Shown: piece after piece, positions 1 to 64,000 of the stretch
Numbering within the stretch: position 1 is the stretch's first letter
Layout of the letters: each line of letters starts with the position of its first letter
The notes under the pieces: model-generated
Seen by the model: the letters and a program-made list of their open reading frames with translations, nothing else
Told to the model about the DNA's origin: nothing
Databases searched by the model: none
Made by a program: the position numbers and the translations under genes
Source of the DNA: Pseudorhodobacter sp. PARRP1
GTDB lineage: Bacteria; Pseudomonadota; Alphaproteobacteria; Rhodobacterales; Rhodobacteraceae
Reading direction: 5' to 3'
Length of the DNA: 64,000 nt
Assembly: GCA_002256245.1 (NCBI GenBank)
Contig: NKIU01000001.1
Span: 186,001-250,000 of the forward strand

Positions 1-40
1 GCAGGCGCGGCCCGATTTGGCGCGGGCCAAATCGGGCAAG
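1..40. repeat. Dispersed 40-bp inverted-repeat element, copy 1
   Basis: The first 40 bases of the window are identical to bases 57877-57916. The element is self-complementary (GCCCGATTTGGC, a 3-nt loop, then GGCCAAATCGGGC) and can form a strong hairpin. This copy sits 21 bp past the stop of the minus-strand hydrolase gene. The other copy sits just past the stop of a minus-strand membrane protein, so a 3'-end processing or terminator-like role is likely. No T tract follows. Confidence 0.8.
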
Positions 41-61
41 AACCCCGAACGTCAGCAAGGA

Positions 62-619
62 TTACGCCGCCACCCGCGCCAAAACCTCATCCACACTGGC
101 CACCTGCGCGAACTCGCCGTCCAGATTGGCCAAAGTCATCTCCAGCACATCCGCCGCCGCCACTTCCCGGCCATCGCGCAAAATCTGGCGGAAGTTGATC
201 AGCGCATCGCCCACCACCGTCGTGGCATAGCCGAGGTTTCCCGCCATCCGCGTTGTGCTTTCCACGCAGTAATTCGCAGCCCCACCAATCACCACCAGAT
301 CGGTGATGCCCTGCGCTGCCAGATGATCGCCCAAACCCGTGCCGATAAACCCAGACGAGCCGTGCTTGATGAAAACCGCCTCATCCGCCCGCGGTGCGGC
401 ACAGGGCTGCACCGCTGAACCGGGCTGATCGGCATGAAAGCTGTCGCCGGGGTTCGGGTCGTGGTGATGCACATGCACCACCGGCAAGCCTTTGCTTCGA
501 AAGGCTTTCAGCAAAGCGGCAATGCTGGTCTCGGCGTCTGGATTGCCCCAGACATAGCCCTTGGCGCGCCGTTCGACAAAAGCCATCTGCACGTCAATCA
601 CCAGCAAAGCCGTTGCCAT
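62..619 (-). CDS. Isochorismatase-family cysteine hydrolase
   Basis: A 185-aa protein of the isochorismatase-like amidohydrolase fold, probably a cytosolic hydrolase acting on a small amide (nicotinamidase, ureidoacrylate and isochorismatase types share this fold). The N-terminus has the Asp motif LLVIDVQMAF. A Lys follows in AVFIKHGSSGF, and the nucleophilic Cys lies in GGAANYCVESTTRMA. I start at the ATG giving MATALLVIDVQ, because the longer ORF adds an unconserved tail running into the upstream gene. The DUF1993 stop is only 1 bp upstream, and the ribosome site (GGGGGCG) lies inside that gene, so the two are probably co-translated. The substrate cannot be read from the sequence. Confidence 0.88.
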   Translation of the reverse strand: MATALLVIDVQMAFVERRAKGYVWGNPDAETSIAALLKAFRSKGLPVVHVHHHDPNPGDSFHADQPGSAVQPCAAPRADEAVFIKHGSSGFIGTGLGDHLAAQGITDLVVIGGAANYCVESTTRMAGNLGYATTVVGDALINFRQILRDGREVAAADVLEMTLANLDGEFAQVASVDEVLARVAA

Positions 620-620
620 G

Positions 621-1109
621 TTACGCCCCCAGAAAATCCGTCTTGCCGATCTCAACACCATTGGCCCTCAGGATATTGTAGCAGGTGGACATGTGGAAAT
701 AGAAATTCGGCACCGCAAAACCGTGGTAATACTGCGCCGCCGGAAAGCTCAACTCGCGCGGGCCTGCCTTGACGCTGATCGTGCGCGCCTCGGCGCCCTC
801 AAACGCATCCGCCGGGATGGTGGCGATGAAGGCGACGGTCTTGGCAATACGCTCTTTCAGATCGGCAAGCGTGGTTTCGGTATCGGCAAAGCTGGGCACT
901 TCCAGCCCCGCCAGACGCGCGGGTGCGCCCTTGGCATGGTCGCAGGCAATCGTCACCTGACGCCACAGCGGCAGCATATCGGCGATCAGACGCAGTTGCG
1001 GGATCACCTCGGGCTCGATGTTGCGGGCTTCGGCAAAGGCCTCGGCCTTATCAAGGATTTTGGAGAGAGCGGTCAGCGAATGGGTGAAGAACGGAACCGG
1101 GTTTTGCAT
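621..1109 (-). CDS. DUF1993 family protein
   Basis: A 162-aa protein matching the DUF1993 family (helical-bundle, DinB-like proteins of unknown function). It begins with the typical F-x-HSLTALSKIL pattern. The middle carries LWRQVTIACDHAKGAPARLAG, and the C-terminus has a histidine-rich stretch, YYHGFAVPNFYFHMSTCYNILR. These are characteristic of the family, where the histidines may bind metal. The start ATG is preceded by AAAGG. It is the first gene of a two-gene unit with the isochorismatase-like hydrolase. No function is established. Confidence 0.85.
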   Translation of the reverse strand: MQNPVPFFTHSLTALSKILDKAEAFAEARNIEPEVIPQLRLIADMLPLWRQVTIACDHAKGAPARLAGLEVPSFADTETTLADLKERIAKTVAFIATIPADAFEGAEARTISVKAGPRELSFPAAQYYHGFAVPNFYFHMSTCYNILRANGVEIGKTDFLGA

Positions 1110-1261
1110 TTGGCGTGCCTTTCAGGGCGATAATTTCGCCCCCACAAGGCCGCACAATCCGCCAGATTGCAAGCCCCGCCGCACGGGTCACGCGGCAGGG
1201 AACATCTTAACAATCGGTGAACGAAAAATACTAAGTCGTTGATTTAATTCACCGCCAAGAC

Positions 1262-1278
1262 AGTCCCGCGTTGGGACC
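1262..1278. repeat. GTCCC/GGGAC hairpin element, copy 1
   Basis: A short inverted repeat (GTCCC, 5-nt loop, GGGAC) lies just beyond the argF stop on the minus strand. It is a weaker copy of the hairpin at 19489, 40340 and 53050, all intergenic. The 3' position suggests a transcript-end structure. There is no U tract. Confidence 0.55.
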
Positions 1279-1285
1279 GCAGCCG

Positions 1286-2212
1286 TCAAACCCCCAGACA
1301 CCAGCGCATCACCGCCTTTTGAGCATGCAGCCGGTTTTCCGCCTCATCAAAGATCACCGAATGCGGGCCATCCATCACCGCACTGGTCGCCTCATCATTC
1401 CGGTGGGCAGGCAGACAGTGCATGAACAAGGCATCCGGCTTGGCGCGGGCCATCAAAGCCTCATTGACCTGATAGGGCCGCAACTGATTGTGCCGGCGCT
1501 CCTTGGCGCTCTCTGGGTCATGCATCGACACCCAGGTATCCGTCACCACCAGATCCGCCCCGGCAACCGCCTTGGCCGGATCACGCTCTATCGTCACCCG
1601 GCTGCCCTTTTCGCGGGCAAAGCCGACAAACTTGCCCTCGGGTTCCAAAGTCTCGGGGCCGGTGAAGGTGAAATCAAAGCCAAACTGCCCCGCCGCATGC
1701 AGGAACGACCCGCAAACGTTGTTGCCATCCCCAGCCCAAACCACCTTCTTGCCCGCAATCGGCCCGCGATGTTCTTCATAGGTCATCACATCCGCCATGA
1801 TCTGACAGGGATGCGTCCGGTTGGTGAGGCCGTTGATCACCGGCACCGTGGCGTGTTCGGCCATCTCCAAAAGCGTCGCTTCCTCGAAGGTGCGGATCAT
1901 GATCAGATCGACATACCGGCTGAGAACCCGCGCCGTATCCGCAATGGTCTCACCATGACCAAGCTGCATTTCCTTGCCCGACAGCACCATCGTCTGCCCG
2001 CCCAATTGGCGCACGCCGACATCGAACGACACGCGGGTGCGGGTGGAGGGTTTCTCGAAAATCAGCGCCACCATGCGGCCCGCCAAGGGCTGGTCATCAT
2101 CCGGCGTGCCCTTGGGGCGGTTGTTGCGGGCCTGCTTCATCGCATGGGCCGAGTTGATCATGCTGCGCAGATCGCTGGCATCGGTTTTGTGGATATCAAG
2201 AAAATGTTTCAT
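1286..2212 (-). CDS. argF: Ornithine carbamoyltransferase
   Basis: A 308-aa cytosolic enzyme that joins carbamoyl phosphate to ornithine to make citrulline (arginine biosynthesis). The carbamoyl phosphate loop [15 protein letters not shown] is at about residues 52-66. HPCQIMAD lies mid-protein, and the ornithine loop with catalytic Cys, [12 protein letters not shown], is near residue 265. Length is typical of the family. It follows argD in the same direction with a 147-bp gap. The gap contains a dispersed repeat, so argF may be read from argD or from its own promoter. An argD-argF pair is common in alphaproteobacteria. Confidence 0.98.
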
Positions 2213-2250
2213 GTGGCGTCTCTTGTTGGCCGAAGATTGGGGGTTTTACA

Positions 2251-2293
2251 CCCCCAAACCCCCGTAGGATATTTGAGCAGAGAGGATGACCAA
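2251..2293. repeat. GATATTT...GATGA intergenic element, copy A
   Basis: The argD-argF gap holds a run of C-rich sequence followed by GGATATTTGAGCAGAGAGGA. This resembles elements near 5388, 36271, 47367, 53155, 60229 and 63738-63823. The shared pattern is a C/G-rich block, ATATTT or GTATTT, a short spacer, then GATGA. Confidence 0.55.
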
Positions 2294-2359
2294 AGGGTCA
2301 GAGCCATACTCGTCGTGACGCACAATGGGCCGCTTCGGCACTGGGGTGGATCAGCCGCA

Positions 2360-3535
2360 TCAGGCAGCCTCTACCCGTGACGCGCTGCGATCCAGCCGGG
2401 CGAGGGCCTCGGCGATGTCGGCCTCGGTGATGTTCAGGGCGGGCAGCAGGCGCAACACATTGTCCGCCGCAGGCACGGTCAGCAGATGTTCAGCGTAAGC
2501 CGCCTTGACCACATCAGAGTTCAGCGCCTTGCACTTCAGGCCAAGGATCAACCCCTGCCCGCGCACGGCTTCAAACACCGTTGGGTGGCTGGCGACCAAG
2601 CCCTCAAGCCCTTGGCGGAACTGCGCCGCCCTGCGCGACACCGAGTCAAGGAAAGCATCCTCGGCGACAATCTCCATCACTTTCGCGCCCACCGCACAGC
2701 CCAACGGATTGCCGCCATAGGTGGAGCCATGCGTGCCCGCGACCATACCAGAAGCCGCGTTTTCGGTGGCCAGCACCGCGCCCAACGGAAAGCCGCCGCC
2801 GATGCCTTTGGCAACCATCATAATGTCAGGATAAACCCCGGCCCATTCATGCGCGAACAGCTTGCCGGTGCGCCCGACGCCGCATTGCACCTCGTCAAAA
2901 ATCAGCAGCGTGCCGGTTTCATCGCACAGATCGCGCAGGCCTTTCAGGCATTGATCGGGCACCACCCGGATGCCGCCCTCGCCCTGCACGGGCTCGATGA
3001 TCACGGCACAGGTGCGGGTGGTGATCGCCGCCCGCAGCGCATCGTGATCGCCCCATTTCAACTGGCGGAACCCCGGCATCAGTGGGCCAAAGCCCTTGAC
3101 CATTTTCTCTGACCCCGCCGCCGCAATCGCGCCCGTAGAGCGGCCATGGAACGCGCCTTCAAACGCGATGATCTCAACCCGGTCGGCCTGATCGCGGTCG
3201 TAGTGATATTTCCGGGCCATCTTGATGGCCAATTCACAAGCCTCGGTGCCGGAATTGGTAAAGAACACCGTATCGGCAAAGGTCTTATCGACCAGCATCT
3301 GCGCCAGTTTTTCCTGCTGCGGGATGCGATACAGGTTCGACACATGCCACAACTGCCCGGCCTGTTCGGTCAACGCCGCCACCAGCGCCGGGTTGGCGTG
3401 GCCCAACGCGTTCACCGCAATGCCAGCGCCCAGATCAAGATATCGGCTGCCGTCCTCGGCGGTCAGCCAAGAGCCCTCGCCTTTGACAAAAGCCATCGGC
3501 GCGCGGTTGTAGGTGGGCAAAACGGCGGTGATCAT
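2360..3535 (-). CDS. argD: Acetylornithine aminotransferase
   Basis: A 391-aa PLP enzyme of aminotransferase class III. It transfers an amino group from glutamate to N-acetylglutamate semialdehyde in arginine synthesis, and often also acts in lysine synthesis. Family marks are ALGHANP near the N-terminus, FFTNSGTEACELAIK, FHGRSTGAIAAAG, and IFDEVQCGVGRTG. The PLP lysine lies in MVAKGIGGGFPLGA (about residue 242). TYGGNPLGCAV follows. The start is the ATG of MITAVLPTYNRAP, the usual N-terminus. It is upstream of argF on the same strand. Confidence 0.96.
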   Translation of the reverse strand: MITAVLPTYNRAPMAFVKGEGSWLTAEDGSRYLDLGAGIAVNALGHANPALVAALTEQAGQLWHVSNLYRIPQQEKLAQMLVDKTFADTVFFTNSGTEACELAIKMARKYHYDRDQADRVEIIAFEGAFHGRSTGAIAAAGSEKMVKGFGPLMPGFRQLKWGDHDALRAAITTRTCAVIIEPVQGEGGIRVVPDQCLKGLRDLCDETGTLLIFDEVQCGVGRTGKLFAHEWAGVYPDIMMVAKGIGGGFPLGAVLATENAASGMVAGTHGSTYGGNPLGCAVGAKVMEIVAEDAFLDSVSRRAAQFRQGLEGLVASHPTVFEAVRGQGLILGLKCKALNSDVVKAAYAEHLLTVPAADNVLRLLPALNITEADIAEALARLDRSASRVEAA

Positions 3536-3939
3536 AGGCGGGGCCTTTCACGAGAAGCCTTAGGCGTAGCCAAGGACAAGGGGATAAGTCAACGAGGGAA
3601 GGCCCATATCGCCGGGCCAAAGCGGATCAAACGTCTGCGCTTTTCAGCGCAGGCGTCGAGGACGGGCGATATGGGCGGTCCGGGTGATCATGCGGGCGGT
3701 GTTAGCGGATGCGCCCGCACCTGTAAATCCATTTCCGCACGGGCCGGTTCTAAAATCCGCACGGGCGCGGATGCGGCACATATTGAGTCGCGCGGTCCTT
3801 GAATCACACTATCTGGTCGTGGCCGCGCGATAGTGTGGCCTATGGCTCTAGCGGCACAAGTCTGTCCCCGCGGGGACAAACTTGCGACAAACCACTGTAA
3901 AGCCGCACGAAATCAATGCCCGCTTACATCAGCGCCGGC
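3536..3939. other. 404-bp gene-free region rich in inverted repeats
   Basis: No credible gene is present between argD and the deaminase. It holds three structures. The first is a nested inverted repeat at 3602-3676: 12-bp outer arms GCCCATATCGCC/GGCGATATGGGC enclosing an inner CTGCGC/GCGCAG hairpin. The second is a 9-bp inverted repeat CACACTATC/GATAGTGTG at 3805-3837. The third is the TGTCCCCGCGGGGACA palindrome at 3863-3878, shared with 36396-36411. The first could be a structured RNA or a remnant repeat. Confidence 0.6.
3855..3880. repeat. 26-bp repeat with TGTCCCCGCGGGGACA palindrome, copy 1
   Basis: This 26-bp sequence is identical to 36388-36413. Its core is a perfect 16-bp palindrome. 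This copy lies 60 bp past the stop of the minus-strand deaminase gene, and the other 30 bp past the stop of the minus-strand aminotransferase gene, so both sit at the 3' end of a transcript. Confidence 0.75.
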
Positions 3940-5274
3940 TTAAACCAAGGCCCGCGCCAAGCGGTTCTGCCGCTCGATCAGCAGCGGCAAGTCCAGCGTC
4001 ACCATCTGCCCGCCCCGCACCACTGCGCGGCCCTCGACGAACAGATCGCGCACCCGTGTCGGCCCGCACAGGATCAAACTGGCAACCGGGTCCCAAGACC
4101 CCGCCGCCTCGATCCCCGACACATCCCAGATCGCGATATCAGCGCGCTTGCCAACCTCTAATGATCCGCAATCGCCGCGCCCCAACACCTGCGCACCGCC
4201 CAATGTCGCAATCTCCAAAGCCTCGCGCGCCGACATCGCATCCGCGCCACGCGACACCCGCTGCAACAGCAGGCTTTGCCGCGCCTCCAGCACCAGATTA
4301 CCCGCGTCATTGCTGGCCGAACCGTCCACCCCCAGCCCCACCTTCACCCCGGCATCCCGCATCGCCCTAACCGGAGCAATCCCCGACCCCAGCCGACAGT
4401 TGGAACAGGGGCAATGCGCCACCCCGGTGCCCGATCTTGCGAACAGATCAATCTCGCCCGCATCCAGCTTGACGCAATGCGCGTGCCAGACATCAACGCC
4501 CGTCCAGCCCAGATCCTCGGCATACTGGCCCGGACGGCAGCCGAATTTCGCCAGCGAATAGGCGATATCCTCGTCATTTTCCGCCAGATGGGTGTGCAGC
4601 ATCACGCCCTTATCGCGCGCCAAAACCGCCGCATCCCGCATCAAATCGCGAGAAACCGAGAACGGCGAACAGGGCGCAATCCCCACCCGCACCATCGCGC
4701 CCTCGGCCGCATCATGGAAACGGTCCACCACCCGGATGCAATCCTCCAGGATCGCCGCCTCGCGCTCCACCAGACTGTCGGGCGGCAGACCCCCATCCGA
4801 CACCCCAATGCTCATCGCCCCGCGCGTCGGGTGAAACCGCAAGCCCACCTCACCCGCCGCCGCAATCGTATCATCCAAGCGCGACCCATTCGGGAACAGA
4901 TAAAGGTGATCCGAGGTCAGCGAACAGCCCGACAGCGCCAGTTCCGCCAGCCCCACCTGCGCCGAGACAAACATTTCCTCCGGCCCAAACTTCGCCCAGA
5001 TCGGGTAAAGCGTCTGCAACCAGCCGAAAAGCAGCGCATCCTGCCCCCCCGGCACCGCCCGCGTCAGGGTCTGATACAGGTGATGATGGGTGTTGACCAA
5101 ACCGGGCGTCACCACACAGCCCCGCGCGTCCACCACCGCCCCGGTGGTCGCCAGCCCCTGCCCCACCGCCGCAATCACCCCGCCCCGGATCAGCACTTCG
5201 CCGCCCGCAATCTCGCGGCGCGCGCCGTCCATCGTCACCACGACATCGGCATTCCGGATCAAAATTTCAGACAT
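3940..5274 (-). CDS. 8-oxoguanine deaminase (amidohydrolase)
   Basis: A 444-aa metal-dependent amidohydrolase of the cytosine/guanine deaminase superfamily. It best fits 8-oxoguanine deaminase, which converts 8-oxoguanine to urate in salvage or detoxification. Metal and substrate motifs in order are NTHHHLYQTLTRA (HxH, about residue 63), LHTHLAENDED, DVWHAHCVKL, HCPCSNCRLGSGIAPVR and GLGVDGSASND. The HCPCSNCRLGSG block is typical of this subgroup, as distinct from atrazine chlorohydrolase or SAH deaminase relatives. It is transcribed alone between argD and hisN. An aminohydrolase for another oxidised purine or cytosine cannot be excluded. Confidence 0.88.
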   Translation of the reverse strand: MSEILIRNADVVVTMDGARREIAGGEVLIRGGVIAAVGQGLATTGAVVDARGCVVTPGLVNTHHHLYQTLTRAVPGGQDALLFGWLQTLYPIWAKFGPEEMFVSAQVGLAELALSGCSLTSDHLYLFPNGSRLDDTIAAAGEVGLRFHPTRGAMSIGVSDGGLPPDSLVEREAAILEDCIRVVDRFHDAAEGAMVRVGIAPCSPFSVSRDLMRDAAVLARDKGVMLHTHLAENDEDIAYSLAKFGCRPGQYAEDLGWTGVDVWHAHCVKLDAGEIDLFARSGTGVAHCPCSNCRLGSGIAPVRAMRDAGVKVGLGVDGSASNDAGNLVLEARQSLLLQRVSRGADAMSAREALEIATLGGAQVLGRGDCGSLEVGKRADIAIWDVSGIEAAGSWDPVASLILCGPTRVRDLFVEGRAVVRGGQMVTLDLPLLIERQNRLARALV

Positions 5275-5387
5275 GATTTCCCCGTTTCACCACCCCCTTC
5301 GGTGGATCAGGGAATGCGCGACAGAAGGGGGAGAAAAAGGACTCGCGCCATCAAAACCTACCAAACCCCGGCGCACAGGCCAAGCCC

Positions 5388-5420
5388 CTTCATCTTGGCA
5401 GAAATACTCTCGGGGGGGAG
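5388..5420 (-). repeat. GTATTT...GATGAAG intergenic element, copy B
   Basis: On the minus strand this reads as a C-rich block, GAGAGTATTTCTGCCAAGAT, then GAAGGGG. It lies between the hisN stop and the deaminase start. It closely matches the copy at 47367-47399. Confidence 0.6.
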
Positions 5421-5471
5421 GGCGCAGCCCGTGGGGGGCAGACAGCCCCCCCGATTTTTCTCAAAAATCGT

Positions 5472-6272
5472 CTAGCCGTTCAGCAAAGCCAAAGCCTCGG
5501 CATGGATCTCGGCATTGGCCGCAGCCAACACCCGGCCGCCATCCAGACAGGGCTTGCCATTCCAATCGGTGACAATGCCGCCCGCAGCTTCAATCACCGC
5601 AATCGGCGCCTGCACGTCATAGGCCTGCAACCCGGCCTCGATCACCAGATCAATCTGCCCCGCCGCGATCAGCCCGTAGGCGTAGCAATCCATGCCATAG
5701 CGCACCAGTTTCGCGCCGGGTGCGACACGCCGAAACGCAGCGCCTTCCTCTGCCGTGCCGACCTCGGGGAATGTCGAGAACAAGATCGCCTCCGACAACG
5801 GCCGCGCCGCGCGGGTTTTCAGCACACGCCGCCCCATCGGCCCGTTCACTTCCGCGCGCCCGAGGCCGCCCTCAAACCGCTCACCGATATAGGGCTGGTC
5901 GATCACGCCATAGACCACACCACCCGCATCACGCACCGAGATCAACACACCCCAGGTCGGCGTGCCCGACAAATAGCCGCGCGTGCCGTCGATCGGATCA
6001 AGCACCCAAGTCAGCCCGGAAGTCCCGGCAACCGGCGCGAATTCTTCGCCCAAAATGCCATCGGCAGGCCGCCGTTCAGCCAAAATCGCCCGCATCCGCT
6101 GCTCGGACAACCGATCCGCCACCGTCACCGGATCAAACCGCGCGGCTTCCTTGTTGTCCGCCGTCAACCCATCGCTGCGAAAATGCTGCAACGTCGCCTC
6201 ACGCGCCGCATCCGCCAAAGCTGCCGCCGTGGCGATGATGTCTTGTGCGTCACTGTCGGAAAATGTCGTCAT
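5472..6272 (-). CDS. hisN: Histidinol-phosphatase, inositol-monophosphatase type
   Basis: A 266-aa Mg-dependent phosphatase of the IMPase superfamily. In alphaproteobacteria this type dephosphorylates histidinol phosphate in histidine synthesis. Metal-binding motifs are GEEFAP (about residue 67), WVLDPIDGTRGYLSGTPTWG and YDVQAPIAVIEAAGG. I start at the ATG of MTTFSDSDAQ, which has GGGGCGAG upstream. An ATG 12 bp earlier (MGRDMTTF) is possible but lacks a ribosome site. Activity on a different sugar phosphate cannot be excluded. It is a single-gene unit. Confidence 0.85.
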   Translation of the reverse strand: MTTFSDSDAQDIIATAAALADAAREATLQHFRSDGLTADNKEAARFDPVTVADRLSEQRMRAILAERRPADGILGEEFAPVAGTSGLTWVLDPIDGTRGYLSGTPTWGVLISVRDAGGVVYGVIDQPYIGERFEGGLGRAEVNGPMGRRVLKTRAARPLSEAILFSTFPEVGTAEEGAAFRRVAPGAKLVRYGMDCYAYGLIAAGQIDLVIEAGLQAYDVQAPIAVIEAAGGIVTDWNGKPCLDGGRVLAAANAEIHAEALALLNG

Positions 6273-6434
6273 ATCTCGCCCCATTACCGGGGCACGAAAT
6301 GCCCGTCGCCCGCGAAGTGTTCAGCCTTGGCTAAGCACTTGCGGGCGATCGGTCAAGCTTCGTCAATCACGCAATTGGGGGCAATTCACGCAACAGAAAC
6401 GTCGCTTTACTCGTTACACAAACCAGATCACTTG

Positions 6435-6794
6435 TTACGCAGCTTCGCTGAGCACGCGCGCCAGATCGAACAGACGGCGGCGCTGTGCCTCGGGGATGGC
6501 GTAATAGGACCGCACAAGTTCCAGTGCTTCCTTGTCCGCCATCATGTCGTGACCCGCGGCAGCGGCTTGCGCGCCATCGGACAAACCTTCAAAGAAAAAT
6601 GCAATCGTCACACCAAGCGCATCTGCGATATCCCACAGGCGCGAGGCCGAAACCCGGTTCATCCCGGTTTCATACTTTTGAATCTGCTGAAACTTGATAC
6701 CCACCTTATCGGCAAGCTGCTGTTGCGTCATGCCGATCATCCACCGGCGATGGCGGACGCGTTTGCCGACATGGGCGTCAACGGGGTGCTTCAT
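6435..6794 (-). CDS. XRE-family helix-turn-helix regulator
   Basis: A 119-aa DNA-binding protein with an N-terminal Cro/CI-type helix-turn-helix (RRWMIGMTQQQLADKVGIKF, QIQKYETGMNRVSASRLWDI, about residues 16-60). A short helical C-terminal part (ELVRSYYAIPEAQRRRLFDL) probably serves in dimerisation. The track ORF starts at a TTG. I choose the ATG 18 bp downstream (MKHPVDAHVGKR) because GTGGAG precedes it at good spacing. It has no ligand-binding or ScfR-type domain. It faces an AT-rich 417-bp region with a perfect 11-bp inverted repeat that could be its operator. The regulon is unknown. Confidence 0.88.
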   Translation of the reverse strand: MKHPVDAHVGKRVRHRRWMIGMTQQQLADKVGIKFQQIQKYETGMNRVSASRLWDIADALGVTIAFFFEGLSDGAQAAAAGHDMMADKEALELVRSYYAIPEAQRRRLFDLARVLSEAA

Positions 6795-7211
6795 AACAGT
6801 CTCCACTTTCAATGCTACCTTAACACCTTCCTATAAGCAATTTCCGTGCCAATTTTAGCAAATCCGATTTTCTCCTCAGATTCTCTCAAAGCCATCCGAA
6901 AACCTGTCTTTTTGGATATGTCCAATTATACAGGCGAACAAGAAACACGCCTCGGATACGGCTTACACCCCCCTGCGTTTACGCTGATCGCACAACTCCC
7001 CTTTAACGTGTATTCCATTATGCATTGCATTTTGCAACGATATTCGTCGTTTTATTGCAAAATGCGACAATAGATTGGCATGGCATCGTTTCCAGTTGAT
7101 TTCGGAAACCCGCGCGCAACAGAAATTGTGTCGAAACCCGCAAAACTGGCGTTTATCTTGGCAAATCTTCACATAATCTGCCACCACATGGCAGCAAGCC
7201 GGAGGATGCGT
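6795..7211. other. AT-rich intergenic region between divergent XRE and oxidoreductase genes
   Basis: This 417-bp region has no convincing gene. Bases 6841-7080 are about 43% GC by my count, against roughly 60-65% for most of the window. It contains the inverted repeat at 7027-7065 and must carry promoters for both flanking genes. Low GC points to a foreign or fast-changing origin, or simply a dense regulatory region. Confidence 0.6.
7027..7065. promoter_or_regulatory. Perfect 11-bp inverted repeat, possible operator
   Basis: The arms GCATTTTGCAA and TTGCAAAATGC are exact complements separated by 17 bp. They lie in the promoter region shared by the XRE regulator and the oxidoreductase. The TTTGCAA half-site resembles motifs known for some XRE-family regulators (ScfR/PccR type, TTTGCAAA). 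However, the regulator encoded here is smaller than that group. Assignment to it is inference. Confidence 0.45.
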
Positions 7212-8186
7212 ATGCAAGTTTGGCAAGTCACGGCGCTGGGCCATCCGGCAGCGCGCGCAGAGCACCCTGTGCCGATGGCCCTGGCTGGACAAGCACGCGT
7301 AAAGGTCGCCTCGGTTGGTCTGAACTTCGCCGATCTGCTGATGGCCGAGGGCAAATATCAAGAACACCCCGCGCTGCCGTTCATCCCGGGCATGGAGTTT
7401 GCCGGCGTTATCGACACGCTTGCCCCGGATACCGCCACACCGCTGAAGCCCGGGGATCGCGTCGCGGGATTTGCCAGCCATGGCGCCTTGGCCGAATATG
7501 TCACCGCAGCCGCCGCCCATCTGATTGCGCTGCCCGATAGCATGAGCTTTGCGCAGGCAGCCGCGTTTCAGATCGCCTACGGCACCTCGCACCTTGCCCT
7601 TGATCACAAGGCCCGCCTGCAACCCGGCGAAACGCTGTTGGTCTTTGGCGCGGCGGGTGGTGTCGGCCTGACGGCGGTTGAAATCGGCAAACGCATGGGC
7701 GCGCGGGTGATCGCCTGCGCGCGCGGCGCCGAAAAGCTGGAAATCGCCCGCGCCGCCGGTGCAGATGTGCTGATCGACAGCGACACGCCCGATCTGAAAG
7801 CCGCGCTCAAGGCCGCAGCGAAACCCTTGGGCGGCGTCGATGTGGTCTATGATCCGGTCGGCGGCCCAGCCTTTGCTGCTGCCCTGTCGGCCTGTCGCCC
7901 CGAAGGCCGCCTGCTGACGATCGGCTTTGCCTCCGGGCAGTTGCCCGAAATTCCCGCCAATCACCTGCTGGTCAAGAACCTGAGTGTGATGGGGCTTTAC
8001 TGGGGCGGCTATATGACCTTTGCCCCGCATGTGCTTGCAGGTAGCCTGCGCACCCTGTTCGCGTGGTTCGCACAAGGCGGTCTGCGCCCCCACATCAGCT
8101 TTGAGCTGCCGTTCGCCGACTACCCCAACGGGCTGGAACTGCTGCGCACCCGCAAGGCAACCGGCAAAGTGGTGATCACCCTATGA
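7212..8186 (+). CDS. NADPH:quinone oxidoreductase, zinc-free MDR family
   Basis: A 324-aa medium-chain reductase. It has an N-terminal GroES-like catalytic fold (ASVGLNFADLLMAEGKY, FIPGMEFAGVI) and a Rossmann NADPH domain with FGAAGGVGLTAVEIGKRMGA (about residues 140-160). It lacks the cysteine cluster of the zinc alcohol dehydrogenases, so a quinone or enone reductase role is likely (QorA/QOR2 type). I start at the second ATG (MQVWQV): GGAGG lies 6 bp before it, whereas it abuts the ATG at 7206. The long ORF upstream is not coding. It converges on the LysR gene across a hairpin repeat. Confidence 0.9.
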   Translation: MQVWQVTALGHPAARAEHPVPMALAGQARVKVASVGLNFADLLMAEGKYQEHPALPFIPGMEFAGVIDTLAPDTATPLKPGDRVAGFASHGALAEYVTAAAAHLIALPDSMSFAQAAAFQIAYGTSHLALDHKARLQPGETLLVFGAAGGVGLTAVEIGKRMGARVIACARGAEKLEIARAAGADVLIDSDTPDLKAALKAAAKPLGGVDVVYDPVGGPAFAAALSACRPEGRLLTIGFASGQLPEIPANHLLVKNLSVMGLYWGGYMTFAPHVLAGSLRTLFAWFAQGGLRPHISFELPFADYPNGLELLRTRKATGKVVITL

Positions 8187-8197
8187 CACTTTAGCCA

Positions 8198-8265
8198 CGC
8201 CGCCCCGGACTTGATCCGGGGCCTCATGGGATGCGCTTAGGCCGCCGATCCAATCCGGGGCGGCG
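8198..8265. repeat. Inverted repeat, CGCCGCCCCGGACTTGATCC family, copy 1
   Basis: Imperfect inverted arms (CGCCGCCCCGGACTTGATCC and the complement of CGCCGCCCCGGATTGGATCG) lie between the converging oxidoreductase and LysR genes. The element matches the perfect copy at 22744-22813 and the single arm at 40222-40249. It probably acts as a bidirectional 3'-end hairpin. Confidence 0.75.
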
Positions 8266-8276
8266 CAGGGTTGCGG

Positions 8277-9149
8277 TCATGCCACCGAGCGAATGGCCCG
8301 CGACAGGTAATGTCGCCGCACCATTGCCGCGAGCGCCGAGACCGCCTCGGAATGCACCGGGTCTGCCACATACATGTTGACCTTGATCACCGCGAGATCG
8401 GGCAGCGCGCCGCCATGCGCGATGCGTTCGACAAACGGCGGCTCTGATCCGGCCAGCACCGCATGCACCGCAAGATCGGCCGACACACTCGCCTCGATCC
8501 CGCGGGTGTCGTCGCTTTCCACCGCCATCTCCCACGGCATACCTGCGGCGTTCAGCGCCGCCTGCACGCCCTGCCGGAAGATGCAGTTATGCGCAAACGC
8601 CAGCCGCAAGGGCCGCCCCTTCCACGCCGTGCCCTCGGGGGCCCCCACCCAGATCAGCGGCAACTCGGCCAGCGTTTCTCCGCCCGGCGAGACTTCGGCC
8701 TCGGTTGTCAAAATCACATCACATTCGCCACGCGCAAACTGCGCCTTCAACACCCGCGTGAAGGACGAGATCAGCGAGACCTTCATCTTTGGGTATTCCT
8801 TGGCAAACCGCCGCAGCACCTGCGGGATCGCCGGATAGACGATGTCATGCGGCACCCCCAGCACGATCTCGCCCTCATGTTGCGCTTGCGTCAGCCGCCC
8901 GAACACCTCGTCATTCAACGACAGCATCCGCCGCGCATAGCCCAGCAACTGCTCGCCCGCCGCGGTCAGGCCAACCTGCCGGGCCGAGCGGTCCAGCAGT
9001 TGCGTGTCCAGCATCTCCTCCAGCCGCTTGATCTGCATCGACACCGCCGATTGCGTCAGGTTGAGAAACCCCGCCGCGCGGGTGACACCGCCCGCGTCGG
9101 CAATCGCCACGAAAGAGCGCAAAGAGGTCAGATCGAGATTCCGAGACAT
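8277..9149 (-). CDS. LysR-family transcriptional regulator
   Basis: A 290-aa LysR regulator with an N-terminal winged helix-turn-helix (LRSFVAIADAGGVTRAAGFL, NLTQSAVSMQIKRLEEML, about residues 8-50). A PBP2-like effector domain starts near residue 90 (EIVLGVPHDIVYPAIPQVLR). I start at MSRNLDLTSL because the ATG has AAGGAT upstream and this is the usual LysR N-terminus. It is divergent from the DUF1127 gene with a 133-bp gap, so that gene is a possible target. The effector is unknown. Confidence 0.92.
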   Translation of the reverse strand: MSRNLDLTSLRSFVAIADAGGVTRAAGFLNLTQSAVSMQIKRLEEMLDTQLLDRSARQVGLTAAGEQLLGYARRMLSLNDEVFGRLTQAQHEGEIVLGVPHDIVYPAIPQVLRRFAKEYPKMKVSLISSFTRVLKAQFARGECDVILTTEAEVSPGGETLAELPLIWVGAPEGTAWKGRPLRLAFAHNCIFRQGVQAALNAAGMPWEMAVESDDTRGIEASVSADLAVHAVLAGSEPPFVERIAHGGALPDLAVIKVNMYVADPVHSEAVSALAAMVRRHYLSRAIRSVA

Positions 9150-9282
9150 ATCACAATCCTTGATGCGAGAAGTCAAAACCATTCATTTTCATAATGTCAC
9201 CGATTCGGGCATAAGGATCAAGTGGTGTGATGAAACAAACGACTCACATCACCGACGCCGATGAACCTGAAAGGATACCACT

Positions 9283-9513
9283 ATGTTCGCCTCGCTCCAC
9301 ACCTCCACACTGGCAGTTGCCCATGTGCAGTCGCGCGGCACTCTTGCTGATCTTGCCAAGCGTTTCCGCCTTGCGATGATCGCCCGCCGCCAGCGCGCAC
9401 AACTGGCACAACTCGATGACGCCATGCTTGCCGATATTGGCGTCTCGCCGCGTCAGGCCGCCAACGAAGCCGCGCGTCCGGCATGGGATGTGCCCAGCAA
9501 CTGGCTGCGCTGA
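9283..9513 (+). CDS. DUF1127 small basic protein
   Basis: A 76-aa protein with the DUF1127 (YjiS-like) domain in its second half: RRQRAQLAQLDDAMLADIGVSPRQAANEA (about residues 36-64). Such proteins are arginine-rich and RNA-associated. Several alphaproteobacterial members are stress-induced and affect RNA turnover or phosphate and carbon metabolism. AAGGATA precedes the ATG. It is divergent from the LysR gene. A GGATTTCC/GGAAATCC hairpin follows at 9544-9565. Confidence 0.88.
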   Translation: MFASLHTSTLAVAHVQSRGTLADLAKRFRLAMIARRQRAQLAQLDDAMLADIGVSPRQAANEAARPAWDVPSNWLR

Positions 9514-9564
9514 AACGTCGTTACTGCGACATTTACGCCCTACGGATTTCCTGCACTGGAAATC

Positions 9565-9594
9565 CTTGAAATCACGCCCAACAGTCCCGATATT
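9565..9594 (+). promoter_or_regulatory. Possible RpoH (sigma-32) promoter for the Bax inhibitor gene
   Basis: CTTGAAA (9565-9571), a 14-bp spacer and CCCGATATT (9586-9594) match the heat-shock consensus CTTGAAA-N11-16-CCCCATNT with one change in the -10 core. The predicted transcript start is about 55 bp before the gene start. The -35 overlaps the last base of a hairpin after the DUF1127 gene. This is a motif match only. Confidence 0.5.
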
Positions 9595-9653
9595 GACACC
9601 ATTAGGGAGAGCGGAGAGCCGCGCGACCTTCAGTCCATCTATCGGAGGCTTCC

Positions 9654-10388
9654 ATGGCTGACTATCAGACGATCCGCCCCTCGGGCCAGACCGCCGGCGT
9701 TGGCGCACGGAGCGCCAACATCGACGCAGGTTTGCGGGCGCACATGAACAAGGTTTACGGGCTGATGTCCGTGGCCATGCTGATCACCGGCGGCGTGGCT
9801 TGGGCGGTTGGCACCAATGAAACGCTCGTGCAGCAGATCTTCATGACCCCGCTGAAATGGGTCGTGATGTTTGCGCCCCTGATCATGGTGTTCGCCTTTG
9901 GCGCGCTGATCAACCGCCTGTCGGTGGCGGCTGCACAACTGTTCTTCTACGTTTATGCCGCTGCGGTGGGCCTGTCGCTGGCCTTCATCTTCGCGGTCTA
10001 TACGCAAACCTCGATCGCGCAGACCTTCCTTGTGACCGCCATCGCCTTCGCGGGGCTTAGCCTGTATGGCTATACCACCAAGAAAGACCTGTCGGGCATG
10101 GGCACGTTCCTGATGATGGGCCTGATCGGCGTCATCGTCGCCTCGATTGTGAACATCTTCCTGGCCTCGTCGGCCCTGGCCTTCGCAATCTCGGTGATCG
10201 GTGTGCTGATCTTCGCAGGTCTGACCGCGTTTGACACCCAAAGCATCAAGAACGAATACGTCCAGCACGCCCAATACGGCGATCAGGATTGGTTGGGGAA
10301 ATCGGCGATCATGGGCGCGCTGCGTCTGTATCTCGACTTCATCAACATGTTCATGTTCCTGCTGCAATTCCTGGGCAACCGCGAATAA
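9654..10388 (+). CDS. Bax inhibitor-1/YccA family membrane protein
   Basis: A 244-aa inner-membrane protein of the TMBIM/BI-1 family with about seven hydrophobic segments. These include MSVAMLITGGVAWAVG, WVVMFAPLIMVFAFG, LSLAFIFAVYT, TFLVTAIAFAGLSLYGY and FAISVIGVLIFAGLTAFDTQ. The conserved GLTAFDTQSIKNEY stretch and the C-terminal ALRLYLDFINMFMFLLQFLG are typical. Bacterial members are pH-sensitive calcium-leak or protease-modulating proteins. An upstream heat-shock-like promoter would fit a role in membrane quality control. GGAGG precedes the ATG and a strong terminator follows. Confidence 0.95.
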   Translation: MADYQTIRPSGQTAGVGARSANIDAGLRAHMNKVYGLMSVAMLITGGVAWAVGTNETLVQQIFMTPLKWVVMFAPLIMVFAFGALINRLSVAAAQLFFYVYAAAVGLSLAFIFAVYTQTSIAQTFLVTAIAFAGLSLYGYTTKKDLSGMGTFLMMGLIGVIVASIVNIFLASSALAFAISVIGVLIFAGLTAFDTQSIKNEYVQHAQYGDQDWLGKSAIMGALRLYLDFINMFMFLLQFLGNRE

Positions 10389-10409
10389 GTCAGACTGGCA
10401 TCGAAATAC

Positions 10410-10438
10410 AAAGGGCCGCAGGAAACTGCGGCCCTTTT
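10410..10438 (+). terminator. Intrinsic terminator after the Bax inhibitor gene
   Basis: A perfect 12-bp stem (AAAGGGCCGCAG/CTGCGGCCCTTT) with a GAAA tetraloop ends in a T run (TTTTGCTTT), 22 bp past the stop. Confidence 0.93.
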
Positions 10439-10468
10439 GCTTTGGCTCACACGCTGCAGAAATTGGCG

Positions 10469-10972
10469 CTAATCAGGGCGCAGCATCCGCACCGCCGCAA
10501 AACCCAGTGGGCCAATCGGCACTGTAACGCGCTCTGTCTCCTCAAAGCCCAACGCTGCATAAAACGGCACCGCAGTCAGTGTGGACAAACATTCAAACCG
10601 TGTGCTGCCCTCGCTTTGCGCTGCCGTGAAAATGGCCGCCATCACCGCACGCCCGATGCCGCGCCGCAGATGCGCAGGGTCGCTCGCCACGTGGCGGATA
10701 TGCGCAAGGCCGGGCGTCGCCGCCCCCACAGGGGCATCCCGCCCGGCAGGGGCGTTCAAGCTATAACCGCCCGCCCCCACGATCTGATCGTTCAACACCG
10801 CCAGAAAGTATCGCCCCGATGCCAATAATTCGGGCCGCGGGCGCGCGATCCGCGGCACCACCTGCGCCATCACCTCGGCCGGATAGTCTGCCGCCAGCAG
10901 TGCGGGGTAGCTGCGCGCCAACACGTCAGCCACCGCGTCAAAATCATCGGCCTGCGCAACCCTGATCAGCAT
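10469..10972 (-). CDS. GNAT N-acetyltransferase
   Basis: A 167-aa acetyltransferase of the GNAT fold. It shows a central FLAVLNDQIVGAGGYSL strand pair and the acetyl-CoA loop VASDPAHLRRGIGRAVMAAI (about residues 95-115). The C-terminus is typical: PFYAALGFEETERVTV. The start is the ATG at 10972; a GTG three bases earlier has better spacing from AGAGG and is equally possible. It lies just downstream of the VIT-family gene, whose unshifted stop would leave 10-13 bp between them. The acetyl acceptor is unknown. Confidence 0.87.
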   Translation of the reverse strand: MLIRVAQADDFDAVADVLARSYPALLAADYPAEVMAQVVPRIARPRPELLASGRYFLAVLNDQIVGAGGYSLNAPAGRDAPVGAATPGLAHIRHVASDPAHLRRGIGRAVMAAIFTAAQSEGSTRFECLSTLTAVPFYAALGFEETERVTVPIGPLGFAAVRMLRPD

Positions 10973-11669
10973 CACCGCACGCCTCTACACCACCGCGCCA
11001 AACAGGCTGCCAACCACTGCCGTCACCGCCATCGCCACAGAACGTCACCCGCACCACGGCCCGCCCCATCGGCGCACCACCCGCCTTGGCCCCCACCGCG
11101 CCCAAGGCGGCCAGAAACAGCAGCGACACCAGCGTCACCCAAAGGCTGATGCCAGCCTCCGGCACCAGCGCCGCCGTTGCCAACGGCAGCGCCGCGCCAA
11201 TCGCAAAACTGGCAGCCGAAGCCCCGGCAGCGACCAAAGGCTTGGCCTCGGAATGCGGCGAAAATCCCAGCTCATCGCGCAGATGCGCCGCCAGAGGGTC
11301 TTTGGCATGCAGCGCCGTCGCCACCTCTAGCGCCAGCGCCGGGGCCAAACCGCGATCCTCATAAATCCCCGCCAGCGCGCGCAATTCTTCCTCGGGGTCA
11401 GCCTCAATCTCGGCCTGCTCACGCAGCGCATCCGCCTTTTCGGTATCGGCCTGAGAGCTGACCGAGACATACTCCCCCGCCGCCATCGCCAAAGCCCCGG
11501 CGGCAAGCCCAGCCATCCCCGCCACCAGCACTTCCGACCGCCCCGACGCCGCCGCCACCCCCATGATCAGCGACGCGGTCGAGATGATGCCGTCATTCGC
11601 CCCCAGCACCGCCGCGCGCAGCCAACCGACCCGCGCCACATAATGCTCCTCAAAGTGATTGCGCTCCAT
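10944..11669 (-). CDS. VIT1/CCC1-family transporter with a C-terminal frameshift
   Basis: A membrane transporter of the VIT1/CCC1 family (Fe/Mn export or storage). It opens with HYVARVGWLRAAVLGANDGI, followed by MAGLAAGALAMAAGEYVSVS, a cytoplasmic ADPEEELRALAGIYEDRGL region and further hydrophobic segments (ISLWVTLVSLLFLAALGAVG). After VVRVTF the encoded tail (CGDGGDGSGWQPVWRGG) is not membrane-like. Reading the next frame gives AMAVTAVVGSLFGAVV and a stop at 10985, the expected end. A change of two missing bases or one extra base near 11034-11038 explains this. It is either a sequencing error or a real mutation that extends the ORF into the GNAT gene. Confidence 0.85.
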   Translation of the reverse strand: MERNHFEEHYVARVGWLRAAVLGANDGIISTASLIMGVAAASGRSEVLVAGMAGLAAGALAMAAGEYVSVSSQADTEKADALREQAEIEADPEEELRALAGIYEDRGLAPALALEVATALHAKDPLAAHLRDELGFSPHSEAKPLVAAGASAASFAIGAALPLATAALVPEAGISLWVTLVSLLFLAALGAVGAKAGGAPMGRAVVRVTFCGDGGDGSGWQPVWRGGVEACGDADQGCAGR

Positions 11670-11729
11670 CGACCATTCCCCTGCCAGACATATGCAGCTT
11701 TAAGCATGGAAAGAGCCCTGCGCATAACG

Positions 11730-11754
11730 AAAAACCGCGCCCGATGGGGCGCGG
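11730..11754 (-). terminator. Intrinsic terminator of rpmG
   Basis: On the minus strand, CCGCGCCC-CATC-GGGCGCGG is a perfect 8-bp stem followed by TTTTT. It begins 28 bp past the rpmG stop. Confidence 0.92.
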
Positions 11755-11782
11755 CACTTCCGCACAGAGAAGCTGCAAGATC

Positions 11783-11950
11783 TTACTTGATCTTGCCTTC
11801 TTTGTATTCAACATGCTGACGCTTGACGGGGTCATACTTGTTGACCGTCATCTTTTCGGTCATGGTCCGAGCATTCTTCTTGGTCACGTAGAAGTGCCCG
11901 GTGCCAGCCGTCGAGTTCAGACGGATCTTGATCGTCGCCGGTTTGGCCAT
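11783..11950 (-). CDS. rpmG: Ribosomal protein L33
   Basis: A 55-aa protein too short for the ORF track. Translating the minus strand gives [20 protein letters not shown], then [14 protein letters not shown] and [16 protein letters not shown]. This is bL33 of the 50S subunit in the Cys-free form. AGGAGA precedes the ATG, and a textbook terminator follows the stop. It appears to be a single-gene transcript between the VIT and Hsp70 genes. Confidence 0.97.
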
Positions 11951-12149
11951 AGTCGTCTCTCCTGCATCGAGGCAACACCGTTGCCCCGCGAAATCCTTGA
12001 AGCCTGCCTTTTACGGATGGGCGCGGCAGAGTCAACAGCCAAACCGCAGGAAAGCCAGCATTTCCCGCAGCGCAACCACAATCCCCCTTGGGTGGCCCCG
12101 CTATCTGTGCAAACCTGCCAAAGCCTTGTGATTTGCCCCGGAGAAGACA

Positions 12150-13835
12150 GTGCATTTTGGAGTTGATCTGGGCACCACGAACTCGCTGATTGCCGTGTTC
12201 CGGGATGGCACACCCCAGTTGATCCCCAACGCTTTGGGCCAGGTGCTGACACCCTCGGTCGTCGCGTTGCACCAAGGCCGCCTTGTGGTGGGCGAGGCCG
12301 CGCGCGCCATCAGCCTCAGCCAGCCCGCGCAAGCGGCAGGCCTGTTCAAACGCGCCATGGGCACCGACCGCGCCTATCGTCTGGGCCAAACCGACTACAA
12401 CGCGCCCGAACTTTCCGCGATGGTGCTGGCAGCACTCAAGGCCGATGCCGAGGCCCATTGCGGCGTGCCGGTCAGCGATGTGGTGATCTCGGTCCCCGCC
12501 TATTTCAACGAGTTGCAGCGCAAAGCCGTCCGCGCGGCGGGCCGCATTGCCGGGCTGAACGTCACCCGCCTGATCAACGAACCCACCGCCGCCGCCCTTG
12601 CCTACGGCCTGCACGAGCGGGATGCCGAGGCGAAGATTCTGGTGTTCGATCTGGGCGGCGGCACCTTTGACGTCTCGGTGCTGGATCTGTTCGAAGGCGT
12701 CATCGAGGTTCGCGCCAGCGCAGGTGACGCGTTTCTGGGCGGCGAGGATTTCACCGATGCGCTGGCCCGCTACATCGCCACGCAGTCGGGCCTTGATGCC
12801 AATGACCCCGCCTTGCGCCCCGCGCTGATCAAACTCGCCGAACAGGCCAAGGTCGGCCTGTCGTCTGATGCGCAAATCCATCTGCAAGCCGAACTGGGCG
12901 GCACGCCCATCGACCTGCACCTGACCCGCGAGCGGTTTGACGACATCACCGCGCCCCTGCTGACCCGCCTTGCCGCCCCCCTTGACCGCGCCCTGCACGA
13001 TTCGGGCTTCACCGCCCAGCAGATCGACAAGGTGGTGCTGGTCGGCGGTGCCACCCGCATGGCCGCCGTGCGCGCCTATGCGGGCCGCAAGCTGCGGCAA
13101 TTCCCGGTGATCGGGCTTGACCCCGATCAGGTCGTTGCGCTTGGCGCCGCCGTGCAAGCCGCCCTTGTCGCCCGCGATGCCGCACTGGACGATGTGGTGA
13201 TGACCGACGTGTCGGCCTTCACCCTCGGCTGCGACACCGCCCGCCAGATCGGCAACACCTACCGCGAGGGGTATTTTCAACCGATCATCGAGCGGAACTC
13301 GATCATCCCCACCTCACGCGAGGAGATGTTTTCGACCATCCAACTCGGCCAGGAGGTGCTGCGCTTTCGCATCTTCCAAGGCGAGTCGCCGCTGGCGATG
13401 AACAACCTCGCGCTGGGGGAAATCGAAGTGAAAGTGCCGCGCAACATGGAACACCACGAATCTGCCATCGTGCGCTTTACCTATGATGTCTCTGGCCTGC
13501 TGGAGGTTGACGTGACGGTGCAATCCACCGGCAAAAAGGCGTCCCTTGTGATCTCGAAACTGGCCGGAGAGATGTCCGAGGCTGACATCACCGCCGCCCT
13601 GAAGAAAATGGCCGCACTGAAACAGCATCCCCGCGATGATGCCGCCAACATCCACCTGCGCACCCGGATAGAGGCCGCCTATGGCATGGCGCGGGCCGAG
13701 GCGCGCGATTGGGTGGCAAACCTTCTGGTCCAGCTTGATGCCGCAATCGACGCACAAGACCCCCACACCCTGACCGCCCTGCGCCGCGATCTGCACAAGG
13801 CGCTGGACGAGTTTGAGGCGCATTATGTCACCTGA
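12150..13835 (+). CDS. hscC: HscC-type Hsp70 chaperone
   Basis: A 561-aa Hsp70 relative, shorter than DnaK (about 635 aa) and typical of HscC. The nucleotide-binding domain is intact: [14 protein letters not shown] at the N-terminus, [46 protein letters not shown] and [14 protein letters not shown]. The substrate domain follows at about residues 365-480, with a reduced lid. The start codon is GTG with CGGAG at good spacing. Its stop overlaps by 11 bp the start of a J-like membrane protein, matching the known pairing of HscC with dedicated J-proteins. The client is unknown. Confidence 0.95.
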
Positions 13836-14916
13836 CACCCCCGAACCCGAAGCCGTATGGCCGTGGTCCACGCTTGGCCTGCCCAAAATGCCGCCCGACG
13901 CCCGCGACATCCGCCGCGCCTATGCGACCGCGCTGAAACAAATCGACCAAGCCCGCGACCCGGAAGCCTTCACCACCCTGCGCCACGCCTACGACGACGC
14001 CCTGTCGATCCGCGAGGGCCGCAGCGCCCAGAACGCCCATCGTCGCGCCCGCAAGGCCGCCGCCGCGCAACCAAGCCCCGCCGAAGGTGATCTGGTGGCC
14101 GAAAAGCCGCCCACCCCACCGCCGCCCACCCCCGAACAACTCGCCCAGATCGCCAAAGACACCGCCATGCGCGACATGGTGGCCTTGGTCAGCAATGGTA
14201 ACCTGTTCGCCCCCGCCTCGGTGCGCATCCTGCAAGCGCTGGACAATCCGCTCAGCCATGCGCCCGAAGCCCAACGCCCTTTGCGCCACGCCTGCGCCCA
14301 AGTGCTGCGCGACATGCTGCGCGACAGTGAGGATGGCATCCCCACCCTGTCGCCGCAGATTACCCCCGAATGCATGTTGGCGCTGGACGCCCGCTTTGGC
14401 TGGCTGAACGATTACATCGCCTTCCGGCAGGATTTCGGCCATCACACCACCCTGCAACACGAACTCGCCAGCCGCGCCTATGGCAACATTCAGCTCGCGG
14501 CGCGCCCTGTCTCTACCGAGCCTGCAAAGACCGGGATCGACGCACGCGTGCTCGTCTTCGGCGGGATCATTCTGTTGAAAGTCATCGTCATCGCCACAAC
14601 CAATTCCGATGCGATGACCGGAGATGACATGCTTGGCCTAGCAGGTTTCGCCGCCGTCGTCTTCGCCCTGTACTGGATTTACAAAAGACTTTGCCGCAGG
14701 TTCCTGCCGGTTTTCGCGGCAATCGTGACCGCTTGGCTTGCCGCAATCGTGCCACTTCTGCTTTATCCGCCAGATTTTGCGACCCCCGGCGTCAAGGATT
14801 ACAGCTTGGCTTGGCTCTGGCTTGGCGTAACCAATATCGCCTTGTTCATCACCTGCTTCAAACCCGCCTCGCGGTGGCTGGTCCGCCGCTTTCGCGCCCG
14901 CACCAACAGCCGATAA
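13825..14916 (+). CDS. J-domain-like membrane protein, partner of HscC
   Basis: A 363-aa protein. Residues 10-60 (WPWSTLGLPKMPPDARDIRR, then YATALKQIDQARDPEAFTTL) resemble the degenerate J-like domain of HscC partners. The canonical HPD tripeptide is absent; QID stands near that position. A proline- and alanine-rich linker follows, then a soluble middle, then three or four hydrophobic segments from about residue 240 (VFGGIILLKVIVIATTNSD, LAGFAAVVFALYWIY, AAIVTAWLAAIVPLLLY). The protein may anchor HscC at the membrane. I start at ATG 13825, with GAGG upstream, overlapping the hscC stop. It converges on rnpB. Confidence 0.82.
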   Translation: MSPDTPEPEAVWPWSTLGLPKMPPDARDIRRAYATALKQIDQARDPEAFTTLRHAYDDALSIREGRSAQNAHRRARKAAAAQPSPAEGDLVAEKPPTPPPPTPEQLAQIAKDTAMRDMVALVSNGNLFAPASVRILQALDNPLSHAPEAQRPLRHACAQVLRDMLRDSEDGIPTLSPQITPECMLALDARFGWLNDYIAFRQDFGHHTTLQHELASRAYGNIQLAARPVSTEPAKTGIDARVLVFGGIILLKVIVIATTNSDAMTGDDMLGLAGFAAVVFALYWIYKRLCRRFLPVFAAIVTAWLAAIVPLLLYPPDFATPGVKDYSLAWLWLGVTNIALFITCFKPASRWLVRRFRARTNSR

Positions 14917-14931
14917 CCCATTCAGAAAATT

Positions 14932-15370
14932 TGCGCGGACGGCCTGTAAGCCGGATTTTGTCCCGGGGCTTACGCCCCTTGGATGACCATTCCTCTGCCA
15001 CCCGTGTTACCACGGGCAGTCAAGCTGCCAACCCGGGCCTCTGGGCTGAAGGTCCCTGTGGTGGTCTCCGCTATCGCCGCCAGCTTGCGCCGGCTTCAGT
15101 CGCGGACCTTACCACGCGAGGCCCCTATTCGGCATTGCTCCGGGTGGGGCTTGCCATACCGTCCTTGTTGCCAAGTCCGTGGTGGGCTCTTACCCCACCG
15201 TTTCACCATCGCCGCAGATCCGTCCGAGCGAACCCGAACACCACGGCAGTCTTTTCTCTGTGGCGCTTTCCCTGAGGTTGCCCTCGCCGGGCGTTACCCG
15301 GCACCCTTTCTTCATGGAGTCCGGACTTTCCTCGAGACTTGCGCCCCGCGGTCATCCAGCCATCCGCGCG
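14932..15370 (-). ncRNA. rnpB: RNase P RNA component (type A)
   Basis: The minus strand carries the hallmark GAGGAAAGTCCGGACTCC (near 15335-15318), the 5' half of the conserved core. The 3' core ACAAAATCCGGCTTACAGGC is near 14960. The ends pair as stem P1: GCGCGGATGGC at the 5' end and GCCGTCCGCGC at the 3' end. The length, about 440 nt, suits an alphaproteobacterial type A RNA. The RNA is the catalytic subunit that matures tRNA 5' ends. It starts about 10 bp after the amidase stop, so its promoter may lie within that gene. The ends are placed by P1 and are approximate by a few bases. Confidence 0.96.
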
Positions 15371-15379
15371 AGGTGGCAC

Positions 15380-16069
15380 TTATGCCTGTGCAGGCGTGGC
15401 GTCAACCGCGAAGCGTGCCGCCAGATCGCAGGCAAGCCCCGCATCCACCGCATCCACCGCCCCGCGCGCCCAAGGGCGAAAGCGCAGCCGGAACGCCGCC
15501 AGCAGATCGGCCTCTGGCGCATCGGGGTAGCCAAACCGCCGCAAGGCAGGCCAAAACGCGGCCACATCCGCCCGCGCCGCCTCTGGCCACACCGACAAGC
15601 CTGCCAGCGCCAGCCGCCGCCAATCAAACCGCGCGCCGGGGTCGCCCTTACGGCTGGGGGCCATATCCGAATGCCCGATCACCCGATGCGCGGGGATCGC
15701 CCAGCGCGCCATGATCCCGGACAACACCCCCTCCAAAGCCGCCATCTGCGGTTCCGCAAACGGCTGCCGCCCGGTATTCGCCAGCTCAATCCCGATGGAA
15801 TGCGAGTTTACATCGGTGACCCCCGCCCATTCCCCCGCCCCCGCATGCCAAGCCCGCATCGCCTCTGGCACCAGCGCCTCGGCCACACCCGCCTCCGAGA
15901 TCAGCCAATGACACGACACCTCAAACGCCGGATCGCACAACCGCGCCCGCGCCTCGGCACAGGTCGCCATGGCGGTGTAGTGGATCACGATGATGGATGG
16001 CAAAACGCCGCCCCGCCGGTCACCAAAGTTTGGCGAGGGCCAGGGCGGCGCTGTATCGCTCAGGCTCAA
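15380..16069 (-). CDS. N-acetylmuramoyl-L-alanine amidase (Amidase_2, AmpD/AmiD-like)
   Basis: A 229-aa zinc amidase that cleaves the bond between muramic acid and the stem peptide. Zinc and active-site motifs are IIVIHYTAM (about residue 26), DVNSHSIGIELAN and AHRVIGHSDMAPSRKGDPG. A C-terminal helical segment may bind peptidoglycan. No ATG is available before the first motif. The TTG at 16069 overlaps the stop of the upstream lipoprotein gene and is the best start, implying translational coupling. No signal peptide is visible, so a cytosolic recycling role (AmpD-like) is likely. rnpB follows immediately. Confidence 0.88.
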   Translation of the reverse strand: MSLSDTAPPWPSPNFGDRRGGVLPSIIVIHYTAMATCAEARARLCDPAFEVSCHWLISEAGVAEALVPEAMRAWHAGAGEWAGVTDVNSHSIGIELANTGRQPFAEPQMAALEGVLSGIMARWAIPAHRVIGHSDMAPSRKGDPGARFDWRRLALAGLSVWPEAARADVAAFWPALRRFGYPDAPEADLLAAFRLRFRPWARGAVDAVDAGLACDLAARFAVDATPAQA

Positions 16070-16848
16070 TTCTGAACAGCGGCCCGGAACGGCGTCGGGT
16101 CCCAGGCGCAGGCATAGCCGTCGCCATCCGGATCAAGGCCCTTGCGGTCACGATCCGGCCCGCCCGCCGCCAAAAACGCCTCTTGCGCCAGGTCGGGCGA
16201 GGGGAATTTCGCACAAGCCGCGTTATAGCTGTTCAACCGCAAGCCGCCACGCTTATACATCTGCGTGCCCTTGGGATGGTTGGTCGAAATCGCGAATTGC
16301 ACGATATTGGGCGCATCACCGCCCACGCGCTGCGGCAACGCCGTCGGCTGATCGACCTGATATTGCGCGCGGTTGCGCTCGATCCGGGCCTTGTCGCTTT
16401 CGATGGTTTCGCGCTGGGTCACCGCCTGAAAGTCCTGCTCGTCCGACACCGTGCCGACATTGGCCGACGATCCCGGCACATTCGCCATCTCTGATGTGGT
16501 TTCAGCGATCCCTACGGGCGCATTGCCGCGCGGACGCTCGCCGCTGCTGGTCGCCCCACCAATCACCGCACCCTGCTGCGGCTGGGCATAGGGCGAGGCC
16601 GCCGCCTGCGCGCTCAGCGGCTGATTGGTCGGCGTCAGCGCGGTATCGGTGTTCTTGCCCTCGGCCTTGTCAATCGCAGCCAGCGCGCCGCCGGGCGTGA
16701 AGCCTGTCGCCGGGTCCGGCACGGGATAGGTCGGCGGCTTGACCTGATAGGTGTCATAATCCTGAAACCCGACGCCCGCGCCCGAATCAGGCACGGCTGT
16801 TCCACAAGCTGCCAACCCAAAAGCCGCCAAAATCACCAAACTACGCAT
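16066..16848 (-). CDS. Lipoprotein with excalibur-like calcium-binding C-terminus
   Basis: A 260-aa envelope protein. MRSLVILAAFGLAAC is a lipoprotein signal with the lipobox ending at Cys15. The middle is low-complexity and rich in Ala, Thr, Gln and Pro. The C-terminus (LNSYNAACAKFPSPDLAQEA and GLDPDGDGYACAWDPTPFR) contains a DxDxDGxxC excalibur-type motif, expected to bind calcium. The overlapping amidase gene (TTGA junction) suggests a shared job at the cell wall. The function is not established. Confidence 0.82.
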   Translation of the reverse strand: MRSLVILAAFGLAACGTAVPDSGAGVGFQDYDTYQVKPPTYPVPDPATGFTPGGALAAIDKAEGKNTDTALTPTNQPLSAQAAASPYAQPQQGAVIGGATSSGERPRGNAPVGIAETTSEMANVPGSSANVGTVSDEQDFQAVTQRETIESDKARIERNRAQYQVDQPTALPQRVGGDAPNIVQFAISTNHPKGTQMYKRGGLRLNSYNAACAKFPSPDLAQEAFLAAGGPDRDRKGLDPDGDGYACAWDPTPFRAAVQN

Positions 16849-16884
16849 CGTCTCTGCCCCGGCCGTTTCTTCTGATCTTTGCGC

Positions 16885-18375
16885 TTACCACCATTTTTCG
16901 GGCTTGGCCACAAAGCCCGCAGCACGCTCCAAAACATAAGCGTGATTGAGCAATCCTGCCTCATCCCAAGGCCGCCCCAGCAGTTGCAGCCCCATCGGCA
17001 GCCCTTTGCTGTCCAGCCCCATCGGCACCGCCACCCCCGGCAATCCGGCAAGGTTTGCGGTCACGGTGAACACGTCGTTCAGATAAACCTCAACCGGCGA
17101 GGCCTTGTCCATCTCACCCAAACCGAAAGCCGAGGTCGGGGTGATCGGCGCCAAGATCGCATCAATCCCCGCCGCAAACGCCTGCTCGAAATCGCGCTTG
17201 ATCAGGGCGCGAACCTTGCGGGCGCGGTTGTAATAGGCGTCATAAAAGCCCGCCGACAAAACGTAGGTGCCAACCATGATGCGGCGCTGGGTTTCCGGGC
17301 CAAAGCCCTCGGCCCGCGTTTTCTCATACATCTCGGTGATGCCATCGCCCGCAGCCAAAGCCGCCCGGTGGCCATAGCGCACCCCATCATAGCGCGCGAG
17401 GTTGCTGGAAGCCTCGGCAGGTGCGATCACATAATACGCAGGCAGCGCATATTTGGCATGCGGCAACGAGATATCGACAATCTCGGCCCCCGCATCGCGC
17501 AGCATCTCACGCCCACGCGCCCACAACGCATCAATCTCTGCCGGAATACCGTCGATGCGATACTCGCGCGGAATGCCGATCTTCTTGCCGCGAATATCGC
17601 CGGTCAAAGCCGCCTCAAAATCCGGCACCGCCAGATCGGCGCTGGTGCTGTCCTTGGCATCATGCCCGGCCATCGCGCCCAGCATGATCGCAAGGTCGCG
17701 CACCGATTTGCCCATCGGCCCCGCCTGATCCAGACTGGACGCATAGGCAATGATGCCCCAGCGGCTGACCCGACCATAGGTCGGCTTGATCCCCGTCGTG
17801 CCCGTAAACGCCGCAGGCTGGCGGATCGAGCCGCCGGTATCCGTGCCCGTCGCCCCCAGACACAAATCCGCCGCCACCGCCGCCGCCGACCCGCCCGAAG
17901 ACCCGCCGGGTGTGCGCAGCACGTCATCGACCTTCCACGGGTTCACCGCAGGCCCGTAACAGCTGCTTTCGGTGGCCGAGCCCATGGCGAACTCGTCCAT
18001 GTTCAGCTTGCCCAGCATCACCGCACCGGCGTCAAACAGCTTGGCGGTGACAGTCGATTCATACTGCGGCACAAACCCCTTCAGGATGTTCGACGCCGCT
18101 TGCGACGCCACGCCCTTGGTGCAGAACACATCCTTGATCCCCAGCGGAATCCCGCACAAATCCGGCGCATCGCCGCCCGCAATCCGCAGATCCGCCGCCC
18201 GCGCCTGATCCAGCGCCAACTCCGGCGTCTTATGCACAAAGGCGTTCAAGCCATCGCCCGCATCCATCGCCGTCAGACACGCCATCGTCAGATCAACAGC
18301 CGAGATTTCACCCTTGCGCAACGCATCCCGCGCCGCTGCAATGGTCCAGGTGTTCGCGCTTCCAGTCATGCTCAT
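16885..18375 (-). CDS. gatA: Asp-tRNA(Asn)/Glu-tRNA(Gln) amidotransferase subunit A
   Basis: A 496-aa amidase-signature enzyme. It releases ammonia from glutamine so that GatB can convert mischarged Glu-tRNA(Gln) or Asp-tRNA(Asn). The catalytic Lys is in [10 protein letters not shown] (about residue 81). The Ser pair is in [20 protein letters not shown] and [12 protein letters not shown] (about residues 155-185). Length is standard. The ATG overlaps the gatC stop as ATGA, showing translational coupling. gatB is not in this window. Confidence 0.97.
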
Positions 18376-18659
18376 TCCACCACCTTCGGCACTGCAAAAA
18401 ACCCTTCCCGCGCATCCGGCGCATTGGCCAGAACCGCCGCCTGCTGGTTGCCATCCGTCACCACATCCGCCCTGCGCGCCAGCCGCATCGGCGTCACCGA
18501 AACCATCGGCTCGATGCCCGTGACATCCACCTCGTTCAACTGCTCCATGAACCCCAGAATGCCTGACAACTGCTCTGCCAGCTTTGGCAAAGCCGCTTCC
18601 TCCACCCGAATACGCGCAAGCTTGGCCACCTTGCGCGCGGTGTCGATGTCGATGGACAT
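18372..18659 (-). CDS. gatC: Asp-tRNA(Asn)/Glu-tRNA(Gln) amidotransferase subunit C
   Basis: A 95-aa stabilising subunit of GatCAB. It starts [20 protein letters not shown], followed by [21 protein letters not shown] and the C-terminal [18 protein letters not shown], all family signatures. The track ORF is longer, but the ATG of MSIDID has GGAGAG upstream and is the normal start. Two perfect palindromes lie 83-127 bp upstream. It is the first gene of gatCA. Confidence 0.96.
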
Positions 18660-18741
18660 GGGGTCTCTCCGCAAATTGATTGCGCGACGTTTACCCGCCA
18701 AGATCAAATGCCGCAAGTAGCGCGCGCCAATCCCACCCGCC

Positions 18742-18786
18742 ACGGAATTCGCGCGAATTCCGTCCACGATTTCCGCGCGGAAATCG
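18742..18786. promoter_or_regulatory. Two adjacent perfect palindromes upstream of gatC
   Basis: ACGGAATTCGC/GCGAATTCCGT (22 bp, 18742-18763) and CGATTTCCGC/GCGGAAATCG (20 bp, 18767-18786) are perfect palindromes with CGCGC centres, 3 bp apart. They sit between the cupin stop and the gatC start. They could be operator sites, a terminator pair or a repeat remnant. No matching copies were noticed elsewhere in the window. Confidence 0.6.
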
Positions 18787-18812
18787 CTTTGCGCCACCAT
18801 AAAGCGACTCTC

Positions 18813-19379
18813 CTACAAAATCACCGATTTCGCCGCCAGATCGCCGCCACGCCACAGATACAGCGCCGCAAGCGCCTGATCCTTGGTCTGCATCGCATGT
18901 GGCATCCAGCTTGGGTGATGGATCGCTTGGCCCACCTGCACCTTGGCGAAATCCGCATCCGCCTTTTGCCACGCAGCCACCCCGGCAATCGGCAGATAGA
19001 CTTCCTCTGCCGCATGGGCGTGGGGCGGATAGGTCACTCCCGGCGCCAACAGCAAAACCCCACAGGCGATGCGCGCGCTTGGCACCGGGCCACGCAAGCC
19101 GATGAACTCGCTCCACCCATAGCCGCGCAGAAAATCCGCGCCAAAATCGCCCGCGCCATAGGTCTGCTGCCATGCCAGACGGCCCGCCAGACGTTGCACC
19201 TCGGCCAGCACCGCTTGCGTCGTCGCAGCACTATGCAAGCCCGCAACCCATTCGCAAACCGGCAGCGTCGCGGGCGTCACCACCCGCCGCGCGTCCGCCT
19301 CTGGCCAATCCGCCAGAAACGCCGCCGCCTCGGGCACCGTGGCAAACGCTTGCCGCACCGCCTTCAGTAAAGCCTCCAT
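18813..19379 (-). CDS. Cupin of the DMSP-lyase (DddL/DddQ) family
   Basis: A 188-aa protein. The C-terminal half has the cupin metal motif LLLAPGVTYPPHAHAAEEVY (HxH, Glu, Tyr; about residues 110-130) and HHPSWMPHAM. This is the pattern of dimethylsulfoniopropionate lyases DddL/DddQ, which make dimethyl sulfide and acrylate. Length is close to DddQ (about 200 aa). The shorter start MEALLKAVRQ is chosen because it has a GGGGGTG upstream. It is followed by gatCA on the same strand; no acrylate or DMSP transport genes are nearby. Many members of this family are uncharacterised, so lyase activity is inference. Confidence 0.72.
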   Translation of the reverse strand: MEALLKAVRQAFATVPEAAAFLADWPEADARRVVTPATLPVCEWVAGLHSAATTQAVLAEVQRLAGRLAWQQTYGAGDFGADFLRGYGWSEFIGLRGPVPSARIACGVLLLAPGVTYPPHAHAAEEVYLPIAGVAAWQKADADFAKVQVGQAIHHPSWMPHAMQTKDQALAALYLWRGGDLAAKSVIL

Positions 19380-19488
19380 CCCGCCACACCCCCAGATACC
19401 CCGCGCCGCTGTGATGCGGCCACTCCGCGCGCTGTTTACCACGCCTTAACCATACACCCCACCCCCCCGAAATTCCCCCATGAAAACA

Positions 19489-19509
19489 ATGGTCCCGAGT
19501 TGGGACCAT
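19489..19509. repeat. ATGGTCCC/GGGACCAT hairpin element, copy 2
   Basis: A perfect 8-bp inverted repeat with a 5-nt loop, 71 bp upstream of mtnP. It is nearly identical to copies at 40340 and 53050. Confidence 0.7.
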
Positions 19510-19580
19510 CCCAAACACCCCCTTCCCCTCCCCGCAATCCCCGCCTAAACTCGCCCAAACCCCAGCCAAAGGATCGCACA

Positions 19581-20462
19581 ATGCCCCCCATGATCGGCGT
19601 AATCGGCGGCTCTGGCGTCTATCAGATTGAGGGGCTTGAGGGGGCATCCTGGGTCAAGGTGCACACCCCATGGGGCAAACCATCGGACGAAATCCTCGTC
19701 GGTCGCCTGAACGGCACCCCGATGGCCTTTCTGCCCCGCCACGGGCGCGGCCATGTCCACACGCCCACCTCCGTCCCATACCGCGCCAATATCGACGCGC
19801 TGAAACGGCTGGGCTGCACCGATGTCGTCGCGGTGTCAGCGGTGGGAAGCCTGCGCCCCGACTACGCGCCGGGCGATTTCGTGCTGGTCGATCAATACAT
19901 CGACCGCACCTTTGCGCGTGAGAAATCCTTCTTCGGCCCCGGCTGTGTCGGCCATGTCAGCATCGCCCACCCCACCTGCCCGCGCCTTGGGGCCGCCTGC
20001 CTGCAAGCCGCCACCCAAGCAGGCATCAAAACCCACGCCTCTGCCACCTATCTGGCGATGGAAGGCCCGCAGTTTTCCACCCTCGCCGAGTCGCGCCTCT
20101 ACCGCAGTTGGGGCGCCGATGTGATCGGCATGACCGGGATGCCCGAGGCCAAACTCGCCCGCGAGGCCGAGTTGTGCTATGCCTCGCTTGCGATGATCAC
20201 CGATTTCGATTGCTGGCACGAAGGCCATGGCGCGGTCGATGTGGCGCAGGTGATCCAGACCCTGACCGCCAACGCAAGCGCCGCCCGCAATCTGGTCGCC
20301 AACCTGCCCGCCCTGCTGCCCGATCATCCCACCTGCCCACACGGCTGCGACCACGCCCTGACCTATGCGCTGATGACCGCACCGGACAAACGCGACCCCG
20401 ATCTGCTGGCGAAACTCGATGCCGTCGCAGGGCGCGTGCTGCAATGCCAAAGCCACCCATGA
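19581..20462 (+). CDS. mtnP: S-methyl-5'-thioadenosine phosphorylase
   Basis: A 293-aa enzyme of the purine nucleoside phosphorylase family. It phosphorolyses methylthioadenosine to adenine and methylthioribose-1-phosphate. Signatures: IGVIGGSGVYQIEGL, FLPRHGRGHVHTP, YLAMEGPQFSTLAESRLYRS and DVIGMTGMPEAKLAREAELC. I start at the ATG of MPPMIGVIGG, with AAAGGAT upstream. The stop overlaps the next gene (ATGA). apt, three genes on, would recapture the adenine released, so this is a purine and methionine salvage operon. Confidence 0.94.
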   Translation: MPPMIGVIGGSGVYQIEGLEGASWVKVHTPWGKPSDEILVGRLNGTPMAFLPRHGRGHVHTPTSVPYRANIDALKRLGCTDVVAVSAVGSLRPDYAPGDFVLVDQYIDRTFAREKSFFGPGCVGHVSIAHPTCPRLGAACLQAATQAGIKTHASATYLAMEGPQFSTLAESRLYRSWGADVIGMTGMPEAKLAREAELCYASLAMITDFDCWHEGHGAVDVAQVIQTLTANASAARNLVANLPALLPDHPTCPHGCDHALTYALMTAPDKRDPDLLAKLDAVAGRVLQCQSHP

Positions 20463-21712
20463 AAGTGCTGTTGCTGGGCGCCGATGGCTTCATCGGTCGC
20501 CACGCAGCCTTTCATCTGCGCGCCCAAGGCGTGCATGTCGTAGCCCAAGCCCGCAACCCCGCGCGCCTGAAACGCATGGGCTTTGCCACCCTGCAAGCCG
20601 ACCTTGCCAACCGCGCCACCCATGCGCCTGCGTTCTGGGCACCGCATCTCGATGCGCAAACCCATATCCTGAACGCCGCAGGCCTGCTGACGGGCACCGC
20701 CGCGGCGTTCGAGGCCGTGCATGTGCTGGCCCCCACCGCCGCCTACGCCGCCCGCCACCCCGGCACTCAGGCCCTGCTGATCTCGGCTGTCGGCATCGAA
20801 GCAGATACCCCCTTCGCCCAGTGGCGGCGCGCAGGCGAGGCTGCCGCCCGCGCCAGCGAAGCCATCATCCTGCGCGCGGGGCTGGTGCTGGCCGATACCT
20901 CCTACGGTGGCTCGTCGCTGATCCGGGCGCTTGCCGCCCTGCCCTTTGTCACCCCGGTGATCGGCACGGGCGAGCAAGCCTTCAACCCGATCCACGCAAG
21001 CGATCTTGCTGCCGTGGCATTTGAGTGCTTGCAAAACCCCGCCCCCGGCACCTATGACATCGGTGGTTCGCAAACCGTCAGCCAAACCGGCCTGCTGCGC
21101 GCCACGCAAAGCTGGCTTGGCCTGCCGCAACGGCCCCTGCTGCGCATCCCGCTGCCCCTCGCCCGCCGCTTCGGTCAGATCGGCGACGCGCTGCGGCTTG
21201 GCCCGATCTCGGCTACCGCTGTCGCGCAACTGCACCAAGGCGTGCTGGCCGATGCCACGCCACTGCTGCAAACCCTGCGCCACAAGCCCCGCCCCTTCAT
21301 CCAGTTCCTGCAAGCCCGCCCCGCAGGCACGCAAGACCTGTGGCAAGCCCGGCTCTACCTGCTGAAGCCGCTGATCCGGCTGACGCTCGCGGCGCTCTGG
21401 CTGGCCTCGGCAGCGCTTGGCCTGCTCACACCCTCGGCGAGCTATCTGCCACAAATCGACCTGCCCGCATCCCTCGCCGTGATCCTCGCCAAGGGCGGAG
21501 GCCTTGCTGACGCCGCCCTCGGCCTTGCCCTGCTGCGCGACTGGCGGCCCAAAACCACCGCGATCCTGCAACTGCTGCTGGTGTCGAGCTATACCTTGGG
21601 CCTGACAATCATCGCCCCGGCCCTGTGGCTTGACCCCTTCGGCAGCCTGCTGAAAAACCTGCCCGTGCTGGCCTTGATCCTGGCCCATCTGGCGCTGGCC
21701 GAGGAGCGGTGA
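20459..21712 (+). CDS. SDR-type NAD(P)-binding protein fused to a DoxX-like membrane domain
   Basis: A 417-aa two-part protein. Residues 1-280 form an extended or atypical SDR Rossmann domain with VLLLGADGFIGRHAAFHL, ISAVGIEADTPFAQWRRAGE and FNPIHASDLAAVAFE. Residues about 300-417 form four hydrophobic helices with a DoxX-like pattern (LIRLTLAALWLASAALGLL, ILAKGGGLADAALGLALLRD, LNLLLxSSYTLGL-like, LPVLALILAHLAL). The start is the ATG that overlaps the mtnP stop; an ATG 15 bp earlier also exists. Its stop overlaps DUF2269. Probably a membrane-bound NAD(P)-dependent oxidoreductase; the substrate is unknown. Confidence 0.85.
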   Translation: MKVLLLGADGFIGRHAAFHLRAQGVHVVAQARNPARLKRMGFATLQADLANRATHAPAFWAPHLDAQTHILNAAGLLTGTAAAFEAVHVLAPTAAYAARHPGTQALLISAVGIEADTPFAQWRRAGEAAARASEAIILRAGLVLADTSYGGSSLIRALAALPFVTPVIGTGEQAFNPIHASDLAAVAFECLQNPAPGTYDIGGSQTVSQTGLLRATQSWLGLPQRPLLRIPLPLARRFGQIGDALRLGPISATAVAQLHQGVLADATPLLQTLRHKPRPFIQFLQARPAGTQDLWQARLYLLKPLIRLTLAALWLASAALGLLTPSASYLPQIDLPASLAVILAKGGGLADAALGLALLRDWRPKTTAILQLLLVSSYTLGLTIIAPALWLDPFGSLLKNLPVLALILAHLALAEER

Positions 21713-22182
21713 TGGACCCCTATCTCACCGCCCGTTGGCTGCATATCCTGTCGTCAACCGTGCTGTTCGGCACCGGCATCGGCACCGCGTTTCAGATGGT
21801 CTGGGCGATGCACACGGGCCGGGTGGAAACCATCCATTCCGTTGCCTCAGGCGTGGTGATCGCCGACTGGGTCTTCACCACCCCCGCCGGCGTGATCCAG
21901 CCGCTGACCGGCCTGTGGCTGATCCATTTGGCAGGCTATAGCCTGACCGAGCCGTGGCTGCTGGCCACCTACGCGCTGTATGTCACCGCATTCCTGTGCT
22001 GGGCCCCGGTCGTGCATCTGCAAATCCGCATCCGCGATCTGGCAGGCCAAGCCTTGGCCGCAGGCACGCCGCTGCCCGACCTCGCGCAAAGCTATTTCCG
22101 CATCTGGTGCGCCTTGGGCGTCCCCGCCTTTACCGCTCTTGTCGCGGTATTCTGGCTGATGGTAAACAGACCCGACTTCTAG
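21712..22182 (+). CDS. DUF2269 integral membrane protein
   Basis: A 156-aa membrane protein with four hydrophobic segments: [57 protein letters not shown] and [17 protein letters not shown]. It has the DUF2269 pattern of conserved RWLHI and [17 protein letters not shown] precedes the ATG, whose first base is the last base of the upstream stop (TGATG). SDR-DoxX and DUF2269 genes are coupled here, suggesting a membrane complex. The role is unknown. Confidence 0.85.
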
Positions 22183-22192
22183 GGGGATACCG

Positions 22193-22723
22193 ATGAAAAC
22201 CGTCAAAGACTACATCCGCACCATCGTCGATTTCCCGCACGAAGGTATCCTGTTCCGCGATGTCACCACCCTGTTCGCCGATCCGCGCGGCTTTCGGATG
22301 TGCGTTGACCAGTTGCTCGCCCCCTATGCCGGGATGCGGATTGACAAGGTGGTGGGGCTGGAAGCCCGCGGCTTTATCCTTGGCGGTGCCGTCGCCCATC
22401 AGCTGTCCACCGGCTTCGTGCCGATCCGCAAAAAGGGCAAGCTGCCCGGCCAGACGATTGCCCAAGCCTACACGCTGGAGTATGGCGAGGCCGTGGTCGA
22501 GGTGCACGACGATGCCATGCAGGCGGGCGAAAAGGTGTTGCTGGTCGATGATCTGCTGGCCACCGGCGGCACTGCCGAGGCTGGCATCAAACTGATCGAG
22601 CGCCTTGGCGCGCAAGTGATCGGCTGCGCCTTTGTCGTCGATCTGCCCGATCTGGGCGGCCGCAAAAAGCTGGAAAGCATGGGCATGGAGGTCCACGCCC
22701 TCTGCGCGTTTGAAGGGCTTTAG
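22193..22723 (+). CDS. apt: Adenine phosphoribosyltransferase
   Basis: A 176-aa cytosolic enzyme that joins adenine to PRPP to form AMP. Marks: [20 protein letters not shown] at the N-terminus, [26 protein letters not shown], and the PRPP loop [18 protein letters not shown] (about residues 116-133). AGGGGGATA precedes the ATG, 10 bp after DUF2269. It is the last gene of the mtnP operon and recycles the adenine made by MtnP. A 28-bp perfect hairpin follows. Confidence 0.97.
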
Positions 22724-22743
22724 GGCGGGTTTCCCAGTAACCG

Positions 22744-22813
22744 CGCCGCCCCGGACTTGATCCGGGGCCTCGTGGCCGATGCAGAGAGGCCCCGGATCAA
22801 GTCCGGGGCGGCG
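22744..22813. repeat. Perfect 28-bp inverted repeat, CGCCGCCCCGGACTTGATCC family, copy 2
   Basis: Two exact 28-nt complementary arms flank a 14-nt loop, 20 bp past the apt stop. The left arm recurs as a single arm at 40222-40249 and as an imperfect pair at 8198-8265. This is a REP-like alphaproteobacterial element, and here could end the operon transcript. Confidence 0.88.
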
Positions 22814-22989
22814 TGGGATAGATGGACCGGATACCGCCCGCACAGGCAAACACCCCGCCCGGCATCAAGGCACTTTAGCGCCGCCTGCCTTCCAACACTC
22901 TGGCAGGTGCCATCGCACCTGCCAGGCGCAACGTCGAAGCGCACCCCCCCCGGTGGCCAAAGCCACCGGGCAGCGCCCGCCCCGCCCTC

Positions 22990-23023
22990 GGCGGGCGCTT
23001 CTCGCCCGCCGGGTCAGGCGCTG
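22990..23023. repeat. 34-bp GC-rich dispersed repeat, copy 1
   Basis: This segment, starting GGCGGGCGCTTCTCGCCCGC, matches 34500-34533 in the opposite orientation with one mismatch. Both copies lie in long gene-free gaps and are internally self-complementary. Confidence 0.75.
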
Positions 23024-23078
23024 CCCTCTGTCAGCTAAGCGGAAGCGGGTTTCGGGGCGGCCATCCACATGGCCGGGG

Positions 23079-23106
23079 CCAATCCTCCACTGGAGGATTG
23101 GCTTTT
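23079..23106. repeat. Perfect 11-bp hairpin with T run
   Basis: CCAATCCTCCA and TGGAGGATTGG are exact complements, one base apart, followed by CTTTT on the plus strand. It could end any transcript entering from the left. Confidence 0.5.
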
Positions 23107-23183
23107 CCCGACCAATGTGAAACTTGCAATCGCCCCTACATCACCCTTAACCGCTTGTTTACCGAATCATCCTACACCGGAAC

Positions 23184-23275
23184 CCCTAAGGCTTACCCAG
23201 CCTTAGGGTGACGCTGCTTGCAACACGTGACCCACCCAACCCCAGCGCCCTGTCGGTTTACCGGCAGGGCGTTTC
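23184..23275 (+). other. Possible small RNA: two hairpins ending in an intrinsic terminator
   Basis: In the 553-bp gap after apt, a perfect 10-bp hairpin (CCCTAAGGCT/AGCCTTAGGG, 23184-23208) is followed by a terminator-like stem. That stem is CGCCCTGTCGG/CCGGCAGGGCG with a TTTA loop (23246-23271), followed by TTTCTTC. No plus-strand gene lies within 450 bp upstream, so the terminator may belong to an unannotated RNA. I could not identify a family or a convincing promoter. Confidence 0.3.
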
Positions 23276-23276
23276 T

Positions 23277-23669
23277 TCACGATGAACTGGCAAACCCAGC
23301 CCCGGGCCACCCGGTGTCTGCGGTGTCAAAGATCGGCGCGAACCCGCCCCAGACCATGCGCTGCGCGTCAAATGGCATCTCGGGCATCGCACTCCAGCGC
23401 GGGTCCGTCTGCATCCGGTCTGATGCCGCAGCACAAGTCTCTTGATCGGGCCATTCGATCCACGCAAACACCACCGCTTCATCTCCCGTCGCCTGCACGG
23501 CCCGTTTGAAATCGGTGATCTTGCCGTCGGGCAGCGTCTCGCTCCAGGTCTCCACCACCCGCAACGCGCCGTATTCCTTGAAGATCGGGGCCGATGCACG
23601 GGCCGAGTCGATGTAGGCCTGCTTTTTCGCCTTCGGCACCGCGATCAGAAATCCTTGAATATAGCCCAT
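23277..23669 (-). CDS. DUF1428 family protein (YbaA-like)
   Basis: A 130-aa protein starting MGYIQGFLIAVPKAKKQAYI, with ALRVVETWSETLPDGKITDF and FAWIEWPDQETCAAASDRM. These match DUF1428, a ferredoxin-like-fold family related to YbaA and of unknown role. The ATG has a strong GGAGGG. The track ORF's longer start is unsupported. The C-terminus is poorly conserved (PGAGFASSS). It follows the FAD oxidase on the same strand with a 60-bp gap. Confidence 0.85.
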   Translation of the reverse strand: MGYIQGFLIAVPKAKKQAYIDSARASAPIFKEYGALRVVETWSETLPDGKITDFKRAVQATGDEAVVFAWIEWPDQETCAAASDRMQTDPRWSAMPEMPFDAQRMVWGGFAPIFDTADTGWPGAGFASSS

Positions 23670-23728
23670 GACGGACCCTCCTGTTTCTGAATCATACCCC
23701 AAAAACCGCCGGGCCGAAAATCCGTTCC

Positions 23729-25141
23729 CTAGTCGCGCAACACCGCACCGGGGTTCATGATGCCCACAGGGTCCAGCGCCGCCTTGACCCTGCGCATCGC
23801 CGCAATCTTGCCGGGGTCGCCGTATTTCTCCAGATCATCCACCTTCAACCGCCCCAGACCATGCTCGGCGGACATCGACCCGTCCAGTTCCGCCACCAGA
23901 TCGTGCACGCAGGCCTTCACCGCATCGCGTTGATGGTCGTAGTCTTTCCGGCTGCGCCCCTTTGCCGGAAACACATTGTAATGCAGATTGCCGTCGCCCA
24001 GATGGCCAAAGCAATTCACCCGGAAATCGCCCATCGCCGCCAGCCTTGGCCCCGCCTTGGCGATGAACGCGGCCACTGCACCCAGCGGCACCGAGATGTC
24101 GTGGCTGCTGACCGCACCGATCATCCGGTTGGCCTCGGGGATCGCCTCGCGGATGCGCCACAACCCCGCCCGCTGGCTTTCCGAGGCCGCAATCACCCCA
24201 TCCGACACCAGACCCGCCGCCAATCCAGCTTCAAACAACCCGCCCAGATGATCCTCGGCCAGCCCAAAGCCCGCAGGCAGGCCGATCTCGATCAGCACCA
24301 TCCAGTCCGGCATCCCAATCGGCGATGTCACCTCGGGGATTTTCTCGGCCAGAAATTCCAGCCCCATCCGGCCAATCAACTCAAACGCTGACACCATCCC
24401 CGACAGCCGATCCTGCGCCAGCGACAACAGCTTCAGCGCCGCCGCCGGGCTTTCCACCGCCATCAACGCCGTGCCCACCACGCCGGGCTGCGGATAAAGC
24501 CGCAGGCTGGCGGCGGTGATCACCCCCAAAGTGCCCTCGGCCCCGATCAACAGATGCCGCAGATCATAGCCGGTGTTGTCTTTGCGCAGCCGCTTCAAGC
24601 CATTGAAAACGCTGCCATCCGGCAAAACCGCCTCGATCCCCAAGCACAGATCGCGGGTGTTGCCATAGCGCAGCACGTTCAACCCCCCGGCATTGGTTGA
24701 AAGGTTGCCGCCAATCCGGCAGGTGCCCTCCGACGCCAGCGCCAAGGGAAACACCCGCCCCACATCATTGGCATGGCGCTGGACATCGGCCAGGATCATC
24801 CCGGCCTCCACCACCAGCACATTCTCATCCGGATACACCCCGCGCAGCGCCGCCATCCGCTCGAGGGAGATCACCACCGGCGCCGGGCCATCCGCCACCA
24901 ACTGCCCGCCAACCAGCCCGGTGCCGCCCCCCCACGGCACCAGCCCCACGCGCGCCGCAGCACAAGCCCGCACCACTGTTGCCACCTCGTCCACCGAGCG
25001 CGGCAGCGCCACCGTGCCCGCGATGCCCTGCCAGCGCCCGCGCGGCTCTTCCAGATACCGCGGTTCGGGTGCATGCAGCGCGCCTTCGGGCAACAGCGCG
25101 CGCAGATGATCGACAAAAGCCGGATCGGCAGGGTTCAGCAT
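23729..25141 (-). CDS. FAD-binding oxidase (D-lactate/D-2-hydroxy acid dehydrogenase type)
   Basis: A 470-aa flavoprotein of the VAO/PCMH family. The FAD domain carries VPWGGGTGLVGGQL, RIGGNLSTNAGGLNVLRYGN and NTGYDLRHLLIGAEGTLGVI. The C-terminal FAD-linked oxidase domain has NCFGHLGDGNLHYNVFP and SAEHGLGRLK, the usual flavin and metal contacts. This is the pattern of D-lactate, D-2-hydroxyglutarate and glycolate oxidase (GlcD) proteins. I start at the ATG of MLNPADPAF; the track start is an upstream GTG. The substrate cannot be chosen from the sequence. Confidence 0.9.
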   Translation of the reverse strand: MLNPADPAFVDHLRALLPEGALHAPEPRYLEEPRGRWQGIAGTVALPRSVDEVATVVRACAAARVGLVPWGGGTGLVGGQLVADGPAPVVISLERMAALRGVYPDENVLVVEAGMILADVQRHANDVGRVFPLALASEGTCRIGGNLSTNAGGLNVLRYGNTRDLCLGIEAVLPDGSVFNGLKRLRKDNTGYDLRHLLIGAEGTLGVITAASLRLYPQPGVVGTALMAVESPAAALKLLSLAQDRLSGMVSAFELIGRMGLEFLAEKIPEVTSPIGMPDWMVLIEIGLPAGFGLAEDHLGGLFEAGLAAGLVSDGVIAASESQRAGLWRIREAIPEANRMIGAVSSHDISVPLGAVAAFIAKAGPRLAAMGDFRVNCFGHLGDGNLHYNVFPAKGRSRKDYDHQRDAVKACVHDLVAELDGSMSAEHGLGRLKVDDLEKYGDPGKIAAMRRVKAALDPVGIMNPGAVLRD

Positions 25142-25180
25142 GGTCAGTCTCACTTATAGTCCATCGTTCAGCACGCCCGG

Positions 25181-25723
25181 TCAGATCGGAATCGTGCGCG
25201 CCAAAGCCGCAATCGCCATCGCGGAGGTGTAGTTGCGCGCAGTTTTCACCATTTTCAGACCGCTTTCCAGCTTGGCCGCCAAAACCGAGCGACCAATACC
25301 ATTCGGGGCTAGCAGATAAACCGCCTTGTCAGAAAACAAGATCTGCTCTCCCTGCGCTGCATGGGCCGCAAACGCCTGCGCGCTGATCGAGGCCGGGCTT
25401 TCCAGAAACCAGATATGCACCAAAGCGCCATTAGCCTCGCCCTGCTTCTGAAACGGGTTTGCCGCCAAAATTGCATCGTAGTCGGCCAAAGGCATCACGA
25501 ACATCGGTGGGGCAAAACCGAACCGCTCTTTCATCGCCGTTGAAATCTTCTCCTCAACGCCCGTCACACCCGGATCAAGATACACCGCGTTGCCGCTTTG
25601 CAGATGGGTGTGTATGTGCTGAAGCCCTTGTTCCAGCAGCATTTGCCGGAATTCCGGCATCGGCAAACGGTTGGCACCGGCCACATTCACGCCGCGCAGC
25701 AGCAGGACTTTGATTTCGCTCAT
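25181..25723 (-). CDS. DUF1697 family protein
   Basis: A 180-aa protein with the DUF1697 pattern: KVLLLRGVNVAGANRLPMPE at the N-terminus, LQHIHTHLQSGNAVY, then VMPLADYDAILAANPF. The C-terminus ends KLESGLKMVKTARNYTSAMA with the typical R-N-x-T. The family is of unknown function. GGGAGA precedes the ATG of MSEIKV. It lies between the RimJ-like gene (60 bp upstream) and the FAD oxidase. Confidence 0.87.
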   Translation of the reverse strand: MSEIKVLLLRGVNVAGANRLPMPEFRQMLLEQGLQHIHTHLQSGNAVYLDPGVTGVEEKISTAMKERFGFAPPMFVMPLADYDAILAANPFQKQGEANGALVHIWFLESPASISAQAFAAHAAQGEQILFSDKAVYLLAPNGIGRSVLAAKLESGLKMVKTARNYTSAMAIAALARTIPI

Positions 25724-25783
25724 GGGGTTCTCCCGGCAAGACCCCACCCGCTCCGGCGTAGGGCTACCGCTGAAACCAGTGGC

Positions 25784-26368
25784 TTATCCTACGTCCGTGC
25801 GACCACGTCGGTCGTTCCGTAAGTTGGCGTATAACACATGGTTCCGCCAGCGCCCGTTGATTTGCAAATAAGATTGCGCCACGCCTTCGTATTTGAAGCC
25901 CGATTTCTCCAGCACCCCGCGCGAGGCCACGTTTTCCGGCAAACAGGCGCTTTCAATGCGGGAAAGGTCCAACTGCGCGAAGGAAAAATGCACCATCGCC
26001 TGCACCGCTTCCTTCATAAACCCTTGCCGGGCAAAATCCGCGCCGATCCAATAGCCCATCGTGCCCGCCTGCACCGGGCCACGCCGGATGTTGTCCAGCG
26101 TCACCGCGCCCAACAACTGCTGATCGGCACGCCGAAACATCAGCATCGGCAGCGCCGTGCCCGCAGCCTCGGCCCGCCCGGCCCAATAGACCCGGTTGGT
26201 GAACGCCTTGCGCGACAGATGATCATGCGCCCAAACCGGCTCCCATGGCCGCAGATGTTCAATCGAGGCCTCGCGCAAGCCCGACCACGCCCGGTAATCA
26301 CCATGGGTGGGCAGGCGCAATGTCATGCGCTCGGTTTCAACGACGGGCCTGCGGCGAAACGACAGCAT
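25784..26368 (-). CDS. GNAT acetyltransferase, RimJ/RimL type
   Basis: A 194-aa GNAT protein of the ribosomal-protein-alanine acetyltransferase type. TERMTLRLPTHGDYRAW is the usual N-terminus. GYWIGADFARQGFMKEAVQA is the acetyl-CoA loop, and RIESACLPENVASRGVLEKS is the RimJ-type signature. The C-terminus GRWRNHVLYANL is also typical. The ATG shares a base with the M16 peptidase stop (TAATG). Its place behind thrC and the M16 gene is a familiar Rhodobacterales order. It probably acetylates protein N-termini. Confidence 0.9.
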   Translation of the reverse strand: MLSFRRRPVVETERMTLRLPTHGDYRAWSGLREASIEHLRPWEPVWAHDHLSRKAFTNRVYWAGRAEAAGTALPMLMFRRADQQLLGAVTLDNIRRGPVQAGTMGYWIGADFARQGFMKEAVQAMVHFSFAQLDLSRIESACLPENVASRGVLEKSGFKYEGVAQSYLQINGRWRNHVLYANLRNDRRGRTDVG

Positions 26369-27642
26369 TATGCCGCCAGACGCTTGCGGATATCCTCCAG
26401 CGAGGGGGCAGCCTCCACCGGGCCATAGAGCGCCAGCGCCGAATCCGCCGCCGCCAATTCGCCCGCATAGCGCCGCACATCGGCCACCGACACCGCATCA
26501 ATCCGCGCCACGGCCTCATCAACCCCCGGCACCCGATCATAAATCGCCAGCAGCCGCGCGATGCGTTCAGCCCGAGACGACGGGCTTTCCAGCCCCATCA
26601 GCATCCCCGCCTTGATCTGCGTGCGCGCCCGCGCCACCTCGGCCTCGGACATATCATCGGCTGCGCGCTTCAACTCATCCATGGTGATCTGGGTCAACTC
26701 GCCGATTTCTTCCGCCGAAGTGCCCGCATAAAGCGTAATCTGCCCGGCATCCTCATACGCCCCCGACTGCGCGAAGATCGAATAGCACAGGCCCCGTTCT
26801 TCCCGCACCTTCTGGAACAGCCGAGACGACATGCCCCCGCCCATCGTCATCGCATAGACCTGCGCCGTATAGACATCCGGGTGCCGATAGCCGGGTGCGT
26901 CAAACGCCATGGCGAAATGCACCTGCTCCAGATCCTTCACCTCACGCCGCTCTGATCCCTTGAACACCGCCGCCTGAAAGCTGGTCGCAGGCTTGGCCTT
27001 CATGCTGCCAAACATCGCCTCGGCCTGTTTCACAATTGCATCGTGATCCACAGCGCCCGCCGCCGCCAAGATCATCTGGCCGGGGCCGTAATGTTCGGCC
27101 ACAAAGCCCTGCAAATCCTTCCGGGTGAACGAAGAAACCCGCTCCTCCGGCCCCAGAATCGTGCGCCCAAACGCCTGATCCGGGTAGCTTGCCTCTTGCA
27201 GCCAATCAAACACGATATCATCCGGCGTATCCAAAGCCTGCCCGATTTCCTGCAAGATCACATGGCGCTCAACCTCGATTTCCTTTTTGTCAAAGGACGG
27301 GTTCAGCACAATATCGCCAATGACATCCAGCGCGAGGCCCACATCCGCCTGCAACACCCGCGCGTAATAGGCCGTCATCTCGCGCGAGGTATAAGCGTTG
27401 ATATAGCCGCCAACATCCTCAATTTCCTCGGCAATCTGCAAACTGGTGCGCCGCTTGGTGCCCTTGAAGGCCATATGCTCCAGAAAATGCGCGATGCCGT
27501 TCTGCGCCGGCGTCTCATGCCGCCCGCCCGCCATCACCCAGATCCCGGCGCTGGCAGACAGCAGCCCCGGCATGTGTTCGGTGACAATGCGAAAGCCGTT
27601 CGGCAAGGTGGTCAGGCGCAGACCGGCAGATGCGTGGCTCAA
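26368..27642 (-). CDS. M16 family zinc peptidase (mitochondrial processing peptidase-like)
   Basis: A 424-aa metallopeptidase with the inverted zinc motif HFLEHMAFKGT (HxxEH, about residue 53) and the third ligand in EIEVERHVILQEI. A second M16 domain has the R/Y pair near the C-terminus (MGGGMSSRLFQKVREERGLC). No signal peptide is visible, so it probably acts in the cytosol on peptides. No ATG precedes the conserved N-terminus. The start is a TTG that overlaps the thrC stop (TTGA), with AAAGGAT upstream. Length is standard for the family. Confidence 0.93.
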   Translation of the reverse strand: MSHASAGLRLTTLPNGFRIVTEHMPGLLSASAGIWVMAGGRHETPAQNGIAHFLEHMAFKGTKRRTSLQIAEEIEDVGGYINAYTSREMTAYYARVLQADVGLALDVIGDIVLNPSFDKKEIEVERHVILQEIGQALDTPDDIVFDWLQEASYPDQAFGRTILGPEERVSSFTRKDLQGFVAEHYGPGQMILAAAGAVDHDAIVKQAEAMFGSMKAKPATSFQAAVFKGSERREVKDLEQVHFAMAFDAPGYRHPDVYTAQVYAMTMGGGMSSRLFQKVREERGLCYSIFAQSGAYEDAGQITLYAGTSAEEIGELTQITMDELKRAADDMSEAEVARARTQIKAGMLMGLESPSSRAERIARLLAIYDRVPGVDEAVARIDAVSVADVRRYAGELAAADSALALYGPVEAAPSLEDIRKRLAA

Positions 27643-29024
27643 CGGGCAATCCTTTCGCGGATCAGCGCCTGCAAAGCGCCCAGATCATTCGGCACACGGG
27701 TGACACGTTCCGGGCGGTCAAACAAGTCCGCCATGCGCGGCGGAAGCTGAGGCCGCACCCCCATCGCCTTCTCGACTGCATCGGGGAACTTTGCCGGATG
27801 CGCCGTGGCCAGCGTGATCATCGGCTCTGCGCCCAAATGCTCCTCGGCGACCTTGACCCCTACCGCCGAATGAGGGCACAAAACTTCACCCGTTTCGGCA
27901 AAGGCGCGGGTGATCGTCGCCAAGGTTTCACCTTCCGAACACCGCCCCGAGGCAAAAGTCTCGCGCAGCATCGCCATCGCCCCTTGGGAGATATGGAACC
28001 CGCCCGCCTTCAACTCATCCATCAAAGCCGAAATCGACGCCCCATCGCGCCCATAGGCATCAAACAACGCCCGTTCAAAGTTGGAACTGACCTGAATATC
28101 CATCGACGGGCTGATCGAGGCCTTCACCCCGTTCTGCACATAATCGCCCGACTTCATCGCCCGGTCGAGAATGTCATTCTGGTTGGTCGCAATCACCAGT
28201 TTCTCAATCGGCAAGCCCATCTTGCGCGCGATGTAGCCTGCGAAAATGTCACCGAAATTGCCCGTCGGCACGGTGAAACTCACCGACCGCTCCGGCGCGC
28301 CCAACGCCACCGCGGCGTAGAAGTAATACACCACCTGCGCCAAAACCCGCGCCCAGTTGATGCTGTTCACGCCCGCAAGCCGCACGCCATCACGGAAGCC
28401 GAAATCGTTGAACATATCCTTCACCCGGGCTTGGCAATCGTCAAAATCACCATCCATCGCAAGAGCATAGACATTCGCCTCGGACGGCGTGGTCATCTGC
28501 CGACGCTGCACATCCGACACCCGCCCATGCGGATAGAGGATGAACAGATCCACATTCGCCAGCCCCCGAAACGCCTCCATCGCCGCCGACCCGGTATCGC
28601 CCGAAGTCGCGCCGACAATGGTAATCCGCTCACCGGTTTTCGACAAAGCCGCCTGCATCATCTGCCCGATCAACTGCATGGCGAAGTCTTTGAACGCCAG
28701 CGTCGGGCCGTGGAACAACTCCAGCAGGAAATGGTTCGGCCCCAGTTGCACCATCGGTGCCCGCGCCGCATGGCCAAATCCGGCATAGGCCTTGGCAATC
28801 AGCCCCTTGAACTCATCATCCGTAAAAGTGGACCCCAGATACGGCCGCATCACCCGAAACGCGATGTCCTCATAGGGCAGCCCTGCCATCGCGGCGATCT
28901 CGGCCTTCGACAATGCGGGCACAACTTCCGGCACATAAAGCCCGCCATCGCGTGCCAGCCCCGTCATCATCGCTTCGCCGAAACTCAAAACCGGAGCCTG
29001 CCCCCGCGTCGAGATATACCGCAT
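27639..29024 (-). CDS. thrC: Threonine synthase
   Basis: A 461-aa PLP enzyme that converts O-phosphohomoserine to threonine. It begins MRYISTRGQAPVLSFGEAMM. The PLP lysine is in GPTLAFKDFAMQLIG (about residue 111). VGATSGDTGSAAMEAFRG follows, and VPTGNFGDIFAGYIARKMG lies mid-protein. This is the long, Gram-negative type. It is 10 bp after surf1 and overlaps the M16 gene, so it is probably read from the cytochrome oxidase cluster as in relatives. Confidence 0.97.
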   Translation of the reverse strand: MRYISTRGQAPVLSFGEAMMTGLARDGGLYVPEVVPALSKAEIAAMAGLPYEDIAFRVMRPYLGSTFTDDEFKGLIAKAYAGFGHAARAPMVQLGPNHFLLELFHGPTLAFKDFAMQLIGQMMQAALSKTGERITIVGATSGDTGSAAMEAFRGLANVDLFILYPHGRVSDVQRRQMTTPSEANVYALAMDGDFDDCQARVKDMFNDFGFRDGVRLAGVNSINWARVLAQVVYYFYAAVALGAPERSVSFTVPTGNFGDIFAGYIARKMGLPIEKLVIATNQNDILDRAMKSGDYVQNGVKASISPSMDIQVSSNFERALFDAYGRDGASISALMDELKAGGFHISQGAMAMLRETFASGRCSEGETLATITRAFAETGEVLCPHSAVGVKVAEEHLGAEPMITLATAHPAKFPDAVEKAMGVRPQLPPRMADLFDRPERVTRVPNDLGALQALIRERIAR

Positions 29025-29034
29025 CCGTTCCCCC

Positions 29035-29703
29035 TTAATCTTGCCGCCTGATACGCCAGACCAGCCCCGCTGTCATCACCGCCCACACGAAAGCCAACGA
29101 AAACCACGTGATGGCATAGCCCCAATGGTCATTGGGGATAGACGAAGTATCCACCGGCATCGCCTCTATCCCGTCACCGGTTGGCAAACGCGCGACAATA
29201 AATGTCGGCTCTGTGTGTAAAACTGCCGCCATCGCCTCGGCATCACGGCCAAACCACATGCCGGTCTTGGGGTCTGGTGGCGGCGTATATTGGTTGGTGT
29301 CACGCGGCCACATCAGGTTGCCCTGCACCGTAAGGTCAGTCACATGCAGCTTCTTGTGTTTTTCCTCATCCGGCAAAAACCCGCGATCGACCAGCAAGCG
29401 CCGCCCATCCGCCATTTGCAGAACCGAGATCACCTGCACCCCGGCGCCCACCATCGGCTGGCCGGACAGCACATACAGCGTCTCGCCCATAAAGCGCCCC
29501 GCCGCAATCACCGGGCGATACCGGTCGCGCGCGGGGTCCAGCACCGCTGGCACCACCACCGCAGGCTCGGAAATCCCCGCCGTCATCTCATCCAGTTGCG
29601 CGCGCTTTTCATACATGCGCTGCACTTGCCAGATGCCAAGGCTGCACAGAAAACCCACGCCAGCCAAACCCAGCAGCAGCGCAGACATCAAACGGAATTT
29701 CAT
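29035..29703 (-). CDS. surf1: SURF1 family cytochrome oxidase assembly protein
   Basis: A 222-aa membrane protein with the two-helix SURF1 layout. There is an N-terminal transmembrane segment (MSALLLGLAGVGFLCSLGIW) followed by QVQRMYEKR. The periplasmic part has YRPVIAAGRFMGETLYVLSG and LLVDRGFLPDE. The C-terminal segment is NDHWGYAITWFSLAFVWAVM. It helps insert heme a into CtaD. An intrinsic-terminator-like hairpin lies just before its ribosome site, so its expression may be damped relative to ctaE. Confidence 0.95.
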   Translation of the reverse strand: MKFRLMSALLLGLAGVGFLCSLGIWQVQRMYEKRAQLDEMTAGISEPAVVVPAVLDPARDRYRPVIAAGRFMGETLYVLSGQPMVGAGVQVISVLQMADGRRLLVDRGFLPDEEKHKKLHVTDLTVQGNLMWPRDTNQYTPPPDPKTGMWFGRDAEAMAAVLHTEPTFIVARLPTGDGIEAMPVDTSSIPNDHWGYAITWFSLAFVWAVMTAGLVWRIRRQD

Positions 29704-29715
29704 CAGCCAACCTTG

Positions 29716-29746
29716 AAAAAGCTGCGCGGGCCACCGGGGCCCGCGC
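29716..29746 (-). terminator. Terminator-like hairpin between ctaE and surf1
   Basis: On the minus strand a 9-bp stem GCGCGGGCC/GGCCCGCGC is followed by AGCTTTTT. It lies 15 bp past the ctaE stop and ends about 13 bp before the surf1 start. Partial read-through is likely, because surf1 has little room for its own promoter. Confidence 0.75.
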
Positions 29747-29760
29747 GCTGTCTTTGATGG

Positions 29761-30567
29761 TTATGCGCTGCCCCAGATATAGACGGCAGCGAACAGGAAC
29801 AACCAGACCACATCGACGAAGTGCCAGTACCAGGCCGCAGCCTCAAAGCCTACATGCTGTTCCGGGGTGAAGTGGCCCTTGTAGGTGCGGATCAGGCAGA
29901 TCGTCAGGAAGATCGTGCCGATGATCACGTGGAAACCATGGAACCCGGTCGCCATGAAGAACGACGCGCCATAGATGTTGCCGGCAAAACCAAACGCTGC
30001 GTGGCTGTATTCATAGGCCTGGAAAAACGTGAACAGCATGCCCAGCAGCACCGCCAGGATCAAGCCCTGCTTCATCGCCGAACGGTTGTTGTTCTCATGC
30101 ACCAGCGCATGGTGCGCCCAAGTCGCGGCACAGCCCGAACACAAAAGGATCAGCGTGTTGATCAGCGGCAGGTGCCACGGGTCGAACAGCACGATGCCTT
30201 CCGGCGGCCACACACCATCTTTCAGCGGCGACATCGGCCCCATCGGATACATCGCGTGCTTGAAGAAGGTCCAGAACCACGCCGAGAAGAACATCACTTC
30301 CGACATGATAAACAGGATGAAGCCATAGCGCAGACCGATCCGCACCACCGGGGTGTGATCGCCGGTCTGGCCCTCATGCACAACTTCGGACCACCACGCA
30401 TACATGACGTAAAGCACCAAGGCCAAGCCGATCAGCCCCATCCACGGCCCCGAGCCGTGCATCCAAAGGACAGCGCCAAACAGCATGATGAACGCGCCAA
30501 GCGCACCGGCAAGCGGCCAGATCGACGGCGGCAGAATATGGTAATCGTGGTTCTTGGCGTGGGCCAT
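29761..30567 (-). CDS. ctaE: Cytochrome c oxidase subunit III
   Basis: A 268-aa integral membrane subunit of aa3 oxidase with seven hydrophobic segments. Typical stretches: [34 protein letters not shown] (with the conserved Glu), [27 protein letters not shown] and the C-terminal [21 protein letters not shown] start at [10 protein letters not shown], with GAGGGAA upstream. It follows ctaG with a 28-bp gap. Subunit I (ctaD) is not in the window, as is usual in Rhodobacterales. Confidence 0.98.
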
Positions 30568-30595
30568 GTTTGGGTTCCCTCGGGTTTTCTTGGTC

Positions 30596-31195
30596 TTATT
30601 GTATAAGCTTGGCGGGCGTCTCGGCAAGAGCGGGTGCAACCGTATTGGCCGCCTGCTTTTCCGGAATATCCGCGACGTGGAAGGTGTAGGACAGCGTGAT
30701 TTCCTTGATCAGGCTGGCTTCGGGGTCTTTCACAATCGACGGATCGACGTAAAAGCTGACCGGCATTTGCACACGCTCGCCGGGTTGCAAAACCTGTTCG
30801 GTAAAGCAGAAACACTCAATCTTGGTGAAATAACCGCCCGACTGATCTGGCGTCACATTATAGCTGGCCTGCCCGCCCACCGGCTTGTCGGTCGGGTTAT
30901 AGGCCTCAAAGAACGCAAGGCCGGTCTCACCGATGCGCAACTCCATCGAGGGCTGCATCGCGCGAAACTGCCACGGCATCCCCGCCTCAAGCGAGGCGTC
31001 AAAGCGGATTTTCACCGTCTGATCAAGGATTTCGTCCGCGCCCTGCGCGGCCACCGAGGTGGTCCCCGCATAGCCCGTCACCCGGCAGAACCAGTTGTAA
31101 AACGGCACAGCCGCAAACGACAGCGACAGCATCACCACCGCCACCCCTGCCAGCAAGACGGCGGTCTTTTTCTTGGGGTTCATCTGCGCGCTCAT
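30596..31195 (-). CDS. ctaG: Cytochrome c oxidase assembly protein CtaG/Cox11
   Basis: A 199-aa copper chaperone that delivers CuB to subunit I. There is one N-terminal transmembrane helix ([20 protein letters not shown]) and then a periplasmic beta domain. [14 protein letters not shown] and the copper-binding [13 protein letters not shown] (about residue 128) are diagnostic. The conserved MPVSFYVDP follows. Its start overlaps the small upstream gene (31192), so the two are coupled. Confidence 0.97.
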
Positions 31196-31425
31196 GGCTG
31201 CACCGCCGGGCTTGCGGGTGCCGGTGCCGGTTCTTCCGGCGCGATCGGCACCGTCGATCCCAGCATCCCCGGCGCGTCATTGGCATGGCCCATATCGCCC
31301 TGCGTCACCTTCACCACCGTCAGCGCGAACACCAGCGCCACAAAGCTGACCAAAGCCAGCCCCACGCCCAGATTGCGCGAGAAACGCCGGCGGTGAATCT
31401 CATGTTCAGGAATTGGAAATGCCAT
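31192..31425 (-). CDS. Small single-helix membrane protein of the cta cluster
   Basis: A 77-aa protein with a basic N-terminus (EHEIHRRRFSRN), one transmembrane segment (LGVGLALVSFVALVFALTVV) and a Pro/Ala-rich tail. Small proteins sit at this place between ctaB and ctaG in relatives (sometimes called CoxF), but no role is established. I start at ATG 31425, which shares a base with the ctaB stop; the GTG three bases earlier is less likely. Its end overlaps ctaG. It is probably an oxidase assembly or accessory factor. Confidence 0.8.
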   Translation of the reverse strand: MAFPIPEHEIHRRRFSRNLGVGLALVSFVALVFALTVVKVTQGDMGHANDAPGMLGSTVPIAPEEPAPAPASPAVQP

Positions 31426-32357
31426 CACCAGCCCCCCAAACCTTGCGCGTGCAGCACAGCCTCAACCAGCAAAGCGCCGAAATGCAGGAACAGATACAGC
31501 AGCGAGAACCGGAACACCGCTTTCTCGACCTTATACTTGTCCGCCTCGGCGATCACCTCATCGCGCTTCCAGATCTTGTAGGCACCGCGCAGGAACTCGG
31601 CGTTCAAAAGCACTGAAATCGCCAGATACACCGGCCCGCCGATTGATGTGAAGCCAAGGCCAATCGCAAACGGAATAAGCGCCAGCGTGTAGCCCAGCAC
31701 GTGATTTCGCGTTACCCGCTTGCCATGCGTCACCGTCAGCATCGGCACCCCGGCTTTCGAGTAATCCTCGTTCATAAACAAGGCCAAGGCCCAGAAATGC
31801 GGCGGCGTCCACATGAAGATCAGCATGAACATCAGGCAAGCTTCAACCGACAAAGACCCGGTTACCGCCACCCAGCCGATCATCGGCGGGAAAGCACCCG
31901 CCGCCCCGCCAATCACGATGTTCTGCGGCGTCGAACGCTTCAGCCACATCGAATAGACCACGGCGTAAAAGAAGATCGTGAACGCAAGCAACCCCGCCGC
32001 CAGCAGATTGGTCGCCAGCGCCAGCATCACAACCGAGATGCCAGACAGCGCCACGCCAATCGCCAACGCCTCACCCGGCTGCACCATGCCAGCAGGCACC
32101 GGGCGGCCCTTGGTGCGGCGCATCATCGCGTCAATATCGGCATCCCACCACATGTTCAAAGCACCCGACGCGCCCGCGCCCAGTGCGATGAACAAAATCG
32201 CGGTAAAGCCCACCACCGGGTGCAAGCCAACCGGGGCCACCAGCAAACCAACCATCGCGGTAAACACCACAAGCGACATCACGCGCGGCTTCAAAAGCTG
32301 CACAAAATCGCCGAATCCCGCTTCTTTCGGGCCCTCAAAAGACCGGATATCGGTCAT
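31425..32357 (-). CDS. ctaB: Protoheme IX farnesyltransferase (heme O synthase)
   Basis: A 310-aa UbiA-family prenyltransferase that adds a farnesyl group to heme B, making heme O for aa3 oxidase. It has the Asp-rich motif NMWWDADIDAMMRRTKGRPV (about residue 70) and about eight hydrophobic segments. Other typical stretches are LKPRVMSLVVFTA and MWTPPHFWALALFMNEDYSK. It follows ctaC after a 72-bp gap holding a terminator-like hairpin, and its stop shares a base with the next ATG. Confidence 0.97.
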   Translation of the reverse strand: MTDIRSFEGPKEAGFGDFVQLLKPRVMSLVVFTAMVGLLVAPVGLHPVVGFTAILFIALGAGASGALNMWWDADIDAMMRRTKGRPVPAGMVQPGEALAIGVALSGISVVMLALATNLLAAGLLAFTIFFYAVVYSMWLKRSTPQNIVIGGAAGAFPPMIGWVAVTGSLSVEACLMFMLIFMWTPPHFWALALFMNEDYSKAGVPMLTVTHGKRVTRNHVLGYTLALIPFAIGLGFTSIGGPVYLAISVLLNAEFLRGAYKIWKRDEVIAEADKYKVEKAVFRFSLLYLFLHFGALLVEAVLHAQGLGGW

Positions 32358-32382
32358 AACGTGTCCTGGCTTTCTGGTATGA

Positions 32383-32410
32383 TAAAGGCCCCCAACCGGT
32401 GGAGGCCCTC
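32383..32410 (-). terminator. Terminator-like hairpin between ctaC and ctaB
   Basis: On the minus strand, GGCCTCC pairs with GGGGGCC (one G-U) around a short loop, followed by TTTATC. It lies about 20 bp past the ctaC stop. It may set a higher level of ctaC mRNA than of the assembly genes. Confidence 0.6.
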
Positions 32411-32429
32411 TTTGCCGTAGCTTGGGGCC

Positions 32430-33371
32430 TTAGTTCGAGGCAAGCCGCAGATTGCCAGTCGAGGTCGCCTGCGCGATCCACGCATCATAAGCCGCCTGGC
32501 TGACAACCTTCACCGTGATCGGCATATAGGCGTGGTCCTTGCCGCACAACGTGGTGCACTGGCCGAAATACACGCCCTCGCGGTCGGCCTTGAACCACAA
32601 CTGGCCCAGACGCCCCGGCACCGCCGATTGCATCACGCCGAAGGCGGGCATCGCCCAAGCGTGGATCACATCCGCACCCGTCACCTGCATCACCACGGTC
32701 TTGCCCACCGGGATCACCACGGCGTTGTCGGTGGCCAGCAGGAAATCTTCTTTCTTGTAGCCGTAGTAGGCCAGTTTCTTGACCGCCACATCGCTCAGCA
32801 CCTCGGCGGTGGACATCGGCTGATCCTTGCCCCAGCCCGCGGCCTCGTCATCGATCTGGGTTGCGCCGTCGATGCGGAATGCGTCAAACTTCAAGGTATC
32901 GTCGCCGACCTTCACATCGGGGTATTCATAAGACCAATACCACTGGTTGCCGGTGGCCTTGATGGTGATATCGGCGACCGGGATCTCTTGCTGCTCATAC
33001 AGCGCGGGCAGCGAGAACGAGCCGATGAACACCAGAATCAGGATCGGGATGATCGTCCACGCCACTTCCAGCGGCGAGTTATGGGTAAAGGTCGCAGGCG
33101 TCGGGTTACGCTTCCGGTTGTAGCGCACAACGATATACAGCAGCAGCACCGTCACAAACGCCACGATCACCGAGATGATGACCAGAATCATATGATCCAG
33201 CCACTGCAGGTCGCGCGCGATGTTGGTTGCCGCCGGCTGATGCTCGGTGCCATACGGAACCGGAGCCCCCACGGTTTCCAAAGCCTGCGCCAATGCAAAG
33301 CTGGGCTGCATCAGCAGACCAAGGCTGGCGGCCGCAACAGCGTTGAAGGTGGACTTAAGACGCATGTTCAT
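32430..33371 (-). CDS. ctaC: Cytochrome c oxidase subunit II, with altered CuA motif
   Basis: A 313-aa oxidase subunit: a signal peptide (FNAVAAASLGLLMQPSFALA), two transmembrane helices (MILVIISVIVAFVTVLLLYI; VAWTIIPILILVFIGSFSL) and a periplasmic cupredoxin domain. WYWSYEYPD is the electron-entry aromatic patch. The CuA site reads VYFGQCTTLCGKDHAYMPI. Both Cys, the His and the Met are kept. However, the glutamate normally between the cysteines (CSELC) is Thr. The DNA (TGC ACC ACG TTG TGC) confirms this. It is the first gene of the cta cluster, with an FNR box 137 bp upstream. Confidence 0.97.
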   Translation of the reverse strand: MNMRLKSTFNAVAAASLGLLMQPSFALAQALETVGAPVPYGTEHQPAATNIARDLQWLDHMILVIISVIVAFVTVLLLYIVVRYNRKRNPTPATFTHNSPLEVAWTIIPILILVFIGSFSLPALYEQQEIPVADITIKATGNQWYWSYEYPDVKVGDDTLKFDAFRIDGATQIDDEAAGWGKDQPMSTAEVLSDVAVKKLAYYGYKKEDFLLATDNAVVIPVGKTVVMQVTGADVIHAWAMPAFGVMQSAVPGRLGQLWFKADREGVYFGQCTTLCGKDHAYMPITVKVVSQAAYDAWIAQATSTGNLRLASN

Positions 33372-33507
33372 TTCCCGTATCCAAGGGCAGCTTTCACGCT
33401 ACCTTTTCGACCATACCCACACAGGGGGCAGAATCCCGTTATCTCTGGCTTGTGAAACCATATTAGCCGCTTCCCGACAAGAGTAAGCTGCGGCAAAACC
33501 GCGCCAC

Positions 33508-33521
33508 TTGATCAAGATCAA
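33508..33521. promoter_or_regulatory. Perfect FNR/FnrL box between ctaC and the alpha/beta hydrolase
   Basis: TTGATCAAGATCAA fits the FNR consensus TTGAT-N4-ATCAA exactly. It lies 137 bp upstream of ctaC and about 55 bp upstream of the divergent hydrolase start. FnrL is the anaerobic regulator in Rhodobacterales, so oxygen control of the aa3 oxidase (probably repression without oxygen) and/or of the hydrolase is likely. Which gene it controls is inference. Confidence 0.72.
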
Positions 33522-33575
33522 AGCAAAAATCCCACGCTTGCCTTGCGGCAGCCCCAAACAAAGGCCCCGACTTCC

Positions 33576-34385
33576 GTGACCCTGACGCTGCGTTTGCTGG
33601 CTGGTGCAGCCACCCTCTACCTGCTGATCGCCTTGGCGGTCTTTACGCTGCAACGCCGCCTGCAGTATTTCCCCGGCACCACGGGCACCGCGCCGCAACA
33701 GGTCGGTCTGCAAGGCGTCACCGTGATCGCGCTGACCGCGTCCGACGGCATTGCCTCGGCTCTGTGGTATGCGCCCGCGCAACCCGGTCAGCCGACACTG
33801 CTGTATTTCCAAGGCAACGCAGGCGAACTTTCCGACCGCGCCGACCGCTTTGCGTTCTACCAATCCATCGGGTTCGGCGTCGCATTCCTGTCTTACCGGG
33901 GCTACGGCGCCAGCCGCGATGCAATCACCGAACCCGGCCTGATCGCCGATGCCACCGCAGCCTATGATTGGCTTGCAGCCCAAGGCATCCCGCCAAGCCA
34001 GATCGCCCTTGTCGGTGAATCGCTTGGCACCGGGGTTGCCGTGCAACTGGCCGCAAAACGCAGCGTCGGGGCTGTGGCACTGGAAGCCCCCTATACCGCC
34101 ACCGTTGATATTGCTGCACAAATCTACTGGTGGCTTCCGGTGCACCTGCTGATGAAAGACCAATTCCGCTCGATCGACCATATCGCGCAGATCAACGCCC
34201 CGCTGCTGATCCAGCACGGCACCGCCGATCAGGTGATCCCCTTCGCCTCGGGCCAACGCCTGTTTGCGGCGGCAAAACAGCCGAAAACCTTCATCCCCCT
34301 GCCCGACCAAGGCCACGAGGCGCTGTATCAGCCGCAAACCTGGGCCACCGAGGCCGCCTTTATCATCGACGTGGCTCAGCATTAG
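33576..34385 (+). CDS. Membrane-anchored alpha/beta hydrolase (BEM46/ABHD13-like)
   Basis: A protein of about 269 aa with an N-terminal signal anchor (LLAGAATLYLLIALAVFTLQ). A serine hydrolase domain follows: LLYFQGNAGELSDRADRF (oxyanion region), FLSYRGYGASRD, nucleophile elbow LVGESLGTGVAVQLA, APLLIQHGTADQVIPF (Asp) and PDQGHEALY (His). This order matches the BEM46/YfhR group. The start is uncertain: a GTG at 33576 is used here, while the track's TTG at 33543 adds 11 residues. It is divergent from ctaC across the FNR box. The substrate is unknown. Confidence 0.85.
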   Translation: MTLTLRLLAGAATLYLLIALAVFTLQRRLQYFPGTTGTAPQQVGLQGVTVIALTASDGIASALWYAPAQPGQPTLLYFQGNAGELSDRADRFAFYQSIGFGVAFLSYRGYGASRDAITEPGLIADATAAYDWLAAQGIPPSQIALVGESLGTGVAVQLAAKRSVGAVALEAPYTATVDIAAQIYWWLPVHLLMKDQFRSIDHIAQINAPLLIQHGTADQVIPFASGQRLFAAAKQPKTFIPLPDQGHEALYQPQTWATEAAFIIDVAQH

Positions 34386-34744
34386 GAAGAATCGAGATAC
34401 GCGCGCCTGCTTTGGGCGGAGACAGGAAACGCCTTGCGTTTCCCCGCCCGCGTGTGCGGTTTCTCGCTGTAAACAGTGCCGCAATAAACCCACTGAGGCC
34501 AGCGCCCGACCCGGCGGGCGAGAAGCGCCCGCCATGGGCGGGTCGGGCGCTGGCCGGGCCATGCAGGCCCGGCAAGCCCAGCCGCATCTGCTCCGCATGG
34601 CGAAGGCAATGGCCTTCGCCACATAGCGCAAGGTGAATATCACTCCCACCCCAGACCTGACATCGCTGCAAGCTGGCCTTGCGATGGCCCGGCCCGCCAC
34701 ATAAGTTTGCCACAACCGGGCCAGTGTGGCCCCGAAAGGCCCCC
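34386..34744. other. 359-bp gene-free gap before tldD
   Basis: No credible gene is visible. The gap contains the GC-rich 34-bp dispersed repeat (34500-34533) and the complementary stretches around it (GCGCCCGACCCGG/GGGTCGGGCGC), which form a large hairpin. The end of the gap must hold the tldD promoter. Confidence 0.6.
34500..34533. repeat. 34-bp GC-rich dispersed repeat, copy 2
   Basis: Reverse-complement match (33 of 34 bases) to 22990-23023. It lies in the gap between the hydrolase and tldD. Confidence 0.75.
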
Positions 34745-36178
34745 ATGTCCGATACCGCCGCCGACGCCCCCTTCCGCCCGTTCGACACCTATCTGGATGA
34801 GGCCACCGCCCTCGCCACCCTGCGCGCGGCAACCGCCGGTGCCGATGATGGCGAGTTGTTTCTGGAACGCCGCCGCTCTGAAGCCATTGTGCTGGACGAT
34901 GGCCGCATCAAGACCGCCAGCTACGACGCCTCGGAAGGCTTCGGCCTGCGTGCCGTGCGCGGCGAGGTTGCAGGCTACGCCCATTCCACCGAAATCAGCG
35001 AACACGCCCTGAAACGCGCGTCCGAAACCGCCCGCCTTGCGGTGGGCGACGGCGGCGGCACCATGGCCGACGCGCCCAAACGCAGCAATATCAAGCTTTA
35101 CAGTGACGCCGATCCGATGGCCGACGCCACCTTCGCTGTAAAGATCGACCTGCTGAAAGAGATCGACGCCTATGCCCGCAGCCTTGATCCTCGCGTGGTG
35201 CAAGTCTCGGCCACCATCGCCGCTGGCCTGCAAGAGGTTGAAATCCTGCGCCCCGAAGGCCTGCGCTATGCCGACGTGCGCCCGATGGCGCGGATGAATG
35301 TCTCAATCATCATCGCAGACAAGGGTCGGCGCGAACAAGGCGGCACGGGGGGCGGGGGCCGCTATGGTCTGGCCAGCCTGATGCAGCCAAGCCATTGGCA
35401 ACCCTTGCTGAAAGAGGCGCTGCGCATCGCGCTTGTCAACCTTGACGCCGTCCCCGCCCCTGCGGGCATGATGGATGTGGTGCTGGGGCCGGGCTGGCCG
35501 GGTATCTTGCTGCACGAAGCCATCGGTCACGGGCTGGAGGGCGACTTCAACCGCAAGAAAACCAGCGCTTTCGCCGGCCTGATGGGCCAGATGATCGCCG
35601 CCCCCGGCGTCACCGTGCTCGATGATGGCACCATCCCGAACCGGCGCGGGTCCATCAGCGTCGATGACGAAGGCACGCCCTCGCAGAAAAACACCCTGAT
35701 CGAGGACGGCCGCCTTGTCGGCTATATGCAAGATCGCCAGAACGCCCGCCTGATGGGCGTGGCCGCCACCGGCAACGGGCGGCGCGAAAGCTATGCGCAT
35801 ATCCCGATGCCGCGGATGACCAACACCTATATGCTGTCGGGCAAGGATGACCCCGCAGGGATCGTCGCCTCGCTGAAAGACGGCATCTATGCTGTGGGCT
35901 TCGGCGGCGGCCAGGTCGATATCACCAACGGCAAATTCGTGTTTTCCTGCACCGAAGCCTACCGGGTGCGCAATGGCGTGGTGGGCGAGGCCGTCAAAGG
36001 CGCGACGCTGATCGGCGATGGTGCCACCGCCCTGAAACAGATCCGCGCCATCGGCAACGACCTGGCGCTCGACCCCGGCATCGGCAACTGCGGCAAAGCC
36101 GGCCAATGGGTGCCGGTCGGTGTCGGCCAACCCACCCTGCTGATCGGCGGTCTGACGGTTGGCGGCTCGCAAACCTGA
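34745..36178 (+). CDS. tldD: Metalloprotease TldD
   Basis: A 477-aa subunit of the TldD/TldE (PmbA) zinc protease, which processes small peptides and antitoxins. The metal motif is LHEAIGHGLEGDFNRK (HExxxH, about residue 255). Also typical are DDEGTPSQKNTLIEDGRLVG, NTYMLSGKDDP, FSCTEAYRVRNG and the C-terminal GQPTLLIGGLTVGGS. I start at ATG 34745, with AAAGG upstream; the track start is 66 bp too early. In relatives tldD is often close to ctaC; here it faces away, with a hydrolase in between. Confidence 0.95.
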   Translation: MSDTAADAPFRPFDTYLDEATALATLRAATAGADDGELFLERRRSEAIVLDDGRIKTASYDASEGFGLRAVRGEVAGYAHSTEISEHALKRASETARLAVGDGGGTMADAPKRSNIKLYSDADPMADATFAVKIDLLKEIDAYARSLDPRVVQVSATIAAGLQEVEILRPEGLRYADVRPMARMNVSIIIADKGRREQGGTGGGGRYGLASLMQPSHWQPLLKEALRIALVNLDAVPAPAGMMDVVLGPGWPGILLHEAIGHGLEGDFNRKKTSAFAGLMGQMIAAPGVTVLDDGTIPNRRGSISVDDEGTPSQKNTLIEDGRLVGYMQDRQNARLMGVAATGNGRRESYAHIPMPRMTNTYMLSGKDDPAGIVASLKDGIYAVGFGGGQVDITNGKFVFSCTEAYRVRNGVVGEAVKGATLIGDGATALKQIRAIGNDLALDPGIGNCGKAGQWVPVGVGQPTLLIGGLTVGGSQT

Positions 36179-36270
36179 GGCGGCCTCCAGGCCGATTTTT
36201 GGCGCAAAAATCGTGGTGCGGCATGGGCGGTCTGCGGGATGTCGAGGCGGCTCTGCGGCATGGGCTGCAG

Positions 36271-36306
36271 AAGCCTCCGGCGGGGATATTTATGAACGGA
36301 TGAAGC
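36271..36306. repeat. GATATTT...GATGAAG intergenic element, copy C
   Basis: Starts AGCCTCCGGCGGGGATATTT and ends in GATGAAG, 90 bp past the tldD stop. The first 20 bases recur at 53157 and in both arms at 63738-63823. Small hairpins follow at 36305-36319 (GCAACC/GGTTGC) and 36345-36359 (ACCACA/TGTGGT). Confidence 0.75.
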
Positions 36307-36387
36307 AACCTTAGGTTGCTCTATGCACAAAATTCAATTTTCAAACCACACTATGTGGTAGAAATCAGCCAGAATCAGCGCATTGAC

Positions 36388-36413
36388 CACAAGTCTGTCC
36401 CCGCGGGGACAAA
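36388..36413. repeat. 26-bp repeat with TGTCCCCGCGGGGACA palindrome, copy 2
   Basis: Identical to 3855-3880. On the plus strand it is followed by AAAAAGCCCCCG. It lies 29 bp past the stop of the minus-strand aminotransferase gene. Confidence 0.75.
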
Positions 36414-36441
36414 AAAGCCCCCGCCTTAAACCGGGTTTGGT

Positions 36442-37566
36442 TTACAAAACCGCGTCCAATCCGCGCTGCAAACGCGCCATCGTCGCGGGCACATCGGCCA
36501 GTTTGTCCAAGCCGAACAGCCCCAGACGGAAGGTGCGGAACTCGGCCCCTTCGCCCACCTGCAGCGGCACGCCAGCGGCGATCTGCATCCCCAAGGCGCG
36601 GAACTTTGCTCCGGTCTGCACCGCCGGGTCTTCGGTGAAGCTGACCACCACCCCCGGCGCCTGAAACCCGGCCGCTGCGACCGAGGCCACGCCCTTTTCG
36701 GCCAAAGCCCCGCGCACAGCCGTGCCCAGGGCCCATTGCGCCGCCTTCGCCTCGGCAAACCCCATCGCGCGGGTTTCCAGCATCGCATCGCGGAAGCCGA
36801 CAATTGCATCGGTCGGCATGGTGGCATGATAGGCGTGTCCGCCTGCCTCATACGCCGCCATGATGCTGCGCCATTTCTTCAGATCGACCGCGAAACTGTT
36901 TGAGGTGGTCTCGGCCAACCGTGCTTCGGCCAGCGCGCTCATCACCACGATGCCCGCGGCGGGCGAGGCCGACCAGCCCTTTTGCGGCGCCGAGATCAGC
37001 ACATCCACGCCCAGCGCGCCCATATCCACCCAGACGCAGCCGCTGGCGATGCAATCGAGCACCATCAGCGCGCCAACCTCATGCGCCGCCGCGGCCACCT
37101 GCGCGATGTAATCATCCGGCAGGATGATCCCGCTTGAGGTTTCGACATGCGGCGCGAACACCGCATCGGGGCGGATCTCGCGGATCTTGGCGCAGACCTC
37201 TTCCACCGGGGGCGGCGCAAATGCCGCCTGCGCGCCATTGCCCGAGGCCCGCGCCATCACCACCGTGGTCTGGCTGGCAAAGCCGCCTGCGTCAAAAATC
37301 TGGCTCCACCGATAGGAAAACCAGCCGTTGCGCACGATCAGGGCCGAGCCTTGGCCGAACTGCCGCGCCACCGCTTCCATCGCATAGGTGCCGCCGCCCG
37401 GCACCAAGGCCACGGCGTGGCCGTTGTAAACCTCGCGCAGCAGCGACGACACATCCCGCATCACGCCCTGAAACTTCGCCGACATGTGGTTCAGCGAGCG
37501 GTCGGTGAACACCACCGAGAATTCTTCCAACCCATCGGGATCGACATCAGCATGTGGCAGGTTCAT
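36442..37566 (-). CDS. Class V aminotransferase (alanine/serine-glyoxylate type)
   Basis: A 374-aa PLP enzyme of the class V aminotransferases. VALVPGGGTYAMEAVARQFG binds phosphate, and MVLDCIASGCVWVDM carries the PLP Asp. The lysine lies in VLISAPQKGWSASPAAGIVV (about residue 200). This resembles alanine- or serine-glyoxylate aminotransferases and PucG-like ureidoglycine enzymes. I start at MNLPHADVDP, with AAGGAG upstream; the track ORF adds an unsupported 33 residues. Two Lrp regulators are encoded directly upstream on the same strand. The natural amino donor is unknown. Confidence 0.88.
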   Translation of the reverse strand: MNLPHADVDPDGLEEFSVVFTDRSLNHMSAKFQGVMRDVSSLLREVYNGHAVALVPGGGTYAMEAVARQFGQGSALIVRNGWFSYRWSQIFDAGGFASQTTVVMARASGNGAQAAFAPPPVEEVCAKIREIRPDAVFAPHVETSSGIILPDDYIAQVAAAAHEVGALMVLDCIASGCVWVDMGALGVDVLISAPQKGWSASPAAGIVVMSALAEARLAETTSNSFAVDLKKWRSIMAAYEAGGHAYHATMPTDAIVGFRDAMLETRAMGFAEAKAAQWALGTAVRGALAEKGVASVAAAGFQAPGVVVSFTEDPAVQTGAKFRALGMQIAAGVPLQVGEGAEFRTFRLGLFGLDKLADVPATMARLQRGLDAVL

Positions 37567-37685
37567 CGCAGCACTCCTTGCAAGGCTTTGCCGCCAATCT
37601 AACCACATCCGCCGCAAAAACCGCGTGAAAACCGACAGCGCAGGTGCGGTTTTTGCAGATAGCACTGTTCGGCATCGGCTGAAAA

Positions 37686-38144
37686 TCAGCCCAAAGGCCC
37701 CGGCCTGCGTTCCTCTGTCAACAGCACATTGGCCTCCACCTGCCCCACCCCCGGCAGAGTCATGATCCGACGGCGCAGCACCCGCTCAAAATCCGCAATG
37801 TCGCGCGCCACCACCCGCAGGCGGTAATCGAACAACCCCAGCACATGCTGCACCACCTGCACTTCCGGTATCGCCATCACCGCGCGCTCGAAATCTTCAA
37901 GGCTGACCCGGCCCTTGGTGGCCAGCTTCACCCCCAGAAACACCGTCACGCCAAAGCCCAAAGCCGCGCGATCCGCATCCACCCGCGCCCCCGCAATCAC
38001 GCCCGCATCCTCCAACCGCTTGATCCGCCGCCAGGCCGCCGGCTGCGACAGCCCCAGCCTGCGCCCCAACTCGCCCGCCGAGACACTGGCATCCAGCGAC
38101 AGGCTGCGTAAAATCGCGCGGTCCAGATCATCAAGGTCGATCAC
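37686..38144 (-). CDS. Lrp/AsnC family regulator 1
   Basis: A 152-aa leucine-responsive-type regulator. The N-terminal helix-turn-helix is DRAILRSLSLDASVSAGELG with RRLGLSQPAAWRRIKRLEDA (about residues 8-48). The C-terminal RAM/AsnC domain has FERAVMAIPEVQVVQHVLGL and YRLRVVARDIADFERV. Its ATG overlaps the stop of the second Lrp gene (ATGA), so the two are translated together and may form mixed oligomers. The divergent ilvC lies beyond the second gene. Confidence 0.94.
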   Translation of the reverse strand: MIDLDDLDRAILRSLSLDASVSAGELGRRLGLSQPAAWRRIKRLEDAGVIAGARVDADRAALGFGVTVFLGVKLATKGRVSLEDFERAVMAIPEVQVVQHVLGLFDYRLRVVARDIADFERVLRRRIMTLPGVGQVEANVLLTEERRPGPLG

Positions 38145-38599
38145 AGCGGCAAGCCCTCGCTATCCTTGATCGTCGCAATCAGCATCAGCGCATCAACCTC
38201 GGCGATATGCGGCAAAGCCAGAATCTGCCGCCGATACACCTCTTGATACTGCGCCATATCCCGCGCGATCACGTTCAGCCGCACATCCACCCGGCCGAGG
38301 AATGTCTCGATCGCCACCACCTCGGGCACCGCACGGGCTGCCGCGATAAACTCGTCAAACGCGCGCGGATTGGTCTTATCCAGCGTGAAGCGCAACGACA
38401 CCTCCACCTCGTAGCCCAAGCGCCGCCAGTCAATCCGCGCCTGCGCAACCCCGATCACCCCGGCCTGCGCCAACCGATCCAACCGGCGCGACAAGGTGGC
38501 CTGCGTCACCCCCGCCCGCTCGGCCAATGCGCTGCGCGTTAACGCAGGTTCGCTAAGGTGGTGGCGTAAAATTCTGCGGTCCGCCTCGTCCAGCTGCAT
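38141..38599 (-). CDS. Lrp/AsnC family regulator 2
   Basis: A 152-aa paralogue of the adjacent regulator. The helix-turn-helix is DRRILRHHLSEPALTRSALA with ERAGVTQATLSRRLDRLAQA. The RAM domain has FIAAARAVPEVVAIETFLGR and LNVIARDMAQYQEVYRRQIL. I use the ATG of MQLDEADRR, the usual Lrp N-terminus; the track ORF start is 45 bp earlier. It is divergent from ilvC with a 127-bp gap, so control of branched-chain amino acid synthesis is a sensible guess. Confidence 0.92.
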   Translation of the reverse strand: MQLDEADRRILRHHLSEPALTRSALAERAGVTQATLSRRLDRLAQAGVIGVAQARIDWRRLGYEVEVSLRFTLDKTNPRAFDEFIAAARAVPEVVAIETFLGRVDVRLNVIARDMAQYQEVYRRQILALPHIAEVDALMLIATIKDSEGLPL

Positions 38600-38657
38600 G
38601 ATTTGATCACCATTCGCGCATTTGAAGAATGATCCATCCACCATATCGCAAAATTAG

Positions 38658-39749
<1,092 letters not shown>

Positions 39750-39772
39750 GGCTGATCTTCACGTGAAACTTG

Positions 39773-39808
39773 GGGCTGGTGGCATCTGCCGCCAGCCCTA
39801 ATTGTTTT
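39773..39808 (+). terminator. Intrinsic terminator of ilvC
   Basis: GGGCTGGTGGC pairs with GCCGCCAGCCC (one G-U), loop ATCT, then TAATTGTTTT. It begins 24 bp past the ilvC stop. It also ends the small convergent gene's region. Confidence 0.85.
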
Positions 39809-39831
39809 CATATCGCGCCATTTCCCAGCGG

Positions 39832-40053
39832 TTATTCCAGAACCGGCGCCACGTTCAAATTGCGGCGCACGCGCTGATCCAGCGGCAACAGAAACGCCAC
39901 GCCGCCTTGCGGGCCATCTTTGGCCAAGGTTGATTTCGGGGCAAACGGGTCGTGCTTGCGTTCTTCGGTGCGTTCTTTGCTGATCAAAGCAAAGACGCCA
40001 ACAGCCCCAAGCGTGCAAAGTGCCAACATTGGAACGATCCATGCGGTATCCAT
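39832..40053 (-). CDS. Small single-helix membrane protein, unknown
   Basis: A 73-aa protein with an N-terminal hydrophobic segment (WIVPMLALCTLGAVGVFALI), a charged stretch (SKERTEERKHDPFAP) and a C-terminal part with LLPLDQRVRRNLNVAPVLE. The ATG has a good AAAGGAA at correct spacing, and codon use is normal, so it is probably real. It converges on ilvC. I recognise no family. Confidence 0.65.
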   Translation of the reverse strand: MDTAWIVPMLALCTLGAVGVFALISKERTEERKHDPFAPKSTLAKDGPQGGVAFLLPLDQRVRRNLNVAPVLE

Positions 40054-40221
40054 CGGGTATTCCTTTCATGCTATCATCCTGTGTCACCAACAGGCTGGCA
40101 GCGTTCTGGTTCCCAAATTGAGAAGGTCGGGGGCGAAGGCCGCGACCCTCAGGCAAAGACAAAGGCTCGCAGACAGGCTGCGTCATCTAGGCCAAAGCCG
40201 CGCCCCCAGCCCCCCTCGCAG

Positions 40222-40249
40222 CGCCGCCCCGGACTTGATCCGGGGCCTC
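40222..40249. repeat. Single arm of the CGCCGCCCCGGACTTGATCC repeat, copy 3
   Basis: This 28-bp stretch is identical to the left arm of the perfect inverted repeat at 22744-22771. The complementary arm is missing here, so it is a half or decayed element. Confidence 0.8.
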
Positions 40250-40339
40250 CTGGCCTCGCGCAGAGTTGTAAAACACGGTCAAAGGTTAATACTTCCTGAC
40301 CAGCCCTCAGAAGCGATTGATTTCATTAGGCTCGAAAAT

Positions 40340-40356
40340 GGTCCCAACTCGGGACC
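40340..40356. repeat. GGTCCC/GGGACC hairpin element, copy 3
   Basis: GGTCCC-AACTC-GGGACC lies 4 bp past the glmM stop (minus strand). It is identical in its 17-bp core to 53052-53068. Confidence 0.7.
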
Positions 40357-40359
40357 GCC

Positions 40360-41703
40360 TTAAACAGCCGCCTGAACCGCGCCGACGATCTCCTCGACGA
40401 CCGTCCGCAGCATCGCCTCATCCTCACATTCCGCCATCACCCGGATCAGCGGTTCGGTGCCGGATTTGCGGATCAGGATGCGGCCCTTGCCCTTGATCTC
40501 GGCCTCTTTGGCCGCAATCACCGCTTTCACCGCCGACGCTTTCAAAGGCTCCAGCCCCGGCGCGTAACGGATGTTTTTCAGCATCTGCGGCACGGTTTCA
40601 AACTGTTTGACCAAAGCGCTGGCCGCTTTGCCCGACCGCGCCATTTCGGCCAGAAACTGCAACCCCGCGATCAACCCATCCCCCGTGGTGGCATAGTCGG
40701 TCATCACGATATGGCCCGATTGCTCGCCGCCCAGATTGAACCCACCGCGCCGCATCGCCTCGACCACGTAACGGTCGCCAACCGCCGTGCGTTCCAACCG
40801 CAGGCCGCGCCCGGTCATGAACCGCTCCAGCCCCAGGTTCGACATCACGGTGGCGACCAAAGTGCCGCCCTGCAACCGCCCCTCATCCGCCCAACGCCCT
40901 GCCAGCAGCGCCATGATCTGATCGCCATCCGCCACGCTGCCGGACTCGTCAAGGATCATCACCCGGTCGGCATCACCGTCCAGACTGATACCCACATGCG
41001 CCCCATGCGCCACCACAGCCTCGGCCGCGGTTTGGGTGTAGGTCGAGCCACAGCGCTGGTTGATGTTCTTGCCGTTCGGACTGACGCCGACCGGGATCAC
41101 CTCGGCCCCCAACTCCCACAGCACTTCGGGTGCGGCCTTGTAGGCGGCACCATTGGCGCAGTCTATCACCACTTTCAGGCCATCCAGCCGCAGCCCCGCC
41201 GGGAAGGTGGTTTTCACAAACTCCTGATACCGCCCCACCGCATCGTCGATCCGTTTGGCACGTCCGATGTTTTCGGGCGCGGCAAGGTTCGGATCGGCCA
41301 TCAGCATCGCCTCAATCTCGGCCTCGGCGGCATCTGACAGTTTGAAGCCATCCGGGCCGAAAAACTTGATACCGTTGTCGTGGTGCGGGTTGTGCGAGGC
41401 GCTGATCATCACCCCCAGATCGGCGCGCATGGATCGCGTCAGGAACCCCACCGCAGGCGTTGGCACGGGGCCGAGCAACAGCACGCTCATCCCGGTGCTC
41501 GTCAACCCCGCCGTCAGCGCGTTTTCCAGCATGTAACCCGACAGCCGGGTGTCCTTGCCGATCACCACGCGGTGCGCCGTGGCACCGTCACGACGAAAGA
41601 ACTCTCCCGCCGCTGCCCCCAGTTTCAGCGCCATTTCGGCCGTCATCGGATAGGTGTTGGCGGTGCCGCGCACGCCATCAGTGCCAAAAAGTTTGCGACT
41701 CAT
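40360..41703 (-). CDS. glmM: Phosphoglucosamine mutase
   Basis: A 447-aa enzyme that converts glucosamine-6-phosphate to glucosamine-1-phosphate for UDP-GlcNAc and cell wall synthesis. The N-terminus is [20 protein letters not shown]. The phosphoserine loop is [20 protein letters not shown] (about residues 100-119), the metal loop [16 protein letters not shown], and the sugar loop [33 protein letters not shown] is the phosphate loop. I start at MSRKLFGT, with AGGAGG upstream. The ATG overlaps the folP stop. Confidence 0.98.
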
Positions 41704-42710
41704 GCCGCGCCTCCTGTTGTTGCGGCCTGCCACAAGGACAAGGCCTGCCGGGTTTCGGCCACATCATGCACGCGGATCATCTGCATCCCCTGCGCCACCC
41801 CCGCCAAAGCGACAGCCAGACTGCCGGGCAGACGTTTCTGCGCATCACTTTCGGCGCTGATCGTGCCGATAAATCGCTTGCGCGATGCGCCCAGCAGCAC
41901 CGGCACGCCAAGATTGTGAAACAGCGACAGCCGCGCCAGCAGGATAAGGTTGTGCTGCAGCGTCTTGCCAAAGCCGATCCCGGGATCAACCGCCAGCTTT
42001 GCGCGCGGAATGCCAGCAGCCTCGGCCTCGGCGAGACGGGCGGCAAGGGCATCATACACATCGAGCAAAACATCGTCGTAATGCGGATCGTTCTGCATTG
42101 TCTGCGGTGTGGCAATCGAGTGCATCAGGATCACCGGGCAGCCAGAGCCCGCCGCCGCCGCCGCCATCGCCGGATCAAATTGCAGCGCCGTCACGTCATT
42201 CAGGATCGTGGCCCCCGCCGCGAAGGCGGCCTTGGCCACCGAAGTCTTGCGGGTGTCGATCGAGATCGGCACATCAAGACCACCGTCACGCAGCGCCGCA
42301 ATCACCGGGGCGGTGCGCGCGGCTTCTTCGGCAGCCTCAACCTCGGCCGCGCCGGGACGGGTGCTTTCGCCGCCGATGTCCAGAATATCGGCACCCGCCG
42401 CCATTTTCCGCGCCTGCATCAGCGCGGCTTCAGGGCGCAGGAACAGGCCACCGTCCGAGAAACTGTCAGGCGTGACGTTAAGAATACCCATGATGCGGGG
42501 GCGGTCCATCGACAGGCCGCCAAAATCCGGGCGACGGGTCGCAAGGCGGTCGCGGGTTTCGCCATCCAGATCGGCGACAGCGACAAGGCGCGGGGCCTCG
42601 TCACGCTGGATGACTTCGACATGCGAGAACCAGCACCAGCCGCCCGCCAGCGGCAAAGCGCCGGTGGGGCGGGCGGGGTCGGTCATCGGAATGGGGCGTA
42701 TGTAGGTCAT
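41700..42710 (-). CDS. folP: Dihydropteroate synthase
   Basis: A 336-aa folate enzyme that joins p-aminobenzoate to dihydropterin pyrophosphate; it is the sulfonamide target. Signatures: [60 protein letters not shown] and the C-terminal [11 protein letters not shown]. About 70 N-terminal residues precede the TIM barrel, a usual feature in this order. It lies between folB (45 bp upstream) and glmM (ATGA overlap), so the operon joins folate and amino-sugar synthesis. Confidence 0.96.
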
Positions 42711-42755
42711 AGACCTGTGGTAAAACTCTAGCCGTTGTGTCGCAAGGGGGAAGCT

Positions 42756-43664
42756 TCAGGCCCGTTCGACCCGCACGCGGCTTCCCGCCGGAAGTGCAAC
42801 ATCGCCGTGAACCACCAAACGCTCGGCCGCCATCAACTCGGCCAACCACAAAGCCAGCGCTACAGGTTCGCGGCTGTGCGGGCCATCGACAGCATCCAGC
42901 ACCAGTTTGGATGGTGCCCAGACCACAAGCTGTCCGCGTTTGATGGCCCAATCAATCTCGGTGCGCGTGGCCATCACCACGCAGCGCGGATCGCGCGCGG
43001 CCAGAACCCAGGCGTTCTGCTCAATGGCCAGCAGGTCCACGCGACGCTGCGTGGGCTTATGCCCGGTTTGCGGGCGGGCCATATCCGGCAGACCAACAGT
43101 CAGGATCACCGGGCGGCCCTGCGCCTGCCAATGGTCCAACCGCGCCGCCAGATCGCCCGCCATCACCGCCGGATTGTCGAGAAACACCACCAATGGATGC
43201 ACGGCGGCTTCCTCGCCATCGTGGCCGACCACCTTCACCGCATCACCTGCACGGCTGCGGACAATTTCGACACCCAACTTATAGGGGCCGACATCCAGCT
43301 TTTCGATCCGCACGAACACCCGCATCGCCTGTGGCTCGGCAAGGATGCGCTCGGCCAGCCGCTCGGCCAGGGTTTCCAGCAGATTGAGGCGTTCGGCGGC
43401 GAGTTCAGTATCAATCGCCTCGGTCAGGGTGTCATAGGACAGGATCAGATCAACATCATCGTTCAGCGGCTGCGCGGCCGGTCGCACCTCGACCACGATG
43501 TTGAACAGCACGCGCTGGGTGTGGCCCCGCTCTTTCTGGAACGCGCCGATCTCGACCGCGACGATATGGTCGCGCAGGCTGATGCGGTCACGCGGATCGG
43601 CGGTGGCCGAGGCGATGGAACGCTCCTCCGGGTGGGCGAAGGCTTGGGCGATGTCGCTGGTCAT
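42756..43664 (-). CDS. folB: Dihydroneopterin aldolase fused to an amino-acid-kinase-like domain
   Basis: A 302-aa protein about 180 residues longer than simple FolB. Residues 28-140 are the aldolase: RISLRDHIVAVEIGAFQKER with the catalytic Glu, LSYDTLTEAIDTELA, LNLLETLAERLAERIL and VFVRIEKLDVGP with the Lys. From about 148 the sequence resembles an amino-acid-kinase (MfnE/aspartokinase-like) fold: AARLDHWQAQGRPVILTVG, QRRVDLLAIEQNAWVLA and LVVWAPSKLV. The glycine-rich phosphate motif is not visible, so the domain may be inactive. The gene heads folB-folP-glmM. Confidence 0.85.
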   Translation of the reverse strand: MTSDIAQAFAHPEERSIASATADPRDRISLRDHIVAVEIGAFQKERGHTQRVLFNIVVEVRPAAQPLNDDVDLILSYDTLTEAIDTELAAERLNLLETLAERLAERILAEPQAMRVFVRIEKLDVGPYKLGVEIVRSRAGDAVKVVGHDGEEAAVHPLVVFLDNPAVMAGDLAARLDHWQAQGRPVILTVGLPDMARPQTGHKPTQRRVDLLAIEQNAWVLAARDPRCVVMATRTEIDWAIKRGQLVVWAPSKLVLDAVDGPHSREPVALALWLAELMAAERLVVHGDVALPAGSRVRVERA

Positions 43665-43780
43665 GGGGCCCCCGAAAGGCGATATGCGTTACGGGCAAGC
43701 TACCGCTTGCTCGCCGCAGCGCCTAGTCCGAACCCGACAGGAAGCGCAAGAGCCGCGACTTCGCAACCGCCAACAAATGG

Positions 43781-44506
43781 TTACGGCTGGCGGTAAAACA
43801 GATGCGAGCCGATGGACGCCGTGCGGGGGAACTGCCGCGACCAAGACGGGCTGACAGCGCGGGTGTGGAAATAGGTGGCACCCGCCGTCAACTGACGCGG
43901 TGCGCCGTCCAGCATGACGCGTGCGATGCGGCCGGCAATCTCGGCAGAACTGCGGTCGGTCATCACGTCTTGCTGACCATCACAGGAATAGGAAAACGCG
44001 CAAGAGCCGCTGCCACGTTGCTGCACGACGCCGCACACCGTCTTGGGATAACGCGGGCTGTCCACACGGTTCAGCACCACCTCGGCCACCGCGAACTGAC
44101 CTTTCAGTGTTTCGCCGCGGCTTTCAAAATAGATCGCGGTTTTCAGGCATTGCCACTGCGCATCACCCGTCGCGGCCGGCTGAGCCATCAGCCAATCGGG
44201 GCTGTAGCTGACCAGAACCGGATTTTGCAACGATGGCTTGTCGCCCGCTTTCTTCTCGGCGGCTTTCGCCACCTTCGTCTTTTGCACGACAGGCGTGACA
44301 ACCTTTGGCCCCATCGCCATCGCCGTCAACTTCCCCTCTGGCAGGGCGTCGAACGCTTGATGTTCTGCCCCAAACAAAGAGGCCATTTGAGATCCCATCA
44401 GCAGGGACGGGTCGTTGGAATGGCTTACCGTCACATCGGCAAAGGCCGCCCCGCTTAGGACGCAAAGCGCCGCAGCGGCACTCGTCCAGGCTTGGTGGAA
44501 GCGCAT
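43781..44506 (-). CDS. Secreted SleB-type cell wall hydrolase
   Basis: A 241-aa exported protein with a signal peptide (MRFHQAWTSAAAALCVLSGA, cleavage near AFA-DV). A variable Lys/Ala-rich linker precedes a C-terminal Hydrolase_2 (SleB) domain at about residues 120-241. That domain contains CLKTAIYFESRGETLKGQFA (catalytic Glu), AEVVLNRVDSPRYPKTVCGV, CAFSYSCDGQ and GATYFHTRAVSPSW. It probably cuts peptidoglycan glycan strands (lytic transglycosylase). It is transcribed alone. Confidence 0.93.
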   Translation of the reverse strand: MRFHQAWTSAAAALCVLSGAAFADVTVSHSNDPSLLMGSQMASLFGAEHQAFDALPEGKLTAMAMGPKVVTPVVQKTKVAKAAEKKAGDKPSLQNPVLVSYSPDWLMAQPAATGDAQWQCLKTAIYFESRGETLKGQFAVAEVVLNRVDSPRYPKTVCGVVQQRGSGSCAFSYSCDGQQDVMTDRSSAEIAGRIARVMLDGAPRQLTAGATYFHTRAVSPSWSRQFPRTASIGSHLFYRQP

Positions 44507-44690
44507 AGATCAGTATCCCAGTCTGTTTCAGCAACGCCGTAAGAGAGCAGCCTCATACGACGAGGGTCTGGCCTAGAGAACGAATCTTGATCGGTCCAGT
44601 CGCGTGGCAAAAATACCACGCGATTCTTGGACAAATGAGCGGATTTCCGCGCAAATTCTTAAAGCGTTAGATGAACTAAGCGGTGCAAAT

Positions 44691-47246
44691 TCATGATATT
44701 GTGGTGGTTTTCCGGATATCCACACGATCGGCCAAGGCCAAATGTGCAGCTGCCAAACGCGCCAAGGGCACCCGATACGGGCTGCAAGACACATAATCGA
44801 AGCCCGCCTTGCGGCAAAAGCCAATCGATTCGGGGTTACCGCCGTGTTCACCACAGATCGAAACGGTCAGGTCTGGTCTGGTCGCGCGACCCCGTTCACA
44901 GCCGATCAGAAGCAACTCCCCCACGCCATCCACGTCAAGTGTGTGGAACGGATCTTCCGGAAACACCCCCTGCTGGACGTAAGTGTTCATGAACCGCCCG
45001 GCGTCATCACGCGACAAACCGTAAGTCATCTGCGTAAGGTCATTGGTGCCAAACGACAGGAAGGCCGCGTGCTGTGCGATTTCGCCCGCGCGCAGGGCAG
45101 CACGCGGGGTTTCGACCATCACCCCCAGTTTGTAATCAAAGTCCACGCCGGTCTTTACCCGCACCGAAGCCGCAACCGCGTCGATGTGGGTCTTGACCAG
45201 TTCAACCTCGCGCCGTGCTGACACCAGCGGGATCATGATTTCCGGCACCACTGGCGCGCCCTTGCGGGCAATCTCGACAGTGGCTTCAAAAATCGCCTGT
45301 GCCTGCATGGCGTAGATTTCGGGAAGCACCACGCCAAGGCGCACACCGCGCATCCCCAGCATCGGATTGAACTCGGCCAAAGCCTCGGCACGGCGGGTCA
45401 CTTCGGAGAGCGGGCGGTCCAGCGCCTCGGCCAATTCGCGCAGACCCTCGCGAGAGTGCGGCAGAAACTCGTGCAGAGGTGGATCAAACAGGCGGATGCA
45501 GACCGGCAGGCCCGCCATGATCTCGAACAGTTGTACAAAATCGGCGCGCTGCATCGGCAGCAACCGCGCCAACGCCGCCGCGCGGTCTTTCGACGTGTCG
45601 GCAAAGATCATCTCGCGCATCACCACAAGACGGTCTTCGTCAAAGAACATATGCTCGGTCCGGCACAAGCCAATACCCTGCGCCTCAAACTGCCGCGCTG
45701 TCGCCGCATCGGCGGGGGTGTCGGCGTTGGCGCGGATGCCAATGTCACGGAAGCTGTCAGCCCAGCCCAGCAGTTTGCGGAAAGCATCGTCCAGCGCAGG
45801 CGCCAACATCTCGGCAGCCCCCGCGAGCACATCGCCCGTGGTGCCATCGACGGTGATCAGATCGCCCTCGCCGAACACCCGGCCATCGGCGGCGACAAGA
45901 CGTTTCTCTTTGGCATCCAGCCGCATCCCCGACGCCCCCACGACGCAGGGCACGCCCAAACCGCGCGCAATCACCGCGGCGTGGCTGGTCACACCACCGC
46001 GTTCGGTGACAACGCCCACCGCCGCGTGCATGCCGCGAATATCCTCGGGCGCGGTTTCGCGGCGCACCATGATGCAAGGCTCGCCCCGCGCTGCACTGGC
46101 CTGGGCGGCTTGCGAGGTGAACACGATCCGCCCCACAGCAGCGCCGGGGCTGGCGGCAATGCCCTTGGCAAACACATCGCGCGCGGCGCGCATATCGACC
46201 TGCGGGTGCAACAGTTCCGACAACGCGCGGGGCTCCACCCGCAGCACGGCCTCTTCCCGGCTGATCACGCCATCATCGGCCAAAGCCACCGCAATCTTCA
46301 GCCCCGCGCGGGCCGAGCGTTGCACTTTGATCGCATCCAGCACCGACAGTTTGCCGTCCTCGATGGTGAATTCGATCTGCATTTCCTCGCGCAGTTTTTG
46401 CCTGCACACCGCGCCGTGGCGGATCAGATCGGCAAAAATCTCGGGCGCGATGTCTTCCAGCGACGGGCCGCGCTTGTCGCGGGTGAGGTAAATCGCTTCG
46501 GTTTTTTTCAGCGCGTCGCGGCCCTGAGATTGGCCCAGATACCGCCCCTTCACCAAGGGCAGGCCCGTTACCGGATCAATGAACTGCATCACGCCCGAGC
46601 CGGAAATCCCCTGCCCGATGCCCTGCGCCATTTCTTGCACCACAAGCCCCAAAGCCGCCTCGACCGGAGCACCTTTGGCTTGCCGCAGCAGGCGGGCGGA
46701 GGTGCCTTCCCATGCACGCGCCATGCTGCGCAGGACTTCCGAAAGTTGCTGTGCGGGGTCTTCGGGGAAGGGTTCTTCCATTTCGCGTTCGTAATGCCGC
46801 AGCGCGTCGCGCAGGCTGTCGGCGTTGGTCTTGCCTGAATCGAACATATCAGGATCAAGTCGGGCGACATGGGTGGCATAGGCTTGCACAAACCGCAGGT
46901 AAAGCGCATCCGCCGCTTCTCGCCCGTTCGACTCGATCAGCCGTGCGTGCTGTGCTGCGTTCATGCCGATGTTCAGCACCGTGCCGGGGCCGCCCCAATC
47001 GGGGTTCTCGGGCGAGGGGCGCACCGAGATCAGCGGCACCGGGCCGAAATGCGACAGGATGGCCTTGGCATTGACCGCATGACCCGAGGCAATCGCCCGC
47101 ACCGTCTGCGCCGGAAGGGCGACGGTTTCCGGCACCGGCAGGTCCAGCCGCACCAGCCGTTGCAGGCATTTCGCCCGCCAGCCATGCGCCTCGCGGCGGA
47201 TGTCGGCGCTGGGGGTGATCTCGGCGAATTCGGCGATTTTCTGCAC
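44691..47246 (-). CDS. ppdK: Pyruvate phosphate dikinase-like protein with a divergent ATP-grasp N-terminus
   Basis: An 851-aa PEP-synthesising enzyme family member. The phosphohistidine domain (GGVTSHAAVIARGLGVPCVV, about residue 425) and the PEP/pyruvate barrel (GIGLCRTEHMFF, LSFGTNDLTQMTYGLSRDDA, SICGEHGGNPESI with catalytic Cys) are intact. The N-terminus differs from classic PPDK. The GGKGxNLxEM nucleotide loop is replaced by AHGWRAKCLQRLVRLDLPVP, and VRPSPENPDWGGPGTVLNIG stands at the usual VRSGAxxSMPGMMDTxLNLG. Start is GTG with AAAGG. It is downstream of glyS. It could be a PPDK with altered nucleotide use. Confidence 0.88.
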   Translation of the reverse strand: MQKIAEFAEITPSADIRREAHGWRAKCLQRLVRLDLPVPETVALPAQTVRAIASGHAVNAKAILSHFGPVPLISVRPSPENPDWGGPGTVLNIGMNAAQHARLIESNGREAADALYLRFVQAYATHVARLDPDMFDSGKTNADSLRDALRHYEREMEEPFPEDPAQQLSEVLRSMARAWEGTSARLLRQAKGAPVEAALGLVVQEMAQGIGQGISGSGVMQFIDPVTGLPLVKGRYLGQSQGRDALKKTEAIYLTRDKRGPSLEDIAPEIFADLIRHGAVCRQKLREEMQIEFTIEDGKLSVLDAIKVQRSARAGLKIAVALADDGVISREEAVLRVEPRALSELLHPQVDMRAARDVFAKGIAASPGAAVGRIVFTSQAAQASAARGEPCIMVRRETAPEDIRGMHAAVGVVTERGGVTSHAAVIARGLGVPCVVGASGMRLDAKEKRLVAADGRVFGEGDLITVDGTTGDVLAGAAEMLAPALDDAFRKLLGWADSFRDIGIRANADTPADAATARQFEAQGIGLCRTEHMFFDEDRLVVMREMIFADTSKDRAAALARLLPMQRADFVQLFEIMAGLPVCIRLFDPPLHEFLPHSREGLRELAEALDRPLSEVTRRAEALAEFNPMLGMRGVRLGVVLPEIYAMQAQAIFEATVEIARKGAPVVPEIMIPLVSARREVELVKTHIDAVAASVRVKTGVDFDYKLGVMVETPRAALRAGEIAQHAAFLSFGTNDLTQMTYGLSRDDAGRFMNTYVQQGVFPEDPFHTLDVDGVGELLLIGCERGRATRPDLTVSICGEHGGNPESIGFCRKAGFDYVSCSPYRVPLARLAAAHLALADRVDIRKTTTIS

Positions 47247-47335
47247 TGCGGCACCTTTACTTTGCGGGTGCAGGATACACAGGGCGGGCGGCGTGGTGCA
47301 AGCATTGTCGGGGCGGAGTGGGGGCTAGCCCCCTA

Positions 47336-47366
47336 GCCTGTGTTTTCCAGAATGGAAAACACAGGC
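47336..47366. repeat. 14-bp perfect hairpin between glyS and ppdK
   Basis: GCCTGTGTTTTCCA, a GAA loop and TGGAAAACACAGGC form a perfect stem. A second palindrome, GGGGGCTAGCCCCC (47320-47333), is adjacent. It lies 35 bp past the glyS stop on the minus strand. No U tract follows, so this may be a transcript-stabilising or Rho-linked structure. Confidence 0.7.
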
Positions 47367-47399
47367 CTACCCCCAGAGTATTTATGCCAAGATGAAGGG
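47367..47399 (+). repeat. GTATTT...GATGAAG intergenic element, copy D
   Basis: CCCCCAGAGTATTTATGCCA followed by AGATGAAGGG, immediately after the glyS stop. It closely matches copy B (5388-5420, opposite strand). Confidence 0.65.
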
Positions 47400-47400
47400 C

Positions 47401-49683
47401 CTAACCTTCGATTTTGGTCAGATCGGCCACGCCCGAGCAGATGGCGCGGATGCGGTGCAGCAGGTTCAGGCGGTTGCGGCGGATGATCGGGTTATCCGAA
47501 TTGACCTGAACGGCGGTGAAAAAGGCGTCGATCGGGGCGCGGAGGCTTGCCATCGCGGCCATGGCGGCGGCAAAATCTTCGCTGCGCATGGCCGGGGTGA
47601 TCTGGGCTTCGGCGGTGTCGAGGGCTGCGAACAGGGCGCGTTCTTCGTCGGTTTCGGCGAATTTCGGGTCGGCACCGTAGGAGTATTCCACGCCATCTTT
47701 GGCTTCCGCTTGGGTTAGGATGGTGTTGGCGCGTTTGAAGCCGGCCAACATGTTCGGGCCGTCTTCGGTTTTCAGGAAGGCGGCGAGCGCCTCGGCACGT
47801 TTGACCAGAAGGGTGAGGTCATCATTGCCGGGCATGGCAAGGCAGGCGTCGATCACGTCATGGCGGATGCCTTGATCTTTCAGGAAGACTTTCAGGCGGT
47901 CGTGGAAGAAGGCGAGGAGGTCGGAGCTTACAATGTCAAAGTTTATACTTTTTCCATCGAAAAGTGGATGGTTTTCGCCAAATGCCGTTTCCAATTTCAA
48001 ACGATCCGTTGCCCAGTCGTGAAGAGCCTCAATTCGTTTCTCTACATTCTTCGATTTTAGCTTGGGTAGCGCATTGCCGGAAGCAAGCGCTCGGAACAAC
48101 TCTTCCCCAACCAATGCGTCGACCTTTGAAACTTCAGCCAAGTAGTCAAAGGTAAAGCGACGGACGCTGGCGTCGGCCAAGAATTGAAAAAGACCGAAGT
48201 TATTGCCGTTCCCCAACACCAACCGAATAACCCCCAACGCCGCCCTGCGCAGGGCAAACGGGTCTTTGCTCCCGGTGGGCTTTTCGTCGATGGCCCAGAA
48301 GCCCGTCAGGGTGTCGATCTTGTCGCCTAGGGCTACGGCGACGGAAACGGGGTCGGTGGGGATGGTGTCGCCTTCGCCCTTGGGTTTCCAGTGATCGCGG
48401 GCGGCGAGGGCCACCGCTTCGGGCAGGCCAGCGGCGCGGGCGTAATACATGCCCATCAGGCCTTGCAGTTCGGGGAATTCGCCGACCATGGCGGAGCGGA
48501 GATCGGCTTTGGCGAGTTTGGCCGCTTGTTCGGCGAGGTCAGCATCCGCGCCGACCAAGGGGGCGATTTCCCGGGCAAGGGCTGCGATGCGGGCGATGCG
48601 GTCGGCTTGGCTGCCCAACTTGTTGTGGAAGGTGACGGATTTCAGACCATCCAGCCATTCCGTCATGCCCGCTTTCGCCACGCGCAGATCGTTTTCCCAG
48701 AAGAATTTCGCATCCGACAGCCGCGCCGACAGCACCTTCTGGTTGCCCTTCAGGATCGTCTCGCCGTGGTCGGCGGTTTCGGTATTCGCGACGGTGATGA
48801 AGCCTTCAATCCGACCCGTTTTCGGATTGCGCACCGAGAAGAACTTCTGGTGTTCCTTCATGGAAGTCTGCAAAACCTCGGGCGGTAGCGACAGGAATGC
48901 ATCGGCAATCCGCCCCATCAGCGGCACGGGCCATTCGACAAGGCCAGCGACCTCGGCCAGAAGGCCTTTGTCTTCAACTACTTCCCAGCCCGCCGCAAAG
49001 GCAAGGTTCTGCGCACCTTGCCAGATCGCGGCTTCGCGCTCGGCACTATCCAGCACGACATGGGCGCGTTTCAGTTTCACCGCGTAATCGTCAAACCCCG
49101 TGACCGCAAAGCGGGCGGGTGCGAGGAAACGGTGGCCGCAGGTGGTGTTGCCCGCAACAATACCGTCCACCGCAACCGGCACAACCTGCGCGCCGGCTTC
49201 ATCCGACAGCAGGCACAGGATAGAATGCAGCGGACGCACCCACCGCAACGCCCCTGCCCCCCAACGCATCGACTTCGGCCAAGGGAAGCTGCGGATCGTC
49301 GCCTCCAACACCTCGGCAATGATCACCCCAGCCGCACGACCGGGCTTTTCGACCACGGCATACAGCGTCTCGCCTTTTTTATCGGCGCGGCGTTCCAACT
49401 GATCCAGCGTCAGACCTGTCGCGCGCAAGAAGCCCTCGATCGCGGCAGGCGGAGCCGACGCACTCGGCCCTTTGCGTTCCTCGCGCACGGGTTTGCTTTC
49501 CGCCGACAGCCCTTCAACCGAGAGCACCAGACGGCGCGGGGTGGAAAACGCGCCAGCAGAGGCATAGGTCAGCCCAGCCTCGACCAAGCCATTGGTGATC
49601 AGGGATTTCAGGTCTTCGCGGGCGCGGGCCTGCATCCGGGCCGGGATTTCCTCGGAGAAAAGCTCAATCAGCAGGTCGGACAT
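47401..49683 (-). CDS. glyS: Glycine-tRNA ligase beta subunit
   Basis: A 760-aa beta subunit of the heterotetrameric bacterial GlyRS, needed for tRNA binding. It begins MSDLLIELFSEEIPARMQAR. TMKEHQKFFSVRNPKTGRI-like and FHNKLGSQADRIARIAALA are typical. The C-terminal anticodon region includes FHDRLKVFLKDQGIRHDVID and VQVNSDNPIIRRNRLNLLHR. It is longer than the usual length of about 690-700. The extra residues map to a lower-GC patch at about residues 480-580. The ATG directly follows the DUF6446 stop. Confidence 0.97.
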   Translation of the reverse strand: MSDLLIELFSEEIPARMQARAREDLKSLITNGLVEAGLTYASAGAFSTPRRLVLSVEGLSAESKPVREERKGPSASAPPAAIEGFLRATGLTLDQLERRADKKGETLYAVVEKPGRAAGVIIAEVLEATIRSFPWPKSMRWGAGALRWVRPLHSILCLLSDEAGAQVVPVAVDGIVAGNTTCGHRFLAPARFAVTGFDDYAVKLKRAHVVLDSAEREAAIWQGAQNLAFAAGWEVVEDKGLLAEVAGLVEWPVPLMGRIADAFLSLPPEVLQTSMKEHQKFFSVRNPKTGRIEGFITVANTETADHGETILKGNQKVLSARLSDAKFFWENDLRVAKAGMTEWLDGLKSVTFHNKLGSQADRIARIAALAREIAPLVGADADLAEQAAKLAKADLRSAMVGEFPELQGLMGMYYARAAGLPEAVALAARDHWKPKGEGDTIPTDPVSVAVALGDKIDTLTGFWAIDEKPTGSKDPFALRRAALGVIRLVLGNGNNFGLFQFLADASVRRFTFDYLAEVSKVDALVGEELFRALASGNALPKLKSKNVEKRIEALHDWATDRLKLETAFGENHPLFDGKSINFDIVSSDLLAFFHDRLKVFLKDQGIRHDVIDACLAMPGNDDLTLLVKRAEALAAFLKTEDGPNMLAGFKRANTILTQAEAKDGVEYSYGADPKFAETDEERALFAALDTAEAQITPAMRSEDFAAAMAAMASLRAPIDAFFTAVQVNSDNPIIRRNRLNLLHRIRAICSGVADLTKIEG
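47941..48240. other. Lower-GC patch with atypical codons inside glyS
   Basis: By my count these 300 bases are about 49% GC (146 of 300), and the first 60 are 37%, against 60% or more on either side. The encoded stretch (FLADASVRRFTFDYLAEVSK, LKSKNVEKRIEALHDWATDR, ENHPLFDGKSINFDIVSSD) uses codons rare elsewhere here (AAA, TTT, ATA, GAA). It keeps the reading frame and joins normal glyS on both sides. A horizontally acquired insert or a recombination tract is the simplest reading. Confidence 0.7.
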
Positions 49684-50178
49684 TTATGGCTCCGCTACAG
49701 GAGAAATCTGGTGCCACGCATAGGCGCGGCCATCGGGGAAAACCGCGACAACGCGGTCGATGACTGGATCGCTGGGCTTGGCCTGCGTGACATTGGCTTC
49801 GGACAGAAAGGCAATCGCCTCGCCCTTCTCCAGCGCCTCGCCAATCGCATCAGCGTCAAAACAACCAAACCACGCGGGCGCGATCAGCGGCGTGGGCTTG
49901 TCGTAGATCTTGTAGGTTTCCGTCAGCATTGCCTGGCTGAGCGGGGTGTGGAAACAGGCGCGGTAGCCCAAGGGCGAGGCTTCGGCGGTGATGCCTTCGA
50001 TCTGATCCACCAGAATCGGCTCGGGCTGACCGGATTCGATCAGCGTCAGTTCGATCTCGGCCCCCTTCTGGAAACTGGCGGGGATATAGTTGGTATCTTC
50101 TTGCAATTTCAGATACATAGCGATGCCCGCAAGGGCCGCGACGATCACGATGAAACCCGCGACATATTTGCCATTCAC
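49684..50178 (-). CDS. DUF6446 family membrane-anchored protein
   Basis: A 164-aa protein with an N-terminal transmembrane anchor ([20 protein letters not shown]) and a soluble, probably periplasmic domain. That domain includes [20 protein letters not shown] and the Cys pair GYRACFHTP and [10 protein letters not shown]. It matches the family found between glyQ and glyS in Rhodobacterales; its function is unknown. The start is a GTG overlapping the glyQ stop (GTGA), and the stop abuts the glyS ATG. It is therefore tightly co-translated with both synthetase subunits. Confidence 0.83.
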
Positions 50179-51113
50179 TGTGCAACCTCTGCGTCTTGGC
50201 CCGCAGGCGTCAACCGGAACGCATCGGCGCATTTCTTCGCCAGTGCGCGGACGCGGCCGATATAGGCTTGGCGTTCGGTGACGGAAATCACCCCGCGCGC
50301 GTCGAGCAGGTTGAACAGGTGGCTGGCCTTGATGGTCTGATCATAGGCGGGATGCGCCATGATGATCTGCTTGCCGTTCTTTGGATCAACGGGGGGGAAA
50401 TCGAGCAGGCGCTGACATTCGGCCTCGGCATCCTCGAAATGCCGCAGCAGTTGCGCGGTATCGGCACCGTCGAAATTGTGGCGCGAATATTCTTCCTCGG
50501 TCTGCCGGAAGATATCGCCATAGGTCAGCGGGATCGGCGACTGCGGGTCGTTGAACGGCATGTCCATGACGTGATCGACGCCGAGCACATACATCGCCAG
50601 ACGCTCCAACCCGTAGGTGAGTTCGCCCGAGACGGGTTTGCAATCATGGCCGCCGACTTGCTGGAAATAGGTGAACTGCGACACTTCCATGCCGTCGCAC
50701 CAGATCTCCCACCCCAGACCCCAAGCGCCAAGGGTCGGGGATTCCCAATCATCCTCGACAAAGCGGATATCGTGCAGCGAGGCGTCAATGCCGATGGCGG
50801 CCAGCGAGCCGAGATAGAGGTCTTGCAGGTTCGGCGGCGAGGGTTTGATGATAACCTGATATTGGTAGTAGTGCTGTAGGCGGTTGGGGTTTTCGCCATA
50901 GCGCCCATCGGTGGGGCGGCGCGAGGGCTGCACATAGGCAGCCGCCCAAGGCTTCGACCCCAAGCTTCGCAAGGTGGTCGCGGGGTGAAAGGTGCCTGCG
51001 CCCACTTCCATATCATAGGGTTGCAACACCGCGCAGCCTTGTGCGGCCCAATAATTCTGCAAGCGCAGGATGATTTCCTGAAAGCTGCGGGGGGCTTTGG
51101 GGGCATCAGCCAT
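50175..51113 (-). CDS. glyQ: Glycine-tRNA ligase alpha subunit
   Basis: A 312-aa catalytic class II synthetase subunit. Signatures: [77 protein letters not shown] and [13 protein letters not shown]-like motif 2 ([20 protein letters not shown]). I start at [11 protein letters not shown], with AAGAGG upstream; the track ORF runs too far. It is the first gene of glyQ-DUF6446-glyS. Confidence 0.97.
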
Positions 51114-51138
51114 GACGGACCTCTTGAAATGTTGCCAC

Positions 51139-51167
51139 TCCATAGGCAAGAGGCAGCCAAGGGTCAA
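51139..51167 (-). promoter_or_regulatory. Likely sigma-70 promoter for glyQ
   Basis: On the minus strand TTGACC, 17 bp, then TATGGA, close to the housekeeping consensus. The predicted start of transcription is about 20 bp before the glyQ ATG. Confidence 0.5.
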
Positions 51168-51266
51168 TGCGGCGCTTGAATTGTGGGGCGAAAGCGTGTG
51201 CATCTGCGGGGTGCTCTGCTAGGTTCGCCGCATGAGTGCGTTGCGAAAACGAGATGGGACGGTTCT

Positions 51267-53042
51267 ATGAGAGTTTGGATGGTTTTGCTGGCAGTGCTGG
51301 CGGTGCTTGGGTTCAGCGAAGTTGCGATGGCGCAACAGCAAGCCTGGGTTCAGGTGGAAGCACAGCCCAGTCTGGCCGAAGCCGAGGCGCGGGCGCGCGA
51401 TTATGCCGCAGAATTTCCCAACGTGGCCGGGTATCAATTGTCGTCGGGTTGGTATGCCATCCTGCTTGGCCCCTACGCGCCCGAGGCCGCGGCGGGCGCG
51501 CTGGCTGACTTGCGCCGCAGTGGCGTTATCCCGCGCGACAGCTTTGTGACCGATGACGCGACCCACCGCCAGCAATTCTGGCCCGTTGGGGCGATGGCCG
51601 GGCAACCCGCCCTTGCAACCGATCCGTCCGTGGCTGACCCGGCTGTGGTTGATCCGGTGGTGGTTGATCCGGTCGCGCAGCCCCAGACGCCCGCTGTAGA
51701 TGTGCGGCCTGCCGAGGAAACCGTGCGCGAAGCGAAAGCTTCGGAAGCCGCGCTGGATGCCGACGGCCGCAAAGCCTTGCAAACCGCGATGGCATGGTAT
51801 GGCTTTTACGAGGGTGGCATTGATGGCGCATTCGGCCCCGGCACCCGCAACTCGATGGCGGCTTGGCAAGAGTCGAACGGGTTCGAGCCGACGGGCGTAT
51901 TGACCACCACGCAACGCGAGGCGCTGGTGATGAACTATAAGGCTGATCAGACCGAGTTTGGCTTTGAAACCGTTTCCGAGCCAGAAGCCGGGATCGAGAT
52001 TACGCTGCCGATGGCCTTGCTCCAGTTCGACCACTACGAGCCGCCCTTCGTGCATTACGCCGAGAAAGCCAATTCCGGCCTGCGGGTGATCCTGATTTCC
52101 GAACCGGGCAATCAGGACAGTCTTTCGGGTCTCTATGACATCCTGCAGACCCTGGAAGTGGTGCCGGCCCAAGGCGAGCGGAGCAAAACCGACAAAAGCT
52201 TCACCATCAACGCGGTGTCTGACAAGGTGCAAAGCTATGCCTATGCCGAGGCCAAGAACGGTATGGTGAAGGGGTATCTGGTGGTCTGGAATCCGGCCGA
52301 TGCCGAAAGGATGAGCCGGATCTTGCCCGCGCTGAAATCCAGCTTCCGCGGCGTGGGCGACAAGGCATTGGACCCCGGTCTTGTGCCGATGGATGAGGCA
52401 ACCCGCTCGGGCCTGCTCGCGGGCATGGAAGTGAAGCTGCCGAAGCTGTCACGCTCGGGCTTTTTTGTCGATGCCAAGGGCAGCGTTGTCACCACGGTTG
52501 AGGCTGTGGCGCAATGCGGCCGGGTGACGATTGATCGCGCGACCGAGGCGCGGGTGGTGGCGCAGGATCAGGCCAGCGGGCTTGCGATCTTGCAGCCCAC
52601 GACCCCGCTTGCCCCGCGCGCGTTCGCGCAGTTTGCGGGCGGTTCGGTGCGGCTGGGGTCGGAAGTGGCGGTGGCGGGCTATTCCTACGAGGATAAGCTG
52701 CCCGCCCCCGTGCTGACCTTTGGCACGCTTGAGGAAGAAAAGGGCCTGAACGGTGAGGCCGGGTTGTCGCGTCTGGCGGCCCCTGTGTTGCCCGGCGATG
52801 CGGGCGGGCCGGTGCTCGACGGCACCGGTGCGGTGCTGGGGATGCTGCTGCCTGCCGCCGTCAAGGGTGCCAAATTGCTGCCCGATGGCGTGGCTTTTGC
52901 CGCACAAGCCGGGGTCGTCTCGCAAGCTTTGACGGCCGCAGGGATCACGCCCAGCATGGCCACCTCGACCGATCTGGCCACGCCTGATGCCTTGAATGCG
53001 GCGGGGTTGGGGATGACGGTTCTGGTGTCTTGCTGGGAATGA
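51267..53042 (+). CDS. Secreted SPOR / peptidoglycan-binding / trypsin-like pseudo-protease
   Basis: A 591-aa exported protein: signal peptide (VWMVLLAVLAVLGFSEVAMA), a SPOR-like repeat (AWVQVEAQPSLAEAEARARD, GWYAILLGPYAPEAAAGALA), a VVDPVVVDP repeat, and a PG_binding_1 domain (LQTAMAWYGFYEGGIDGAFG PGTRNSMAAWQ). A middle domain follows, then a chymotrypsin-fold C-terminus from about residue 395. The catalytic positions are all changed. VVTTVEAVAQC stands where TNAHVV is expected, SGLAIL where xDLAxL is expected, and GDAGGP replaces GDSGGP. It is probably a non-catalytic sensor or scaffold at the cell wall. It is divergent from glyQ. Confidence 0.82.
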   Translation: MRVWMVLLAVLAVLGFSEVAMAQQQAWVQVEAQPSLAEAEARARDYAAEFPNVAGYQLSSGWYAILLGPYAPEAAAGALADLRRSGVIPRDSFVTDDATHRQQFWPVGAMAGQPALATDPSVADPAVVDPVVVDPVAQPQTPAVDVRPAEETVREAKASEAALDADGRKALQTAMAWYGFYEGGIDGAFGPGTRNSMAAWQESNGFEPTGVLTTTQREALVMNYKADQTEFGFETVSEPEAGIEITLPMALLQFDHYEPPFVHYAEKANSGLRVILISEPGNQDSLSGLYDILQTLEVVPAQGERSKTDKSFTINAVSDKVQSYAYAEAKNGMVKGYLVVWNPADAERMSRILPALKSSFRGVGDKALDPGLVPMDEATRSGLLAGMEVKLPKLSRSGFFVDAKGSVVTTVEAVAQCGRVTIDRATEARVVAQDQASGLAILQPTTPLAPRAFAQFAGGSVRLGSEVAVAGYSYEDKLPAPVLTFGTLEEEKGLNGEAGLSRLAAPVLPGDAGGPVLDGTGAVLGMLLPAAVKGAKLLPDGVAFAAQAGVVSQALTAAGITPSMATSTDLATPDALNAAGLGMTVLVSCWE

Positions 53043-53049
53043 TCTGGCT

Positions 53050-53070
53050 TTGGTCCCAACTCGGGACCAA
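53050..53070. repeat. TTGGTCCC/GGGACCAA hairpin element, copy 4
   Basis: A perfect 8-bp stem with loop AACTC, 7 bp past the pseudo-protease stop. Core identical to 40340-40356. Confidence 0.72.
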
Positions 53071-53154
53071 GGATGAAGTTATTTTCTTTCAAGTGGTTAG
53101 ATATTTTCGTTTACCAGGCATTAACATTTTGGCGGCGGCGCTGTCTGAGATGTT

Positions 53155-53193
53155 GAAGCCTCCGGCGGGGATATTTGGGCAGAGAGGATGACC
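53155..53193. repeat. GATATTT...GATGA intergenic element, copy E
   Basis: GAAGCCTCCGGCGGGGATAT, then TTGGGCAGAGAGGATGACC. The first half matches copies at 36271 and 63738-63823. The second half (GCAGAGAGGATGACCAA) matches copy A at 2276-2293. Confidence 0.75.
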
Positions 53194-53231
53194 AAGGCGC
53201 GGGTTTTTTCGAGCGCTTATCTAGAATAGAT

Positions 53232-53265
53232 AATGCCGCAAACCGGGGGACCAGTTTGCGGCATT
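53232..53265. terminator. 12-bp hairpin between converging genes
   Basis: AATGCCGCAAAC and GTTTGCGGCATT are perfect complements with a 10-nt loop. They lie 50 bp past the folE2 stop and 190 bp past the pseudo-protease stop. A second hairpin, TTATCTA/TAGATAA, abuts at 53217-53233. The site is probably a bidirectional transcript end, although T runs are weak. Confidence 0.6.
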
Positions 53266-53317
53266 GCTGTTTGTAAACCGGACTGTGCTGCGGACGCGTG
53301 CTTGCAGGCAGCGCCGC

Positions 53318-54406
53318 TCAGCCGACGTGATAAAGGCTTGCGAACAGTTTGGGGTCCAGACTGTCGGCGGCAAAGGTGGCACCTTCGGTCAGCACCGAAA
53401 CCGCATCATGGCTGTGCAAAGATTCCTGATGGCTGGCGACGATGCGGAAATCGCCGATACGGCCATCCTGTTGCAGCGCCTGACAGAAACTGCGCGCGGC
53501 ATCCTCGACGAAAATCGGGTTCGCAGCGTTCAACTCGGCAAAGGCCTGTTCGTCTTCGCGCTTCACCATCACTTGCGTCTCGGTTGGCACCGCCAAGCGG
53601 GCCAGATCAATCAGATCTTCGAACCACAGGCATTTATCGCCCGACAGTTCAACCGAGATGCGGGCGACAGAGCGTTGCGAATGTGGTGTTGCCAACTGCC
53701 CCCGGGTCTGACGGGCGTGTTCGGACAGCTCTAAACTGCACGGGCAGGTGCTGGAATAGACAAAATCCAAGTGCATCAACCGCTTGCGCACACCGGCTTT
53801 GTCCACCAGTTCCAGCGCGATGTCGTAATACTGCCAACCCGACAGGCCCGAACGCAAGCTGTCCACCTTTACCGGGAAGGAAAACCGCATCTGGATGCGC
53901 GCATCAAAGCTGCCCAGATCTTTCAGGTAATCCTCTAGCGCGTGTTCGATCACCTGATAGGAAAACTCCCGATCGGAATGGGCATAGAACGAGCGCATGA
54001 TGCGGCTCATGTTGATGCCCTTCTTTTCAGCCTCAAGGCTGACGGTGCCGGTGACCGAGGTTTCCAGCGTGACCGGGCCGTTATCGCGGGTGCGGTAGCG
54101 GATCGGCAGGCGGAAGTTGGAAATGCCGACGTGCTGGATCACCTGCTTGGCGCCGACGATCAGGCTGGAGGGACCGTTTTGCAGATCGGGCATCGAATCC
54201 TTGTAGGCCTCGGACACCACGAAATCGGCGGGGTATTCGCGCGACAGCACAGGATAGTCCTGCCCGATCAAAGCACCCGCACCGGGCGCCAGATGCGCAA
54301 TCTCGGCATCGCTGGCACGCTGGGCCCAAGCGCGCAGCGTGGCAAGCGCAGCCTCGGCTTCGGCACGGCCAGGACGTTGATCCAAATCCGGCATGTGAAT
54401 GTTCAT
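53318..54406 (-). CDS. folE2: GTP cyclohydrolase FolE2 (type IB)
   Basis: A 362-aa metal-flexible GTP cyclohydrolase that makes dihydroneopterin triphosphate, the first step of folate (and queuosine) synthesis. Signatures: ISNFRLPIRYRTRDNGPVTL, AEKKGINMSRIMRSFYAHSD, and STCPCSLELSEHARQTRGQL with the catalytic Cys (about residue 205). ASHQESLHSHDAVSVL lies near the C-terminus. I start at MNIHMPDLDQR, with GGGGAG upstream. No folE1 is seen in the window. Together with folB-folP at 42-44 kb it supplies folate genes here. Confidence 0.96.
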   Translation of the reverse strand: MNIHMPDLDQRPGRAEAEAALATLRAWAQRASDAEIAHLAPGAGALIGQDYPVLSREYPADFVVSEAYKDSMPDLQNGPSSLIVGAKQVIQHVGISNFRLPIRYRTRDNGPVTLETSVTGTVSLEAEKKGINMSRIMRSFYAHSDREFSYQVIEHALEDYLKDLGSFDARIQMRFSFPVKVDSLRSGLSGWQYYDIALELVDKAGVRKRLMHLDFVYSSTCPCSLELSEHARQTRGQLATPHSQRSVARISVELSGDKCLWFEDLIDLARLAVPTETQVMVKREDEQAFAELNAANPIFVEDAARSFCQALQQDGRIGDFRIVASHQESLHSHDAVSVLTEGATFAADSLDPKLFASLYHVG

Positions 54407-54540
54407 TGCAGCGCTCCCCAGGTTGGTCGCAGACTTCAGATATAGCGGGATCGCCGTGATTTCCAAAGCCTGACCGAAGAAATACGCGCCAAAGGCGACA
54501 TTGGATTGACAGACATGCAATATTTCGCGGTGTGGGGGGA

Positions 54541-54566
54541 TCGGGGGGCGCTGTTGCGCCCCCCGA
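54541..54566 (-). terminator. 11-bp hairpin after metZ
   Basis: TCGGGGGGCGC-loop-GCGCCCCCCGA, a perfect 11-bp stem starting 7 bp past the metZ stop. There is no T run after it, so it is a weak or Rho-assisted terminator candidate. Confidence 0.45.
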
Positions 54567-54572
54567 GGGGCC

Positions 54573-55754
54573 TCAGATGGCTGACAAGGCGTTTTGCAGA
54601 TCAGTGATCAGATCGTCGCAATCTTCCAAGCCCACCGACAATCGGATCAGCCCCGGCGTGATGCCCAGCGCGTCTTTCTGCGGCTGTGGCAGGCGCTGAT
54701 GCGTGGTGGTAGCCGGATGGGTCGCAATGCTTTTGGCATCGCCCAAGTTGTTGGAAATCTTCACGATTTCCAAAGCGTTGCAGAATTTGAACGCGGCGTC
54801 TTTGCCACCCTTGATGTCAAAGGTCACAATGGTGCCGCCTGATCCCATCTGCGCCATCGCCAGCGCGTGTTGCGGATGGCTGGAGAGGCCGGGGAAAATC
54901 ACCTTGGATATCCGCGCGTCGCTCGACAACACTTCGGCGATTTTCTTGGCTGCATCTGCCATCGCACGGCAGCGCAGATCCAGCGTCGCCATGCCGTTCA
55001 GCATGATCCAGGCGGTGAAGGGCGACATCGCCGCCCCGGTGTGCTTCAGGTAAGGCTCGGCCACCTTGCGGATGAAATCCTTGGTGCCGCAGATCACGCC
55101 GCCCAGCGCGCGCCCCTGCCCGTCGATGTGTTTGGTGGTGGAATAGACCACCACATCCGCGCCCTGTTCAACCGCACGGCTGAAGACGGGCGTGGCAAAC
55201 ACGTTATCGACGATCACCAACGCCCCGGCGGCATGGGCGATCTTGGCGACCGCCGTGATATCGACCAGTTCCAGCGTCGGGTTCGACATGCTCTCAAAGA
55301 ACACCGCTTTGGTGGCGGGGGTAACGGCGGCGCGCCATTGATCAAGGTCGGCACCATCGACGAAGGTGACGTTGACGCCGTAGCGGGTCAGCACCTCTTC
55401 AAGGATATAAAGGCACGAGCCGAACAGGGCGCGCGAGGATACCACATGATCGCCCGCCCGCAGCATCGCCGTCAGCGCGCCGTTAACCGCAGCCATGCCG
55501 GATGCGGTGGCGAAGGCGTCTTCAGTGCCTTCCAGCGCCGCGATACGTTCTTCGAACATCCGCGTGGTCGGGTTGCCGTAACGGGCGTAGATGAACTCGT
55601 CGTCACCGGCTTTGATGAACCGCTGCTCGGCGGCTTCGGCGGTGGGATAGGCGAAGCCTTGGGTGAGGTAGATCGCCTCGGCCATCTCGCCATATTGGCT
55701 GCGGCGCGAGCCTTCGTGCACCAGTTTCGTGCGTGTTTTCCAGTCTTTGGTCAT
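54573..55754 (-). CDS. metZ: O-succinylhomoserine sulfhydrylase
   Basis: A 393-aa PLP enzyme of the Cys/Met metabolism family. It makes homocysteine directly from O-succinylhomoserine and sulfide. Signatures: YLTQGFAYPTAEAAEQRFIK, YARYGNPTTRMFEERIAALE, ATASGMAAVNGAL and the PLP lysine in VYSTTKHIDGQGRALGGVIC (about residue 207). SNPTLELVDI and SVGLEDCDDLI close it. I start at MTKDWKTRTK. A SAM-II riboswitch and terminator precede it, so it is shut off when SAM is plentiful. The metZ call over MetB or MetY rests on overall resemblance. Confidence 0.93.
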   Translation of the reverse strand: MTKDWKTRTKLVHEGSRRSQYGEMAEAIYLTQGFAYPTAEAAEQRFIKAGDDEFIYARYGNPTTRMFEERIAALEGTEDAFATASGMAAVNGALTAMLRAGDHVVSSRALFGSCLYILEEVLTRYGVNVTFVDGADLDQWRAAVTPATKAVFFESMSNPTLELVDITAVAKIAHAAGALVIVDNVFATPVFSRAVEQGADVVVYSTTKHIDGQGRALGGVICGTKDFIRKVAEPYLKHTGAAMSPFTAWIMLNGMATLDLRCRAMADAAKKIAEVLSSDARISKVIFPGLSSHPQHALAMAQMGSGGTIVTFDIKGGKDAAFKFCNALEIVKISNNLGDAKSIATHPATTTHQRLPQPQKDALGITPGLIRLSVGLEDCDDLITDLQNALSAI

Positions 55755-55777
55755 GTCGCGGGCCCCTTGGGCTATAG

Positions 55778-55806
55778 AAAAACCCCGAAACCAAAGGGCT
55801 TCGGGG
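55778..55806 (-). terminator. Riboswitch expression platform terminator before metZ
   Basis: On the minus strand CCCCGAA, an 10-nt loop region and TTCGGGG form a stem directly followed by TTTTT, 24 bp before the metZ start. It lies just after the SAM-II core, the usual arrangement for SAM-dependent attenuation. Confidence 0.85.
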
Positions 55807-55814
55807 CTGATGAC

Positions 55815-55876
55815 CCTGACCCTCTTTAGCGGATTGTTTAACGTGGCCCGCAATTCGGAATAAAGCACCACCGGGG
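55815..55876 (-). promoter_or_regulatory. SAM-II riboswitch
   Basis: On the minus strand GGTGGTGCTTTA, then GCGGGCCACGTTAAACAA, then CGCTAAAGAGGG. The GTGG/CCAC stem, the GTTAAACAA loop and the 3' GCTAAAG strand are the conserved SAM-II (metA motif) features. These are found in alphaproteobacteria before metA, metX, metZ and metC. It should bind S-adenosylmethionine and favour the downstream terminator. Confidence 0.88.
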
Positions 55877-55992
55877 CGGCATAGCTTGCGGCGCGCGCGC
55901 GGTCAACCTTGGGTCGCAGATTTTGCGCACAATGCGGTGAAAATCGGCTACTATGCCCGGATTAGCACAAGTTTTTACATATGGAGATTACG

Positions 55993-56715
55993 ATGTCTGG
56001 ATATGGCTATCAGCCAAAGCCGATCGGTTTGATGACCGGAAAACTGACCCTTTCGCCCGAAACGCAGGCGATGATTGCCGAGATCGAGGCGAAGATGGCC
56101 GCCCGCGCCTGGATGGAGGCGATGCTGGCTCCGAAATGGGCCGATCTTATACCGACGCTGCAACTGACGACGCTGCGTCCGGTGGTGGTGGGCCCGGTGG
56201 CTGGGGCGCCCGCTGCGTGGCTGGTGCCGCTTCCGGCTGGGGCTGGGCCGACCGCGCCCAATCCGGGGCCCGCAACACCCCATGCGGGTGAGGCCACAGA
56301 TGTGCTGGATGCCGTGTACAAGCTGGCGATCGTGCAGCGGGGCGTCGGTTTGGCGCAAGACGAGATCAAGCGGCAGGGCCGGGTTTTTCTTGGCGAGTGG
56401 AAGATCGCTCCGACGAGCGAGAAGGCGTTGATTGTCACCACCTCGGTCGTGGTCGCGGGGTCTTTGATCGCGCCGATTTTGGCGGTGCGCGACACGCGGT
56501 TGATGGCTTTCGGGCTGATCAAAGACAAATGGCTGCCAGTCCCGGGCTTGGATGGCTACAAGATCAAGCTGCTGGATGAAGGCGCGGGGGTGACCGTGCC
56601 GCTGCCTGTGCCGGGCCTGACGGTGGAAGCGGAATCGCAGTTTCTGCAAAGCGGGGCCAAGCCCACCACGGTCATGTTCCAGTTTGATCTGATGGAGTTC
56701 TGGAAGAAAAAGTGA
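55993..56715 (+). CDS. Orphan protein with proline-rich linker, unknown
   Basis: A 240-aa protein I do not recognise. Residues 1-65 are helical and charged (LSPETQAMIAEIEAKMAARA). Residues 70-105 are a Pro/Ala/Gly linker (PLPAGAGPTAPNPGPATPHA). After an amphipathic part there is one hydrophobic stretch (ALIVTTSVVVAGSLIAPILA, about residues 145-165) and a beta-like C-terminus (GAGVTVPLPVPGLTVEAESQ). There is no signal peptide. GGAG lies 6 bp before the ATG, making MSGYGYQPKP the likely start. The next gene (hydrolase) begins 81 bp later on the same strand and may be a partner. Confidence 0.72.
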   Translation: MSGYGYQPKPIGLMTGKLTLSPETQAMIAEIEAKMAARAWMEAMLAPKWADLIPTLQLTTLRPVVVGPVAGAPAAWLVPLPAGAGPTAPNPGPATPHAGEATDVLDAVYKLAIVQRGVGLAQDEIKRQGRVFLGEWKIAPTSEKALIVTTSVVVAGSLIAPILAVRDTRLMAFGLIKDKWLPVPGLDGYKIKLLDEGAGVTVPLPVPGLTVEAESQFLQSGAKPTTVMFQFDLMEFWKKK

Positions 56716-56796
56716 CCGTTACGCTGCTGTAACGCCGCGTTCATCCCGGTGTTGCAGGCTTGTGGCATCCGTTGGATGTCATGAGGGGGCGGTGTC

Positions 56797-57714
56797 ATGC
56801 CAGATCAGACGGTGCTGCGCGCCGATGTGACCCGAGGCGGCCTGCAAATGGACGGTGCCGTGTTGGCCCAAGCCTTGGCCGCGCTGCCCAAGGGCGCGCC
56901 GGTGGTGGTGATGATCCACGGCTACCGCTTTGCGCCCGGCGCGGGCGGTGGCAACTGCCCGCACGGACATATCTTTTCGATGCAGCCGCCAGTGCAGGAT
57001 TGGACGGCGATTTCGTGGCCGCGACATCTGGGGTTAAGCGGTGGGCGGGCCTTGGCAATCGGTTTTGGCTGGCCGGCGCGGGGGCGGTTTCGTGGCGCTT
57101 GTGCGCGGGCGCGCGCTGCGGGGCGGGCTTTGGCGCAACTGGCGGCACTGGTGCGCAGCCTTGATCCGGGGCGCGCCGTTGACGTGGTGGGGCATAGTCT
57201 GGGCGCGCGGGTGGCGTTGACCGCCCTGCCCTATGCCGAGGCAGGCGATTTTCGCCGGATGATCCTGCTGGCCGGGGCCGAGGTGCGCAGGCCAGCGCAG
57301 CGGGCGATGCAATCGGCTGCGGGGCGCTGCGTGCAGGTGGTCAATGTCACCACGCGCGAGAATGATCTGTTCGATTTCCTGTTTGAATGGCTGGGGGCTG
57401 CCGGGTTGGATACAGCCATCGGTCAGGGCATGCGCGAGGCCCCGGCGAATTGGTTGGATCTGCAACTGGATCAGGCGGCGAGTTTGGCGGCGTTGGCGCG
57501 ACTGGGCCATGCCTTGCCAGAGCCACCCGCGCGGATCAGCCATTGGTCGCCCTATCTGCGCCCCGGCGCGCTGGGGCTGTATCGAGCGATTCTGGATGGC
57601 AGTTTGCCGTTGGAGCGACTGCGGACTGCGCTGCCCGAGCGGCGCGATCCGCGCTGGTCGCGGTTGCTGGCGGGGTGGCGCTGGCCTCTGGTCGGGCGGA
57701 TGCAGCGGGTTTGA
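56797..57714 (+). CDS. Alpha/beta hydrolase (lipase/DUF900-like)
   Basis: A 305-aa serine hydrolase. VVVMIHGYRFAPGAGGGNCP (about residues 34-53) is the oxyanion region. The nucleophile elbow is VDVVGHSLGARVALTALP (about residue 132). A late NVTTRENDLFDFLFEWLGAA could carry the acid. The N-terminus DQTVLRADVTRGGLQMDGA has no signal peptide. It resembles the DUF900/TGL-like group; the substrate is unknown. It follows the orphan gene by 81 bp, and the pair may be functionally linked. A large hairpin follows the stop. Confidence 0.83.
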   Translation: MPDQTVLRADVTRGGLQMDGAVLAQALAALPKGAPVVVMIHGYRFAPGAGGGNCPHGHIFSMQPPVQDWTAISWPRHLGLSGGRALAIGFGWPARGRFRGACARARAAGRALAQLAALVRSLDPGRAVDVVGHSLGARVALTALPYAEAGDFRRMILLAGAEVRRPAQRAMQSAAGRCVQVVNVTTRENDLFDFLFEWLGAAGLDTAIGQGMREAPANWLDLQLDQAASLAALARLGHALPEPPARISHWSPYLRPGALGLYRAILDGSLPLERLRTALPERRDPRWSRLLAGWRWPLVGRMQRV

Positions 57715-57722
57715 TCGGCCTT

Positions 57723-57764
57723 CGAACCGAAAGAAAACTCTGCGGGGCAGAGTTTTCCGGTTCG
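57723..57764 (+). terminator. Long interrupted hairpin after the alpha/beta hydrolase
   Basis: CGAACCG...CGGTTCG encloses a perfect AAAACTCTGC/GCAGAGTTTT stem with a GGG loop, 8 bp past the stop. Seventeen base pairs with one internal bulge. The T run is within the stem rather than after it, so the terminator role is likely but not certain. Confidence 0.55.
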
Positions 57765-57876
57765 TTGCTCATAAGGCTGAAAGCCGTTGAGCAAGGGGTG
57801 TGGTGCCACAAGCCATCGCAACGGAAATCGGGGCGCGCCTGACTGGCGGGCGCGGAAACGCGCCTGCCGGGGGCAG

Positions 57877-57916
57877 GCAGGCGCGGCCCGATTTGGCGCG
57901 GGCCAAATCGGGCAAG
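57877..57916. repeat. Dispersed 40-bp inverted-repeat element, copy 2
   Basis: Identical over 40 bp to bases 1-40. It lies 21 bp past the stop of the membrane protein gene on the minus strand, the same spacing as copy 1. Confidence 0.85.
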
Positions 57917-57937
57917 ACTGACAATCGTGCGCCCGTG

Positions 57938-58558
57938 TCAGACAGCCCCGTAACCTTCCTGCACCGTGCGCACCAACGCCGTGCGGATCAGGTTCGTCGC
58001 CAAGGGCAACAGCCCGAAATACAAAAGCCATGTGGTTTGCGAGGCGTGGTGGATCAGGGTCTCATTCGCCAGCACCATCGCAAGGTTATAGATCACCATC
58101 ACCCGGGTCATCACCGCGTCGGTGCCGCGCATCTCTGGCTGCGGCCAGCGAAAACGGTTGATCGCATAGGTGCCATCCACCACGTCGATGATGTAAAGGG
58201 CGGCGGCAAAAACGAAATAGAGGCTCAGGAAGCGTTGGCACAACAAAGGTTCCGCGCTCCAGATCAGCAGGGCCAGCACGCCGGGACCAGCCAGCAGGAT
58301 CAACGCCACTGTAGCAGGGGCTGATACATGCGCCCGCGTGCGCATGATCATCAGCCGCGATTTCATCGCAAGCCGCAGACCCATCCCCAGCACGAACGCC
58401 ACCATGAATGTGGTGCTGGCATCATCCAGCCAGATGCGCAGCAATGGCCACGCAAACAGGATCAACAGGCCCGGCAGCATGATCTCGATCGGAAACGGGG
58501 TTGTGCGGCGAAAGCTGCGAATAAACTGCGCAAAACTGTCGAGCGTTGTGTCCAGCAT
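57938..58558 (-). CDS. Unknown integral membrane protein
   Basis: A 206-aa protein with about five hydrophobic segments: EIMLPGLLILFAWPLLRIWL, FMVAFVLGMGLRLAM, VALILLAGPGVLALLIW, FLSLYFVFAAALYIIDVV and WLLYFGLLPLATNLIRTALV. I recognise no family. The start MLDTTLDSFA has GGGGGA upstream; the track ORF extends too far. It lies 108 bp downstream of yciB on the same strand. Confidence 0.72.
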   Translation of the reverse strand: MLDTTLDSFAQFIRSFRRTTPFPIEIMLPGLLILFAWPLLRIWLDDASTTFMVAFVLGMGLRLAMKSRLMIMRTRAHVSAPATVALILLAGPGVLALLIWSAEPLLCQRFLSLYFVFAAALYIIDVVDGTYAINRFRWPQPEMRGTDAVMTRVMVIYNLAMVLANETLIHHASQTTWLLYFGLLPLATNLIRTALVRTVQEGYGAV

Positions 58559-58666
58559 CCAGCGTCCCCCGGTTGACTGCGGCCTTGATGCAACCGCAAT
58601 CGGGCGGGGATGGGGCTGAATTGTGGTCGCATTGGGGCCGTTAACCCTCACCGCGCGACCGTGGCG

Positions 58667-59281
58667 TCAGGTTTTATCCGAAGGCGTGTCCGTCTCGATT
58701 GCATAGCGGCTTAGCACGCTGCTTTGGCTGATGAAGAACAAGAACAGCGCAGCGGTCAGCCCGAAGGTCTTGAAGTTGACCCAAGCATCGGTGGACAACA
58801 ACCGCCAGACTGCCTCGTTGGCAATCGCCAGCGCAAAGAAGAACGCGCACAGGCGCCGGGTCAGGATCATCCAGCCCTCGGGGTGCAGCGGCAAGGTCTC
58901 TTCCATCACCAGCTTGAGATAGGACTCGCCGCGCAGCAGGCCGATGCCCAAAGTGATGGCGAAGGCAAGATAGAGCAAGGTCGGCTTCATCTTGATGAAG
59001 CGTTCATCCTTCAGCCAGACCGAAAGCCCCCCCATCACGATCACCAGCACCAGCGTCATGATCTGCATCTTCGAGAGCGTGCCAGTCAGCTTCCACAGCA
59101 GGGCCGTGGTGGCGATGATCAGCACGACAAACACCGCCGTCATCACGATAAATCCGGAATAATCGGTGCCAAGAAGGTGGAAGGTTCTGTCTTTGACATA
59201 CCGAAACCCGGCGAAGAACAAAACGATGGGGCCAAGCTCTAGCGCCAGTTTCACCATCGGGTTCAGTTTTGTCTTCTCCAT
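58667..59281 (-). CDS. yciB: Inner membrane septation protein YciB/IspZ
   Basis: A 204-aa membrane protein of the YciB (IspA/IspZ) family, which affects septation and envelope integrity. It starts KLALELGPIVLFFAGFRYVK. MTAVFVVLIIATTALLWKLT, LVLVIVMGGLSVWLKDERFI-KMKPT, and the conserved PEGWMILTRRLCAFFFALAI-NEAVWR follow, with five or six helices. It starts 5 bp after the EamA gene ends, so they form one unit, as is common in this order. Confidence 0.93.
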   Translation of the reverse strand: MEKTKLNPMVKLALELGPIVLFFAGFRYVKDRTFHLLGTDYSGFIVMTAVFVVLIIATTALLWKLTGTLSKMQIMTLVLVIVMGGLSVWLKDERFIKMKPTLLYLAFAITLGIGLLRGESYLKLVMEETLPLHPEGWMILTRRLCAFFFALAIANEAVWRLLSTDAWVNFKTFGLTAALFLFFISQSSVLSRYAIETDTPSDKT

Positions 59282-59285
59282 CAGA

Positions 59286-60185
59286 TCACCCTGCCCATTC
59301 CATCACGACTGCTCCTAGCGCAATCAGCGCCATCAGGCCAGTGCGGACAAGCCCCACCTTCTCGCCCAGCACAAGCCAGCCGATCAGCGCGGCAAACACG
59401 GTCGAGGTTTCGCGCAGCACGGCGGCTTCGCCCACGCGGTCAAGCCTTGTGGCGATCATGATCGAGCCGAATGAGAAATAGGCGACGAATGCGCCGATCA
59501 GGCCGCGCTTGAACAACGGGATGGCTTGGGCTCGGGTCAGGTTTGCGATGCGTTTGGCCATCAGCGCCGGGATGAAGATGCCATCGAGCATGAAGAACCA
59601 GGCCAGAAAGGTGAACGGGTCGGCGGTGGCACGGATGCCCCAGGCGTCATAGGTGGTGTAGATGGCCACAAAGGCTCCGGTCGCGGCGGCAAACCAAAGG
59701 GCGGCTACAAGGGTGTCACGCTCGGCCGTCAGGTGGCGCAGGTTATAGGCGGCAAGGCCAAGGATACCCGCCACCAGCAGGCAGACCCCGAACCATTGCA
59801 GGGGGTGGTAATGCTCGCCAAACACCAGACCCGCGCCGATCACGGTGAACAAGGGCCCGGTGCCGCGCACCACCGGATAGACCACGGTATAAGCGCCGCG
59901 ATCGTAGGTCATCGCTTGCAGCAGTTTGTAGATGGCGTGGATCACGAAAGCGCCTGCGAAGATCGCCCACATATGCGGTTCGGGCCATGGCACCACGAAC
60001 AGCGCAAAGGGGGCGGCAATCACGCCGTAGGTCAGATCAATCACGGCGCGCGACAGCCACGGGTCGTGCTTGCCCTTTTGCAGCGCGCCAAACAGCGCAT
60101 GCAACATGGCGGCCAGCAAAGCGAGGGCCAGGGCGAGATGCTGGCCGGTGGGGGTGCCTGCGATGGAGACGAGCCAGTTTGACAT
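59286..60185 (-). CDS. EamA/DMT-family transporter
   Basis: A 299-aa inner-membrane protein with about ten helices in two EamA repeats. Typical parts are LALALALLAAMLHALFGALQ at the start, AIYKLLQAMTYDRGAYTVVY-PVVRGTGPLF, and VGEAAVLRETSTVFAALIGW-LVLGEKVG in the second repeat. The superfamily exports metabolites or amino acids; the substrate is unknown. It is followed by yciB (4-bp gap). ftsY is upstream on the same strand with a repeat element in the gap. Confidence 0.92.
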   Translation of the reverse strand: MSNWLVSIAGTPTGQHLALALALLAAMLHALFGALQKGKHDPWLSRAVIDLTYGVIAAPFALFVVPWPEPHMWAIFAGAFVIHAIYKLLQAMTYDRGAYTVVYPVVRGTGPLFTVIGAGLVFGEHYHPLQWFGVCLLVAGILGLAAYNLRHLTAERDTLVAALWFAAATGAFVAIYTTYDAWGIRATADPFTFLAWFFMLDGIFIPALMAKRIANLTRAQAIPLFKRGLIGAFVAYFSFGSIMIATRLDRVGEAAVLRETSTVFAALIGWLVLGEKVGLVRTGLMALIALGAVVMEWAG

Positions 60186-60228
60186 TTTTCACGCTGCGCT
60201 TGGGGCCAGCCGCCGGGGCCAGCCCCGG

Positions 60229-60257
60229 ACCCCGGGATATTTATGAACAGATGAAAG
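60229..60257 (+). repeat. GATATTT...GATGAAA intergenic element, copy F
   Basis: ACCCCGGGATATTTATGAAC then AGATGAAAGG, directly after the ftsY stop (minus strand). It matches the shared pattern of copies A-H. Confidence 0.7.
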
Positions 60258-60259
60258 GC

Positions 60260-61255
60260 TTAGTCGGATTGGCCGACGAGAGCCTTTGCGAAGTCATCGG
60301 GATCAAACGGGGCAAGGTCGTCGATTTGCTCGCCCACCCCAATCGCATGGATCGGCAGACCGAATTTATCGGCCAAGGCGACGAGGACGCCGCCTTTGGC
60401 GGTGCCGTCAAGTTTGGTCATCACAAGGCCCGTGACATCGGCGATCTTGCGGAAAATTTCCACCTGATTGATGGCGTTTTGCCCGGTGGTGGCATCAAGC
60501 ACCAACAGGGTGTTGTGCGGCGCCGTCGGATCTTTCTTGCGGATAACGCGGACGATTTTCGACAGCTCTTCCATCAGATCCTGCCGGTTTTGCAAGCGGC
60601 CTGCGGTGTCGATCAACAAAAGGTCCGCGCCTTCGGCTTGCGCCTTGGTCAATGCGTCGAAGGCGAGCGAGGCCGGGTCTGATCCTTCGGGCGCTGTCAG
60701 CACCGGCACGCCCGCGCGGTTGCCCCAGACCTGCAGTTGTTCTACCGCTGCGGCGCGGAAGGTGTCGCCTGCGGCGATTACCACGGATTTGCCGGCGGCT
60801 TTGAACTGTGACGCCAGTTTGCCGATGGTGGTGGTTTTGCCCGACCCGTTCACCCCCACCACCAGCACCACTTGCGGCTTTTGCGAATAGAGCGGCAGCG
60901 GCCGCGCGACCGGTTCCATGATGCGGGCGATTTCCGCCGCCAAGCCTGCGCGCAATTCGCTGCTGGAAACGCGCTTGCCAAACCGCCCCTCGGCGATGTT
61001 GGCGGTGACGCGGGTTGCGGTTTCCACCCCCATATCGGCGCTGATCAGCAATTCCTCAAGGCTTTCCAGCATCGCATCATCGACCAGGCGGCGCGGCTCG
61101 TCGCTGCGGCCAATCAGGCGGCTGATCAGGCCAGGTCTGGCCTCGGGCTCTGCGGGGACGCTGACGTCGGGTTCGGCCACCAAAGCCTCGAGCCCCTCGC
61201 CGATCTTGTCGGAGGAGCGGAACATCCGGTCTTTCAGCTTCTTGAAGAAGGACAT
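60260..61255 (-). CDS. ftsY: Signal recognition particle receptor FtsY
   Basis: A 331-aa SRP GTPase that docks ribosomes at the membrane. A short N-terminal A region (MSFFKKLKDRMFRSSDKIGE) leads into the NG domain. G1 is VVGVNGSGKTTTIGKLASQF. Others are GDTFRAAAVEQLQVW, LLIDTAGRLQN (G3), TKLDGTAKGGVLVALADKF (G4) and HAIGVGEQIDDLAPFDPDDF at the end. The A region is short, as in other alphaproteobacteria. The track ORF (597 aa) extends falsely upstream through the lysoplasmalogenase region. Confidence 0.98.
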   Translation of the reverse strand: MSFFKKLKDRMFRSSDKIGEGLEALVAEPDVSVPAEPEARPGLISRLIGRSDEPRRLVDDAMLESLEELLISADMGVETATRVTANIAEGRFGKRVSSSELRAGLAAEIARIMEPVARPLPLYSQKPQVVLVVGVNGSGKTTTIGKLASQFKAAGKSVVIAAGDTFRAAAVEQLQVWGNRAGVPVLTAPEGSDPASLAFDALTKAQAEGADLLLIDTAGRLQNRQDLMEELSKIVRVIRKKDPTAPHNTLLVLDATTGQNAINQVEIFRKIADVTGLVMTKLDGTAKGGVLVALADKFGLPIHAIGVGEQIDDLAPFDPDDFAKALVGQSD

Positions 61256-61326
61256 GGGGCCTCGGGTTTGAAAGGGCTGGCTCTCATCTAAGGGATTAAT
61301 CGGGTCGGGAAAAGCGGGCCTGAGTG

Positions 61327-62025
61327 TTAAAAGCCAAAAGGCATCCAATAAAGGCCCGCCCCCGCCAGTATCAGCAGTTGCCCAAGCCAATAGGCGGGCC
61401 AAAGTGCGCGCGACAGCACAAGCGCTGGCTGGCCTGAGGGATAGACAAACAGGCGCAGGGCAAGCAGCAGGTCGGATAAGATGAACAGCCCGGCCCCGAG
61501 GCGCAGCACGCCCGCGCCGCCCGTTTCGGGGTGCGCTGGCAGCAAGATCGCCGTGCAGCCCATCAGGCCGATCACCAGAACATAGCCGCGCACCGGCCAG
61601 CGCAAGGCGGCGGTCCGGGGGGAAAGCCAGACTTCGGTTGACAGGATCAGGGCAGCCAAGACCACCAAGGCGGCAAAGGCGAGACCCGAAAGCGGCTCTT
61701 GTGGCATGGTTTCGGCGCGCGCCCAGAGTGCCGCGACATAGGCCAGATGGCCCGCCGCAAAAGCGGCCATTCCGACCAGAAAAGCGTCTTGCCCGCGCCG
61801 GGTCAGGGCGAAGTCGCCCAATGCGCCAAGGCCAAGGCCCAGTGCGATCACGCAGAAGCCGCGCGCAGGGGTGGTCAGGGCCAAAGCGGCCAGACAGCCG
61901 GTTGAGGCGGTTTTCAGCACGGCGGCGGTCAGGGTGATACGCTCGCGGCTGGCCCCGATGATCCAATATGCCGCGAAACACAGCAGGGCGGACAGCAGCA
62001 GCAGAAGTTGCAAGGCTTGCGACAC
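61327..62025 (-). CDS. Lysoplasmalogenase (YhhN/TMEM86 family)
   Basis: A 232-aa membrane protein with about eight helices, matching YhhN/TMEM86: LLLLLSALLCFAAYWIIGAS, LKTASTGCLAALAL (with conserved Lys), FCVIALGLGLGALGDFALTR (GD motif), and LGAGLFILSDLLLALRLFVY (SD motif) near the C-terminus. These enzymes hydrolyse the vinyl-ether bond of lysoplasmalogens. The start is a GTG with GAGGA at 4-bp spacing. The 612-aa track ORF is a false extension over the divergent AlkB gene. It is divergent from the AlkB gene with a 63-bp gap. Confidence 0.87.
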   Translation of the reverse strand: MSQALQLLLLLSALLCFAAYWIIGASRERITLTAAVLKTASTGCLAALALTTPARGFCVIALGLGLGALGDFALTRRGQDAFLVGMAAFAAGHLAYVAALWARAETMPQEPLSGLAFAALVVLAALILSTEVWLSPRTAALRWPVRGYVLVIGLMGCTAILLPAHPETGGAGVLRLGAGLFILSDLLLALRLFVYPSGQPALVLSRALWPAYWLGQLLILAGAGLYWMPFGF

Positions 62026-62088
62026 TGAGTCCTCGGCGGTGACGGCTGGGCACTGGCCCTTCAGATTTCTCCTGCTAGATTGAGCGCC

Positions 62089-63132
62089 ATGCAAGCTGTA
62101 ACCTTTCGCCCCGTCCCCATGGCGCTGTTCGCGCTGGCCGCCCTGCTGCCCTTGGCGCTGTTTGGCGCGGGCGCGATTTGGGGCGGTTGGTGGGGGTTGG
62201 CGGGGCTGATCTACATGACCGGATTTGCGGCCTGCCTCGATCAGATCAATGGCTGGTTTCAGGGCGATGCACCGGAGGGGGCAGAGTTTCCGGCGGCTGA
62301 TGGTTTGCTGGTGGCGGTGGCGCTGGGCGCGTTGGGCCTGATGCCCTTGGCCGTTTGGGCGGTGGCGGGCCAGTCTGGGCTTTCGATCTGGGCACGGCTG
62401 GCGGTATTTGCCGGTGCGGGGCTGTGGCTGGGTCAGGTCGCCAATCCGGCAGCGCATGAGTTGATCCACCGACCGGGGCGCGGGTTGTTCCGCTTGGGCG
62501 CGTTGGTGTATTGCTGGCTGCTGTTCGGCCATCACACCTCGGCGCACCGTTTGGTGCATCACCGTCATGCGGCAAGTGCGCAAGACCCGAACACCGCGCG
62601 CTCGGGTGAGGGGTATTACGCCTTTCTGATCCGGGCATGGGGCGGCAGTTTCCGTCGCGGCTGGGCGGCAGAGGACGCGTTGCGCGCCAAGGGCAAAAAG
62701 GGGGTGCATCCTTACGCCGCCTATATCGGGATGGCGCTGGTCTGTCTTGGGCTTGGGTATGCGATTGCCGGGGTTTGGGGCGCATTGGTCTGGGCAGCCC
62801 TTGCCGCCCATGCGCAAAGCCAGCTGATGCTGTCGGATTACGTGCAGCATTACGGCCTGACGCGGGCCTTGCGCCCCGATGGGCGGCTGGAGCCTGTTGC
62901 CGCCCGCCACAGCTGGAACGCACCGCATTGGTTCTCGGCGGCGTTCATGCTGAACGCGCCGCGCCATTCGGATCATCATGCGCATCCGTCCCGGCCCTAC
63001 CCCGCTCTGCGCCTGCCCGCACCCGAAGACGCGCCGATGCTTCCGTGGCCGCTGCCCGCCGCCTGCCTGATCGCGCTGTGCCCACCACTGTGGAAACGCG
63101 CGATCCGGCCTCATCTGAAGCCTTGGCTTTAA
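62089..63132 (+). CDS. AlkB-type alkane 1-monooxygenase/fatty acid desaturase-fold protein
   Basis: A 347-aa membrane di-iron hydroxylase. The histidine boxes are present: AAHELIHRPGR (about residue 124), FGHHTSAHRLVHHRHA (about 147), LSDYVQHYGL and NAPRHSDHHAHPSRPY. The overall order and PNTARSGEGYYAFLIR match alkane hydroxylases (AlkB), which oxidise a terminal methyl group. Length is a little below the 380-410 of well-known AlkB. No rubredoxin or rubredoxin reductase gene is next to it. Hydroxylation of a lipid or xylene-like substrate is also possible. Confidence 0.88.
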   Translation: MQAVTFRPVPMALFALAALLPLALFGAGAIWGGWWGLAGLIYMTGFAACLDQINGWFQGDAPEGAEFPAADGLLVAVALGALGLMPLAVWAVAGQSGLSIWARLAVFAGAGLWLGQVANPAAHELIHRPGRGLFRLGALVYCWLLFGHHTSAHRLVHHRHAASAQDPNTARSGEGYYAFLIRAWGGSFRRGWAAEDALRAKGKKGVHPYAAYIGMALVCLGLGYAIAGVWGALVWAALAAHAQSQLMLSDYVQHYGLTRALRPDGRLEPVAARHSWNAPHWFSAAFMLNAPRHSDHHAHPSRPYPALRLPAPEDAPMLPWPLPAACLIALCPPLWKRAIRPHLKPWL

Positions 63133-63215
63133 CGCACACGAAGCTGTCACTGGCGTTTTGCGCAAGCTGACGCCAGAATTGCACCTTGGGATGTTTGCCG
63201 GATGGGAGACCAGCG

Positions 63216-63641
63216 ATGCGCCACCGACTCAGCCTTGCCTTGATCGCCGTTGCCGCTCCGCTTTGGGCCGAGGAACCTGCGCCGTTGGCTCCGCCGATGA
63301 CCCCGATGACAGGGGCGGCGTTTGAGGCCTATGTCACCGGCAAAACCCTGACCTATGCCAGTGGCGGGGTGATCTATGGCACCGAGCAATACAAGCCGCA
63401 GCGCAAGGTGGTCTGGGCCTTTACCGAGGATGAGTGTCGCGAGGGGTATTGGTATGAACAGGGCCCGCAAATCTGCTTTGTCTATGAAGACCCCAATGAT
63501 CCGCAATGCTGGCTGTTCTTCATGGGGGTGGCGGGGATGAAGGCCGAATTCATGGGCGACGGTGGCAGCGGTGCAGACCTATCAGAAGTGGCGCAGTCGG
63601 CAGGACCGATGGCGTGCATGGGGCCTCAGGTGGGCGTCTGA
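63216..63641 (+). CDS. Secreted protein of unknown function
   Basis: A 141-aa exported protein with a signal peptide (MRHRLSLALIAVAAPLWA, cleavage near AEE). It shows MTGAAFEAYVTGKTLTYASG, then YKPQRKVVWAFTEDECREGY and GPQICFVYEDPNDPQCWLFF with three spaced Cys. This pattern is known in Rhodobacterales hypothetical proteins, but no function is established. GGGAG precedes the ATG of MRHRL. It is in line with the AlkB gene, 83 bp downstream. Confidence 0.8.
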   Translation: MRHRLSLALIAVAAPLWAEEPAPLAPPMTPMTGAAFEAYVTGKTLTYASGGVIYGTEQYKPQRKVVWAFTEDECREGYWYEQGPQICFVYEDPNDPQCWLFFMGVAGMKAEFMGDGGSGADLSEVAQSAGPMACMGPQVGV

Positions 63642-63834
63642 CCAAAGGGTAGTGCCGCCTTGGGTGGCATCGAGCCACCACGCGGCGGCGCTGCCGGGAT
63701 CATGTCCTGCAGCGCGGGGTTAAGCGAAATCTGTTGATTTCACCTGTTCTTAAATATCCCCGCCGGAGGCTTCCGAAGCCGGCCACAGGAGCCTCCGGCG
63801 GGGATATTTAAGAACGGGTGAAATGCGAAGGCGC
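63642..63834. other. 193-bp gap with a 33-bp inverted repeat
   Basis: Between the converging secreted-protein and xseA genes. A nearly perfect inverted repeat (arms 63738-63770 and 63791-63823, 32 of 33 bases) is made of two opposed copies of the GATATTT element. No gene is seen. Confidence 0.7.
63738..63823. repeat. Opposed pair of GATATTT elements (copies G and H)
   Basis: Each 33-nt arm starts GCCTCCGGCGGGGATATTTA and ends GGTGAAA. They differ at one base and are 20 bp apart. The arm sequence is shared with copies C and E. This is a potential bidirectional terminator and the most complete member of the family. Confidence 0.85.
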
Positions 63835-64000
63835 TTAGAACAGGCTGCCTTGAGCGGCGGTGGCGGGTTTGGACTTTTTCGCCGGGCGCGGGCCAAGGTT
63901 CAGGTTGCCATCGGCGAATTCGATTTCCAGCGTCTGCGCTTTTTCGGCCGATGCTTTGCTGGTCACGACATGCCCGTCGCCGCGCACAACCGCATAGCCG
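63835..64000 (-). CDS. xseA: Exodeoxyribonuclease VII large subunit, C-terminus (partial)
   Basis: The minus strand entering from the window end encodes GYAVVRGDGHVVTSKASAEK, then LEIEFADGNLNLG and the C-terminal TAAQGSLF before a TAA. The GYAVVR motif, the LEFADG-type strand and the GSLF tail are typical of XseA. This is only the last 54 codons or so; the start lies beyond the window. The enzyme degrades single-stranded DNA with XseB. The call rests on the short C-terminus, so it is less certain than a full-length match. Confidence 0.78.
   Translation of the reverse strand, partial: GYAVVRGDGHVVTSKASAEKAQTLEIEFADGNLNLGPRPAKKSKPATAAQGSLF

Follow-up and report, generated by a model that had tools for sequence, protein, structure and literature searches.

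A dihydroneopterin aldolase of Rhodobacterales carries a degenerate MfnE-type amino acid kinase domain, likely kept for a non-catalytic role

The analyzed window was a 64,000-nucleotide stretch of the genome of Pseudorhodobacter sp. PARRP1 (contig NKIU01000001.1, positions 186,001 to 250,000). Translation of the window identified a folB gene on the minus strand that reads from an ATG start at 43664 down to 42756 and encodes a protein of 302 amino acids, confirming the position given in a sequence-only reading of the same DNA. The downstream genes on this strand were folP and then glmM (Table 1). The order folB-folP-glmM has been reported in Rhodobacterales (PMC6335563), and was also present at the locus of a distant relative (L193).

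Table 1. Coordinates in the window of the fused gene, its parts and the neighboring genes
Feature	Position	Strand	Details and basis
Fused gene, FolB + pseudo-amino-acid-kinase	42756..43664	-	302 aa, stop codon included; translation, homologues
FolB (dihydroneopterin aldolase) domain, residues 26-138	43251..43589	-	PF02152 and invariant putative active-site residues
Fast-evolving linker, residues 139-155	43200..43250	-	pN/pS 0.56
Degenerate amino acid kinase domain (predicted; MfnE-type N-lobe), residues 156-302	42759..43199	-	AlphaFold2, Foldseek, hhalign
Lost K-x-GG phosphate-loop site, F161-L162-D163-N164 in place of K-x-G-G	43173..43184	-	K 0/125, GG pair 0/125
Constrained core, residues 205-275 (RRVDLLAIEQNAW ... 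RTEIDW ... VWAPSK ... ALWLAE)	42840..43052	-	pN/pS 0.183, conservation
Fusion-specific motif R234-T235-E236	42957..42965	-	R234, E236 ~100% of 125 fusions; not conserved in stand-alone kinases
folP (dihydropteroate synthase)	41700..42710	-	next gene downstream, same strand; ORF list
glmM (phosphoglucosamine mutase)	40360..41733	-	after folP; ORF list

FolB is a housekeeping enzyme and is considered a drug target, and the Rhodobacterales are an abundant aquatic and marine order. The Pfam FolB profile (PF02152) covered residues 28-133 of the fused protein with an E value of 5.7e-18 and a score of 65.9 bits, above the curated cut-off of 31.8, which placed the N-terminal half in this family. E45, Y77, E97 and K122, which in our alignment correspond to the active-site Glu, Tyr, Glu and Lys of FolB and are therefore putative active-site residues, were invariant in the alignment of all 112 relatives. 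The N-terminal half thus has the sequence of a complete dihydroneopterin aldolase. Since the genome has no other copy of FolB, this half very probably synthesizes the folate precursor.

The intact FolB domain (approximately residues 26-138) was followed by about 150 further residues, so that the extra domain noticed in the sequence-only reading is real. Scans with Pfam and NCBIfam recognized nothing in the fused protein beyond the FolB half. A sequence search of the PDB retrieved only FolB relatives with the N-terminal half, and a marginal match to RlmH with the tail. Weak matches to RNase_II S1 and to triphosphoribosyl-dephospho-CoA synthase were rejected as products of chance or composition.

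A class-wide search with the domain alone led to two loci (L117 and L118) in which an ordinary folB was followed by a separate kinase gene whose phosphate loop, VVKLGGSL, is intact, and then by a flavoprotein gene closest to dihydromethanopterin reductase. This kinase gene matched AA_kinase at 5.4e-13, and its closest NCBIfam family was MfnE (9.7e-21). Further genes of the clusters encoded a DHPS-like protein, MfnB, MfnF, PQQ methanol/ethanol dehydrogenase and PqqE. In the H4MPT/methylofuran clusters of methylotrophic Alphaproteobacteria, folB is thus adjoined head-to-tail by the gene of an intact kinase of the MfnE type, and the same arrangement was found in the named records of Phyllobacterium zundukense (with fae and mch), Azospirillum ramasamyi and A. 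argentinense. Orf21 has been described as the bacterial MfnE homologue within the "archaeal-like" cluster (PMC8141765).

Two other features of these clusters were noted. Two intact MfnE-type kinases (L207:9432-10067 in NZ_CP104969.1, and L208:7429-8064) are named "dihydroneopterin aldolase" by NCBI; the name has probably spread from the Rhodobacterales fusion, the existence of which may account for the misnaming. Moreover, in methylofuran clusters of Rhizobium, Sinorhizobium and Phyllobacterium, MfnB apparently has a FolB joined to its C-terminus (L207:8263-9435, L208:6263-7432, and ORFs in L209, L231 and L232), which makes a second, different fusion of FolB within the methylofuran pathway.

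Profile-profile comparison by hhalign aligned the fusion domain with the MfnE-type kinases of these cassettes over 137-153 columns, with probabilities of 97.6-98.6% and E values of 2.6e-12 to 3.7e-14, while controls with the profile reversed or its columns shuffled (eight shuffles) all gave less than 1%. A single MfnE-type kinase scored 95.5% against the fusion profile, and ArgB, AspK and PyrH of the same genome scored less than 0.5% each. In the reverse search, an MfnE-type profile matched 149 of 198 Rhodobacteraceae genomes; viewed collectively, the matching frames had the length of the fusion gene, and they lay at the fusion locus where compared. No separate intact MfnE was noticed among them.

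AlphaFold2 modeling of the domain alone, based on a 70-sequence alignment, gave a pLDDT of 91.1 and a pTM of 0.88. When this model was compared with the PDB by Foldseek, ranks 1-9 were all proteins of the amino acid kinase (AAK) fold, including UMP kinase, aspartokinases, glutamate 5-kinase and molybdenum storage protein (E 5e-5 to 4e-3, probability 1.00), and acetylglutamate kinase appeared at rank 11. The TM-scores were moderate (about 0.5-0.6), which is due in part to the loss of most of the C-lobe. These results support a predicted AAK fold for the C-terminal domain and, from the profiles, a kinship to MfnE-type kinases specifically, not to other AAK proteins. Weak HMM hits to RlmH raised the alternative of a domain without kinship to AAK and similar to this SPOUT methyltransferase, which we regard as hardly conceivable; these matches (E 0.015-0.065) reached 14 bits against a cut-off of 141 and spanned only about 35-60 residues, and both Foldseek and hhalign pointed to AAK.

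The AA_kinase HMM (PF00696), which had been proposed as a check of the AAK assignment, found no match in the window protein, nor at a loose threshold in 70 close members, and the assignment therefore rests on the profile-profile and fold evidence. The MfnE equivalog HMM (NF040622) likewise did not match the fusion domain, although its cut-off is 300 and even the cassette kinases score only 74-85. Despite the missed AA_kinase profile, the earlier guesses of an AAK fold and of a likeness to MfnE both stood, since AAK is the fold predicted for the domain and conservation extends to many of its residues. The motifs quoted in their favor (RRVDLLAIEQNAWVLA, VVWAPSKL and LALWLAELMAAERLVV) were present and fell on the best-conserved columns.

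We compared 125 fusion domains, which are related to one another and do not represent independent events, with 11 stand-alone kinases. The lysine of K-x-GG, the GG pair, the aspartate of TSD and the lysine of VKS were retained in 0/125 fusions and in 11/11 kinases. Beyond the VKS position only about 15-20 residues were left in the fusions, compared with about 75 in L117, and the nucleotide-binding C-lobe was almost absent. The domain thus lacks what a catalytic AAK protein has, namely the K-x-GG phosphate loop, the GGG loop, the TSD aspartate, the VKS lysine and the C-terminal nucleotide-binding lobe, and we infer that it is a pseudokinase that would have lost kinase activity. The sequence-only reading had already recognized the domain as degenerate and devoid of the phosphate loop, which agrees with these counts; its further suggestion of an undescribed kinase step acting on a small molecule is contradicted by the loss of the defining catalytic residues in 125/125 fusions together with that of the C-lobe.

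Relatives of the fused gene were found in 169 of 199 sampled Rhodobacteraceae genomes and in 196 of 198 sampled Rhodobacterales genomes, most of them aligning over the full length and some weaker ones mainly over FolB. With this distribution, the extra domain is no chance extension of the reading frame and no product of read-through. Some diverged members (L177, L180 and L186) had a FolB of the fusion type without the kinase-like domain, and the persistence of FolB in L180 and L186 indicates that certain lineages can do without the domain.

Several unusual loci were also seen in the survey. Two Rhodobacteraceae genomes (G128 and G161) had an apparent FolB-FolK fusion in place of the usual FolB (L174 and L175), and no FolB match whatsoever was obtained in 12 of 26 atypical Rhodobacteraceae genomes checked (G014, G029, G040, G059 and G065 among these). 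In G131, two FolB-pseudokinase genes lay in tandem (L188, 946-1998 and 2002-2994); the second copy, L188:946-1998, has lost the active-site stretch EIGAF..ERG and may be an inactive paralogue. A fusion-type folB on a plasmid (L210:4956-6295 in CP031587.1, Paracoccaceae bacterium La 6) adjoined folA, encoding dihydrofolate reductase.

The pN/pS ratio was 0.193 for FolB, 0.56 for the linker and 0.29 for the C-terminal domain as a whole, and fell to 0.183 in the core of residues 205-275. The low values indicated that the C-terminal domain is under selection for its protein sequence; the tail is under purifying selection, which in the core is as strong as in FolB. It is accordingly very improbable that the domain is a non-functional leftover hitch-hiking on FolB, as the loss of the catalytic residues and the lineages without the domain might suggest, given that purifying selection on the core equals that on FolB and that nearly all Rhodobacterales have retained the domain.

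Conservation within the fusions combined inherited and new elements. The structural positions W249 (125/125), P251 (124/125) and W273 (125/125) were kept, and residues missing from the kinases had become fixed; besides R234 and E236, which were present in even the most divergent of the fusions examined, these were W239, A218 and W219 (98-99%). The fusion-specific and essentially invariant R234 and E236 would be compatible with an enzyme of altered chemistry centered on the R-T-E motif. We nevertheless consider such an enzyme very improbable, as the nucleotide lobe and all the catalytic residues of the kinase are gone, and Pfam and NCBIfam recognize no other cofactor motif. Loss of catalysis accompanied by a gain of new constraint is the pattern that a repurposed pseudokinase should show.

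As for its origin, we propose that the C-terminal half descends from an amino acid kinase of the MfnE/Orf21 type, acting in the phosphorylation of a methylofuran precursor. Neighboring folB and kinase genes would have been joined in an ancestor of the Rhodobacterales. The two genes overlap by 4 bases in Azospirillum and Phyllobacterium, and with such overlaps in several species a small indel could fuse them. In the order proposed here, the kinase part would then have lost its phosphate loop, catalytic aspartate, lysines and most of the nucleotide-binding lobe, and the remaining acceptor-side lobe may have been retained for a non-catalytic role. No FolB fused to a complete kinase was seen, and thus no intermediate fixes the order of fusion and decay.

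Phylogenetic analyses were applied to both halves. A first FolB tree (69 rows) was under-resolved. When plasmid-borne cassettes were added, a second tree placed the fusion FolBs beside the cassette FolBs of Rhizobium and Phyllobacterium with support of 97/87, but the AU test did not reject an alternative placement (p 0.37), so that derivation of the FolB half from a cassette of an H4MPT cluster is suggested and not established. In the tree of the kinase domain, the fusions were separate from the cassettes, and no sister group was found.

Taken together, we consider it likely that the housekeeping FolB of Rhodobacterales is fused to an MfnE-derived pseudokinase that has been retained in a non-catalytic capacity. 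Its function is most likely structural or regulatory, and would be exerted through the conserved core around the helix of residues 203-224 and the new R-x-E motif. The domain may pack on the FolB oligomer, bind a ligand, or dock a partner such as FolP. The full-length AlphaFold2 model had a pLDDT of 77.5 and a pTM of 0.59, the latter meaning that no defined packing between the two domains is predicted.

Two specific forms of this explanation were weighed. One is a ligand-free scaffold or oligomerization module that, for example, docks FolP or stabilizes the FolB ring. In its favor, folP directly follows the fused gene in a conserved order, the core is conserved without catalytic residues, and the domain is missing in some lineages while FolB stays; adjacency of folate genes is common, and we judge the chances of a scaffold to be somewhat short of even. 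The other is an allosteric sensor, a form of the ligand regulation suggested in the sequence-only reading, in which the former acceptor site would bind a pterin, an amino acid or a furan phosphate and tune FolB. Aspartokinase and acetylglutamate kinase, both AAK enzymes, are classic examples of regulated enzymes, and the invariant charged positions R208, R234 and E236 are for the most part retained even in deeply diverged fusions, beyond the needs of folding. A protein interface would explain this conservation just as well, and no rigid packing is predicted that would link the two domains, which leaves a sensor rather unlikely. Equally doubtful is the wider proposal that a kinase of the methylofuran pathway was captured by fusion and now serves throughout Rhodobacterales as a ligand-binding regulatory domain of FolB; if true, the sensor controlling folate synthesis in this order would have come from a different C1 coenzyme pathway.

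Returning to the pseudokinase kept for a structural or regulatory role, the finding concerns a half of the Rhodobacterales FolB that had been unannotated until now. The fusion connects two C1-coenzyme pathways, those of folate and of H4MPT/methylofuran. It also offers a clear case of a pseudokinase of the metabolic, non-protein kind, and the intact relatives beside folB allow comparison. No paper on a FolB-pseudokinase fusion was found in the open-licence literature, and the protein is apparently an undescribed fusion of known families.

Among the known systems, the closest is MfnE/Orf21, the [5-(aminomethyl)furan-3-yl]methyl phosphate kinase of methanofuran/methylofuran biosynthesis (NF040622; PMC8141765). 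The fusion domain resembles it in the profile-profile homology of the N-lobe, in the retained W249, P251 and W273, and in that MfnE-type genes neighbor folB in H4MPT clusters. It differs in having lost the catalytic residues along with almost the entire nucleotide-binding lobe, in being joined to FolB, and in escaping the MfnE HMM. With the AAK superfamily (PF00696; UMP kinase, aspartokinase, acetylglutamate kinase) it shares the predicted fold and the top Foldseek matches; unlike the members of that family it is shortened, falls under the HMM thresholds and has no phosphate loop. The N-terminal half is like other FolB proteins (PF02152) in its conserved putative active-site residues, but the solved FolB chains found by sequence are single-domain proteins of about 120-155 amino acids. 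In the FolB-FolK fusions, as we read their sequences, the C-terminus of FolB is likewise joined to another pterin-related protein. FolK, however, has another fold and is the active enzyme of the next step, whereas the partner here would be a dead kinase from another coenzyme pathway.
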